Under the pieces are notes generated by a model that had not been told where the DNA came from, searched no databases, and saw only the letters and a list, made by a program, of their open reading frames with translations. From NCBI GenBank assembly GCA_033065855.1, contig JAVXUO010000385.1:248001-312000 (forward strand): a stretch of DNA of 64,000 bases, in the 5' to 3' direction. Positions 1 to 64,000 of the stretch are shown one piece after another. The DNA comes from Escallonia rubra (Eukaryota > Streptophyta > Magnoliopsida > Escalloniales > Escalloniaceae). The position numbers were made by a program, and so were the translations under genes. Positions within the stretch are counted from its first letter, which is position 1; each line of letters begins with the position of its first letter.

Positions 1-932
1 TCGGCAGAGGGACAAAAGGCACGATCCAAAGCAATAAACTACGAGCAAATGTTGTTTAAGACAGCACATACTTCGCCATTTTAATAACCATCATGTCCGA
101 TATCAATGTTAAGTGTGCGTGTGCGTGTCAAGTAGCAGTTTGTCGCAAAAAAATCTAAAATTGCCATTAAAAATAATTATAAGTCGCTCAAAAGTGACGA
201 ATTTCTCCCATAGCCACAAATCTGCACGTATGGTATAACTAAGGATCCAAATCCGCATTACACTGACCAAGGGATGCGGTTTAGAGTTGCACAAGGAAAG
301 ATGGTCGTAGAGAAAAAGATTACACAGAAACCACGACAAAATTTTCAGTTTGGCAAGACCTTTATCACATGACGCTCTCTAAGCATGGACATCGCCTAAT
401 AGTCGAACGCTCCTAAAGGATTCAGCCCATTGTGGTGATGTTTCCGGATGCGTAAAAAAATTGCTTAACATAAACTTTAACTTATGTTTACAATTCTTTT
501 CGTACCACCAAATATTTTTTTAAAAGTAAGAAAGTAAGTAGTAAAATATGAAAAAAATTAAACTTATGTTTACCATTCTTTTCGTTCACCGATGAGTTTG
601 CATAATGGAGCGCAAACAACAGAGAAGCAAAGATAATAGAGTTGACACGTATCTAATAACTTGAACTTTAAAACGCAAAATAACAAGAGGAGCGAGAGCG
701 AAAATTTTCAGAAAAACAGTTGCAACAACTTCAAAAAAAATCCCATGAAGTCGGGTTTGACCCATCAGACCAAACTGTGCCCCAGTAAAGCAGAACCAAG
801 TGGCCAAATCTGAAACCTGATCCGTTAAAGTTAGTTAAGAGGTTCACCTTCACTCTCTCCTATCCTTCACAACAACAAACACTCATCAAACTTTCACCGT
901 ACAGGACTTCAAGCTCTGCTCAAAGTCCTCCC
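1..932. other. Intergenic region and upstream sequence of TAP38/PPH1
   Basis: No gene is visible. A motif beginning CTTATGTTTA and continuing into ATTCTTTTCGT occurs twice in the same orientation, near 481 and 563. The stretch just before the ATG at 933 is pyrimidine-rich, as expected for a plant 5' leader. No convincing TATA box was assigned. Confidence 0.6.
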
Positions 933-3900
933 ATGGCGCTATTGAGCCCGCAGTTGCAGAGATTTCTACTAAACAGGATCAACGGCGACTTGGGTCACAA
1001 CAGAACCACCAAGAAAAACGTTGCTGTTAAGGGTCGAGGTGGCAGGTGTTGCTCGGCAATTGCAATTGACGCGCCGTCTTCGCTAGCCGGAGTTGGTGGC
1101 ATTAGATGGGGGTCAACTAAGCTACAGGGTGCACGCGAAGAGATGGAAGACGACGCTGTTATCGTCCGTTCCGATGATCTTAACGGCTTCTCTTTTGCCG
1201 CTGTTTTTGATGGTCACGCGGGGTTCTCGTCTGTCAAGTTCCTCAGGTAGGTGATCGATCCTGCTGTTTTTTGAGTGTCATTGGTTAAATTTCTCTTGGT
1301 AACGTGATATTCTACATACGTTTCATAATATTTGTCGCTTGATGAAAATTTAGGTTCGAACTTGAACAGACAAAGATTAAATTGGACTGCAATTGTAGCT
1401 ACAGTATCAATTAATATCGTTTGACAAGCCAAACTTAGAATAAAAGTAAGGGGTGAGATCAATTTTCACGTGTTGAAGTTTTAGAATTTGTTAAAATGTC
1501 GAAAGAGACCAAAATTTTCATGTAGTGAGTGAGAAACCCGAGTAAAATCTGGGTTTGTTTGGATGTCCCATATGGTGCAAATGCTTTGTGAGCTGTATAT
1601 AGGTTTAGCTACCGATGATTTTTTATGATCTCGGATGTTGCCCTTTTCTGGAATTGGTGCCACTTCCGCTTTAAATTGAAACAGCTTCATCGTCCCAAGT
1701 TTGAGTATCCTTTCCACAGTTGATCAAGTTTTGGAAGATTTGAATGTATAAGCATTAGTCTTGTTCATTATCGTCACGTTCACAGGCAGTGCAGATCTTT
1801 CAGTTATCACATACAAAAAAGTTAGATCCAATTTATTCAAGTAATGGTCAGAAAAATAGTTTTAAAGTTGGAGGCTACTCAAAATTATGCAGCGGAGGCA
1901 GTATAAGTTCTTCCTAAGACACCATCTTTTTTTATGACCTCCATTTTTTGTTAATTGCTTCATTTCTCAATGAGTCTAAGATGTTATAGGAAAGACAATG
2001 GATTTAATATACAATCAAAAGTCGGGGATATCATGGTAAAAGTTTTAATTTGAGAATATATCGTTCATGCCCTTATGGAGCCTCAAGCCTGTTTCAAAAT
2101 TCATTTCTCAAAGCACTACCCACACCCAGTTGAATCTCCCATCTTTACCCTCCATAGCTGTTGAAAAGGGTGAACAGTGTGGCTAGTTTGACATACCTTC
2201 ATATATGCGAATAATCCCTGTGGCCACTTTGGTGACTTCTTCTTTTTAGCTCCCATTGATATGATTATAGAGAGAATACTAACATGATGTGTTTACTACA
2301 GGGACGAACTTTACAAAGAGTGTGTTAAGGCTTTGCAAGGCGGGTTGCTCTTGAGCGGAAAAGACTTTGGTGCTATTAGAAAGGCCTTACAGGAGGCGTT
2401 TGAAAGAGCTGATGCTAAACTCCTAAATTGGTAAGCCTTTCTTTTCATTGCCAACTCACGTTCCCTTAGCTAAATTTGGACATGCTTGTCTAAATATCGT
2501 TTTATATTCTGTATTATTGCATTGAAGGTTTAGATGCTGTTTCATTTTGTAAAGGCTTGAGACGAGTGGGGAGGAAGTTGAATCTGGTGCAACTGCTACT
2601 GCTATGTTCACTGGAAAGGATATGCTGCTTATCTCACATGTTGGTGACTCATCTGCGGTATGTGGCCAATCCTTGCTGTTCTCAAATGCCTCTATATGTT
2701 TGTCATTCTACTAAGTATCTGTATCCTTCAAACCAATTCAAACGTCCCCTTAAGGATCAAGTGACATCCCCCCCTTTTGGGGCAAAATGTTGATTCAGGT
2801 TCTCTCAAGATCTGGAAAAGCGGAAGTGTTAACTGATTCCCATAGACCCTATGGACGCACTAAGGTTTCTCTTCAAGAAATTAAGAGAATCAACGAAGCA
2901 GGTGGATGGGTGTGTTTTTCTAATCTTGATTCCAATTGGCCTTTTTTTAATTTTGCTTTTCTGTAGCAGATTCAAGTACCATTCGGTAAATCTATTTGAT
3001 GTAGGAAAATCGTAATTAGCATCGGGACGTCACCTGGTGTCTCAAATGTACTTGGCATTGACAAGATTAAAATCTTCACCTGAGAAATTCTAGAGAATTT
3101 GTCTATGCTTGGAATATAAATAGTTTAACATCTTCCACAAATGACTACCCTGCTTCAAAGCTTCTACTGCAATTCATTTATGTTAGGGAGATGGGGAGCC
3201 TAGATGTCCATGTTGGCTTCAAGCTTGACCTGTACAGTTCAGCAGCCATTTGGCATCGAAGCGAAAAGTTTATAGAAACTCGTCATGTTTACGCTCTTCT
3301 ATGCATGTGATGTGAGGCGGTTTCATTCACAAGTGAGCTTAAGGAATTCACCCCCCCACCCCCACTCCGTGTGCGCGTCCTAGATAAGCAGTAAGTAATA
3401 ACTGCCCTTGAGTGCAAACCTCCCACTCTTCAACAATCTAAACCCCGTTTGCAAGAACCAAATACCTTCGGAAGGTCGCTTTCAGGGGGATCACACTCTT
3501 TTAACTTGGAGGAACAGCCTTTGAGAGTCTAGGGTGTTATTCATGGGATTCCTTTCATCACTTATAATGACAAAGGGAGCCTAGATGAGGTTATTGATAC
3601 CTTTTTAGGAGACTAATACTTACCTAGAAGCTCAAGTTAGTAGGTTTTGGGCACAATATATCTTACTTACTCTCTTCTACCGTCTTGGGATGGTTTTGTT
3701 GACATGTGACCTCAGAATTTACCACTTCCCCAAGATTGGCCTTGTATCTAAAACCAATCTGGTTGTAGCTTGTGAGTATGTCTAAGACACCAACTAATGC
3801 GTGGCCAACATAATAAAGCATATCCATCTTAAAGGAGCTTACCTAGACCTAGATGAAAGACTTAGAGGAAAAATTTAAGATACTGGGCATTTATGAACCC

Positions 3901-6198
3901 ACATTTTTGGAACTTCTGTAGTGTAACGAGGAAATAAGACTGATTATTATATGAATTAAGAGGCTTTGAGCTTTGATTTGACCGATGGCAATTGCTAGTG
4001 GGCTTCCCTTCTTCCCATCTTCTCTTCTCTTTTGTCTTTACCTACTTCTGAGTTTGATCTGCATCACCATCAATCAATAATTTCTACCTTGATCGGTAAT
4101 TATGAGGTTACTGAAGTATGCCGTGCTAACCAAGCGAGTCGCGGAGTTCCTCTTCTCCTTTTCTTTTTTCTTTTTTTTTTTCTTTTTTTCCGACTTGTGT
4201 TGGAGGATGAACCACAGCTAAATTGTTCTCCTGATGTCAACTATTTGCATCTCATAACATGCTGCATTTACTGAGTAGCGCCTTCTTTAATGCATGAATA
4301 TTGCTTAAATTGCTATTCCATGTGGAAATTTAGAATCAGTTTTAAGTTATTTGCTCAGGTTGATTTACATTTGAAGTTACTCTGATGAAAAATCTCAGCC
4401 TACTTCAGTTCCAGTGTGTTCAATAACCTCATATAGAAAATTTGATTGCCGACTATTTTGTATGGTGGCTGTAGATTGTCAATGGAAGAATTTGTGGGGA
4501 CATCTCCGTATCCCGCGCTTTTGGGGACATGCGGTTTAAGACAAAGAAAAATGAGTATGGCCTCTATTTCCAATCTACTCCCAGATGTATGTAACTAAGT
4601 TTCATCAAAAAATGAGAGATATAAGGCCTGCTGTGGCTTACATCTACTAATGGAAGCTTTTCTGGTCACTAATAGGATGCTAGAGAAGGGAGTTGAGGAA
4701 GGAAGATGGAGTCAAAAATTTGTTTCTCGGTAGGCTCTCTCTCATGTTTTCTTCGACTTTTTATGCCTACCTCTTCTCCTTGTTTCAGGAGATTGTACTC
4801 GTAAATATATTGCTCGTATGGTGCAGAATTGCCATCATTCCGATGTTTGGGCTTATCTGTGATACTTGTAACAGTCTATACAAGTATATTAATGAGCAGT
4901 TTCGGAACAGTAATATAAATATGGTAGTTTCTTCCCATTGCCTATGCTTACATAACATACAGAAGCAAAGCCATGACAACCAGATGTGGTCGCTGCTATG
5001 CTGGTCTTGGTAGCAGGTTGTTTTGGAACAGGCAGGGATGACAATATTCAGCTTTGCTCTAGTTTTGTTATTTACCATTCTGTATCGATATGTCAGTATC
5101 ATTCTATCGTCCTTCTTTAAGTTTGATAGCATTTTCTGGAAACTGTTTAAGATGTTCGATGCTACTATCCCACAATACCACCGTTCATATTGCTGTATTA
5201 AACAGAAGTCTTATAATGCTTGTATTGCTCTGAATGTGGATCCTTTCATTGTGCGCTAGGATAAATTTTAGCGGAGACCTGGTAACTGCGTCTCCTGATG
5301 TTTTTCAAGTATCTCTTGGATCAGATGCAGAATTTGTACTCTTGGCATCTGATGGCTTGTGGGATTATATGAACAGGTCTGCTCTATTTTTTCATGACAA
5401 TAACTTTTGTTAAATTGGATTGAGTGAGCCACGAGAACAGTATCATCCCCTGAACTTTGCTAATTTCAGCTCAGATGCTATCAATTTTGCTAGAAATCAA
5501 CTAAGGAAACATGGCAATGTTCAGGTAACTGATGTACCTTGCTTTTGTGGATTTGTTTCTCCTGCAGACAACTTAAATTTCTTTTGTTCTGATTACAGAT
5601 GGCTTGTGAAGCACTTGCACAGGCAGCTTTGGTAATGAATTTTATGGATGACTTCTTTTCTCTGCATGATAATAGTCCTACAATTTATCTCTTCCATCAA
5701 CCTGATTTCGTATTCATAACAGGACCGACGCTCCCAAGATAATGTCACAATTGTCATAGCTGATTTAGGGTATGTACTTCTATTTTGGTGGTAATATCAT
5801 GTCAACTGAATAGGAAAACCTGGCTTATAATCAATACCATTACTAAACTGTTCTTTTGAACTTATATCCTGTGCTATTCGGAAGTTTCATCTTGTTCAAC
5901 ATCCAATTAAAAAGGGTTTCTTTACTAAAAAAGAAAAAGTCATAGTGCAGAAGAGGGGATTGTACAATCGATGCTTTTTTATTTTGACAAGTTTTAATCC
6001 TGTTATAAGAACAGGGTTCTGTCGAACTATTTCATCATTTTAGATTGTTTGGTCTTGCTTTGACTTGGTTACAGGAGGACAGATTGGCAAAGTTTACCTG
6101 TCCAGCAACAAAATTTTGTTTACGAATTTGGCCAAGCTTTCGTTACTATTGGTATAGTGTCGCTTGGAATATGGATGTCATCTCTGCTTCCTTTATGA
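933..6198 (+). CDS. TAP38/PPH1: Thylakoid-associated protein phosphatase 2C (LHCII phosphatase), TAP38/PPH1
   Basis: PP2C-type Ser/Thr phosphatase that in Arabidopsis dephosphorylates LHCII and drives the state 2 to state 1 transition. Eleven exons were assigned: 933-1246, 2302-2430, 2555-2657, 2799-2909, 4475-4554, 4676-4729, 5260-5376, 5470-5524, 5599-5631, 5723-5769 and 6075-6198. They join in frame to 388 residues, the length I recall for the Arabidopsis protein. The basic, Ser-rich N-terminus looks like a chloroplast transit peptide. Metal-binding motifs are visible in order: EEMEDD, VFDGHAG (this subfamily has Ala where most PP2Cs have Gly), [17 protein letters not shown] and SQDNVT. 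The protein ends in a hydrophobic segment ([19 protein letters not shown]), consistent with a thylakoid membrane anchor. Intron 4 (1565 nt) is the longest and has long pyrimidine and poly-C tracts. The identification is strong; individual splice sites were inferred by eye. Confidence 0.93.
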
Positions 6199-9100
6199 GT
6201 TTGAAGATTGCGGTCATTGTATATAAACCAATTCACTCTTGTACATGTATTACATCTTAATGCTCATTGTAATTGCATCTCAGAACGATCTTCAAGAAAT
6301 AGTAATATATGTAAGGTCAACAACTGCTTATTTGAGGCACTGAGTGGACTGATGCGTCTAATTTTTATTGCGGTGTGTGCCACTTTTGCGTCTAATTATT
6401 ATGGGCCTTTATGGCACTGAGTGGCACAGTTGCATGCAAGAGTGTAGGGGGTGAGTTATGATTTTTTGTGGATGGAATGAGAAAAAATCATTACCAATTA
6501 GAAACATGAACATTGGACCTTGTTAGAATAGTGTCCCACATAACATTATAAACCAAGAAAACTCTAATCAAGGCTACCTCTGGGAAGCCAACTCTTTCTT
6601 GTCACAATAATGACCAATATTTGGATATTCAGTTCTACTGATGCATGGGTTTGATCTGTGGCGTGGATATCTCATTCCTTCCGATTAGCTGTGTGATCTC
6701 ATTCCTGGCAAGATTGCAGGGACTGTTTAACATCCAAAATTTCAGGGCTTTACTCTGTTAAGTTTCCAACTTAATCACGCGAGAGGATCATGACGGATGG
6801 ACAGGTGGATAAACAAGGTGCTGCTACGTAGGGGCATTGAAGGATCAGGCTGCTACCAGGACAGCAGCGATCTTTCCTTGATAATGAAGCTTTAATTGGC
6901 TCAGAAGGAAGAAACTTCTTTACTACTTCTAACCCAAGTGATGAATTCTGGCCGTTCGCCAATCTCTTGGGGTCATGTCTATGCAGTAATTTAATTGTGC
7001 AATTCAGGTTATCTGACTAGTGTTCTCTGGTGGAAAGGCTCTCAAATGTTTAACGAAGACGTTGGGAGCATAATTTCTTAGGTAACACCAACGAGAACTT
7101 TAACGTTGAAGGGCTCATTAGGCTTATGTAACAACCCAACCTAAAATGCTTTGATAAGTGGTCAAAACACCTATTATAGGATTTTCTTGGGACCCTATAA
7201 CACAGACCTTCATTCATTCCACATTGGAGAAAGAAGGGACTGCGTTGAGGAAAAGAGCTTTACGTTAAAAGATATCAGTAGATCTTCGAGCCAATTCATG
7301 ACTGCTGTCTTCTTGTATCTCCTCCTCGTCCCAAGAACTTACAAGTTTCATCATCATAACAATTACCTATGTTTCCCCCGACCAAAAATACTTGGAATTT
7401 GATTCTACTGATCCTCGTCAAAACTCTAAATGAGAGGGAAATGCTCTGAGCTAGCCGGTTCATGATTGCTTTTCATTTTGGTCCATTTAAGTGACACCCA
7501 TCATCGCGATGGCACTGTGATTATGCATAAAGCATTCCCTAAACGCTCCTTTGTTGTCTTCTCAGAAAAATGTGGTAAGATTCTAAAGAGACAGCAATTG
7601 TCTGATGAACAGTGCAAAAATGAGTGATGATTCTTGAATCTAAAGAATACAAGATCAAAACACTGGGCATAACTTGGAATAGGTATAGTTAGCATACTGA
7701 TTGGATTTTGTAAATTGCAATGATTAGCAGCGGTAGTGAGCAGTGTACTGCTGTTTAACAAAATGAACATTCCTGATTAACTTATTACTTGCTGAGTGGT
7801 GTCCATGCCCCATGGTCAAGCTTTCTGGTAAGTCCTGTGTTTCTATTTGCTTGCTTTACTGCTACATATTTATTCATAGAACTCCCTCTCTTATACAGGT
7901 AACAAAAACTCTGTTTATTCTTACCTAGTAACCTCATGTTCAAGATAAAACATAGATCGACAAAGAGGTACATGATGAACATCTGAATATACCATTGGGG
8001 GCGCGTTTATGGCCTTATTGTACCCACAAGAGGGTTTTGCACAATATTAATACAAAGTAACTAGTATTATGTTTCCTCATTTACGACCAAAAAAACTCTC
8101 TGAAATAGCATCTATATTTAGTAGGAGCTCAAAAGCAGGACTGGTACATTCAGCGGTTCTTTCCACCAGGTTTCCCCTTCCTGGGGTCATGCTTAGTATT
8201 GGCTCCTGCATCGTCGTAGTCCAACATGGAATCGACCATCAAAAGCTTTCTTGAGCTTACTCTGACAACGTCCTTCACAAAACATATAGAGATATTTGGC
8301 ATGTTAACCATTGAAACTAATTTTTGCAGAAGAACTTTGAAGCTAATGATTGTTCATGCTTCTGCTTTCTTTATCTGATATTTATCTGCACTGTGTTAAG
8401 CTCCTATCAGGTTGGTTACCATATGTCAGTATGAACTTGCATTCTGCATGCTCATGTGCATGTGATGCTGCTATTTATGTTGCATGCATGAGCTTTTACG
8501 ATACCGTAGCTGCTAGAATTACCTTGTGGAGCGCAGGCACGGAGTTCACGCCATCTCTCAGGCCTTTCCCCACGCCTAGATAACGGAGCAAAACGTGAAT
8601 AACAGTTACGCCTCACATTGAGGTAGCGAGAAATTTGCATTTGAGTAACAGAACACACTGAAAACTAGCTTACCTGAAGATAACAGAATGACCAGTAAAA
8701 TGAAAACTGGAAGAGGGATCTTGATTCTGAGGCCCATATTAAGAAAGTATACCAAGTGTTTTGTGATGAGAAGGGGGGAAGGAGGGGCTCCCTTTTATTC
8801 TTACTCTGGAGTTGGGAAAGTGCCTTGGAGAGCTGTTGTCATGGTGCATCATCCCACCCAATAGCCATACAATGATGATGAGATGCATTACCCATTAGCC
8901 ACACCTTCAAGGTCAACTGCATTGCAAAGATGTTACATCAGTATTTTTGCCAACAGCATGTATGCATGTGGACACCTTTATGATCGATCCCTTGCATGGG
9001 TTGAACTCTGTCACATTCATCCTGCCTTTTTGGGTTCAGTCACCTCTTTATTTATAAGTGAACTTGCTTTTTACCCCTCACCACTTTCATGAGCCAGGGG

Positions 9101-9299
9101 CAAGTAGATTATGGCAAGTCTCACTCAATTTTCATATGCTCCTTTTTTTCCTTTCGATGAAGCCTGTTTGGGTGCTGTTTGGGGGGTGCTATTATTATGT
9201 GTGAACTGTAATGCCTGTCTAAACCTTAAAGCCCTCAAAGTACAAATTATCTGCATAAACCAGACTATTTCTTAAACATAGGCTAATCTCTTGAGGATG
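6199..9299. other. Intergenic region with no recognised gene
   Basis: The first part should include the TAP38 3' UTR. A short plus-strand stretch at about 6850-6975 translates to a coding-looking peptide (it includes SFLDNEALIGSEGRNFFTT and DEFWPFANLLGS). It has no start codon, no continuing frame and no family I recognise, so it may be a decayed exon. Nothing else stands out. Confidence 0.5.
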
Positions 9300-9440
9300 A
9301 CCCTTGGGCCTTGGCGCAACGGTTTGCTCCAGTTCAAAACACGAACATAGTCCTTCCACGTTTGTGGAGGTAAGACCGCGTACATCAATCCTCCTAAATC
9401 CGTGCAATGCAAGGTAGAAGACTTGTGCATTACCCACCCA
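9300..9440 (+). mobile_element. Degenerate tRNA-derived SINE (Au-like)
   Basis: The sequence contains a box-A-like TTGGCGCAACGGT followed by a box-B-like CAGTTCAAAACAC. Next come GGAGGTAAGACCGCGTACATC and a C-rich segment, the order seen in plant SINEs of the Au type. The copy is diverged, and no poly-T tail or target duplication was identified. The assignment rests on remembered SINE motifs. Confidence 0.5.
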
Positions 9441-10019
9441 CCCACTATAGGCTTCAATGTCTCTTTCAGGAAAACCTCAAACTTTCCTTGTGCTCCACCC
9501 CTGAGAGGAAAGAGACTCCTCAGAATCCTTCTTTCCATTCACATATTTTTCCATGGTGCCAAACAACACCTTAGTTGTGGTGGCTCTGGTCCTCATATTT
9601 CAGCTTTTCCTCATTTATTAAAATAAGTAGAGAGGAGACAGGCATGGAGAGTGGCCTACAAATGAAATCAGTGTGAAGGATCTTTGAGGGTAGAATTCTG
9701 GTGAGACATCATGAGAGCACTAGCAAAAGGTTAGACAAGAGGACGCTTTCTTTTGTAAACCCCCTACACTAACCCTGTTTTATAATTTATTAGGACAAAA
9801 GGTTGAATTAATGTTGGGAGACCAAATGGTCTTTGCAGGCTGATAGAATTATTACCCTGCTAAGACTCTTTGTGTTCCACAAAGGTTTCTTGTCTGGAAA
9901 ACCAAAAAACAGCTGTTAGTTTTGCTTGGGTTTTGCCTCAGTACCTTTACAACTTTCATCTGTATGGATGAGAAGACCATGTAAAGTGCAGGGAAATTTA
10001 ATGTTGTCTAATAATGTTA

Positions 10020-10203
10020 GGGCCCATTCGGTTATAGAGCACTCGATCTTTATTTAGTTATCATCCGTTCTAAGAGTTTAAACCGTTAGAAAATGAGTCT
10101 AACGATTCCTTTTATACGTGGACGAGACAAATAAAGTGCGACACCACCTCCAAGTGCACACTAATCAGACCAAATGCAAGCTGAGCTAATCGAACCAAAC
10201 ACC
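10020..10203. mobile_element. Tourist-like MITE with TTA target duplication
   Basis: The left end GGGCCCATTCGGTTATAG and the right end CGAACCAAACACC form an imperfect terminal inverted repeat. Both ends are flanked by TTA (10017-10019 and 10204-10206), the 3-bp target duplication typical of PIF/Harbinger-derived MITEs. There is no coding capacity. The inverted repeat is imperfect, so the copy is probably old. Confidence 0.5.
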
Positions 10204-12222
10204 TTACTAACCAGAACTCCGATACTTTATCAAGTTACCATTTGCTTCAAAAACTTATAACATGTTGTTATAGATTAACGAGGCCAACAATATACATATT
10301 ATGCTTAACAATCTTTTCACACCCGAAGACGAAACTTTCGACGAAAAACTCGTTAAACACGGAAACCCGAACCTACTTTCTTTAATCCATTGGATTAGGA
10401 TTATGCATGAAAGCCTGGGATTACTCTTTGGTGTGTGGATGTGCATGCGCATGCATCTGGGATTGAGTACTTTGTTGTACGAAAAAAATCTTCAGCTACT
10501 TCATAGCAGCTGTGTAGTCAAGATTGGGACGAGAGGACGGAAGTGGGACTGACTGACGGGTGTGGAGCCAAGCCAGTTCATGGACGGTGTGTGAAGAAGA
10601 TAAGTCACAATGTGGAATGGGTAATCGGAAAGCAAGTGCTCTGAGTGAACAGTTGAAGTCACTAAGCAACTGCTCAATGTGGCACATGCTGTTCATCTCT
10701 GACGCTTACTCTAATCTTTCCTTGTCTTCTTTTTCCTATTTTGTATGTCCCTTCTAACATTGTAAGGTTGCTGCGTTTTGGGCCTTGTTTGTTTCGTAAA
10801 AAACGACTCACGACTGCCTTTTTAAAACCTTTTAAGAACAGTAGTTTCTCGGTAAAACAACAACGTATTTCGTATTTTGACTATTTTTTAATTTCTGAAA
10901 TCTAATCATTTGAGGAAGTTGCAAAACCATGTTTGGCACTAATTTATTATGATGCCCACTATCACGTCCCCATCAACCCTCGCCTCTCTTAGAGAACGAG
11001 AAATCTATCCACGCACACGGTCTGATCAGCATAACCCACCTAACCACAACCACCATTTGCACCACCCAAAAAGATTCAACTTTCCTTCTCCCCCCTCAAC
11101 CCCCCCCCCCCCCCCCCCCCCGCGGGGCCCCCTACACACCCACGTACACCACTATATATTGACCAAAATGACGTTAGTGTTGGGTCTGCATTTCACAATG
11201 GTGAGGTTTGATCTGTACTTTTCAACGGTAGTGGAAAATTCCGGTGAGGTGCCCTCTTTCTTGTCCGAAAAATGTCGATTATGACGGGCTTATTACAAAA
11301 ATCACCTAAAAGCTTGAGGGTATGAGTAAGCGAATGAATTTGCTATCGCATAAACTAGGCTTTGCGAAGACAAACAAGATGAGAGTCGTCGAGAACTTTG
11401 CGGAAACTACTTACAAACTATATATCCGTAAGTCGTTTTTCTTTGGTTTGGGCTTGATGTTTCCTTGACAGTAAGGCACTTTGACTGTTTTCCTGTTTTG
11501 TACTACCGAAAAACGAAGAAAAGGTTTCCTAAGAACCAAACGATGGAAAATGGTGAAAGCATGTTACATGCAACAAACATGCCCTTGGATCTCTTTGCTA
11601 ATCCTGCATCTATTTGATACAAATTCGTTCCTATAGATAGTCATACTTGTGGCAACAAAATGGACTAGTTCTTTTGTGTAAAGGGAATTTAGATAGGATT
11701 TAGTCGATCAAACATAACACTCCACAAAATTGCAAATTTCGATGAAACACAACTATTCTGACGATGTTATGTTAAGGTTTTTGCCAAAAGGCAACATTTT
11801 TCTATAGACATATGGCAGTTCAAATATAGAAATTATGCGCCTTGCAGTTTTACCCTTTCACTAATATTGCGAACACAAATTTTTAATAACCAGATAGATT
11901 CCGATCAGTGTGTCATCAGACTGTATTAAAAGGTGAGTATTATGAAATCCCATATCTGATGTGGATAGCATAAGATTACCCTTATAAGACATTGTCTATG
12001 ATCTTAAAAGTGTCTAATTGGGTAGTTCTTTTGAGAGAGGCAACGTCCCATGGTGAGACTGTGGACTGAGTCGTTACAGTCTAAACCGTTAATAGACTTC
12101 AAAGGTCAAAACTCAAAAGATAAAAATTGTTCAAAAGTAGCAAAAATTTTGAACATGATGGTGAATATGAAAAGAATCAAAATAAATGTAAGCCAATATC
12201 TAATGAGGGTATGGGTATCAAA
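10204..12222. other. Intergenic region without a recognised gene
   Basis: A run of C residues lies at about 11099-11121, beside pyrimidine-rich sequence. GGGCCTTGTTTGTTTCG near 10781 resembles a MITE terminus, but no matching right end could be fixed. No protein family was recognised in any frame. Confidence 0.45.
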
Positions 12223-12448
12223 GGAAAAACTTTGACTGCTAGCTGAATTGTAAGAAGATACCTACAATTCCTTGTATAGTAGCCATAAAAGGTCGCTATC
12301 TGTCAATACTTTTAACGACAATTTTTAACAGTCCTTTTTGGGCATCACTAAACAAAAGTCACTAAAAACATATAACAACAATTAGTTGTCATCATACAAA
12401 GAGTTGTAGGTATCTTTTCGCAACCCAGGTAGCAGTCAAAATTTTTCC
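12223..12448. mobile_element. Mutator-like MITE (226 bp) with 9-bp target duplication
   Basis: The ends form an imperfect terminal inverted repeat of about 65 bp, beginning GGAAAAACTTTGACTGCTA on the left and GGAAAAATTTTGACTGCTA on the complement of the right. Both arms contain AGATACCTACAA. The flanks GGTATCAAA (12214-12222) and GGTATCTTA (12449-12457) agree at 7 of 9 positions, the target-duplication length of Mutator-like elements. Related copies occur at 45898-46137 and, as fragments, near 29.6, 41.6 and 45.5 kb. Its subterminal sequence is shared with the larger element at about 48045-49336. Confidence 0.72.
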
Positions 12449-12504
12449 GGTATCTTAATTCTCTCCCAAGTTAGCAAGTCAGCTAGTTAAAAAGAGGATA
12501 CTTT

Positions 12505-12507
<3 letters not shown>

Positions 12508-12562
<55 letters not shown>

Positions 12563-12590
12563 TAGAGAGAGAGAGAGAGAGAGAGAGAGT
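12508..12590. repeat. Compound (TC)n-(AC)n-(AG)n microsatellite
   Basis: A TC run is followed by an AC run and then an AG run. The outer TC and AG blocks are complementary and could fold into a hairpin with the AC run as the loop. The region is non-coding. Confidence 0.9.
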
Positions 12591-15456
12591 TGAACCATTA
12601 ATTCCAAAGTAAAGGCGCAGTTCTAATAAAATGATATCCAAAGACAAAGGCCCAACTTGCCGTGACTTTGAAAAATGAAGTACAGGTCGATTCAACATTT
12701 CATACTAACACCCCAAGGCCGAAATCTATGTAGGCTGTCTCGTAGGCATGGCCCGGCCTGGCCCAGTGCTAAATCAGCCACTGCTTTCAGCTATGTTGGG
12801 GAATGGGGATCAATATCAGCGTTCCTTTGAGAATTAATATCAGCATTTCTTGTTTTTCCCATGGTTGGCATCCTCGCTCGATGGCACGGCTATGTCTTCT
12901 GAATTCAATCCACGGGTTTTGGTTGGTGGCAAGCGTGGAGGCTAGATTTGCTCAAGTGAGGTGTCTCGGGCTTAGATGTGCTCTAAGTCAATGGTTGCTA
13001 TGCCCTCCAGGGTTAGTGGTGGTTGTTGGTGGCGGAGGCCTTTCTTCCCAACGTTAAATCAGGGTGTGGTTGGTGGGCATGGCTACAAAAGTGTCTGCGG
13101 GCAGTTGATGTAAAGCAAGGCCGTGGCCCGTGAGGAAAGGGTGTAGGTTCATACTAGGATTTGTCCCTCCACTTTTTCTCCCTAGCTCGATGCCCCCGTT
13201 TTGTTAAGTGTATGGCATAGCCATGAGAAGCGAGTGTAGTTTCAAGCCATGGTTTATCCCTCCCTATTCCCCCTAGTCCGGTACCCTCTCTCATTTCGGG
13301 TTTGATTGATGCTTGGCGGTTTGTGTTGGCGCCGTGCACTTGTGGTTTGTGGTCTCATGTGGTGGCGTGGTTGGGTGGGGTGACCTCGATCTGTTAGCGG
13401 GGGGGGGGTTAGTTTTGTGCTTATGCTCGGGGTAGTGAAATGCAAGGGGTCGCGGGCGTGAAGCAATTGCTTAGGCGACACTAGTTTGCACAAATCTAAC
13501 AGGACAGATGGTGGTGCATAGTAGCTGCGTGCGCTTTGTCGCATAGTTTTGCCGGTGGTGTTGATCAGGTTCTTTTGGGTACCGAGATAATCGAGGCGGG
13601 GTGGGTCTAGTGTAATGTTTTTTTGCATGTGAGATTTTTGTGGTCACTTGGGATTTATTGCGGTTCTTTTAAAGCCAAACACATGTCAAACCTTTAATTT
13701 TTTGTTTTATCCCTCCCTTTGTATTTTCTATTAAATTATGCTAAACTTTAAGCCTTAACCCGGGAATACTGACCTAACAATTAAGGATTCTAAGATAAAA
13801 ATTAAAAAAAATTCAAATCCTAAGCAGATTCTGTGTTTCCTAACAATAATTTCATACCTAAAAATTCTACCTGCCTTTGCAATTATTGGACTCATCCAGT
13901 GACTCCCAATTCCCCAAAAAAAAAAAGTGACTCAAACAAAAAAGGGAGAGATTATTTTCACCCCATCATGTTTTTATTCACTCCATTTTTTCAGTTGACA
14001 GTTATCACTAAAATACAACTTTAACTACAAAAAGGGGAGTCGAATAGCATATACGGGAGTGGCAATAGCTTTTACCAACACAACAATAGCAAAAGCAAAT
14101 TTGCGAAATACTACGTAGCCAGAAGGCAGCATGCATTCATGCAACAGATTTCAATGTTTTTTAAACTCGAACACAACACAGGCGACTCTTGGGATTTTTA
14201 AAAAGTTGGAAGATCTCGTGTGCTGAAAAATACCCAACTACTGCCCAACCTTGATCAGTGTCCCCCTTAGCTCAAGGTGGTCATTTAGTTGGCCAGTTGA
14301 AAATAATCCAGACACCGCCGTAACCATTTCCTTACCTGTCCTTGATTTAGCATGAATATGCGCTAAATTTTACACTCAGAACAACGAGGAAACGAGAATG
14401 TACAAACCCAATACAAGACTATACATATTAATATAGCGTATTACTTGAAAGACACGAGAGTTGAGGCAAGACCATAAATACAGTGTCTTCCCCAAAAGGT
14501 AATTGCTAATCCTGCTTCAAGTACTCTCATCAATGCCATTGCAAATAGCGATATATCAATAACCTCTCTACAGTGGACGAAAGCAGGACACACATTCCAA
14601 AGCTTGATTTAAGATGATGAAAACAAAACCCTTTCGACAACAAGAAAAAGGCAGCACACATGACACCATGAATGCATTGTATTCAACACTTTTCCGACTT
14701 ACAAAACCACCTACTCTGAACAACAGATAAAATGAGCTATGATGCAAAATGAAGTGGCCTAAATGATATGGTCCCCCCCCCCCCCCCCCCCCCCCCCACC
14801 CCAAAAAGCCAAACAAAAGAGAGAACCCAAAGCATGAGTATATAGAAATAAAAAGAGAGTATGCAACCGACCGTGACAAACATGACTTGGACTGATGCAA
14901 GACACAAAATTGACCCAGTAAAAAATGAGGGGAACATGTGTAATGAGAATGGAATGAAGTTAGAAAAAGAACAGCGGTAAGGTGGTTTTTAAGCGACGTG
15001 ACACTCCGACCATTGCCTGCACTGTTACATCCCAAAACCTTATACCACTTGCAGATGACGGAACCAAACAGGGTGGCATGGGGCTTTTTGAAGTACAAGA
15101 GACGGATAGGGAACCAGCAGCAAAGCAGCCTGCATTTCTATTTGGTATATCACAACAGCTATATCTTCCACCCTACCACAATCTTCCAGCACCATTAACA
15201 TTAGTATATTGATTCTCAAGGAAGACCTTCATCTGATTCCGAGAAGCCGTCATCACCCACCTCCTCTGTGACAAAAGAAAAACCCCGACCCGATGGTGCT
15301 GATGCAAGAGTTAGTGACAACTTGAAGACCATTTACTTCAGTTGTCAGAAAATGGCGACGACCTGACGCGTTGAATGCAATCCTGGACCCCGACTCGACA
15401 CACCCATATGCATGCAGGGACTTAAAAGGAAAAGTATATACCAACTGGCAGCAGCC
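12591..15456. other. Intergenic region, including the probable 3' UTR of importin beta
   Basis: A GT-rich segment (about 12.8-13.6 kb) gives long open frames on both strands that match no family I know. A run of about 23 C residues lies near 14773-14797. The last several hundred bases before 15457 should belong to the 3' UTR of the minus-strand importin gene; its end was not determined. Confidence 0.45.
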
Positions 15457-18185
15457 TCAAACAGATATGGCACGACTGATGGCCAACTTGGCCCACTCTG
15501 CAGATTCCTTGATCAGATGATCGTCTGAGGACAAGCATTCACTCAAAAAGTCTTTGCTTGACAGAGACTGCTGAATCAAAGAACCTGCATTGCTTCCCAG
15601 CGTATCTGCTAAATCTCCAAGGACCCCAATGGCAGTTTTCATCACCACATCATCCCTGAGAGCAAAAAGAGAAGTTAGTATCAAAGTAACAACTCACAGA
15701 CGGAGCAAATTAACATCAGAGCTACAAAAGAGAAAACAACAAGAACTTGTCAAAAAAAAAAAACTCACATATCTTTCTCCATGTAAATACTATCCAGGAA
15801 CTGAAGGATGTGAGGCGCGTAAGGAATTAGCAATTGGGTTTTAGGAGAATTTTTGAAGCCTTGAAATATCCCGGAGTACGCCTCCAAGATGCCATTCCTC
15901 AAGAGATTGGTGTACTCAATCATTTCATCATCGGCACCTGACGTGCGGGCAGACAACTCGGCTGCACTCTGGAGCATAGGCATAGCATACATCAAGTATT
16001 TCTCAAAATTCTCACCTATTGCCAGTGATATGTCACCAAAACAAGAAAAGATTGGAGGCTTCACAGATCGGTGCAGTTGGTTGCTTGATAGGTCCTTAAG
16101 GAGCTGAGTCATAATACCATCACAAAATGGTAGAACTTTGTCCTCCAGTGCCCTGCATATATCCCCCACTACACCAACTGTCACAGCACAGACTTGATAC
16201 TCCTCAAAATTCTGAAGACCCATTTCCAAGTATTTATAAAACTCTGGCATGTATTTGGCAAAGTCTGGGCCTGTTGTATAGGCCAGAGCTCCAATGGCAA
16301 GCATTGCTTCCTCATGCACAGTTGCACTTCTACAAGCAAATACCCTAAGGAAAAGATTCATGATCTGATCTGCATACTGCATGAAAACATACTTCGTTGG
16401 CTCTGATGCCCCTAATTTCTGAATAATGACCTGTAAGCAACCACAAAGAAGGCCTTGCAACTCGTTCTGCTTCTCTCTCTCATCAGATGAAAGCTTATGT
16501 GCCTCAAGAGTCTGGTGAAGCTCCATCATTATGACAGGAACTAACTGCAACACCATCGGAGCTGTTTCGTCAGTGGAACACCTTACCACTTCATTCAATG
16601 TTTCATAGGCAGCAGTCCTTAATCGTGATTCTCCAGCATCTTCTCTGTGAGTTACAGTGAGAAGGGACTGTACTATTTCCTGAAAATAAGGAGTTACGGG
16701 AGATGACGGGCCCACATCCTCATAACCCTGAGCAAGGAAATACAGAGCACCGCATGCCTTCTCGGCAACATTTGGAGCATCCTTCATGCTCTGAAGAAGC
16801 ACTGTAACAATCTGCTGGCAATTTGCTTGAGTAATAATTGGTGTCTCCACAGTTGAACCATGAAGGAATTCAAATATTCTTCCCAGGGTCCACGCTGTAG
16901 TGTCCTTCACATGGCTATTTGGGTCTTTAGTTAAAGCTGTGAGCATGAAGTTGAGGGCAACATTCACGATGGGAGTTAACTTGTCGGGTGAGGGACCCTC
17001 CAAGATCGACCCGAATGCATAAGTGGCAGCCTCTCTTTGCCTCCAATCAGGCTTGGTTATGTTTTCTTCAATAAATGGCAAGACGAGTGGTACAATGTCG
17101 TCTCCCACTGTCCGTGCAACCAAACCAAGGCAGGTGCCCCCAGCCATAGCAAGATTCCAAGCACCTTCATCCTGATCCTGATCCTCCTCCTGCTTAAGGA
17201 GTGTCTCCAGCAGCATAGGTACAAGTGCAGGGAGGGCCTGTTTAATAAAATAAAAGCATGGGACTTCGGAGTCTGCCGTAAAATCACCCCCATATTCTTC
17301 TAGAATATCTATCTCCTCATCACATATTGAACTCCAGAACTCAATAGCTTGCAGGGCGACAGGCTCCTCATCTTCCCTTACTGCCTTTGCGGTGATGTTA
17401 AAAATGTCCTGGATGTATGGAGCTAACTTCTCATAGTATGTCGACGATATGGAGACCAAACACTCAAAAGCTGCCTGCCGAATCTTAACTTCTGGAGTTA
17501 ATGTAGCCTCACAAACAACTCTCATGATATAATCACGCTCCATATCATTGGTAAAATTTGCCTGGGCAAATCCAAGAGCATTATATAATGCTCGTGTAGC
17601 AGCAAGCCTGACATCATTGCTCCCTTCAGTTGCATTCATACCCTGAACAACGGCTGTAAGTATCTTATTTACATGATCCTGATCAACGACATCTGGAGAA
17701 ACTTCTTCACATAAATAACCCAGAGTTTCTAGAGTGGCTTGCTTGACATGAACCGGAACCTGGTGAATGTTTGACAAGAGTGATCCAATCAGCTCGGGCC
17801 ATTGTTTCTGTGGGATCTCAATGCCTGCCACCTTTGCAATGACTTGCGAAGCAGTTGATCGAGCATCAGGTACTGGGGAAGAGAGGGTCTGCAACAAGCA
17901 TGTCTTAATTTGCGTCTTTACATTCACGTCTAGTGACAACCACTTTTGAACGAGCTCAAATTTTCTATGTTGTTCCTTGGCATCCAATGCATTTTTCAGA
18001 ATTAAACCTGCTAATTTACGGCTATCAACAGGCTTCTCTTCATTAGCAAGCTCTCCAGAGAGAGAGAGCAGAAAACTAGCAAGGTTTTGCTCCTGAAACT
18101 GTTTCAAACTTTCTTCAGCATGTTTCCGCACTGTTCCATCAACCGATTGTGCACTCAAAAGAATCTGGGTAATTTCCATTGCCAT
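15457..18185 (-). CDS. KPNB1: Importin subunit beta-1 (karyopherin beta 1)
   Basis: Nuclear import receptor. It binds importin alpha through its IBB domain, or binds cargo directly, carries it through the nuclear pore, and is released by Ran-GTP. Two coding exons (18185-15769 and 15655-15457) join across a GT-AG intron to 871 residues; Arabidopsis KPNB1 has 870. An N-terminal importin-N domain (about residues 20-105) is followed by HEAT repeats over the whole protein. Characteristic stretches include RKLAGLILKNALDAKEQHRK, QAIEFWSSICDEEIDILEE and NVAEKACGALYFLAQGYED. The acidic loop CDEEIDILEE is of the kind that contacts the IBB domain. The short second exon supplies the C-terminus, ending AISRAISV. 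Start: the first ATG of MAMEITQ, just downstream of the 5'-UTR splice acceptor. Identification is very secure. Confidence 0.97.
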
Positions 18186-18192
18186 ATTTTAT

Positions 18193-19008
18193 CTGGTAGT
18201 ACCACAAAACCTTTTGAGTTAGCTACGCAGTAGTCCATGAAAAGGTAAAATAAATACTTAAATTGAGAAGCCCAACTCAAAATTACAACTTGCATTCAAA
18301 TCCTCAAAACCATGTTACCATCATCAATCTAAATAAACATAAAATTCCGACCCCCAGGGCCAGATGATATGCACTGTAAACCTCAAAATTTAACGGGCAT
18401 CTAAACTATCTGTTCTTCCGGAAAACTTATCTGACCACGGATCAATAGACAAAGTACAACCAAGTCAGCATAAGTTATAACATAGCCACAGAAGGAAATC
18501 AACACGGTTATTTACTAGTTCAAACACAACACAAGTTTACTCTTATAGGAAAATTTGTTTTACTAGATTTGGTCCCTTGAACAGACGTATATTAGAGAAA
18601 CACGAGTCAATCGAAACAAATCACTACAGATCTAAACACATAGCACACTGTAGCCTACACCAAGCAACTCATTTCCAAAGCTCAATTTACAGTAAAAGTC
18701 ATATCAATAGCTAAAATCGCATTTCGTGGACGAGTTAACCCTGGAAGTACGTACGAGTAAAAACAAACCGATCCATTAAAAGGCCAAAAAAATTATAACA
18801 AAAAGAATAAACTCCCAGCAACATTCATAACACTATTTTACAGCAAAACAGGGATGGATGAAAGTCCGAATGAAGCGATAAATGCAAAATCGGGACAAAA
18901 GTCGAGCAGATCGAGCATCGAGAGATCAGCGTGTAGCACACCCTAATTACTTCGATCGACGATTTAGCAAGTAAACAGCGGCGCATAGAAAGTTGATGAG
19001 AGCATTAC
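18193..19008 (-). other. 5'-UTR intron of importin beta-1
   Basis: On the minus strand, a donor (CTCAG then GTAATG) at 19009/19008 and an acceptor (CTACCAG) ending at 18193 bound an 816-nt intron that ends 7 nt before the ATG. The upstream leader exon (19009 to about 19110) is C-rich and runs into GA microsatellites. Leader introns often raise expression of plant housekeeping genes; that role is inferred here. Confidence 0.7.
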
Positions 19009-19128
19009 CTGAGAGAGGCGGGGGCGGAGGAGGAGGTGGCTGCGACCAAGGAGGTCGTAGACAGTAACACTGCGGGATCGTGAGGAGCAAAAGCGGCGCT
19101 GTGAAACCCTAGAGAGAGAGAGAGAGAG

Positions 19129-21305
19129 AGGAGAGACAAAGGAAAGGGGGAAAAAAGAGAAGTTTTTCCTTTTTTTTTTTTAAGAGAGAGAGAGAGACGA
19201 GGCGGATGTATAGGTGTGGGACTCGAATTACAAAAATCATATCTATCTATCTATCTGTACTATTTTTCACTTAATAATAATAACAATAATGTTCCCCAGG
19301 GACGGATCCGGTGGTCCTGTAACCACGCGTTTACCATATACCTTAACGTTGAAGTTGGATTTACGATGTGGGGTCCACAGGATTGATTTATCAGATTGTT
19401 AATTGACGGCCAGGAACCGCTTGATGGCTTTGACTGTTGTGGGTGCAAATTATTGAGAGGGTAACTCAAAGGCATATATAGTACACGTTGGCACATTTTT
19501 AACGTCCATTTATGGATCCATCTTGACTTGCATTAAACCCTTTTTTTTTTTGTTTTGTTTTTTTTTTTTTTGGGGGGGGGGTGTTCACACTTGCCCTCAA
19601 AGGCAAAATCACGTAATAATAGGCTATATTGTAACTTTAATTTTTTTCTTGCAGGTTTTCGATTCTTCAATTGTATGTCTTCTTTGTCCAAAATAACGCA
19701 ATGAACATATACTTAAGACTCGGTTTGTTTCCTTGTCAAACTTCATTTCATGTGGTGTATTCATGTACATTCTTCAAAACAGCTGCATATTTGGGTAATC
19801 TATCGTTCAATGGAGTAATTTTATTTTTTTTCTTCCTGCAAAAGGAGATCATGAATTCTCACCAACTTTACTTGGATTACAAAGGAATTGGTCGTCAAAA
19901 TTGCATACATTCTTACCGTTTACAAATAACCGTCTAATATATGAACTTTAAAAAGAAAAAAGAGATGCCACCAAACTTTGAAAAAAAAAACATTTTTGAT
20001 GGTCAGGGGAGGTGTAAGTGCAAAAATTAATCACTATCTAACACTACCAAGCCTTTGCGCTCTTAAAGCGTGCTAGCACTCCAGCTCCTACCTCATGTTT
20101 CCGTATTTGCTTAATCAACTCTTGCTCATTCAATTCACGACGATCTGCCCCTCTCGGTGAATTCTAAATGCATCCAAAGTGCATGCTTAGAATCGGTGTT
20201 CTTAAAACATTTTGCGTTACGCCTACTTAGAATCAATTTTCTTAAAATTGCACACACTGGGTTTGTGGCTAGTCTGACGCAAATTGCACATTACTCTCTG
20301 AGAAAAATGGGGGTTTCAACTGGGTTCCTAGTCTTAGTCAACCATTACAATTGACCACAAGTTGGAAGAACATAGTTGTCGCCAGCTAATCCTAATGGTA
20401 GATTATAGCAAGTGAAACAGGTTCAAGAAAGGGGGTCAAGACAAGGTTGCTGATGACTGAGGACTATGGTCGGTTGAGTGTTTGTCACTTTATTCAACCT
20501 TTTCCTTCTTCTTCTGCAGCCAATGCCCTTCCAAGTTCCACAGGTCATCGATCTGGTCTTTTTCACAGGTCATATAGTATATCCATTTTCATCTTAACCT
20601 CTCCTTCCTTCTGTATTTGGACTGGTCAGTTCTAAATTCTTAACACCCACTTGAAGAATCGGCTTGGCATTTGCTTGTGGAATCAAGAACTACCGCTGTT
20701 TGCTCTGAAGGGCAAGCTTTGCTGCATGAATCTGAGCTTCATTCATGGAAGGCATAAGAATGATGTGGGTAATCTCCATTTCACAATTTGGACAGAAAAA
20801 TGATTACAAAATTGCGCCTGTCAGACCATTTCTGAGCAGATGTCCTAGTATGTGATATTTTACTTTTTTTATTTTTTTGTTAAAAGTATAAATATATACC
20901 AAGAATAAAGGAGAAATACACCGTGCCAGTATTTGATATTTTACTTGTCAAATACGAGTAGTATTTACTCAAACAACTTTTTAATGATGAGAATATCCAC
21001 ATTTTGTTCTTTTTTTTTCTATTTAATTAGTTTTAATAACTTCATTGAGATAAGGATTAATTAATTGCGCATATAATTCCACAGCTTGGGACCAGTTACG
21101 TGAAACACTTTAATTTTTTTTTTTTTTTTTTGTTCACACCACCTCTAACTTCTATTTTGGTGCACTAATTACCAATTGACGATAAAAACTCTAATTTTTT
21201 TATGTTTGTCATATTTTCAGGGGCAAATTGACAATTAGCACAAAATCAACTGTGATAGCCACCTAATCCCTGTTTTAACTTTGAATTGCACTAGACATCC
21301 CTTCC
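19129..21305. other. Intergenic region without a recognised gene
   Basis: The start is the upstream region of importin beta, with GA, TATC and TAA microsatellites. A T-run followed by a G-run lies at about 19543-19580. No conserved coding sequence is seen on either strand. Confidence 0.5.
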
Positions 21306-21499
21306 TAGGGATGCAACTTGGGTCGAGCAACCCGTGAACAATCTGTGCTAGCCCGCAAAAATATGGGTATGAACTTACTTTTGTAGTTACCATAGTAGAC
21401 GTGAGCTCAAAATTTTAGGCCCGTAAAAAATATGGGCTGGACATGGGTAAAGGTTTCTACAAACCCGTCTAACTATTATATAATATAAATTACAATATT

Positions 21500-21537
<38 letters not shown>

Positions 21538-21822
21538 GGGAGCTGATCCGTTGTGAGAGCACTAGCAAAATAGAAGATGTTGCAAACGCGATCTGGTCGT
21601 CCATGCCCGATCTGTGGACGGTCTAGATCTTTTTTTTGTATTTTTTTAAGTCTGTCCGCTACATAATGTAACGAACAAGTAGGCAAACACTTCTCTATCT
21701 CTCTCTCTTTTCCATCATTATAAATGTTTCTCTATCTTTAGTCGTCAATTTCTTACTTTTTCTGAATCTTCCTCTGTCCTTTCTCTCTCTTTTCTCTCTC
21801 ATCCTCATCTCCCCTCCTCATT

Positions 21823-21857
<35 letters not shown>

Positions 21858-21862
21858 CTGAG

Positions 21863-22066
21863 GTATTAGTAGTGTAGAGAGATATCAAAGTGGCGCTGGG
21901 CAGGCCTACACATCGGCGACAAGTGAAAGCAGGGGTAATCTGAGTTCATGTTTCTCAACCAACTCGAATGTTAATGGTGGTAATTTTGATTTTGACTGGG
22001 ATTGGAATGTGGGTGTTGAGGGGACTTGGGGAGCATGGGATGAGGAAGAAGACAACACGATTTCTT
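21863..22066 (+). other. Coding-like fragment of unknown origin inside the Pack-MULE
   Basis: One plus-strand frame stays open over about 68 codons, has non-random composition (VERYQSGAGQAYTS, then NFDFDWDWNVG and GAWDEEEDN) and ends at a stop. It has no start codon and no family I recognise. It may be a second captured exon; the opposite strand is also open here, so the orientation is uncertain. Confidence 0.3.
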
Positions 22067-22212
22067 AGCTGTGGGACAACACGGTCCTTTAGATTCTTTA
22101 TTTTTTGGTGACTGCACAAGGGCTGAAGGAGTTTCTCTCTTGACCAGGCCAGCTCCGTTAATAACCATCTTTGAACCAGGTAGCTCAAGAAGATCATATC
22201 AGGTTCGCATTG

Positions 22213-22552
22213 TTTTGCAAACCAGTAATCAGCGCCTCTAACAATCTCCGGGCGTGGTGGAAGGAAAAAGTCAAATTTGATAGGAATGTCCTTGCTGCAA
22301 TTGCCAAGTACCAGGTAGACAATTCAGTCCCTGGGAAATTTGAGGATTGCACTGCAGTGGCCTCCACTCCTCATACCTTGCAAGAGCTCCAGGACACTAC
22401 TCTTGGCTCACTTTTGTCTACTCTGATGTAGCACCGTGACCCACCACAGAGGCGAAAAGGGAATAGCCCCTCCATGGTGGCCCACTGGAAATAAGGAATG
22501 GTGGCTTCAGTTAGGCCTGCCTAAGGATCAAGGACCGCCTCCATATAAGAGA
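22213..22552 (+). pseudogene. Captured fragment of an EIN3/EIL transcription-factor gene
   Basis: EIN3/EIL proteins are DNA-binding regulators of ethylene responses. The translation shows [33 protein letters not shown] and [20 protein letters not shown], the hallmark N-terminal DNA-binding region of the EIN3/EIL1 type. A stop follows at 22429-22431 where the family normally has Gln (ahead of CDPPQRR). The homology then continues in shifted frames through [13 protein letters not shown] and [12 protein letters not shown] to about 22552. Start, acidic N-terminus and C-terminus are all missing. It lies within the inverted termini of the MULE, so it is read as a transduplicated and decayed fragment. 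Confidence 0.88.
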
Positions 22553-23523
22553 AAGGAGAGAGAGTCAGAAAAGTAATAAGAGATGGAGAGAGAAAGAGAA
22601 AAAAAATGACGAGGGAGAAAAGAATGGCATAACATTAACGAGGGAAAAGTAGAGAGAAAGAGAAAAAAGCTAAAACGATTCGTCCGCTACATAATGTCGC
22701 GGATGAGAGAAAGGACAGAATGTCAGAACATTAATGAGGGAAATGAGAGAAAAAGAGAAAAAAGCTAAAAAGATTTGTCCGCTACATAATGTAGCGGTTG
22801 AACTCTTTTTAAATTGCAGGGTATTTTTGTTAAAAATTCGTCTGCTACATTATGTAGCGGACAGACTTAAAAAAACACACAAAAAAAAAAGATCTAGACC
22901 GTCCACAGATCGCGTATGGATGGCCAGATAGCGTTTGCAACATCTCCTATTTTGCTAGCGCTCCCTCTATATATATATATATATAATACCATTTCTTTTT
23001 TATACTTTCTAAACTCTTAACCCCCAATTCGACAAAGTCAAAGCCTCAAAGCCAAATGTATGCTCATATTCTTGTCTTATTTTTCTGAACTAGGTTGAGC
23101 AACGATTCTCACTTTTCGTTCATGTTTAGAGATATTTGAAGACTTTACTTTTCTTACTTTATTTCTTATTATAAATTTAAAGACTCTTGTCTTTTTCTCT
23201 CTCATTTTGTCCAAAATTTTGTTTCCATACTTATATTTAAGTTCATTTTGAGACTTTAATGTAATTTTTTCATTATCATGAATAAATTGTAGAAATGGAT
23301 GATCAATGATATGTTTCGAAATCGTTTTTTTTTTATAAAGTAATTCATAACTATGGACAGCCCGCGTTCAGCCCATGTCCACCAAAAAATTGATGGGCGT
23401 GGCGTGGACACATATTATTTGGCTCGTAGATGGGCTGCACTGGACATGGGCATGACTTTTAGAAAGTGGACTGGTCATGGTCTAATCCTTGGGCCCGTTC
23501 GGCCCACCCAAGTTGCACCTCTA

Positions 23524-24968
23524 CTCCTTCTTTAAACCACTAATAACGTAGTTAACAATAATTATAGTTTTGCCAATATTTTTGGGTTCCTTAATTTTCT
23601 TTCTCCCCCATAAGGGAAATAGGATAATTCGTTGGATCACCACCAAAGCCGCCACCCCAACCACCGTCACCCTCATCCCTCATCTCCAAATCCACTAAGC
23701 CCGCCACCACCAAACTCGTAACCCCAATCACTGTCACCCTCATCCCTTCTCAAAACCCACCACAATAGCCATCATCTTCCTGTCTATCCCGCAACCACTA
23801 CAAGACAGCTGCCATCATTACACCCACATGCACGAATGGCTGAATTTTTAATGCCCAGCTATAGCTATCATCCACACGGCCACACCATTGGTTACTTTCG
23901 AGTGACCCATCCATCACCAACGACATTATGACGAAAACTCATCGATCAAACTACTCACCAAAATTATTTTAGTTAAGCATGTGGGGAAAATGGGCGATGG
24001 TTACATTATGAATCCATAAAACGAATGTGGGTTTGGGGAATGGGTGCACTAGATAGGTTAAAGGAAAGTGGTGGTGGCAGGGAAGGGGTAATGGTTGTTG
24101 GTGGAGAAAAGGGGCGACAATTGTAGGTTAGGTTAGAGAAAATTGGTGTTGGCCAGGAAGTGGAGGTAGTTGTCGGTGGAAGAAGGGGTCAGTCGTGGGT
24201 TTGGGAAATGCGTCAACGGCAGTCAGTGAGGTTAAAGGAAAATGGTGGTTGTTGGTTGGGACATGGTGGTGGTGGAGGGTTTGGGGGAGGGGGCGGTGTT
24301 AAGTTTGGGGAAAGAGATGGGTTAGGCTAGAGCAAAGATGAGATAAAAAAAAAAAAGTTAAGTATGACGGTGTTATAAGGTGGCTGCCAACAATTTTTTT
24401 TTTTTTTTTTTTTTTGAGAAGTCCATCTTAACCTAAAAAATATTACAAACATCCAAAAAATTGAGGTCTTATCGTGAGTCGGTGAGTAAGACACTAAAAT
24501 AGAAAACTGAGGCTGTGGGAACCAAAAATAAATGTCTAGGGTGTTTTTGCAGCACGACTCAAAATTGTGGAGTTTTATGCGCAGTTAATACTTGAAATAA
24601 AGGAGTAACAAAGTACAATAACAATGTAAGTAACTTGGCTCTATTTTTTAAGCACGATAATTGGAGGCAACGTATAGCCTCACATACCTTGCACTGGGTG
24701 GAAAAAGTATGGCCAAGGATATCTAATGAAAATAATGAACATGTTATAAATCGCTTACCCGCAATCTCAACCCCGACTAGTTCTAAACCTTACTAACTCT
24801 AGCTGTGTACAAACTACCATAACCCACTATACCAACAAAAAAGAATAGAAAAGAAGAGACTTCTGAAACCGTTGTTGACTCTCAAACAACAACAACACCT
24901 ACTTATATCCTTTTATATAAGATAAAACTTGAGGTTTATCGATAATCACCATAGCAACATTTGCAGAG
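23524..24968. other. Intergenic region with strand-asymmetric low-complexity blocks
   Basis: A CCACCA-rich block (about 23635-23830) is followed by a GGTGG-rich block (about 24060-24310), and then a T-run at about 24391-24415. No gene was recognised. The two blocks are roughly complementary in composition but are not a clean inverted repeat. Confidence 0.4.
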
Positions 24969-25517
24969 CAGCAAGAGCCTGAGGCATCTCTAAGACCTTG
25001 TAAACTAAAGTCTGACCGGTTAACCCTGAATGCAAAGATGAAATGCTAGACTCTAAAAGATGCACCACTCGTCAACTAAATAATATCAACTTTTTGAAAC
25101 ATTATCCCAGTTGCTAAATAATACACTGATGTATGTGAAGAGATGCGCTTCCTAATGTCTATCTAGCTAACTCTGTATTTATAGCCGTAAGCTTTAGATC
25201 TCATTATGAATGTAGAGCCTATCTCCATAAAAAAAAAAAAAAACACCGTAGAACTCTTCCAAGAAGTTTGGCTCTTTGGACGAGTCATCTCCATGCGTTG
25301 CCACATCAGAGCCCTTAAAAGAACAATTAAGCTCTTTAGCCAAGAAGAAAAAGGTCTTTCATAAGTGCCAAATCTCATCACTAATTTATCTCTAGCTTGA
25401 CCTTGTTTTAGCAACAAAGGAACTAGTAAGATTCAGACATAATGATCTATCCACCTTAGCAACAAGGTTTGAAGCTTTAGGACTGAAAGTGGCAAATATC
25501 TCGTGAGGTTTGCCACG
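24969..25517. repeat. Diverged direct repeat, copy 1 (about 0.55 kb)
   Basis: This segment is colinear with 27261-27785. Shared blocks include AAGAGCCTGAGGCAT, AAGAAATGCTAGAC (with variants), AAGCTTTAGA, GGTCTTTCATAA and GGACTGAAAGTGGCAAATA. Small indels separate the copies. Its origin is unknown; the minus strand has partial open frames that recall an old coding sequence, but no family was recognised. Confidence 0.65.
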
Positions 25518-26256
25518 ATGAAACTAATGACATACCTTTTGTTTTAGCTTTGTCACCTCAACCTCAATCCCAAATCCATTGTTACAATGATTTTTTTGAC
25601 AAGATGCATTCTAAGAGACTCGCTTAAGAAGCTGAAAATTATACTCGCCCTTGGTGAGTACTCATTTGAACCTTTTGGAAGGAAAAAACTTTCTTAGTAA
25701 TTGTGCAAGGTTCTTCATGCCACACGAACACAAATCTTGTATGTTGTATTTGAATTATCTTTAGTTCAAATTCCCAAAGTGTGCTCTGGGTTTTTACAAA
25801 TTCAATATAGATGCTTTTGAACTAGATCCTTTTGAACTTCAAATCCCCCTGCAACCAACTCTAGTTTACCCCTTGTAAAATGCAATATCAATGCCACGAG
25901 TAATACTTCCAAATTAGGGATGTCTGCTTTCCTTCGTATTAGAGGACTATTTCTGCTTGACGAGCATATCACTTATGTCGTCCGTCTTCCACACCAGAAG
26001 ATATATCTCTCAAACTGTTACTATCAGACACAAGAGGGCGCTGCACAAATCCACGTGATAAACCTTTTCTTACAAGATCCTTTTCCATGAATCATGGAGT
26101 CATATTGAGTTTGAGGATGTGTATGCCTCGCTAAAAAGACGCAATAAAGCAGTAAAAGCATAAAAGGCATACGCTTCAGATCAGAGGGCGCATGCTTTGT
26201 CGATAACCACGTTGAGGCAACTCCGCAATGCCTTGCCCTGAGATGAGCCCCAAGTC

Positions 26257-26546
26257 TGGACCTGGCAAAAACTGGCCCGGACCCGCGGGTCTACCCGTGT
26301 CTGGTCAAAAAACCTGGGTACGGGTACATAATTAGAAGACCCGTCGAAAACAGTTTTGTACCCGAAACCGACCCGTTAAATCCGGGCCGTTTGGGTCAAT
26401 TACCGGGTACCCGGGTTTACCCGGTTATATGAGTATACATACAACTTTTTTTTAGGGTTAAAACCTCTCATTCTTTCATCTTATCACTTCCGCCCTTGCC
26501 TCTTAAGTCTCTCAGACTCTCACCCTCACAGATCCCCTCTCTCAAG

Positions 26547-26586
<40 letters not shown>

Positions 26587-27222
26587 ATCTATCAAAGTCA
26601 CGACCACTCTACTCCACCCACGGTGCCACGTTATTCAGTCACTCCCGGATTTACCACATCTCCGCGCCCACCGATCGTCAGTCAATCACCACGTCGCGCC
26701 GTCACATCTTCGTCTCCAATCTGTCACCCCGTCACGCCGTCGCCACCGATCCATCGCCCAGTCGCCATCGATCCGTCACTCCGTCGCCAGAGATTCGTCA
26801 TTCCGTCGTCCAGTCACTACCGATCGATCACTCCGTCGTCTTGTGGTGGTTAGGTAGATCTTTCACTTAGTGGATCTTAATGGTTGTCGTGTCGATGTTC
26901 AGATTTTTTTTTCGTTTGAAAGATGTCCATATTGTTTTTTTTTTCCCGTTTGAAAGATGTTCAGATTGTTGTGTAATGAATTGATGGAGAAAGAATGAAT
27001 TATCTGATTGTTGGAGGTCAAAATATGTCTAATTAGTAGGTATTTAAAATATGTTTATTAAAAAAACAATTAATCAGGAAAATGGTGATTTACCCCCGGG
27101 TAATACCTACCCGCAAGGGTAGGGTAACGGGTTCTCAAAAAGCCTACCCGAGAAAAATTGGGTAAATTATACCCTATCTGTTTTTTGCTGGAACCGGCGG
27201 GTATACCCGTTTGCCAAGTCTA
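26257..27222. mobile_element. hAT-like non-autonomous element (966 bp)
   Basis: The left end TGGACCTGGCAAA and the complement of the right end, TAGACTTGGCAAA, form terminal inverted repeats. The flanks CCCAAGTC (26249-26256) and CGCAAGGC (27223-27230) agree at 6 of 8 positions, the hAT target-duplication length. Subterminal regions are full of ACCCG and CGGGT motifs. The interior has a (TC)n tract near 26550-26584 and tandem GTCACTCCGTCG-type repeats. The Ser/Arg-rich open frames across these repeats are not regarded as genes. Confidence 0.65.
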
Positions 27223-27260
27223 CGCAAGGCGCGAATTGCAAATGCCTTTTAAAACATTGG

Positions 27261-27785
27261 CAACAAGAGCCTGAGGCATTTTTAAGACGTGTAGACTGAA
27301 GTATGACTGGTTGACTTTACATACGAAGAAGAAATGCTAGACACCAACACATCTAGCACATGCCAACTCTATAGTCATTGATCTTTTGAAAACATTCTCC
27401 TAGCTGCTAGGAATCCACCAAAGTCTATGCAGAGATGCATTATCGAATATCTATCTTGCTACCTTGGCATTCATAGTCCTAAGCTTTAGACCGCTGATGA
27501 ACATTGAGCCTATATCTCTAAAGAAACCAGTACTGTGAAACTCTTCTATCTCCAAGTCCGGCTCTTTGGGGAGTCATCTCAGGTTGCCAAATCGGAGTCC
27601 TTAAAGGAACAATCAAAGTCATAACCTAAGGAGAAAGGTCTTTCATAAATCTCATTATTTTTATCTTTTTGCCTAACCTCGTTTCATCAACGAAGGATTA
27701 TTGAGATTCAGGCAATGATCATTCTACCATAGCAATTGCGGTTGAACCTTAAGGACTGAAAGTGGCAAATACCCTTTGAGGTTTG
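27261..27785. repeat. Diverged direct repeat, copy 2 (interrupted by a solo LTR)
   Basis: This copy matches 24969-25517. It is cut at GAGGTTTG by the LTR insertion at 27786, and homology to copy 1 appears to resume after 28506 (GTTTGCC, then a GTGGCAC-like stretch). It begins 39 bp after the right end of the hAT element. Confidence 0.62.
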
Positions 27786-28506
27786 TGTACACACAAATTT
27801 TGTGTCTAAAGTGCAAGACAAGACATAAGTGAACATAATTCAACTCTATGATTTTTTACGCAAAACGTACGGAAATTCCTCTAGTTCGATATTCGGTCAT
27901 GATCCAAGGGCCAAAACAACTTGATAATGTGGATTTTGACTTCTTTAATCTTTGCAGTTGATATATTGTCAAAGTGATGCTTGATCGAGAGCTTTAAGGC
28001 TTTATCTCGAATAAATATGGTGATCCTTGGCTTGCAGAAATACCGAAATTGAAGGTGAATTCCTCTTTGATTTAAGATCAAAAAAGAAATTAGTCTTCGT
28101 ATTTTTGAAGTGCTCAACTGAAGAATGACTCTAAGTTAGTGCGTATTGTTTTTCAAATAGAACAAAAAGTGTGAGACGACAGAGTCTCGACAGAGGTTTG
28201 GCCTTGATTGCTGAGATTCTGTGTATCCTTCTTCTCTACCCCAAGCACTTTATTTATAGGCAAGGCAGTGGGCTCAATTTTGAAAACCCCATGATCTGAG
28301 CTTTGACTTTTCTAGTTAAAGAGATTTTTGTCCTTCTTTATTCTTGAAATGTGACATAATTAACACATAGCAATAGACCAGTTTGTTGGACGATTAAATG
28401 GGCTTGGTCTAAATTGGCCCTTGAACCCGCTTTTGTAGGCAATGCTGAATATTTGACTAATCAACAAAAATTTATCATATTGACTAGTACGATTTCAGTG
28501 TCTACA
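27786..28506 (-). mobile_element. Solo LTR of an LTR retrotransposon (721 bp)
   Basis: The segment has TGTACA...TGTCTACA boundaries and is flanked by a perfect 5-bp duplication, GTTTG, at 27781-27785 and 28507-28511. Read on the minus strand it begins TGTAGACAC, a common plant LTR start, and contains a TATA-like CTATAAATAAAG (plus-strand 28247-28260 region). No internal retrotransposon sequence or second LTR adjoins it, which suggests LTR-LTR recombination. Confidence 0.75.
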
Positions 28507-28995
28507 GTTTGCCTTCGTGGCACTAATTGGAAATGTGGATTCTAACAGAAGGCTCTGTAGATTTCAATGCAGACTAAACTAAGAGAGTCCGTCTGAGATT
28601 GATTCTCAAAATAAAATTCTGGACTAAAATAGAAATATTTTCCAAAAACGGTTTTAATCAGGTTTTAGAAGAATCAGAGGCATGAGTTACACAAACACTT
28701 GTTGCAAGTCGCGGAAGGTGTTTGGTCAATAAATGTTAAAAACAATTTTAATGTGAAAAGGTGATTTAAAAAAGGTTTCAAAGAATATTCAAGATTCTGA
28801 AATTATTTCTAACAAAATAGCAGACTACATATTATTGCTTTTTCCTTACATATTCATATCATCATATCTCCTATAAACTTTTCGATATAACATAATTGCT
28901 GACAAAATCTAAGCCAAGAAACAATTAACGTTCAAAGGAATTGCAAAGAGCAAAAGAAGGGTGCATTCTCCTAGAAATATTTGATGATTGTATAG

Positions 28996-29123
28996 TTCGT
29001 ATAGCATTATACGAACCAATTCATTATTTGTCAGGATCTAACCGATGGTCTATTTATAGTGAAACTTCAAAACTTCACTTTTATTCACAAGATAATGAAT
29101 TGGTTCGTATAATGCTATACGAA
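28996..29123. repeat. Perfect 32-bp inverted repeat with lox-like inner palindromes
   Basis: Left arm 28996-29027 is the exact reverse complement of right arm 29092-29123, with a 64-bp spacer. Each arm contains TTCGTATA and TATACGAA separated by 4 bp (GCAT or ATGC). The spacer has its own small hairpin (GTGAA...TTCAC). Flanks show no clear target duplication. It may be a very short fold-back element; function is unknown. Confidence 0.85.
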
Positions 29124-29980
29124 TCTCAAGATTGAAATTCAATGCCATTTTATAAAAAGCCCGAGAGTAATAGTATTTTTGTTGGTAAAACATGTTTCTC
29201 CAAAAGTGTTTAAAATCATAAACTACAAAATGTGTCCGTTATAGTTTTAAACATTTTTCCTGGTTTGGAGGAGTGTTTTAAGCACTTTAATTATCTTAAT
29301 AAACACCAGCCAAACTTAATATGAACTGTTTAAACATATTTGTTTAGTCTAAAATAAATTTCAAGCACCCTTTAAGGCAATAAGATGACAAGTGATTGAG
29401 AGTGGCTAACAGGTTTCGCAGACAGACTCAACGACAATCCAAAGTTTCTAAAAAGTAGCTACACAACGAAAAACGACACTCACTTATGTAAATGTACATA
29501 GTCCACAAGTAAAATTTGTCATTGCTAAAGAATTTACCGGCAATGATCATAAAAATTTTTAGTGACATTTATCTAATGACGATAAAAAAGTGCTATGGCA
29601 GTTGTTGCCAAAGGTGTTAACAAAAACGCCACTAAACATTTTTACCCCTCAAGCTGAGATAAGAAAGAAGAATTTTGCTACAATCCTGGTAGCCTACAGC
29701 TCCTTGTATAGTGATTATTAATAGTCGTGAAATATAGAGTGGGACATTTTTGCAGGCATCTTTAATGATAAATTTTAACAATATTTTTTAATTGTAGTTT
29801 TATCTAGTGAGAATTTGTAATTTGACCATCATATTGGTTGCTTTCCTTTTGTGACACGTAATTGAGGACAAAAGAGGAATTTGACCACCTTCTACCACAA
29901 TCCAGACGCAGCGAAACTCATTCAGGGGCAGGATCCAAAGCCACGCACCTCCAAACACAAGACCGAACCTGATTGGTCCC
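29124..29980. other. Intergenic region with MITE remnants, upstream of BiP
   Basis: The stretch near 29540-29800 contains fragments resembling the Mutator-like MITE family (for example CTACAGCTCCTTGTATAG and a TTTAATGATAAATTTTAACA-like internal block). Complete ends were not found. The last 100 bp are the distal BiP promoter. Confidence 0.45.
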
Positions 29981-29994
29981 GACAACAACCATCT

Positions 29995-30013
29995 CCAATC
30001 TCATTGGTCCACC
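29995..30013 (+). promoter_or_regulatory. ER-stress response element (ERSE/ERSE-II composite) of BiP
   Basis: CCAAT (29995-29999), nine bases, then CCACC (30009-30013) matches the ERSE consensus CCAAT-N9-CCACG except at the last base. The same bases include ATTGG-N-CCACC (30003-30013), which matches ERSE-II with the same mismatch. A second ATTGGTCCC lies at about 29972-29980, and GTGACGCG follows at about 30023-30030. Known plant BiP promoters carry such elements, bound by bZIP factors with NF-Y during the unfolded-protein response. Binding here is inferred. Confidence 0.65.
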
Positions 30014-30085
30014 TCAGCACCCGTGACGCGCTCGCCCCCCTCGAAGTTTCAAAAAAACACCGTAACCCCCCGCAACGGCTGACAC

Positions 30086-30093
30086 TATATAAA
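30086..30093 (+). promoter_or_regulatory. TATA box of BiP
   Basis: TATATAAA lies 107 bp before the BiP ATG and about 73 bp after the ERSE-like element. Transcription would be expected to start near 30115-30125, giving a short leader. Confidence 0.75.
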
Positions 30094-30199
30094 TGCTCCC
30101 TCGCTTCATTTCTGTTCTTCATCGAACGCAGAGAGAAACACAAATATTGGAACAAACCAACATTCTGTATACAGAGGATCTCGAGGCCTTTCTGACGCA

Positions 30200-34199
<4,000 letters not shown>

Positions 34200-34916
34200 G
34201 AGAATATTTAAGTGCATACTTTATGTGTAATGCGAAGCGATGTTAAATGGTAGACACAGAGGCGAAGAAGATGAGGAGGAAGCAATGCGAATGGGAGGCC
34301 ACTACTCCCCCGGCGTATTCCGTTTTCCTGTCTCGTAATTCATTTTTGGTTGATTTGTATAGTAGAGAGGGATTGAAATCATCTTAGAATGAGGAATAGT
34401 AATTTCTGTTGGGCATATACTATTCGAACCTCCAGTTTTCTGCTAGATGTTTTGATGCATTTCAGGCCGACGAGTATGAAGAAAGCTGTTAAGGAAGCAA
34501 CTATAACTTGCTCCGAGCAGGCCTCCGGGCTGCAAAAATGTTCTATATCAGCAGTTGTAACATGAAAAAATTTAGCATGTCCCTCCGGATTGTGTAGACA
34601 ACCAGACTGATTCATTGTATTCGACCTAGAGAACGGAAAAAGAACAAAAATAGTGCCAATGGTAATTGAACTGTAATCAAGATCATGGAAGGCCGTTTCT
34701 TTGAACTGACTTCAAAACGTAGACCATCTTTCATTCTATTTAATCTGCATAAAAAGGAGCAGCACTTGGAAGACCAAAGAAGGGGGATATAATATCCCCG
34801 TACTAAGTATAGTCGTGACGAGAAAAGGCCAAAAGGTCACAAGTAACATGTACATTCACGTAATTGTTATCAATTATCATCGGTTGGGGAAGGCAATGAA
34901 AAGTAATCTATGATCA
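34200..34916. other. 3' regions of the convergent BiP and ACBP genes
   Basis: The BiP stop (34199) and the ACBP stop (34917) face each other across 717 bp, which should hold both 3' UTRs. No other gene is seen. Exact polyadenylation sites were not assigned. Confidence 0.6.
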
Positions 34917-37900
34917 TCAGGCTGTCTGACTAGCCGCCCGTTGCATCCAGGGCCAGTTCGAGTCACATAGATCGTAGGAGGAGTTGCCATCATCGTCTTT
35001 TATAGATGCGTTGGCGTTATGCTTCACAAGGAACTCAGCAATGGATTCTCTTTCACAAACAGCAGCATAATGCAATGGTGTCTGGCCTTCATTGTCCTTC
35101 AAGTAAAAATAACAGTTTGTCATGAAATGAGTTGCAAATTAAGAATGCATCACTTCATAAATGTACCAAAGGGCTTAAAGTTTGAGTACTGGCTGCTTAT
35201 TCTCAATGCCAAGTTTGCCTACTTACTTTGAAAGGAAATTTTGCTTAAGTAACGAATTTTGCTTTGTCTTAACCTGACGTGAAAAAATCTAAATTCTATC
35301 CACTTTTTTCAGTAATAACATAGATAGCAGTAGTTCAGAAGCAAACAATTGGAGCAAAAATGAAGCAGAGTTCTTAACCCCATCTTAATAGATTAACAGC
35401 TCCCATCAAGGGGAGTTCCAGTTCATCTTTTGACCAAATTGAATGACGCAAAATCTAGCAAAAAGATTATGTACACGATTTCTCAACGTCCAACAAGAAC
35501 AAAACTTAAGGTATTAAGGTGGTTGACTTACCTTTGCATTTACATCAGCACTCTTGTTTACAAGCATTTCCGTGATGTTAAGATGGCCACGGTCAACAGC
35601 CCAGTGCAATGGGGTTCGACCCTCACTATCTGCAATTATACAGAAACTTGTGTCAGAAGTCCAGGATGTTGCTTGCCTATGTACATGTATTCACCAAACT
35701 ACACAATAGTTGTGCATTAAATATGTCACAATTTGCACAACCATTTAACCAATGCATAGCAAAAGTACTACTTTGAATCAAAAATAAGTAGCAAAAGTAC
35801 TACTTCTGTAGTTCTCACAAAAGATCAAATAAACGTATTCCAAACAAAAAGAGACAGAAGAGAAAAGGTACTTAAATATATCTAACTCAATCTATGACTC
35901 TTACATGAATAAGATTTTAGGCAGAAAACAAGCAAGCCAAGCCAAGCAGAGAAATACTGTTCTCAAGCTAGCCAAGCTTGCTTGCCAATGAGATCCTACC
36001 CCCTCTGCGGCTTTTCAATTTTTAAAAATCTGTTATAGCCTAATGATTACCAATTAACACAAGTTGACTTACATCACCAGCTTATTGGGTCAAATCCCAA
36101 AGTACCATCTTCTTCTTCCTCATTCTTTCCCAGGAATGGCGACTCTAAGGAAGTTATACTGGATTTTTGTGCCAAGAGAGGTGCCCATATTAATGTTTAG
36201 AATCCCACTTGAGCAAGCCTGGTGCTTCTCATTCTCTTCTCGTCACAAGAACTTTACTCACACTTGTGCTTATCATTTCCCAAAAACCCCATTACAACAT
36301 GCTTAACATATTTCAAAGCAAAAATTAAGTAACAGACCCTTCAGATCCACAGAAACACCGCTCTCTACACATTTGATCAAGTTCTCCACATCTCCTTCTC
36401 TTGCAAACGCATGAATAGCATCCATTTTTCTGCAAAGAGAGAACATATCTTAACCACTAGTAAAAATTTCAACACTGCCCGGAAGCACAAAATTAATACT
36501 GACATACTTCACATTCTGTTGATTGATATGCAAGACTGGGAAATGTTGATATGCAACATTAAGGGCAAAGAACAACTTACTTCACTCAATTCTGATACTC
36601 ACGCATGAAGGCCATGAAGCACAAAAATTTCACTCTGATACTTCATTTGGTAACAATCTTAATAAAACGACTAAGATACCCAAACAAGTTTACAATAGCA
36701 TACCAAGTAGTAATACAAAGTGAATTCCATGTTATTTTTTATTGTCCTGAATTCTCTATTGCATACTCATAAGATGCGGGATAAAGATATGCATCGACGT
36801 GGATGTTAAACCACATGTACTAGTCCTGAAGCAGCAGTCTTCAACGTTGTAGCAGCAGTGTTCACCGTTGTTACACAAAGTTCAGGAACTCCCCTTCTAC
36901 ACAATGCAAAATCCCAGCCCTACTCCCTCTTTTCCTCGAACCCCCCACAGCCCTCTCCATGCTATCTTCTCTAATAAGCTTAATCTGTGTGAGAAAGGAC
37001 CTAAAAATGTGTATATCAAAGCTTTAACACTCTCCTTCACGTGCGACCTCCACACATGGAGAAACAAAATGAATGGATGCTCACTAGCCTACAAAATCAC
37101 ACAACACACTGCACAACAGAAGTGAACCAAATTGCAGGCAAGAAGACTTTGAACCCAAGACCTTGCAAAACCACCATCTAATAACAGTCTCGGTTAAGGA
37201 GCTTCAGCACCTCATAACCTCTAAAACACATACAAGTGCCACCAAGTCGCGGCTGAAGTGAAGAGTTCTAAATCTACCTTTAACAACAGAAGTAAAAATG
37301 TCAACGCCTAATCCTTACTCGGCATGGATAAGCTGCTGTTTAAGTATCTATAATTCCCAGACCAAAGCACATGTAGGAGATAATCACTACGTGAACAAAG
37401 CTTTTGCCACATATCATTTAAATAAACAAATGATTGTCAATCTCAATAAGCCAAGCTCATTAGGCACTCTGAACAAGGACCACCAGATTTATCTGTGGAT
37501 CAGACCAAATTTAGTCATACCATATGATGGGGAAAAACGTAATCCTCAGACATGTCAAGAAAGCGATAAGAGGAATTGTCACATAAAAACAAAACCACAG
37601 TTCTAAAAGAGCCAAAAACAAATCACAGAACACAGGCAACATACTAACACGTCTATCTAGATAGCCATAAAATTATATTTTTCCCTTCTCTTTTCTTTTC
37701 CAACTTTCGTTTAACATGGCAGAATTTAGTATGTGCTCCATAGTGGCCCGTGCTAGCATTAGGCGAAGCCGAGTGATGCTTTAATATCTATATACAAACA
37801 CACCATCCTTCAGATAAACCCATGAACCATCCATGATATTAAAGCTTAAATGATTAGAAGTGCCAAGAACCTCACAGCTCATTTCCAGATTCCTCCTCAT

Positions 37901-39470
37901 AAACATAAGTGCTGAAAACAGGCCCCATCGGTCCTCTGTTATCTGAAGTGGATATATCACTATCATTTCCACCTTTTCTCTTCTGTGCATGTCAAAATAG
38001 AGAACGGGAAAGGGAGTCTTAAAAAAAAGAATTTCGCGAAGCACAACAAACATGATGCCAGCAAATTGGAAAGGTCAAGATCTCACAATAGTTGAACCAG
38101 CAATCCAAGAAGGATATAACTCAGTCACGATCTCAATGTACTTCAACATTGCATCTTCTGGGGGCATAGCACCCAATTTCTGCCATGCCTGCCTAGTACA
38201 TGCAACCAGTAGAAGATATTTTAAGTTAGATAGATCATCAGTTTCGTCTTAAGATATGAAGAATACGCTACCAAACTTCTGTTACAGAAGTTATATAGAT
38301 TAAACGATATATCAAAGCACAAAAGTCTTGGAAAATCCTGCAGATGTAGGTAGAATTTATAGAAACTCTAAGTCCTTGCAGAATACACCAATATTCATGT
38401 TTTCAGAAAATGCCAACATACGATACCTAAAAACTAATTTCTGCACAGACCCTCATAGTGATATGTTGATAGTTTCAGCTACACGCCTACTCTGCACACA
38501 GGCACCTTGAAAAGAAAATGAAAATAAAGATTTTATTGCCGGTTTTCCCCCTACCAGTCATGAATACATACTCTAAATCCCACCTTAATGATGTAAGACA
38601 CGCGCAACAACACTAAAGTAAACCAAAGAAAATATGTAAGAACCTTCCTGCCACTCCCTTTCACTAGTCCTCAGTGACAAATTACAAGCTACCTTTCCAT
38701 CAACCCACAGAGAAACGAGCAAAGACCCAAAGGCGGGAAGGAAATTAACTTTCCCGTGTGCATCTCAATTCGTCAATAATGTCGCATTTGCAATCGAGGC
38801 CACACGAGAAACTAAAATACAACACGATCACAACCAATATCAACCAAGCAGTTTTACAATAATAATTAACTTTGGCAACAGCATCTAACAAAGAGCAAAC
38901 CACTAGAAGAATCTCATTTCTAAAAACCCTTTTCACCAATCCACAAGTACCTATCCAACTAAGAATTGCAAAATGCAGCGTTAACATAAAGGAAAACCTA
39001 ATCTTGCAGCATTACCATTTAGCGCGAGCCGTCATCTTAAGCGCCGAGGGCTGCGGGGAGCCGCACGGCCCCTCGGTGGCGATCTTATACAATCCATACA
39101 GCTGCAGCTGCACATCCGTCGACACCTTGTTCGCCGCCTTGTCCGCCGCCGTCGCGGCCACGAACGCCGTCGCGGCACTGAACGCCTCGTCTAACTCCGT
39201 ACTCTCCACGCCCTCCCAATCATCATCACTATCACCAGTCAACGAGGTCTTCTCCTCGCCGATCAGCGGCTCCACGTCAGCAGCAGCCGTGGTGCCCTCC
39301 GCGTCCGACTCCGATCCCGGCGGCGAGGGCTTCGGCTCGGGCGAGTCGGAGCGGACGACTCGGAGGTTCTCCTCGCGGAACGAAACGACGACGGAGATGA
39401 GCTTGGCGAGGAGGAAGGAGAAGATGAAGCCTATGAAGATGGATTGGGCGTATTGCTGCCAGTCCGCCAT
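34917..39470 (-). CDS. ACBP1/ACBP2: Acyl-CoA-binding protein with ankyrin repeats, membrane-anchored (ACBP1/ACBP2 type)
   Basis: Binds long-chain acyl-CoA esters and lipids at the ER and plasma membrane; the Arabidopsis relatives act in lipid transfer and stress responses. Six exons (39470-39016, 38192-38087, 37982-37876, 36429-36338, 35629-35532, 35096-34917) join in frame to 345 residues, between the recalled lengths of ACBP1 and ACBP2. Residues 11-31 form a hydrophobic N-terminal anchor. An acidic linker (DDDWEGVESTELDEAF) leads into the acyl-CoA-binding domain (about 92-181), with YGLYKIATEGPC, KMTARAKWQAWQ and a YPSW end. The C-terminus has ankyrin repeats (GRTPLHWAVDRGHLNI, GQTPLHYAAVCERESIAEFL). 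The ATG is directly preceded on the coding strand by an ACC-repeat leader. The last exon's acceptor (TTGAAG) is weak, but the join agrees with the family. Confidence 0.94.
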
Positions 39471-41169
39471 GGGTGGTGGTGGTGGTGGTGGCTCCCTCAG
39501 TACGCCCTGGCCAAGTTAAGAAGACGGGCTGTTTGGTAACAGGAATAGTGTAAACCTGGAAAAGGCGGACATGAACATAAGCAAATTCTCTTGCCGGAGA
39601 GTCCCAGTCTATTAAAAGCTGGTGCACATCTTGGAACACTTTTTATCTTCTTTTTTTCACCTCTTCAAGTTACCGGTGACTTTCACCATGACATGGTAAT
39701 TACTTTCTTCGGTAACTTTTCTAGCGATAGTTTTAATTGATTGGCTTGAATTTCACTTTTTCTTTGTCATTGTTGTTTTAAACGCAAAGAAAATATGTTA
39801 TTATATCAGTTGTCTGCATGATGTTACTATTATTTTGTGATTTTACGATATGTCAGCACCGAAAGTACTAATTGCAAACCTTTTGAAGCATTATCAAGAA
39901 GAAAAGAAGATATAGGTTGATTTGTGCGTTTCAGTAAAAGATTTAAGTAGAAAGTAACCCAATATAAGAAAGAAGGATATATACAGGTACCTTTTTGGCA
40001 TTTCAGTAAAAGATTTAAGTAGATAGTGATTTGTATAAGCACATGACATTCGTGATGATTTTGGCATATACTAAAAGGGACATCCATTGACAAGGATAAC
40101 ACAAATCTTTCAAATCGGAAAAGAAACTATCCTGAGAATGGTCTTAGTGAGCTCTCGCTCTCATGACAATTGAATGTCATGTGAAAATTAAACCCACCCA
40201 CCAATAAGGATCCGGTCACATGAAGAAAAATCAAGCCCGTATAGATGACATAGATCGTGGCCATGCAAATACCAAGTAAAGAATAATGAATGGTTGGGGT
40301 TGGGGGGGGGGGGGGGGGGGGTAGGGTTAGGAGAAAGAAAGATTGTTGTAGCCGAAGTTCAAAAGCAAAAACAACTTGTTATAAGAATTGTCTGTCGTTA
40401 GGTGTCAATCATAGTAACATATATTGCGTTGTTATTGTATGTCTTTCTACGTCAATCATGATAACAAATATGATTCGATGCTATACCAGAATGAAGCTGG
40501 TGCAAAACATGGTGTAAACGTTCAATGGAGTTGCCCCAGAGAATAGAAGGTGCAAGTTTATGTAACCATTCGACCATTATGGCATTTTATGACCTAGCAT
40601 TTGACTCGGGCTTTACCAATTTTATACAAACCATTCAAATTAATATTTTGTTTCCGAAGCCCCTTCAGAGTTGAAGTGATGTGAGTTATGGTAAGTAAAG
40701 CACACACAAAAAAAAAAAAAAAAATCAAGGTAGAAAAGAGAGAGAAAGGTCAATTCGAATTTGTCTATTGTTGGCCTAATATCATAACTTTAAGTGTTGC
40801 TTTTATTGTTTTACAAACTAACTATAAGTTGGTAAGGAAAAAGAAATCATAATATGGGCCTTAGAAATGATTAAGACCCAATTATTCGAAGAGTCGCATC
40901 CTCTGGGCAGACGAATTTCTTTTACTTTTTTGATTCCATTGTCCTCGGGTCATCGAGCAAAGTCTCTTGAAATAGAAAAGTTTTTTGCCGCTACCCTAAT
41001 TATACGGTGATAACTAATAGTCCTAATATGATGATACATTGATTAAGTAGAGTTTTATAAGGTGTAGAATTTATTTTCTACTCACATGTGATAAACTAAA
41101 ATTATGGCAATAATAACTACAAATTTTTTAAATGGAAAGGGAGATGATGTGAAAATTGACAGATATTCA
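39471..41169. other. Upstream region of ACBP and intergenic sequence
   Basis: A GGT repeat (ACC on the coding strand) lies at 39473-39492, against the ACBP start codon. AAAGATTTAAGTAGA occurs twice near 39938 and 40008. A G-run lies at about 40302-40321. No further gene is recognised. Confidence 0.55.
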
Positions 41170-41555
41170 CATGTCAAAAAACATGCGCGCATTACATGCG
41201 GATTTAACGTCCAATTTTAAATGAACATCTAATTTTAGACTCGTTTGCGATGTTTTTGTCAAGGTCAGGGAACATTATTGCAAAAGTTGAAAACACGGGG
41301 AGCGACTTGCAAAAATGTGTAAACTCAGGGGACAGTTTTGTATTTAACCCTAGGCAAAATGACAGATCCACCCATGCCAAAATGGCATGTGCACAGCACA
41401 TGCGGACTTAATGTCCGAATTTAGACGGCCATCCAATTTTGAAGCTGTTTGCAATGATTTTGTCAACCTCAAGGAACATTATTGCAAAAGTTGTAAACAC
41501 GGGGAGCAAAGTGCAAATACGTGTAAACCTCAGGGAACAGTTTTGTCATTAACCC
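41170..41555. repeat. Near-tandem duplication of a 180-bp unit
   Basis: Unit 1 (41170-41350) and unit 2 (41373-41555) are colinear, with the same start (ACATGCGGA, then TTAA and GTCC) and shared blocks GGAACATTATTGCAAAAGTT and AACACGGGGAGC. A 22-bp spacer separates them. The origin is unknown; similar wording is common in decayed plant transposons. Confidence 0.75.
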
Positions 41556-42099
41556 ATAAATTTTCTGCTAACATTTTTAACGATAATTCTTAACACTGCT
41601 TTTTTAGCGTCATTTAATAACAATCACAAAAAACATTTGACATCGATTAATTGTCGCTATGTGGGGGTGATAACTATCATCTTATAATCCGGCTAGCAGT
41701 AAAAAAAATTCCTCTTAAAATCGTTGGCAACTGAGATTGTAGCAAAAAACCTGTACATTGAGTTGTTTTTATCCTCATTGTGTAGCTCAGACCAAATGAA
41801 CTTCAAGAGACACACACAAAAAAAAAAGTGATAGGATCCCGCTTAGCATTTTTAGCGGCTCATCTGACAATATGTAGCGACGGTTAAGAGAACGATTCTC
41901 GCAAATATTTGTGCATTGTGATTTAACTTATGGGGTTGTAACCATAATTTCAGGAAAATTAGAGAGTAAACATATAGCCTATCACCTTTGCTTAAAACTT
42001 CTGGCTTACATGCATTCAGGTGTCACACACAAATGCAAATCCTGGCTAAGCACCTACAATAATGTCTTATTCTACTTTAATGAAACCAAAAATGTATAG
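41556..42099. other. Intergenic region with a MITE fragment
   Basis: The segment 41565-41715 resembles the right half of the Mutator-like MITE family: TTTTTAACGATAATTCTTAA, then TTTTTTAGCGTC, an ATTAATTGTCGCTATG block and GCTAGCAGTAAAAA near the end. No left terminus was fixed. Sequence from about 41720 to 42099 holds no recognised gene and should include the 3' UTR of the glucanase. Confidence 0.45.
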
Positions 42100-44085
42100 C
42101 TAAAGTTTCTTGGCTCCAGCACCTTTGCTTCCATATGTGCACCTTCCATAGCCTGAAAAAATAAAGTACATGCCAAAAATTAATGACCTTGGGTAACAAG
42201 AGAAGCGACCGCTAATCGGCTATGTATCACGCGTTATATAACGGTTGTAACGAGTATTTTATCAGTCAGAAGAACGTTTGATCACAAAACCCAATCACCC
42301 AAAATGATATAAGAACGTACTTGGATTGGTGGTGGTGATTGTTCCGGTTTGTTTGAAATCACAGTCATAATCATTCCTTCCCGTAGATTGGTAGTATGCA
42401 TTCATGGCATACGCAGCATGGGCTCGAACGGTATCAGGGAGAAAGCAGGCGCCCCCTACTTGAATGGGTTTGCAGTCCAAGCCAAGTCCACATACATAAT
42501 CAAGGTTCATCTGCAAATCTTCATCACTAGCTCCTGATTTGGGCAGACACCATTGGTTCCCCTTGCTAGGTTTTGGCGCTGGACTCACTGGTGTTGGAGT
42601 TGGGTAAGTGGGAAAGGTCGATTTAGCCTGTTACAGCCAAGTCCACAAACGAATCAGAATAGTTCTAGTCTTTTCAAAATTTTAAACCAAAATCTGGCGA
42701 AGAAGTCGATACATTTGGGCATTATATTGAAAAGCATATGACTACAAGTATGAATAGATAGGTGTGATAGTGATTAATGTCGGCGGCAGCTACCGTTCGC
42801 CTGAGGATCCCGATGTTGTAGACCGGTGTCATGTCCGGCTGGAACAGCCCGAAATTCCTTTCACAAGTTGGCCCTGGCTTTAAATCTTCATTGAACAGAG
42901 CAAAAATGTAGGTTTCAAAGGTTCTGTTAGGCATGAGGGGTGTTCCAACCCCCGATGTCACATGTTGCATGAGTTTCCCATTGTATTCAGCGGCGCTTTC
43001 GGCATCGACGCCAACTTGCCCTGGCTCACCCTTTGACGGCCAGCCGGTCTCGGCTATGACGATGTCAACGTCGCTGAAACCGAGGAGTTTCAATGCTGAG
43101 AAGATTGCATCTAGTTGCCCATCTAACATGTTTGTGTAAGTTTTCTGTGTCATTTCGTCGAACACTCCTGAATTAGGCCTAAACAGTGCATAATCTAGAG
43201 TGGCAGCCGAGCAACCGAAAAAAGGGTACGGATTTATTAGGAATGGCGAACCAGTAGCTCTAAGAAAACTGAGCAATGGCTTGAGCACATGGGTGTCATA
43301 GCCTTGTCTAAATTTTCCTGACGAAGGTGGGCTTGAAGTTGAAAGAATGCCCAAGGAATGCGGTGTTGACACTTTGATACGAAAGTCCAACGACTCTCCA
43401 ACGAGGGCTGTGTGGAGGTTCTGCATTGCTGGAACGAGGCTTCCCATGTACAACCTATTGGTGGTCGAAATTACTTCGTTGCCTACTAGGATTCGGACTA
43501 CGTTAGTGGCGGGTACGAAGGGTACGATGTTTGTTTTCACCCATTGTTGAGCAAAACTAAGCTTGGTGAGCGATGGAATTTGCTCATTGGGAATGGTTAC
43601 AGTAAGGGCAATCCCGGTGAAAGCAAAGGCTTTTAGGATCTCGGAGTTGGCGTCGAAGAGCCTCACGCGGTTGATAAGGGTGGATTCTAGGAGGAAGTGC
43701 GCGACTTGTGACGGTGGAGGAAGGTCGTTCGCCACCGTGCCATAGTTGACACCAATTGTTGCTTCCACTCCTAAGACAGAAGTACGATTGGTTAGTCCCT
43801 TAACGAAAGCACCAAGCTAGGGAAAACGAAGATAAAAAATCATAAAGACGTCGTTGCGTACTCCTATGTTTGTAGGTTAGATGAATCTTACGCTTGAACA
43901 CGTACTCATAACTAGCAACCGCACCTTAATCCATATAACGTAGCTAACAAATGTCAAAAGTTTTTTTGATACGATCATGGAATGCTAAAGGTCTGCGAAG
44001 TTATACCTCGGATGTGGAGCCACGCTAAGAGAAGCTGGATTGCAGTGAAGAAGAAAGCTAGAACAGCAACGGCATTTTTCGCCAT
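42100..44085 (-). CDS. Glucan endo-1,3-beta-glucosidase (GH17) with C-terminal CBM43/X8 domain
   Basis: Secreted hydrolase that cleaves beta-1,3-glucan (callose) in cell walls or at plasmodesmata. Four exons (44085-44007, 43770-42794, 42627-42321, 42152-42100) join in frame to 471 residues. The first exon encodes a signal peptide (MAKNAVAVLAFFFTAIQLLL). The GH17 barrel (about residues 29-345) begins IGVNYGTVANDLP. The likely acid/base is Glu125 in VGNEV, and the nucleophile is Glu267 in ETGWPSKG. After a Pro/Thr-rich linker, the X8 domain starts near residue 378 (QWCLPKSG) and has the expected cysteines (DYVCG, DCKPI, ACFLPD, DCDF, GRCTYG). The protein ends GSKGAGAKKL without a hydrophobic tail, so no GPI anchor is predicted, unlike many X8-bearing relatives. 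Start chosen as the ATG directly before the signal peptide; upstream in-frame codons lack this character. Confidence 0.92.
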
Positions 44086-44392
44086 GACTGTGGTGAGGAG
44101 GTCGATGGTACTGAAGGGCTCATGGGGCTGAAGAAGAGTGCTTATGGGAGATGCTTTGCTTTGTGGATGGGGGTTCTTTTGGTGCAAAGTCTTGGAGTGA
44201 GTTTTGAGCAAAGGTCATTGGGATTGGGCCCTTGAGATGTTCTAGCTTTTCCTTTGAATCAATTCTTGCTTCCTTCACTTCTTGGATTTGCTGAAGGATA
44301 GTAAGCAATGTACAAAAGCATTGTTCCATTCTTTTCCAACGATAAGTACAAAAGCATGTTCCATTGATCCTTTAAGGTATGAAAGAATGTTG

Positions 44393-45655
44393 GCTACAAC
44401 GGGGTCGTAAAAAGAGGGTATAACATTCTTCCATATAGCGACCAGTGATAGTTACAAAATATGCTTAGTCGTCCTTAGTGGGGGACCCAGAAACTGTGCA
44501 CAAGGTGGGCACCTAATTGACAATACTTACGCCTAATTATTGTGAAAATGTATTAACCCAACAAACAAAGAACTTCAACGAGCGTAAATCGAAATGGCAG
44601 GAGTGAATCACTTACTATTTTATGAGTAACCAATTTATACACTCACTTTCGACCCCTGATAAATCCAAAGGTAACACAAATATTTGTGTGCCAATTTATT
44701 TCCACATTACACATAATTGTACTCTCCCCGAAAAATTTTATGCGTCTTTTGCTGTGAGCTCCTAATTTAAATGTAATTTGTAAAAGTATTATATTTTTCT
44801 AGACATTTTAGCAAACGTGGGACATTTTTCCTGTAAAATGTCTCTCTTTTGTGTTCACTTACCACAATATCATATATTATTGCCAAAATTAAAAGACATG
44901 GATTTCTTTAAAAAAATCATGACCGTTAATTTTAATCAATGATTCAAATTTATTCCGGCATTTACATACTCAGCCTTCTAACCTTAACCTACCACCTTAA
45001 AAACAATTAGCCGCCACTTGTTTTTCCCCTCTCTCTCTCTCCCCCGCCCCTTTTCCGGACATCACCACCACATTTTTACATTTACTGTACTTCTCATCTT
45101 CCTTCCACCTACCTGAAGTCTTTCCTTCACAAACTCTATTACACTAAAAGCTTAGTTCAAGGGGGCTAATAGATGAAATTACCATGAGATCTAAAGAGAG
45201 AGAAGCAAAATTGTAAAGAACTTAGGAAGGGACCATGGCCTCCACCATCACCTCTGGCGGTCCGTCCTTGCATCTCATCTACCACATATATGTTTCATTG
45301 TTACAACCAATATATGCTTGATTACATAAAATAGTTGAAGTCAGATATACCATGAAAGCGAAGGTGGATGAAGACATGAAGTGATTCAATAGCCGGTGGA
45401 TTTATCCATGTCGGCGGCAAGGACACTATTGTCGGGGTACTCTAAATGAGGGAGAAGAAGGCAGCAGGTGGGCACGTGCCCCCCGCTGCCTCCGCTACTG
45501 ATCGTCCTTAACTAGTGATAGTAAATAGCGTTGTTAAGAATTATCGTTAAAAATGATTACAAACAATATTGAATGATAATTAATTATCAATACACGGGGG
45601 GCCACAGGCTAACCCTACTACTAAGTTGCAGTCAAAACCTTTCCGCAAGTTATTC
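44393..45655. mobile_element. Possible Mutator-like MITE split by the hAT insertion
   Basis: Sequence just left of the hAT element (GGCTACAACGGGGTCG, then CCATATAGCGACCAGTGATAG) and just right of it (TTGTTAAGAATTATCGTTAA, then TTGCAGTCAAAACCTTTCC) resembles the two halves of the MITE family seen at 12223 and 45898. If correct, the hAT element at 44476-45500 landed inside an older MITE. The left half is strongly diverged. Confidence 0.35.
44476..45500. mobile_element. hAT-like non-autonomous element (1025 bp)
   Basis: The left end TAGTGGGGGACCCAG and the complement of the right end, CAGTAGCGGAGGCAG, are inverted termini of the widespread plant CAGTGGCGGA-type hAT family. Flanks GTCGTCCT (44468-44475) and ATCGTCCT (45501-45508) agree at 7 of 8 positions, the expected 8-bp target duplication. 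No transposase is present. Confidence 0.7.
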
Positions 45656-45897
45656 TCAAACAAAAAATCGTTCATTTATGTACGTACGATCATCTCTCCT
45701 CGTAAATTGTAATTTTTGAGTGAAATACAGTCCTAAGGGGCTAGTTATACTGCAGTTATTCTTTCATTTAACATTGTTACTCTTACGAACACAGTTAGGG
45801 CCGTCTAGAGAGGAGAGGACCATGAAATACTTCACTGATAAAGTTTCTCTCTCTTGTTTTGGATATGTGAAACACCCTTCCCCGAGCCATCAGAAAT

Positions 45898-46137
45898 GGA
45901 AAAGCATTGGCTGCTAATGAGATTGTAGGAATATAACTACAATTGTTCTATACAACGATAATCAATGATTATTAAGTGTTTTCTGACTTTTATTTAGTAA
46001 CCTACAAATTAAAAGCGCGAATAAGATTCTCGCTCAAAGTGAACAAAAATGCCGCTAAATACATTTAGCCATTACTAATTATCGCTATGGGGGATTGTAG
46101 CTATCATCCGACAAACAGTGTGGCAGTCAAATTATCC
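45898..46137. mobile_element. Mutator-like MITE (240 bp) with 9-bp target duplication
   Basis: The termini GGAAAAGCATTGGCTGC and, on the complement of the right end, GGATAATTTGACTGCC lead into paired inner blocks (GATTGTAGGAATATAACTAC and GATGATAGCTACAATC). Flanks ATCAGAAAT (45889-45897) and ATTAGAAAT (46138-46146) agree at 8 of 9 positions. It belongs to the same family as the copy at 12223-12448. Confidence 0.75.
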
Positions 46138-47094
46138 ATTAGAAATATGAAACACTGTCTCTACAATTTGGCCGATATGGAACTCAAGATTTAAGTGCTA
46201 CAACATATGGGCAAATTCTATTCATTCAATGGCATACCCCGTACCCTTTGGAATTTACCAGAAGTGTGCCAATCTAACGACATTTATAGTAAAATCGAAG
46301 CTAATAAAACCTTAAAATTGTCTTTTCAATTTGGCATGTATATCAATTTGCCATTTGGAATTTAAATAATCAAACGAATTTAATTCACACATCTTCATTT
46401 TCCATCTCAACATCTTCCACATAGTAATAGGCAGTTTGCAATTCCACCCATTCTTATCCAAAACTCTTTCCTTCTCTCCCAATGTTTGTCTCATCCTTTA
46501 ATCTTAAATCTTTTTTCTTAGACAAGCCCAATATTCTTTTTCTCTAACAACTTTAATCTCCTTCTTTATATTTCATTATAAGATCATGTACATAATTTTA
46601 TCTCTCATTTTATTTTTTTGTCATTATTTATATCTTTTTATTCTCTTTGGTCCTTATTAATACAAATCTCAACAACTCTTGTGAAAAAGTGAAAACAAAA
46701 TTTTTTGGTACTACTGATTTTGTTATTACTAATCGGTATACAAGACTGAAAAATCATGACTATTTAGGCAGTTGGTGGTCCAGCGCACAACGTTGAGGGT
46801 CAAAACTAGTATTCTAAAGCGGTGCTACTCTTTCTTAAATTTTATTCTCAAAGCATTGACTTAAAATTTGAAAAGAACGCATGACATAATATTTTACATA
46901 CACTTTTTGACAGAGAAAGTTACGTAATTATCATGGTCAATGACAGCAAATAAAAAGTGAATAATTTTGGTGCGATTAATATATGATCGCTGTATATACT
47001 TTATTGGGCCACTGCTGAAGGCTTAGCAAATTGATGAATACAACACAAGAAAAGCCCAGCAGCTTTTAAAGTATACGTAAGCCCAAAATTAATT
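46138..47094. other. Intergenic region without a recognised gene
   Basis: AT-rich sequence. The block TGAAGGCTTAGCAAATTGAT near 47014 is echoed by AGCTCAGCAAATTGAT near 47116 and by the inverted copy near 56345. No coding sequence is recognised. Confidence 0.5.
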
Positions 47095-48044
47095 GGGACT
47101 CTAATGTCACTAAAAGCTCAGCAAATTGATGAATATGCCTTCCATCTTCAATATATTCTTATTTATGCGGCAAAGACCTGCCAATTTAGAGATCAGTAGT
47201 GTGCATGATTTATAATGAAAGCGAACTTTGTAACTATCACTGTAGTTGAGGTAGGTTTTCCTCGAGAACTGAATCTTATTTTCTGGATATTCACACACAG
47301 TGAGTGACGGAGGTAAGTCTTTTTCAATCGAATATCCGATAATCACTTTAATCTCAACTACTTACAGTTACCAAGAGCTAAAAGCGCTCTAAGATTTTTA
47401 TCCAAAACCAATCAATTGATGCAACTCGTTGATTGGGTTTTGTGCTCTCACGAGATCATTTTAATTAAGTTATTCAAGACTAAGTAGACATGTGACCAAT
47501 TACCCTATAATTTGATACAAATTTATTCCTCAAATCACGACCCAATTAACTCACGTGAGTATAAAGTCACGGAATCCAACAGTTGCGTCGTCACCTTCAG
47601 AGGTCAGGTATTGTCGTTGAGTCACCATCATTGGCCGGAGTTGCGTGTTTTTGTGTGAATCAGCCAATAATTGCGTTGCAATAATGAATTTCCTATAAAA
47701 AGTTACCCAAAAAGAGGGATAAAGTTTAAAGAGGCATAAGAGTGGGTTTGACAATCCTAAAGTAATTGATTATAGCTTGAACCATGTTCAACCATGACTA
47801 GGCTTGCTATGGATACCCACTTGTATTGATTACAGAGGTTTGGTGTTTGTATTGTTGTTAGTGACGGATTAATTAAGAACTTTGGTACAGAGGGTGTCAA
47901 TGTAAACTTATTGTTCATAGCCATATGAAGTTGAGAAAAAACTAAGAGATAATATAAATAGGGAAAAACTTGGGAAATGACTGTTTGTTTTTTTATTTGA
48001 TACTCCGTATGATGTATGTGTGTGGGTGGGGGAAGGGAGACTTT

Positions 48045-49336
48045 TGCTACTATTGTGATGGTAGGAAGATACCTATTATATCTCTTATATAGCGTAATTG
48101 AGGAGTTGCAAGGGCCTGTACGTTTACACTTTTCATTTTCAATATTTTCGTATTCAATCACAAATTATGATTGTGTACTTTTATAATTTTCATCACTTTT
48201 TTTGTGTCTACCTTTTTCAGTTGGTTTTGTATGTTTACCGTTTTCATTTCCGTTTTCATTACTGTTACCACCATTTTTTCCGGTATTACTTTTATTGCTT
48301 CTTTGATGGATCTTTCTCTTTCTTTTACGATCGTATTCCCAAATCAAGGATGCCAAACGAAACCAAATCAATGGGGTTCTTTTTCCCGGCAGGATTCCCA
48401 AATTAGAGAGGATTCCCAAATCATAGAGGATGTTTTTCCCTATTCACACTCTCAATTTCCTTTTCGATCATCACACACGTGTTTCTTCTCCCTCTTGCTT
48501 CTTCTTCTTCTTCCCCATTAACAAACCAACTCGGAAGGCTCCCATTTGTCGCACTCCTCCTCCCAATTTTTTCAATCGCAAACCTTAATCATGCACTCAA
48601 ACACACAGTCACACACATAACACTGCGCGTGTCTGTGTGTGACGTAGAGAGAGAGAGAGAGAGTGGAGGTGGTTCGGATGTGGTAAATATATGGGTGCTG
48701 CGGGCTCTAAACTCGAGAAAGCGCTGGGAAAAGATTGAAGCCCTCTTAATCGAAGGATTAAGAATTCAGTCTGGCATGGCAGATGAGGAAACACCTTCAA
48801 ACTTTAGGCTGCAGTCTATTGAGAAAGCCTCTTTAAGCAAGGCTGGTGCCATTGAAGATGGGGTGAGAGGGAGTTGAAGATCCAGGCAATGGATCTGAAA
48901 ATTAGAGAGAAACTAGCGTGACTTTCTCTATAACGATGAAGAGAGAGACGTTGAAGAGAGAGACAGATGAGGGAAAGGGTGAACAGTAGATTGGTGGGAC
49001 TTTCTGACATGGAATTCAACTGTGTCGGCAAAAACCGGAAAAATGTGAAAACACCTCTAAGGTGTTTTCTCTTTTTTCGGCATTATTTGGTTTTGCATCC
49101 AAAATGATAAGAGTACAAAAAAAGAACATATTTTTGCCATCATTACAAAATTAGAATACAAAAAAATGTAAGCATACTTCCCCTAAATATTTTTAAAGAC
49201 TTTTTTGCAAACACTATCAGTGATGATTTTTTACAGTACTTTTTAGCGTTACTAAATAAAAATTATTAAAAATATCTAACGAGAATTAATAATTGTTATA
49301 TGAGGATCGTACAAACCGGTGCCAAAATTTTTCAGA
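48045..49336 (+). mobile_element. Probable Pack-MULE carrying a UBP/PMI1 chimera
   Basis: The left end (CTTTTGCTACTATTGTGATG, then GGAAGATACCTATTATATC) resembles the left terminus of the MITE at 12223. The complement of the right end (GAAAAATTTTGGCACC, then AACAATTATTAATTCTCGTT and TTTATTTAGTAACGCTAAAA) is colinear with that MITE's right half. Flanks GGGGAAGGG and AGAGAAGGG agree at 7 of 9 positions. The interior holds two gene fragments and no transposase. The corresponding place in the right arm of the inverted duplication lacks this material. The exact ends are uncertain by several bases. Confidence 0.55.
48691..48874 (+). pseudogene. Chimeric gene fragment: UBP3/UBP4 start joined to a PMI1-like fragment (copy A)
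   Basis: ATG at 48691 opens MGAAGSKLEKALG, the conserved N-terminus of plant ubiquitin-specific proteases 3/4, after a leader-like CT- and GA-rich stretch. After 13-14 residues the frame meets TGA (48736-48738). In another frame, KIEALLIEGLRIQSGMADEE, then TPSNFRLQSIEKA (48731 to about 48850) matches the KIEALSIEGLRIQSGMSDE region that I recall from PMI1-type C2-domain proteins (chloroplast movement). The two fragments are fused out of frame. No catalytic Cys box of the protease and no C2 domain are present. Confidence 0.75.
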
Positions 49337-49851
49337 GAAGGGGAGGGGGGTTGGTCATCTCAGTCTTGGAGAGCATTTTTTCATATACATAACATGAAAT
49401 TTTCTAAGGGCAAAGGCCTCCGCTTGCCTACCCATCCCTTGCAGTCTCGAAGCAACCATACATTTTTTTTTACCAAAAATGGAGAAGCAGCCGTCCATGG
49501 AGAAGACATTTGGACATTCACTAAAGCCCATCAGATGCTATTTTTGTGATTATGATATGGTCACAGCAGTCCAATCTAGTTAGGAAGGTTCAAAAGGGAC
49601 AAGACACACCATGTTAGAACATTAAATTACAACCAAATTCTTTTCCCGTACCTACACAATTCGGTATAAATATTCTCAGAAACAAATTCTTTTATTGCAC
49701 GATAAAAGATAAAGTAGCGTGTAATCTATACCAATACGAAACTTAATACAAGTTGTGGGACCGGAACTGGTCTATTTAGAGAGTCGCTTTCGCTCCACAA
49801 AAAGTTTGAGCTCTAAAAGTTAGTCTGACGATGTCTCATGATAAATCGACT

Positions 49852-49880
49852 CCCCCGCCCCCGCCTCCGCCCCCGCCCCC
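49852..49880. repeat. CCCCCG hexamer repeat, unit A
   Basis: About five units of CCCCCG with one CCTCCG variant. The complementary strand is G-rich with runs of five G and could form a G-quadruplex. Confidence 0.9.
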
Positions 49881-50411
49881 AAGATCATGTAAGCTTATTG
49901 TTGTGGATGAATGCTATCTACTATTCTATCCTTTAAAAACAACCTTATCTTAAAAATAATTATTGACCGATAACATCGTCATGCTATTCAGTTTACTTGT
50001 ATAACAGATTAGAAAGAAAAAAAAAAGTTTTCTATGTTTACCGTTTTCATTTCTGTTTTCATTACTGTTACCACCATTTTTTCCGGTATTACTTTTATTG
50101 CTTCTTTGATGGATTTTTCTCTTTCTTTTACGATTGTATTCCCAAATCAAGGATGCCAACCGAAACCAAATCAATGGGGTTCTTTTTCCTGGCAGGATTC
50201 CCAAATCATTGAGGATGTTTTTCCCTATTCACATTCTCAATTTCCTTTTCGATCTCCCTCTTGCTTCTTCTTCTTCTTCCCCATTAACAAACCAACTCGG
50301 AAGGCTCCCATTTGTCGCACTCCTCTCCCAATTTTTTCAATCGCAAAACCCTAATCATGCACTCAAACACACAGTCACACACATAACACTGTGCGTGTCT
50401 GTGTGTGACGT

Positions 50412-50445
<34 letters not shown>

Positions 50446-50470
50446 GAGGTGGTTCGGATGTGGTAAATAT

Positions 50471-50660
50471 ATGGGTGCTGCGGGCTCTAAACTCGAGAAA
50501 GCGCTAGGAAAAAAATGAAGCCCTCTTAATCGAAGGATTAAGAATTCATCTGGCATGGCAGATGAGGAAACGCCTTCAAGCTTTAGGCTGCAGTCTATTG
50601 AGCAAGCCTCTCTAAGCAAGGCTGATGCCATTGAAGATGGGGTGAGAGGGAGTTGAAGAT
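50471..50660 (+). pseudogene. Chimeric UBP/PMI1 fragment, tandem copy B
   Basis: Tandem copy of the fragment at 48691. ATG at 50471 again gives MGAAGSKLEKALGKK and then a stop (TGA, where copy A reads GAT TGA after a small change). The PMI1-like part has lost two bases (ATTCATCTGG against ATTCAGTCTGG), which shifts its frame. It is decayed like copy A, with independent changes. Confidence 0.75.
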
Positions 50661-51642
50661 CCAGGCAATGGATCTGAAAATTAGAAAGAAACTAGGGTGA
50701 CTTTCTCTGTAACGACGAAGAGAGAGACGTTGAAGAGAGAGACGGATGAGGGAAAGGGTGAACAATAGATTGGTGGGACTTTCTGACATGGAATTCAACT
50801 GTGTCGGCAAAAATCGAAAAATGTGAAAACACCTCTAAGGTGTTTTCTCTTTTTTTGGCACTATTTGGATTTTGCATCCAAAATGAATATCCAAAATGAT
50901 AAAAGTACAAAAAAGAAGAGCATCTTTTTGCCATCATTACAAAATTAGAATACAAAAAAATGTAAGCATACTCCCCCTAAATGTTTTTAAAGATTTTTCT
51001 GCAAACACTATCGGTGATGATTTTTTACAGTACTTTTTAGCGTTATTAAATAAAAATTATTAAAAATTTCTAACGATAATTAATTATTGTTATATGAGGA
51101 TCGTACAAACCGGTGCCAAAAATTTTCGGAGAAAGGGAGGGGGGTTGGTCATCTCAGTTTTGGAGAGCATTTTTTCATATACATAACATGAAATTTTCTA
51201 AGGGCAAAGGCCTCCGCTTGCCTACCCATCCCTTGCAGTCTCGAAGCAACCATACATTTTTTTACCAAAAATGGAGAAGCAGCCGTCCATGGAGAAGACA
51301 TTTGGGCATTCGCTAAATCCCATCAGGTGCTATTTTTGTGATTATGATATGGTCACAGCAGTCCAATCTAGTTAGGAAGGTTCACAAGGGACAAGACACA
51401 CCAAGTTAGAACATTAAATTACAACCAAATTCTTTTCCCGTACCTACACAATTTGGTATAAATATTCTCAGAAACAAACTCTTTTATTGCACGATAAAAG
51501 ATAAAGTAGCGTGTAATCTGTACCAATACGAAACTTAATGCAAGTTGTGGAACTAGAACTGGTCTATTTAGAGAGTCGCTTTCGCTCCACAAAAAGCTTG
51601 AGCGCTAAAGTTAGTCTGACGTTGTCTCATGATAAATCGACT

Positions 51643-51684
51643 CCCCCGCCCCCGCCTCCGCCCCCGCCCCCGCCCCCGCCCCCG
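51643..51684. repeat. CCCCCG hexamer repeat, unit B (expanded)
   Basis: About seven units of CCCCCG with one CCTCCG variant. It is two units longer than the equivalent repeat in unit A, so the tract has changed length since the tandem duplication. Confidence 0.9.
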
Positions 51685-52754
51685 AGATCATGTAAGCTTA
51701 TTGTTGTGGATGTTCTACTGAAAATGCTATCTACTATTCTATCCTTTAAAAACAACCTTATCTTAAAAATAAAAATTGACTGATAACATCGTCATGCTAT
51801 TCAGTTTACTTGTATAACAGATTAGAAAGAAAAAGAAAAAAGTTTACTTGTATAACATGGCCAGATTCTTTAGGGAAGTAACCTAGGGGCTGATCTTGAG
51901 AGAGCTCGGATCTTAGTAATAATATTGATCGACAACAGAAAAGTTGAAGAACTTACCTGCTTATAACAAGCTTCAAGAAAGCTCTGATCATCATCTCAAC
52001 GAGTATGAAACATCAGCACATGTACAGTCCATGTAACTTCCAGTTCTAACGTTGTTTGCCCAAATGAGCATCCCAGAAACAACAGCACCATCCGCTCATC
52101 AGAGGCGCCTTGGTAGATTACTGTCGCTGGAATACTCATTTGAGCAAGAAACATTACAAGGAAGAATATGTTTACTCTTCACCCCCAGTCTCTCACTCTC
52201 ATGCATGAAGTGATGAACAACTCCTCTCTGTCTCTCTCTCTCTCAAGGGTCTATTTGTTGTTATAAATAGGAGGATACAGAGACCATACAAGGATATTTG
52301 GTTGGGGTACAGTACACATAATTACCAAAATGCCACGACACTTGATTTCAGGGTATTTATGAACGGTGGGAGTGAGATGCAAGTGTTGGTAGGAGGACAA
52401 AACAAGAACCTGTGAACTGTCACATGACTTCGTAACCCTGAATCTGTCTTTGGGACCATGGATCCATCAGAGGGCATTTAAGGGAAAGGAAGAGTTCAAT
52501 GGAGTGAACCAGAAAGTCTGCTGAACGAGTGGAGGAGACAAACTGGTTGGCATGGTGCACTTTGATAGTCTGTTTAGCCCTCTTTGTGCAGAGGGAGAAA
52601 AGAGAAAGGAGAAAGGAAGTTTAGTTGTTGACGGAATGGCAGTTCATCCCCAACCACCAAACAGATAAAGAGTAAAACAATGGATTTGCCTTATAAAATT
52701 GAGTTTTCAGGACAAATTTTCACCAAGTGGAAAGAATATTATTCTATTACTTTC

Positions 52755-53335
52755 TATCTATAGCAACTAAACATACATAAGTTAACACACTCCATATTAT
52801 TTAGGGATCTGATCAAAATTTCTTGCAGAAACTTTCAAAAAGATATTACAAACTTAGGAATCATCAAAAACAAAAAGAACGGGGTGTCAGGAGAAGCTTT
52901 TCGGAGTTTTTTCCCTAAATAATACATATTTAATACTTAACTACCAAAATACACCATTTTCAAACTTATTTACCCGCATACCACATTTTGGGAAATCGTG
53001 GTTTGAAACCACGTTTTCAAGGTAGAAATCGCTGTTTGAAACATCGATTTCTACTTGATTTTTACCTTAAAGTAGAAATCGTGGTTTGAAACCACGTTTT
53101 CAAGGTAGAAATCGCTGTTGAAAACGTGGTTTCAAACCACGATTTCCCAAAATGTGGTATGCGGGTAAATAAGTTTGAAAATGGTGTATTTTGGTAATTA
53201 AGTATTAAATATGTATTATTTAGGGAAAAAACTCAAGCTTTTCGTTATATTATATAAGCACTAAACTATGTTGGGATGGTTGCGAGAAGATCATGTGGTC
53301 TTAATTAGGAAACGCTTAATATAAACATATATTTT
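52755..53335. repeat. Direct repeat bordering the right arm of the inverted duplication (copy 1, split by a fold-back element)
   Basis: Sequence at 52755-52893 plus 53245-53335 matches 56405-56610 in the same orientation. Shared blocks are TTTAGGGATCT, GAAACTTTCAAAAAGATATT, ACAAACTTAGGAATCA, GCGAGAAGATCA and AGGAAACGCTT, then ATATAAACATATAT. In copy 1 the fold-back element 52904-53234 interrupts it; copy 2 shows the uninterrupted order. Confidence 0.75.
52904..53234. mobile_element. Fold-back (Mutator-type) MITE with 10-bp target duplication
   Basis: The element is almost entirely palindromic. Its ends are GAGTTTTTTCCCTAAATAAT and the exact complement at 53215-53234, and the inverted arms run for well over 100 bp. 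Perfect flanking duplications AAGCTTTTCG lie at 52894-52903 and 53235-53244. The centre has short repeats of GTAGAAATCG and GGTTTGAAACCACG, the latter itself palindromic. No coding capacity. The uninterrupted related sequence at 56405-56610 lacks the insertion. Confidence 0.85.
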
Positions 53336-53553
53336 CCTGAATAACCCCATATGGCTGGATGGTCCCAAAGACAGATTCAGGGTTATGATGTCATGTGACA
53401 ATTTGCTTTATAGGTTATTATTGTATTGTCCTCCTACCAACATTTGTTTTGCACCTCAATTGTCCTCCTACCAACATTTGCACCTCAGTACTCCCACCTC
53501 ATATAAACCCTGGAATCAAGTGTAGTGGCATTTTGGTAGTTATCGATCTGTTA

Positions 53554-53595
53554 CCCCCCCCCCCCCCCCCCCCCCAGAGAGAGAGAGAGAGAGAG
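53554..53595. repeat. Poly-C tract followed by (AG)n
   Basis: About 22 C residues are followed by AG dinucleotides. It lies in the right arm of the inverted duplication, where the left arm has no such tract. The Pro-rich open frame across it is an artefact of the repeat. Confidence 0.9.
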
Positions 53596-56404
53596 TGTTC
53601 ATCTTTTTCCCACGACAGTAGCACTCTTGAATCTACTAAGGTGCCTCTGATGAGCGGATGGTACTTTTGTTTCTGGGATGCTCATTTGTGCAAACGACGT
53701 TAGAAGTGGGATAGCTTGTTTGTGAGTTTTGAGACAGCTTGTTTGTGAGTTTTGAGACGAGAGAAAAAGAAGAAAAGTAAAGATAAGAGAAAGGAAGAAA
53801 AGGGAACACAATTTTTCTTGTTTTTGTTTGAGTTTAAGAGAGAAAATAACATATTATTCATTTATTTGTTTGTTTGTAAGTTCAGTAAAAAAGAGTAGAA
53901 AAGACACTCAATTACGTGTATACCCCTAATTTATTTTGATAATTTTAACAAAGATTATAATATATAATCCTAAAGGATAACATAATTTTGAAGCGAAAAT
54001 AAATTAGTCATCAATAATATCATACAAAGTTCATATCATACTGGTTTTTGACACTGTAGAAAATACAAAAATTAGCTATGAGTTGACTACAAACATCCCA
54101 ACATGCAAATCTAATTAATGTCACACCAAAAGCAAAACAATAAGTCACGAGTCAACTCTAACATCTAAAACAATCATCTGTTTGTAAGTAAAATGATAAG
54201 TTCTTGTAAGAAACACTAAAACCTAGCAGTCACTATCTCAAGGATAATATGGGCAGTATAAAAACATTACTCATGAAAGTTTCTTTTCTTTCCCTTTCTT
54301 CCCAATTTTGAGAGGAAAGATTTAGAGACAAAAAAAGTCCAAACTTTCCTCATTTTTCTCTTCTTTTCTCTCGTTAAAAAATACTCATAAATTAGAGAAA
54401 TGGGAGAAAAATAGTCACTTTCCTTTCTTTTTCTCTCATAAAAAAACTCACGTATAGGCTAGAAGTCACATGAATTGTACATGTTTTCATGTTTCTTACT
54501 CGTTGAGCTGATGATCAGAGCTTGCTTGAAGCTTCTAAGCAGGTAAGTTCTTCCACTTTTCTGTTGTCAATCAATATTACTGATCCATTACTTAAGATAA
54601 GGTACGAGCTCTCTCGATACCAATCACTAGGTTACTTCCCTAAAGAATCTGGCCACGTTATAGAATTAAACAGCATAGTATCATGATATGTTATCAGTCA
54701 ATTGTTTACTTTTAAGATAAGGTTGCCTTTAAAGGATAGAGTAGTAGATAGCATTTTGAATAGATCATCCACAACAATACACTTACTTGATCTAAGGTGC
54801 TACTCGATTTATGAATGAGATATCGTTGGACTTAGCCGCTCAAGTTTTTCATGAAACGAAAGCGACTTTCTAAGTAGATCAGTTCCAATCTCTGAATTTG
54901 CATTTGATTTTGTATCGATAACAATTGCACGTTACTTTATCTTCTATCGTCCAATAAAAAGACTTCTTTCTGATCGAGACATAAAATATATGTATGCAGT
55001 GTGTGCAGGTATGGCAAACGAATTTGATTGAAATTTAATGCTCTAACATGGTGTGTCTTGTCCCTTGTGAACCTTCCTAACTAGGTTAGGCTGGTTGACC
55101 ATATCATAATCACAAAAATAGGATCTGATGGGCTTTAGCGTATGGTCAAATGTCTTCTCCACGGACGGCTGCTTCTCCATTTTTGGTAAAAACGTATGGT
55201 TGTTTCGGGACTGCAAAGGATTGGCAGGCAAGGGAAGGCTCTTGCACTTAGAAAATTTCATGCTATGTATATAAAAAATGCTCTGACTAACTACTCAGAT
55301 CATGATCTTTTACTGTACAATAAAATATCAGGATCTTTTAACGGACTTTCACGATAAGAATAAAGAAAAATGCAATTATGGGCCTCGCGCACTCACTTTT
55401 AAAATTTAAATATATGCACTTATTTTGACCATATCTAATCACAGAACTCTCGTTTCTCAAGTTTTTGTCTGTTTGCAACTCTTATTTTTTCCTCGACAAC
55501 TTCATATTACATTAAATTATGATTATTCATTGGCCCCCTCTGTGCCAAAGTTCTTAATCCGTCACTAACAGCAATACAAGTACCAAACCTTTACACATGT
55601 TTAGTGCTTATAGAAGTAGATATCCATACCGCAGCCATGGTTGAACAAGGTTCAAGCTCTCATCGATTACTTTAGGATTGTCAAACCCACTTTAATGCCT
55701 CTTTAAACTGTCTTATTAGTTGGTAATAATCTTGTATAGGAAATTCATTGTTGCAACGCAAATATTGACTGATTCATATTAAAAAAAAAAAACAGAACTT
55801 AGGCAACGATGGTGACTTAACAACGATATCTCCGAATACCTCCAAAGGTGACGAGGTAATTTATCGGATTACGTTGCTATAAGCCGTATAAGTTAAAGTC
55901 GTCACTTGAAGGATAAAATAATTTCAAATCATGTAATAAAATAAATTTTCATGTGGTAGATATATTTCTAATCATGTCTAAATAGCTTTGGGTCAAGTGA
56001 AAGATCTAGGTGACTAGCTACGTTAGTTGATTGGTTTTCGATAAAACTCTAGAGTGTTTTTTTGTCCTTATTGACTGCGTGTGGTTTGAGTTAAAGTGAT
56101 TATCAGACAGTGGACCCTGGAAACATGGTTTCATGACTTCAATGGTTATTTTAGAGATAATATTTATCTCTCTATATGGAAAGTCACCATCTACACATCG
56201 TAGTTCTCTGAGAAAGAGCCCACCTCAACTATCGTGATAGTTAGAGAGCTTTCGTTCGTTATAAATCTTGATTGTTACTAATCTCAAAATCTACAGGTCG
56301 ATCTTTGCTGTTTAAGTAAGGTATTGATAATGGAAGGCTTATTCATCAATTTGCTAAGCCTTCAGACTTCATAACATACGAATTATCCTTGGAATTAATA
56401 TTAC

Positions 56405-56610
56405 TACCGATAGCAACTAATGAGAACAGACTCCATAATTTAAGGACACATTCCATTATTTAGGGATCTAATCAAAATACCTTGTAGAAACTTTCAAAAA
56501 GATATTACAAACTTAGGAATCAAAAACAAAAGGAACGGAATGTTTGCGAGAAGATCACCTCGCACTAGGTGGTTTTAGGAAACGCTTGATATAAACATAT
56601 ATTTCCTTGT
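56405..56610. repeat. Direct repeat bordering the inverted duplication (copy 2)
   Basis: Uninterrupted counterpart of 52755-53335. It lies just outside the right arm of the inverted duplication, so the two copies bracket that arm. Confidence 0.7.
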
Positions 56611-58190
56611 GTTCAAAAGAAGTTAGAAAAAAAAAGGTGGGGAAAAGGCCAAAAAAGAGAGACAAAATGCTAATAGAATTTATGGTTAAGTACACCAGGT
56701 TCCTGAGGTTAGCGTGAAATTAAAGTCAAGAATGTTTGACCGACAACTTTAAAAAAGTATCAACTATGTCCATCTATCATTAACAAGTTAAAAAATACAT
56801 TGTTTCCGCTGTTGTCAACAATACGTATTTTTAAAATGTCAATACTACCCTTTTTAGAGACCTCCAACGACCAATCCTCGTATATAAGCAATGATTTCAA
56901 ATCAGAGGTTAATCGTACTCGCCTTTTTGGCGTTCGAGAATCCCCTCCCTTCTTCTACTCCGTCTCGAAGCAAAGATGGACAGTCAAGAACGGTATTCTA
57001 CAAATCAAGGTTTGAAAATTAGGGTAGCGTTTGACAACATTTAAGTTTTCAGTTTTTTAATCTGGAGAGAAAAAATGTATTTGATACAAAGTTTTTGTTT
57101 TCGTTTTTTCTTCAGTTTTGAAAACTAGTTTTTAAAATAGGATTGTTTTAGAAAACTCTTATTTTGGAATTTTGGATTTCAAGTTTTTGTTTTTGTTTTG
57201 AGACCACTGTCCCCCCCCCCCCCCCCCCCCCGCAAAGAAAAAAGTCAAAATAAACAATGAGTAATCATACACCAATTTATTTTTATAAAAAACTAACCTG
57301 ATTTTAATTTTGATTTTTTTTTAAAACTGAAAACCAAAACTATAAATATGATATCAAACATATCATTTTCCGGTGTTACAAACCATCGTAGCCGTCGCGC
57401 ATCACATAACCTATCGGCTCTGCAGTAACATCAGTTACCACCACCATTGGCCTCTATTAGTCACCACCATGCCTATCACCTATTACCACTACCCCGCCAT
57501 AGCCCACCCAAACCACTACCAATCGCACCACCTTCCATAGATTTACCGATCTAACCAACTACCACCATAATCGGGTTAGCACCCACCATCAATTCCGTGG
57601 TAGTTCACCGCCCCAGCCACACAAAAACATGAGGACGTGTTGCACCCGGTAAGTCGAATCTGAGCAGTGAATTTTCTGCATTGTGCATGTTCTATGTGTT
57701 TGTGGCGATCGGTGTGTGTGGGTGTGCACCAATCGCTGTGTGTGTGTGTGGGTGGGTCAGTTGGTGTGCCATTTTGGTGGGGTTCGAAGGTGGGAGTGTC
57801 CGGTAATGGGCAGTGGTGTGGGTTGTGCATGGCAATGGCGGCACCGTCATGTATTTCACAATTCTGTTTGGTCAATACGAATAAAAAAAAATCCATTTTA
57901 TAAACAATAATCCCCGAATACAAGGGGGCAGGATATTGATATCTGTAGTCGTTATATTTCCTTCTCGGTAAGTTTTGCATCACAATCAATCTGCTATTTT
58001 TTTAACAGAAACCAGTCCACGAATGTTATTACCTCACTCGAGACAAGTTCGGAGCACAAATGTTATTACCTCACATTTTACTACAGAGATTGCTTTCACC
58101 CTGCAAATTAGCTCTTTTGTACTATCAGCCTCCTTCAATATTCTGCGATAAGATAGAAGAATAATGTGACAGGGAAAAGTGTTTATCCGG
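56611..58190. other. Intergenic region without a recognised gene
   Basis: Poly-C lies at 57212-57231, a CCACCA-rich block at about 57430-57560 and a TG-rich microsatellite region at 57700-57780. Open frames across the TG-rich stretch are attributed to the repeat. The end of the region should be the 3' UTR of TL17. Confidence 0.5.
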
Positions 58191-61100
58191 CTATCGGCAA
58201 CCCAGGAAAGCTCTTCCTTCGTCGCTGAGAGTCGTGTTTGTACAAAGTTTCAGAAGATCTATGTAACCGATTATGGTGTCCTCAAACACTGCATCTTCTA
58301 GTTGAGCTTCCTCGAAGGTTGACCCAGAGAGTACAGTGTTTTTGAACAAGGCTCCCCGGAGGTTGGCTTTTCCAAAGTTGACCCGATCCAGAACAGCATT
58401 TGAAAAGTCTGTGCCTGCAAAAAGTTGGGTCTATCTGTCAACCAGGAAGCAAGTTGTATGTTGTCCTGTACATTACTGATTTTGAATGTGTGGTAAAATG
58501 CACTACAGCCATTGATGTTCTTCTGATTTTAGCTTGGATGCCAGTATGTCCTTCATATTTTCTTTAAGAGATCCCTCTTAGGACTAAGACATGATAAGCA
58601 GAAATAGGAATTTGAACTCTACTCTGATGAACACCAGAGATGGGTTATGAACATTGAATTGTGCATATCTAGGTTCTGAACTAAAACAAACCTGAGAAAA
58701 AAGGTGCAAAGATAAACCTAGAGTCTTCAGCAATAAAGTTCATATAAAACAATCAAAGTAGGAAATGCCTAATGACGAAAAGGAATTACCCTTGAAGCTA
58801 GCTCCAACAGCATAAGCCTTGGACATTACCACTTCTGACATGTCTGCACCATCAAACTTAGCATCTGACATGAGTGCTGCAGCAAGAGACTTGCCCTTGA
58901 GGTTGTTTTTTTCATTTGTGTAATCACAGAAGCGGAGATCAACAACCTTGTCATAAACTCCATTTGCCTGACCTATCGTGTTGCCAACAAATGCACGCTC
59001 ACACCGGTTGGGCTCTGTTGACAAAGGAGGCAGCCTCTGCAAGGTAAAGACGACAATGTCAATTTATCCATTGGTTTGTGTGGTTTGAACATATGTGCTA
59101 AAATGTACCAACCTATGGACTCTTCCAGCCACAGCATCGTTTGATATGATTTTGACGTACAGATTCTGAGTTGCATAATTTTCTTGTGGATTGGGTCATT
59201 GGGGTTTTGACCTTGTTTCTGATAATTGTTTGAGCTTGATAAAATTTTCAGAATTGACCCACCCCACAAGAAGCTTAAGGACCATTTGTTGCATCGAGAA
59301 TAGAGCGTGACTTTACTATTGCAATTGTGGACTTTTAGACAAAGTAGATCAATTTATGTAATTGGTGTTTCCATTTCACATTGCTGTAGACATACACCCT
59401 ACTCAATTCACACGATGTTTAGCGTTGTTGGGAGGAAGAGAAATAGTGTCTGTCTGCAGTCTAAAAAGAGTCTCAAGCACTCCACTTCAAGTGTTAAGAA
59501 GATGTGAAACAAATTTGGAGTGCATGAGCCCTTTCTGGATTATTACTGTAATTTCCTAACCTGGGTGGCAGCAACTACAGGTGAGGCAGCAGTAACAGCC
59601 CAAGCAGCAAGAATGCCACAAGCTAAATTCCTTAGTTCCTTGAACTGAGTTAAGGATTCCTTAGGTACGGCACCATCTGTAGTACCTGCTCCCAAACACA
59701 CCAATCATAACTTTGCATTTGTAACTAGAAAACGAACTTCGAGTTGCAAGGTAACGCAAAAGTACTGCTCAAGCCCAAGCCAGATAAAGTAAGATTGATA
59801 AACCAAAAAGACCGGAGATAAAGATCAAGGGAAGTAAGAGGAACAATAGAAAGTAACGCTTGCTGATAAAAGAGGGGAAAACAAGATGTTCTTGAAACCC
59901 AACCATACCAAAAAAATATTGCTACAAGACGCTTTCTAGTTTCTATGTTTTTTCATCATTGCTGGACCGCCATTGAGTAACAAAAGAAACTTTTTCAACA
60001 TTTTCTTGAAAGCCCTGAACTTTTCCTCCCCCTCTCCCAACCCAACCACCTGGAAAACAAAATTGTACTTGCATGTCTTAAGCAAATTGCTAGCTCTGTT
60101 CTGAGCCAGGATCAAACTCTTCTTCTGAGTATGATTTGGCCCTGCAGAGGTAGAACCTTTTGAACCAGGCGCAATGCTTCCCACCTTTCTCTGAACTTTG
60201 CTTCACTTGTGTGATTTTTGCCAACCGAATTAGTTCACTGATTGATACTTTAAGGAGTTTAAGTTTGCCAATCAACTAATCCCCTCGTGGGGCAACCAAT
60301 GGACCTAAGCCTCTCCAATATCCACAACCCATCTCTAATCAAGGCAAGTTTTGGGCCTAGCTCTGGTATGATTAGCTCCACAAATTCTACAGCTAACATG
60401 GATTACCTTCAAAAAAGGAAATACAAAGGCTGCTACGCCAAGATTGTGAAAATCCACCATAACTTGGTAATTAACTTAGAAAAGAATGGACAGAATATAG
60501 TTCAGAGTCATCTTTTGACACTCCATTTGCTTCTCTAATTACTTTTCCTCACTGAGCAGATGGTGACAACTAAAAATATTCACCGGAAGTCTCGTAGTCG
60601 AGTTATTACGCACCTCAAGACAATTTACATTGTAGAGGTAAATCATGTTTGCGCATGTGTGTAAAACTGAAGATCGTTCACAATTAGAAAGTTAAGGTTT
60701 CCAACACAAGTGATTGGGTCAATTAAAATCGATCCCCGGAGGTTCCACAACCCTAGAAGTTTCAGCTCATAGCAACCTGTGGTTCAAGAATCGGTTTATC
60801 TACTAATGGAGTGTATATTTTTAAATCTGTCCAAGTTGATAACAGAATTAATTGAACTTCAGCTGTACTTTTGGCAACCAAATGAAAGGTGCTGCCACTC
60901 AACTCGATGCCCATTCTTAGCAGTTTGCTATTGAATCAGACACTTTCAGCAGCAACCAATCAAATTGTCAAAGTGTACCGTCACCAATTGAAGCTAACAT
61001 GCAAAATACAGTAGAGATATGCAGTAAACAAACAATGACTTGCAATCATAGTTGAAAACAGTGAGAAAACAATATGACAAGAATGTGGCGTTCTCACCGG

Positions 61101-61215
61101 AGCAGCTGATCCTGATCGGAGAATGAAGTCCGGGAGCCGGAAACCGGCGTCGTTCAGGTAAGGAATATACCGGAGAAGATAGTTTTTGGGAGATTGGGAC
61201 GAAGAGGGTCGCCAT
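58191..61215 (-). CDS. TL17: Thylakoid lumenal 17.4-kDa protein, pentapeptide-repeat family (TL17)
   Basis: Lumenal protein of the thylakoid with a right-handed pentapeptide-repeat helix; its biochemical role is not established. Four exons (61215-61098, 59685-59561, 59036-58790, 58414-58191) join in frame to 237 residues, one more than I recall for Arabidopsis. Residues 1 to about 40 are a Ser- and Arg-rich chloroplast transit peptide (MATLFVPISQKLSSPVYSLP). A hydrophobic lumen-targeting segment follows (ACGILAAWAVTAASPVVAA), ending in an Ala-rich cleavage site. The mature part starts near RLPPLSTEPNRCERAF. Pentapeptide repeats are visible (AKFDG ADMSE, ASFKG TDFSN, VNFGK ANLRG, STFEE AQLED). 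The paired cysteines near the C-terminus (KLCTN, LGCR) are typical of this protein. Intron 1 is 1412 nt. Confidence 0.94.
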
Positions 61216-62400
61216 TTCTGTGTCTCTCTCAAGTCTATTTTTACGACTTATCCATGATCCATCCACTGGTTCACGCTCGTATGTCATACAATCCCTGTCT
61301 TACGTGGCGTACGGTATGCCACGTCGGATGGAGTCTTTTCTTGCGTCATGTTTGGATACAGGCCTCCTGAGCATTCTAGTGTGGGACAAATAAAAAAACC
61401 TCTATAAATAGACTTTTATTTATTAAAATTTTTAATTCCAAAAGCTTAAATTTCTTTTGGGACCTCTATTTTTACTTTCTTAAACACAATTTCACACCTT
61501 ATTATATCGCTAGAGAATGCACTTGGGACAAAATATAGACTAAGATCTGGAAACATATTTTCTCAAAAAAAAATAAAAAATTTGAAATTGATATCCGCAC
61601 TAAAGACTTACTCACCCTAATTCTGCTCTCTTCACTAAAGAGCACAAAAAAGCGTCACATAAAGATATTCAGCGACAATCGTGAAACAACTGATGAAAAG
61701 TATGAGTGAGCACGATTCGATAGGAACGGTTTAGAGGTTGATGGAACGGAATTGACACTATCGGTAAAAGAAAAAAAAATTGAACTGAATTTGAACAATT
61801 CAATTATAGCAATTTGGTTTCAACAAATCGGTCCGAACGATTTGACCGATTTAGGCATATAATCCTATTTTTAACTTCTTTGGCTTGTCAATGTATTATT
61901 GAATCTTCATAATATTGTAACCATAAATGCTTTCCGGCTCTTTCAAGTTTTAAGAACTTGGAACATAAGTAATAATAGAACAACGGCTAAATAGCAATTA
62001 AGATGGAACTAAAAATTGATTTGTTTTTAGAGGCTTGTGTATTATTTTCGACTAGTTCGGTTCAATTCTGTTCGGCTTCATCCGTTTATAAAAAAATTCA
62101 AAATGAACTGGCCAAGCTATTGCATATTTTTTTCAAAAAGTAAATCAAAGTGAGCGTTTTATTTGAGAATTTGTGATTCGTCAAATTGAGCGGTTTGGTT
62201 TCAACCGGTTGGATTGTTAGAAGAAAAGAAAAATTTTCCTTCCCACCCAAACACTGCAATCCACGTAAGCTGCCCCTTCTGACCAATTTCTCGTCGGATC
62301 CGTTCCCCTGTTTTTTCAAAAAAAGCCAAAGTTCCTACACTCCTCACAACCTTCTCTCTCCTAGGGTTCCACTTCCTCCAAATCCGATCTCCGCACGACT
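61216..62400. other. Spacer between divergent TL17 and the small gene at 62401
   Basis: The two genes are divergent, so both promoters should lie here. The sequence is AT-rich; no TATA box was assigned with confidence. A CT-rich leader (about 62340-62375) precedes the ATG at 62401. Confidence 0.5.
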
Positions 62401-62646
62401 ATGGAGAGCTCTAGCCTCACCTCGTACGAGAAGCTCGACCGCCTTGCGAACTGGGTAGGCACGAGCGTGGCCTCCGCGTTCTTCGCGTCGCTGGAGCGGT
62501 GCTCGTGCGTCAACCTCAGCACCTCCGACACCGACGACGAGGACGAGGAGGAGGCCAAGGACCGCCCCCTCATGCTCACCAATCTCTCCGCTAATGCACA
62601 TACCACCGCCAACAACGCCACCTCCGTCGAAAACCTCCCCGTCTGA
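62401..62646 (+). CDS. Small acidic plant protein of unknown function (81 residues)
   Basis: A single-exon frame begins MESSSLTSYEKLDRLANWVG, followed by a hydrophobic and small-residue stretch (TSVASAFFASLERCSCVNLS). An acidic segment DTDDEDEEEA and a polar tail ending ENLPV complete it. The CT-rich leader, the GC content above the flanks and the defined N-terminal helix-like segment support a real gene. I believe similar small proteins occur in other eudicots but cannot name a family. No signal peptide is evident; the acidic run and the two close cysteines (CSC) are its only features. Other frames over the same bases give longer Ala/Arg-rich peptides on the minus strand, which are taken as shadows. 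Confidence 0.65.
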   Translation: MESSSLTSYEKLDRLANWVGTSVASAFFASLERCSCVNLSTSDTDDEDEEEAKDRPLMLTNLSANAHTTANNATSVENLPV

Positions 62647-62703
62647 TCTGATCGGCTTGATCTGCGGCCTGTTGGTATTGATTTTCCTTTTTTGTGTTGT
62701 GAA

Positions 62704-63290
62704 CGTATCGCGATGTCAATGTGTCAGTTGCGATTGTCAATGAATTCTATCGATAAATGAAAATATATTTGTTCAAATTCTTGTTGCGGTGATGGATTTT
62801 GTGTGTGGGTTACTTGTTGAAATTGGTTGGTGATTGTATCACGTTGCCACTGCGTCCGCTGTGGCCATCTTGTTGTATCAGAATTTATTGATAAATGAGA
62901 CAAAAGAAAGTTGATGTTTGTTTGGAGTTCTTTTGCGAGTCATGGATTATGTGTGTCTCAGTGTCAGCGAACATCATTAGCCGTCGAAATTGATTTATTA
63001 TCGCATCGTTCATTACCTGTTGAAGTTGATTGATTATCGTGTCGTTGAATTGTTTTGATGATGGAAGATGTATTTGTCTTAATTCTTGTTGCACTGATGA
63101 ATTTTATTGGTGAATTACCACGTTGTCAATGTGGCGGTTATGATTGTCATGTTATACCAAATTCTATTGATTAATGAAACAAGAAAAGAAATTGAAATTA
63201 TGCTTGTTCAAAGTCTTGTTGCAAGTAATGGATTTCGGGTGTCTCAATATTAGCTAACATCATTACTCGTCAAAATTGGTTGATGCATTT
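62704..63290. repeat. Degenerate tandem repeat downstream of the small gene
   Basis: A unit of variable length recurs about three times. It has the order: ACGTTG(T/C)CA(A/C)TG(T/C)G, a GATTGTCATG or GGCCATCTTG block, AATT(C/T)(T)ATTGAT(A/T)AATGA, CTTGTTGC with ATGGATT, and GTGTCTCA with a CATCATTA block. Copies start near 62710, 62838 and 63117. The units are diverged, so the duplication is old. Part may belong to the 3' UTR. Confidence 0.6.
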
Positions 63291-64000
63291 TAATAATTTT
63301 ACCTTGATCTGTTACCTTAAGTGAGCCTGGTGTGAGATAGAACTTTGAATATGTTAATGGAGTTCAATTTATGGGGTTTCAACCAGTCGAAGTTGAACAG
63401 ATTTGTACTAAAGAACTTATCATTGAATAATGATTTTATCTTTAATGATTTATGGGGATTCCAAGATTTGAACGACCGCTTGATGTGAAAAATGTCATAG
63501 CAAGGTTCAATATAAACTTGAAGCCGTAGAATCAAGAACTGAGTTAATGTAATGTAGCCACTTACGGAGAAACAGAATGAAAATCAAGGTTGGAAGATAT
63601 CGAAAGTTTGATGTTCCATCTATTATCCTCGGGCATAATATGTGAAGATAATGTTGCTCATACAATCAAAGCCGATTGAGTGAATTGCAAAAGTGCATGT
63701 GCCGAGGTTATTATGCCTTATTTTTTTGGCATTTTATTAGACAAGCCATACTTTATAGGATGATAGGGTGGGTGACTGCTGAAGAACAAAAAATTGATAG
63801 TGCTGCAGAAGATGTTTAGATGGATGTGCAGTGAAGTGAGAAAAGGTACACGAAAATTGAACATTCTCATGAACTAGTAAAACTAGAGTTGACTTGGATT
63901 TGGCTGAGAGTACGTTACATGGGCTCCTTGGGATGCACAAGTACTCATGTCATTTACCGGACACTTGGACAAAGGTTGTGACTTGTGAGATATTCTCCTA
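63291..64000. other. Intergenic region at the window edge
   Basis: No gene or clear repeat was recognised in this AT-rich stretch. Confidence 0.5.

Follow-up and report, generated by a model that had tools for sequence, protein, structure and literature searches.

Fragments of two genes lie side by side at one locus of Escallonia rubra, within an analysed window of 64,000 nt (contig JAVXUO010000385.1, 248,001 to 312,000, forward strand; all coordinates below are positions in this window), and the question is what brought them together. A sequence-only reading of the locus had proposed a Pack-MULE: a Mutator-like element bounded by 48045 and 49336 would have captured both genes and would later have been duplicated in tandem. 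Comparison with relatives elsewhere in the genome very probably identifies a different carrier, a Pack-PIF: a non-autonomous element of the PIF/Harbinger type with a swappable interior, which would have acquired a PMI1 piece and then a UBP piece in successive steps, inserted into a Mutator-type MITE and later undergone tandem duplication.

Two gene pieces and their likely parents

The first piece (48431 to 48728, + strand) is of the UBP3/4 type and consists of a 5′ leader followed by the first 38 coding bp, with the ATG at 48691. It is 89.7% and 88.4% identical to contigs C1206 and C1207, respectively, its best parental match being positions 4515-4821 of locus L030 on C1206 (89.7%), and the parental frame from the ATG onward matches USP12/USP46 structures (best E 1.4e-12). 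The second piece (48727 to 48855, + strand) is of the PMI1 type and measures 129 bp. The Pfam domain PF21745 (PMI1/PMIR1-2 C-terminal) scores above its cut-off both in a 45-residue peptide (E 3.4e-9) and in the raw window frame over the piece (E 9.5e-8), and the likely parent is a gene on contig C2116, with 93.0% identity over 129 bp. Two other PMI1 matches, C2224:53273 and C401:75088, do not represent elements but incomplete copies of a different PMI1-type gene. Both gene identities given in the sequence-only reading are thereby borne out, and the search of the same genome that it had suggested did return likely parents for each piece.

The pieces overlap by 2 bp at their join. They match separate parents and their frames differ at the join, in agreement with the earlier description of an out-of-frame chimera of two different genes. 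In each tandem copy the UBP frame meets a stop two codons past the join. The PMI1 frame is still open in copy 1 and interrupted in copy 2, and as protein the pieces are most likely inert. Preserved exon edges, on which the earlier reading would have relied for support, were not found: the UBP break falls within the first coding exon of its parent, whose frame continues past the break, and the PMI1 piece both starts and ends inside a single open frame of its parent.

The presence of a leader had also suggested promoter capture. The UBP piece occurs in 24 copies examined, where it is 84-92% like the parent where aligned, a spread that would suit a mobile promoter or leader driving neighbouring transcription. 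However, both TATA-like motifs of the parent (3947 and 4421; L030 3901-4800 scanned) lie upstream of the captured 4515-4821, the nearer one by 94 bp. Since the scanned captured part of the parent holds no TATA-like motif, promoter capture is not favoured, and such a regulatory role for the piece appears quite improbable.

The carrier and its dispersed relatives

A genome search for relatives yielded 1063 first-look candidates, of which 40 were scored. Apart from the focal locus itself and its tandem copy, no scored match extends left of 48111 or right of 49205. The supposed mobile unit 48045-49336 is thus not borne out: scored genome matches stop short of both of these ends, which do not flank the related insertions located elsewhere, an outcome that the earlier reading had itself named as refuting it. 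Instead, the ends of readable dispersed copies correspond to 48112 and 49183 and, carried over to the focal locus, delimit an inner element of 1072 bp (48112 to 49183, + strand). Its left arm (48112 to 48430, + strand), whose inner edge is formed by short GATTCCCAAATCATAGAGGAT-type repeats, is common to relatives with and without UBP/PMI1 cargo; its right arm (48856 to 49183, + strand) was delimited by comparison with the same relatives.

GGGCC-type tips are typical of the PIF/Harbinger superfamily. The tips of readable copies are GGGCCTGTACG or GGCCCCGTACG (GGGCC or GGCCCC tips), and in UBP-only copies GGCCCCGTACG is paired with CGTACGGGGCC, which gives short terminal inverted repeats as in PIF/Harbinger elements. 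In the focal copy, the terminal inverted repeats are imperfect, the right tip (0.76) falls below the 77% threshold for readable tips, and the 3-bp flanks, CAA (48109 to 48111) on the left and TAA (49184 to 49186) on the right, agree at two of three bases. Flanks were compared at 36 other loci, 27 of which have both tips readable at this threshold; the same 3 bases stand on both sides at 14 of the 27 (permuted mean 6.8, P 0.0004). Removal of two same-site repeats left 25 separate sites, at 14 of which the flanks are identical (permuted mean 6.2, P 0.0002) and at 11 of which they are mismatched. Thirteen of the exact flanks are TTA or TAA and one is TAT. Harbinger elements usually generate 3-bp target duplications (PMC2572040). 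Exact duplications of 8 or 9 bp are found at none of the 25 sites, and a comparison over 9 bases gives a slight excess, 3.12 matching against 2.75 permuted (P 0.02), the best site reaching 5/9. On the strength of these common ends, tips and 3-bp flanks, the carrier appears to be a PIF/Harbinger element of the non-autonomous kind, and its movement would be due to a transposase of that superfamily.

No transposase family was detected at E 0.1 in three forward frames of 46500-49501 and three reverse frames of 48001-49502. The reverse frames gave a single match (E 0.089), which is below its own cut-off and was taken as chance. A weak inverted similarity of 350 bp within the element (score 82 against a maximum of 74 in 200 shuffles) was set aside, being equalled at 2.75% of 400 random window places. 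With gene fragments between its ends, likely parents of these elsewhere in the genome (C1206/C1207 and C2116) and no transposase of its own in the frames scanned, the element has the make-up of the Pack-TYPE class. The same want of a transposase, together with GGGCC-starting tips that are not decisive, would also suit a gene-carrying element from a different superfamily, for instance hAT, whose 3-bp flanks arose by chance; yet the flank agreement exceeds permutation, and 8-bp flanks give no exact duplication at 25 sites and a mean matching of 2.72 against 2.64 permuted, which makes this origin unlikely.

A split MITE and a duplicated locus

With 48112-49183 taken out, the sequence on either side adds up to a 218-bp MITE, which the inner element has split. 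The window holds a Mutator-type MITE of 226 bp (12223 to 12448) with inverted ends and flanks GGTATCAAA and GGTATCTTA that agree at 7/9, which the outer MITE resembles: when 48038-48110 and 49189-49333 are joined, they align with it almost end to end (score 127, against a maximum of 56 in 300 shuffles). This alignment sets the left part of the outer MITE at 48038 to 48111 (+ strand); the right part (49184 to 49333, + strand) starts with the TAA flank of the inner element.

Pack-MULEs have Mutator-type ends and longer target duplications. The Mutator-type ends noted earlier are real: compared with Mutator-type MITEs of the window, the left outer end scores above all 500 shuffles in both comparisons, and the right one gives p values of 0.018 and 0.002. 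They belong, however, to the outer MITE split by the insert and not to the carrier of the gene pieces, and as mutual inverted repeats (48030-48110 against 49270-49340) they do not stand out from shuffles (p about 0.09). Likewise, the reported 7/9 target duplication can be found, GGGGAAGGG at 48029 to 48037 against AGAGAAGGG at 49334 to 49342 (GGAGAAAGG in tandem copy 2), but it is not secure because the stretch is G-rich and other registers match equally; a scan for a 9-bp duplication with inverted ends returned 3 matches against 2.1 in shuffles. Since none of the 40 scored candidates is a dispersed copy reaching 48045 or 49336, since the outer sequence alone makes up a MITE and since dispersed copies have 3-bp flanks with no exact 9-bp duplication, a Pack-MULE that took up both genes is very unlikely. 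The gene pieces sit in an inner, 3-bp-flanked element nested in a Mutator-type MITE.

Most of this chimera-bearing element was then copied by the 1.8-kb tandem duplication that had been recognized from the start. Its units were delimited by alignment (48224 to 50026 and 50027 to 51840, both + strand), and the second one is without the first 112 bp of the element. It contains a UBP piece (50216 to 50508, + strand), located by its match to the parent contigs, and a PMI1 piece (50507 to 50634, + strand) whose frame is shifted by a 1-bp deletion. Local alignment of 48224-50040 with 50027-51854 gives 1708 identical among 1773 aligned bases, with 99 gap positions, and the K2P distance between the units is 0.037 on 1760 sites, which dates the duplication to about 1.4-3.7 million years ago if the rate is taken as 1.3e-8 to 5e-9 per site per year. 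The two copies decayed separately, as had been claimed: within the element part, with one relative (L009) as outgroup, 11 derived changes fall on copy 1 and 18 on copy 2, with 4 unresolved.

An inverted homologous arm lies at 54459 to 56397 (− strand). Neither the MITE nor the inner element has an aligned counterpart in it, but 129 bp of unaligned sequence proper to the arm occupy the corresponding place, which therefore does not represent a clean empty site. No coding domains were found in the inverted arms at E 0.01 in nine frames scanned. The position of the locus within an inverted and tandem duplication, along with four locus pairs that represent the same site on two contigs, could recall segmental duplication or pseudogene debris without any transposon. 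Against this, copies on many contigs have common ends and different flanks, and such an origin is extremely improbable.

Proposed stepwise capture in a probable Pack-PIF family

Interiors vary among members of the family, which carry UBP, PMI1, a DEG1 piece (matching PDB 3qo6, E 5.4e-15) or a GC-rich piece. The UBP/PMI1 chimera is not private to the focal locus, both pieces being present in L009 (C2371) and L040 (C1546) as well. In 22 of 24 UBP-bearing copies, the left UBP breakpoint is the same parental base, L030 4515. Where UBP is absent (three loci), the PMI1 piece measures 245-248 bp; in the four copies that have UBP and PMI1, including both tandem copies, it measures 124-129 bp. The Pack-PIF model would thus start from an element with conserved arms of ~320 bp and a swappable interior, an ancestor of which would have taken up 248 bp from within a single open frame of a PMI1-type gene. 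A UBP3/4-type piece (leader and 38 coding bases) would then have been set beside the same left arm, replacing the front of the PMI1 piece, and UBP-bearing copies would have spread, one of them inserting into the Mutator-type MITE of the window. The 1.8-kb tandem duplication would finally have copied the element without its leading 112 bp; a short GTTT homology may have allowed this through slippage or end joining.

The order in which the pieces were captured is tentative, as left-arm and right-arm trees conflict on the nearest relatives of the focal copy and the arms may be recombinant. In the UBP tree, 22 element rows are set apart from the pair of parent contigs with 99/99 support; with a single parent pair, this tree is also compatible with two UBP captures. 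Furthermore, L040 has the GC-rich piece in addition to UBP and PMI1, so the UBP/PMI1 join may stem from deletion of a middle piece. The PMI1, UBP and DEG1 pieces all adjoin the GATTCCCAAATCATAGAGGAT-type repeats that close the left arm on its inner side, from which the family would have a fixed capture site; we tentatively consider, as a possibility of lesser weight, that cargo was swapped repeatedly, cassette-like, at this one repair-prone point, and not solely through fused neighbouring insertions. Capture itself would have been of a repair type.

The family is a new one of a known kind, since Pack-PIF (Pack-TYPE PIF/Harbinger) elements are already known from maize (PMC8903248). As described there, maize Pack-PIFs are likewise short, non-autonomous and of the PIF type; they have conserved ends and internal gene fragments, and each family comprises several copies. 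The genome and family are different, and the likeness is one of general make-up; the Escallonia family has pieces of three named genes and a member nested in a Mutator-type MITE. Rice Pack-MULEs, named in the same source, also capture and spread gene fragments, but their Mutator-type ends and longer duplications are not those of the inner element. Grapevine Pifvine-3 (PMC2528002) belongs to the PIF superfamily, has mostly TAA/TTA target duplications and captured exons and introns, sometimes common to several copies; its cargo is reported in elements with ORF1 and transposase regions, whereas none was seen in the Escallonia element. Turmoil-1, a Harbinger element of C. elegans, likewise carries two captured pieces of coding sequence, but is an animal element with a transposase and with its cargo inside 760-bp inverted repeats (PMC2572040). 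The term “Pack-Harbinger” did not appear in the literature searched; the name in print is Pack-PIF.

The locus illustrates how a nested transposon can lead the reading of element ends astray. It also offers a well-resolved case in which a PIF/Harbinger-type element appears to have taken up gene pieces step by step, a single genome containing the likely parents as well as relatives with one cargo and with two. The capture of unlinked genes by DNA transposons may involve a yet undiscovered mechanism, according to a review (PMC13317346), and this family could help settle how such capture takes place.

Ends of the gene carrier and its outer MITE

The UBP piece (48431-48728) and the PMI1 piece (48727-48855) lie in a putative non-autonomous PIF/Harbinger-type insert, 48112-49183. 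A search of 48045-49336 against the 566-Mb genome (3222 contigs) from which the window is taken gave at least 81 matches, including the query itself and its tandem copy (40 of 1063 first-look candidates scored); these two aside, no scored match goes left of 48111 or right of 49205. Thirty-eight regions were fetched, i.e., 36 element loci and two contigs bearing the UBP parent. Alignment of 48000-49360 to them yielded a single extra piece beyond the element, a match on the opposite strand of locus L010 (49183-49290, 75%) that fits the outer MITE family. Four locus pairs (L011/L012, L014/L015, L019/L029, and L037/L042) share the same left flank and hence represent the same site on two contigs, leaving at most 32 separate sites among the 36 loci.

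A typical readable copy shows TTA/TAA followed by GGGCCTGTACG or GGCCCCGTACG, with the inverted form and TTA/TAA on the opposite side. With ends fixed at the tips and a tip-reading threshold of 77%, both tips were readable in 27 of the 36 other loci; the focal right tip, at 0.76, falls below that threshold. The three bases on both sides are identical at 14 of these 27 loci (permuted mean 6.8, P 0.0004), and at 14 of 25 once two same-site repeats are dropped (permuted mean 6.2, P 0.0002). Exact duplications of 8 or 9 bp are absent from the 25 separate sites, where mean matching over 8-base flanks is 2.72 vs. 2.64 permuted (P 0.39) and over 9-base flanks slightly above the permuted value (3.12 vs. 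2.75, P 0.02; best 5/9). A looser listing that let the boundary shift by up to 3 bases gave 18/37 and was excluded as a test. The focal element itself is flanked by CAA and TAA, and no transposase family was seen in its six frames.

The sequence-only reading had described the carrier as a Pack-MULE with Mutator-like ends. Such ends are present, but they belong to a surrounding Mutator-type MITE and not to the gene carrier, whose nesting explains why they were seen. The outer MITE leaves 74 bp (48038-48111) and 150 bp (49184-49333) between the inner element and its own left and right ends. Joining 48038-48110 to 49189-49333 gives a 218-bp piece that matches the reference MITE at 12223-12448 (226 bp) almost from one end to the other, scoring 127 against a maximum of 56 in 300 shuffles; it also exceeds shuffles when aligned to related copies near 41561 (81, shuffle maximum 63) and 45898 (91, shuffle maximum 66). 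Each half also beats shuffles against the reference MITE (left 45 vs. 37, right 89 vs. 65), and the left half alone falls below them against some other MITE copies (29 vs. 34 and 34 vs. 40). Neither the MITE nor the inner element aligns to the inverted homologous arm 54459-56397, which is not a clean empty site, since its insertion region holds 129 bp of its own sequence vs. 1357 bp in the focal copy.

Captured pieces and their parents

The UBP piece, assigned to plant UBP3/UBP4 in the sequence-only reading, is 89.7% identical to contig C1206 and 88.4% to C1207; these are 98.5% identical across 7.4 kb and thus probably two versions of one region. Because the parental frame continues across the break with no stop and resembles USP12 and USP46 structures (best E 1.4e-12), the piece stops within a coding exon; Pfam UCH scores 20.2 and 20.4 bits in that frame, below the cut-off of 23.9. 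Its left start coincides with base 4515 of the parental region L030 in 22 of 24 UBP-bearing copies (each tandem copy and each member of a same-site pair counted) and with base 4557 in L026 and L040. A scan of L030 3901-4800, covering the captured piece up to 4800, shows two TATA-like motifs (3947 and 4421), both upstream of the captured 4515-4821, so the captured piece is probably leader. Promoter capture, raised earlier as possible, may still have occurred but is not favored by this arrangement.

The PMI1 piece scores above the Pfam cut-off for PF21745, a profile that across the genome finds three genes (C2176, C2224, and C2116), copies of the element, and two incomplete gene copies. Judged by sequence, the C2116 gene is likely the parent (93.0% over 129 bp); C2224 reaches 73.7% over 95 bp and C2176 gives no match to the focal piece. 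The PMI1 capture (248 bp) falls within a single open frame of 359 codons. As no intron is seen in either piece, DNA-based and RNA-based capture are not discriminated.

Tandem duplication and neighboring features

The duplication of the chimera proposed earlier is borne out: 48224-50040 and 50027-51854 are identical at 1708 of 1773 aligned bases (96.3%, 99 gap positions), and units 48224-50026 and 50027-51840 differ by a K2P distance of 0.037 (45 transitions and 18 transversions over 1760 sites). Separate decay of both copies also held up, with 11 derived changes in the element part of copy 1, 18 in copy 2, and four unresolved (one relative, L009, as outgroup). Under assumed rates only, the duplication would be 1.4-3.7 million years old. 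By eye, a short GTTT is common to its junctions. The UBP frame of both copies meets a stop two codons beyond the join; the PMI1 frame is open across the piece in copy 1, within a 132-codon frame, and broken in copy 2.

An old inverted duplication (47078-52478 and 53340-56397, pieces about 72-91% identical), with no Pfam domain among the frames scanned, surrounds a central 331-bp MITE (52904-53234) whose arms span 117 bp (99%) and which is flanked by AAGCTTTTCG on each side, a 10-bp duplication. This MITE seems to split the first of two same-orientation copies of a short repeat (52751-53334 and 56401-56604). Elsewhere, inverted ends bound 21557-22963 (1.4 kb; ends about 118 bp, 90%), possibly a further DNA transposon, and 30669-31085 (417 bp; ends 104 bp, 98%). 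Contig pairs L030/L032 and L055/L056 are 98.5-98.9% alike and, together with the four same-site element pairs, suggest that the assembly holds second versions of some regions.

Family members, order of capture and known systems

Mapping of arms and cargo covered the 36 loci plus the two tandem copies. UBP without PMI1 is carried by 20 loci (L010-L026, L029, L038, and L043; L029 and L015 each truncated by a contig end), UBP with PMI1 by L009, L040, and both tandem copies, PMI1 without UBP by three (L027, L028, and L036), a DEG1-type interior by seven (L031, L033, L034, L039, L044, L045, and L046; protein match made for L031 alone), and other interiors by four (L035, L037, L041, and L042). The L031 interior (contig C598) is a reverse-oriented DEG1-type protease gene piece in the same transposon family, and a GC-rich cargo piece (L016:1266-1531 and relatives) is present in 20 of the 36 loci. 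The two gene pieces overlap by 2 bp at the focal join, meet within a GA repeat in L009, and are separated by the GC-rich piece in L040.

The PMI1 piece measures 245-248 bp (94-96% identity) in the three loci lacking UBP and 124-129 bp (88-93%) in the four copies bearing both; in the simplest order, PMI1 would have been captured first and UBP second. The UBP tree (22 of 24 copies, L015 and L038 omitted, plus both parent contigs) separates element copies from parents with 99/99 support and leaves 17 of 21 inner branches open, with unsettled bootstrap. By path length, the left-arm tree (28 of 38 rows) places the focal copies closest to the PMI1-only loci L036, L027, and L028, with no supported fork; the right-arm tree (26 of 38 rows) places them closest to L009 and groups the PMI1-only loci with L035, L037, and L041 (100/99). 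Recombination among the elements is likely.

Pack-PIF elements are known from maize (PMC8903248), grapevine PIF elements captured exons and introns with mostly TAA or TTA duplications (PMC2528002), and a C. elegans Harbinger element bears captured coding pieces (PMC2572040); a review names the fusion of neighboring insertions as one mechanism of capture and leaves room for a further one (PMC13317346). The focal element group is a new family of a kind already known.
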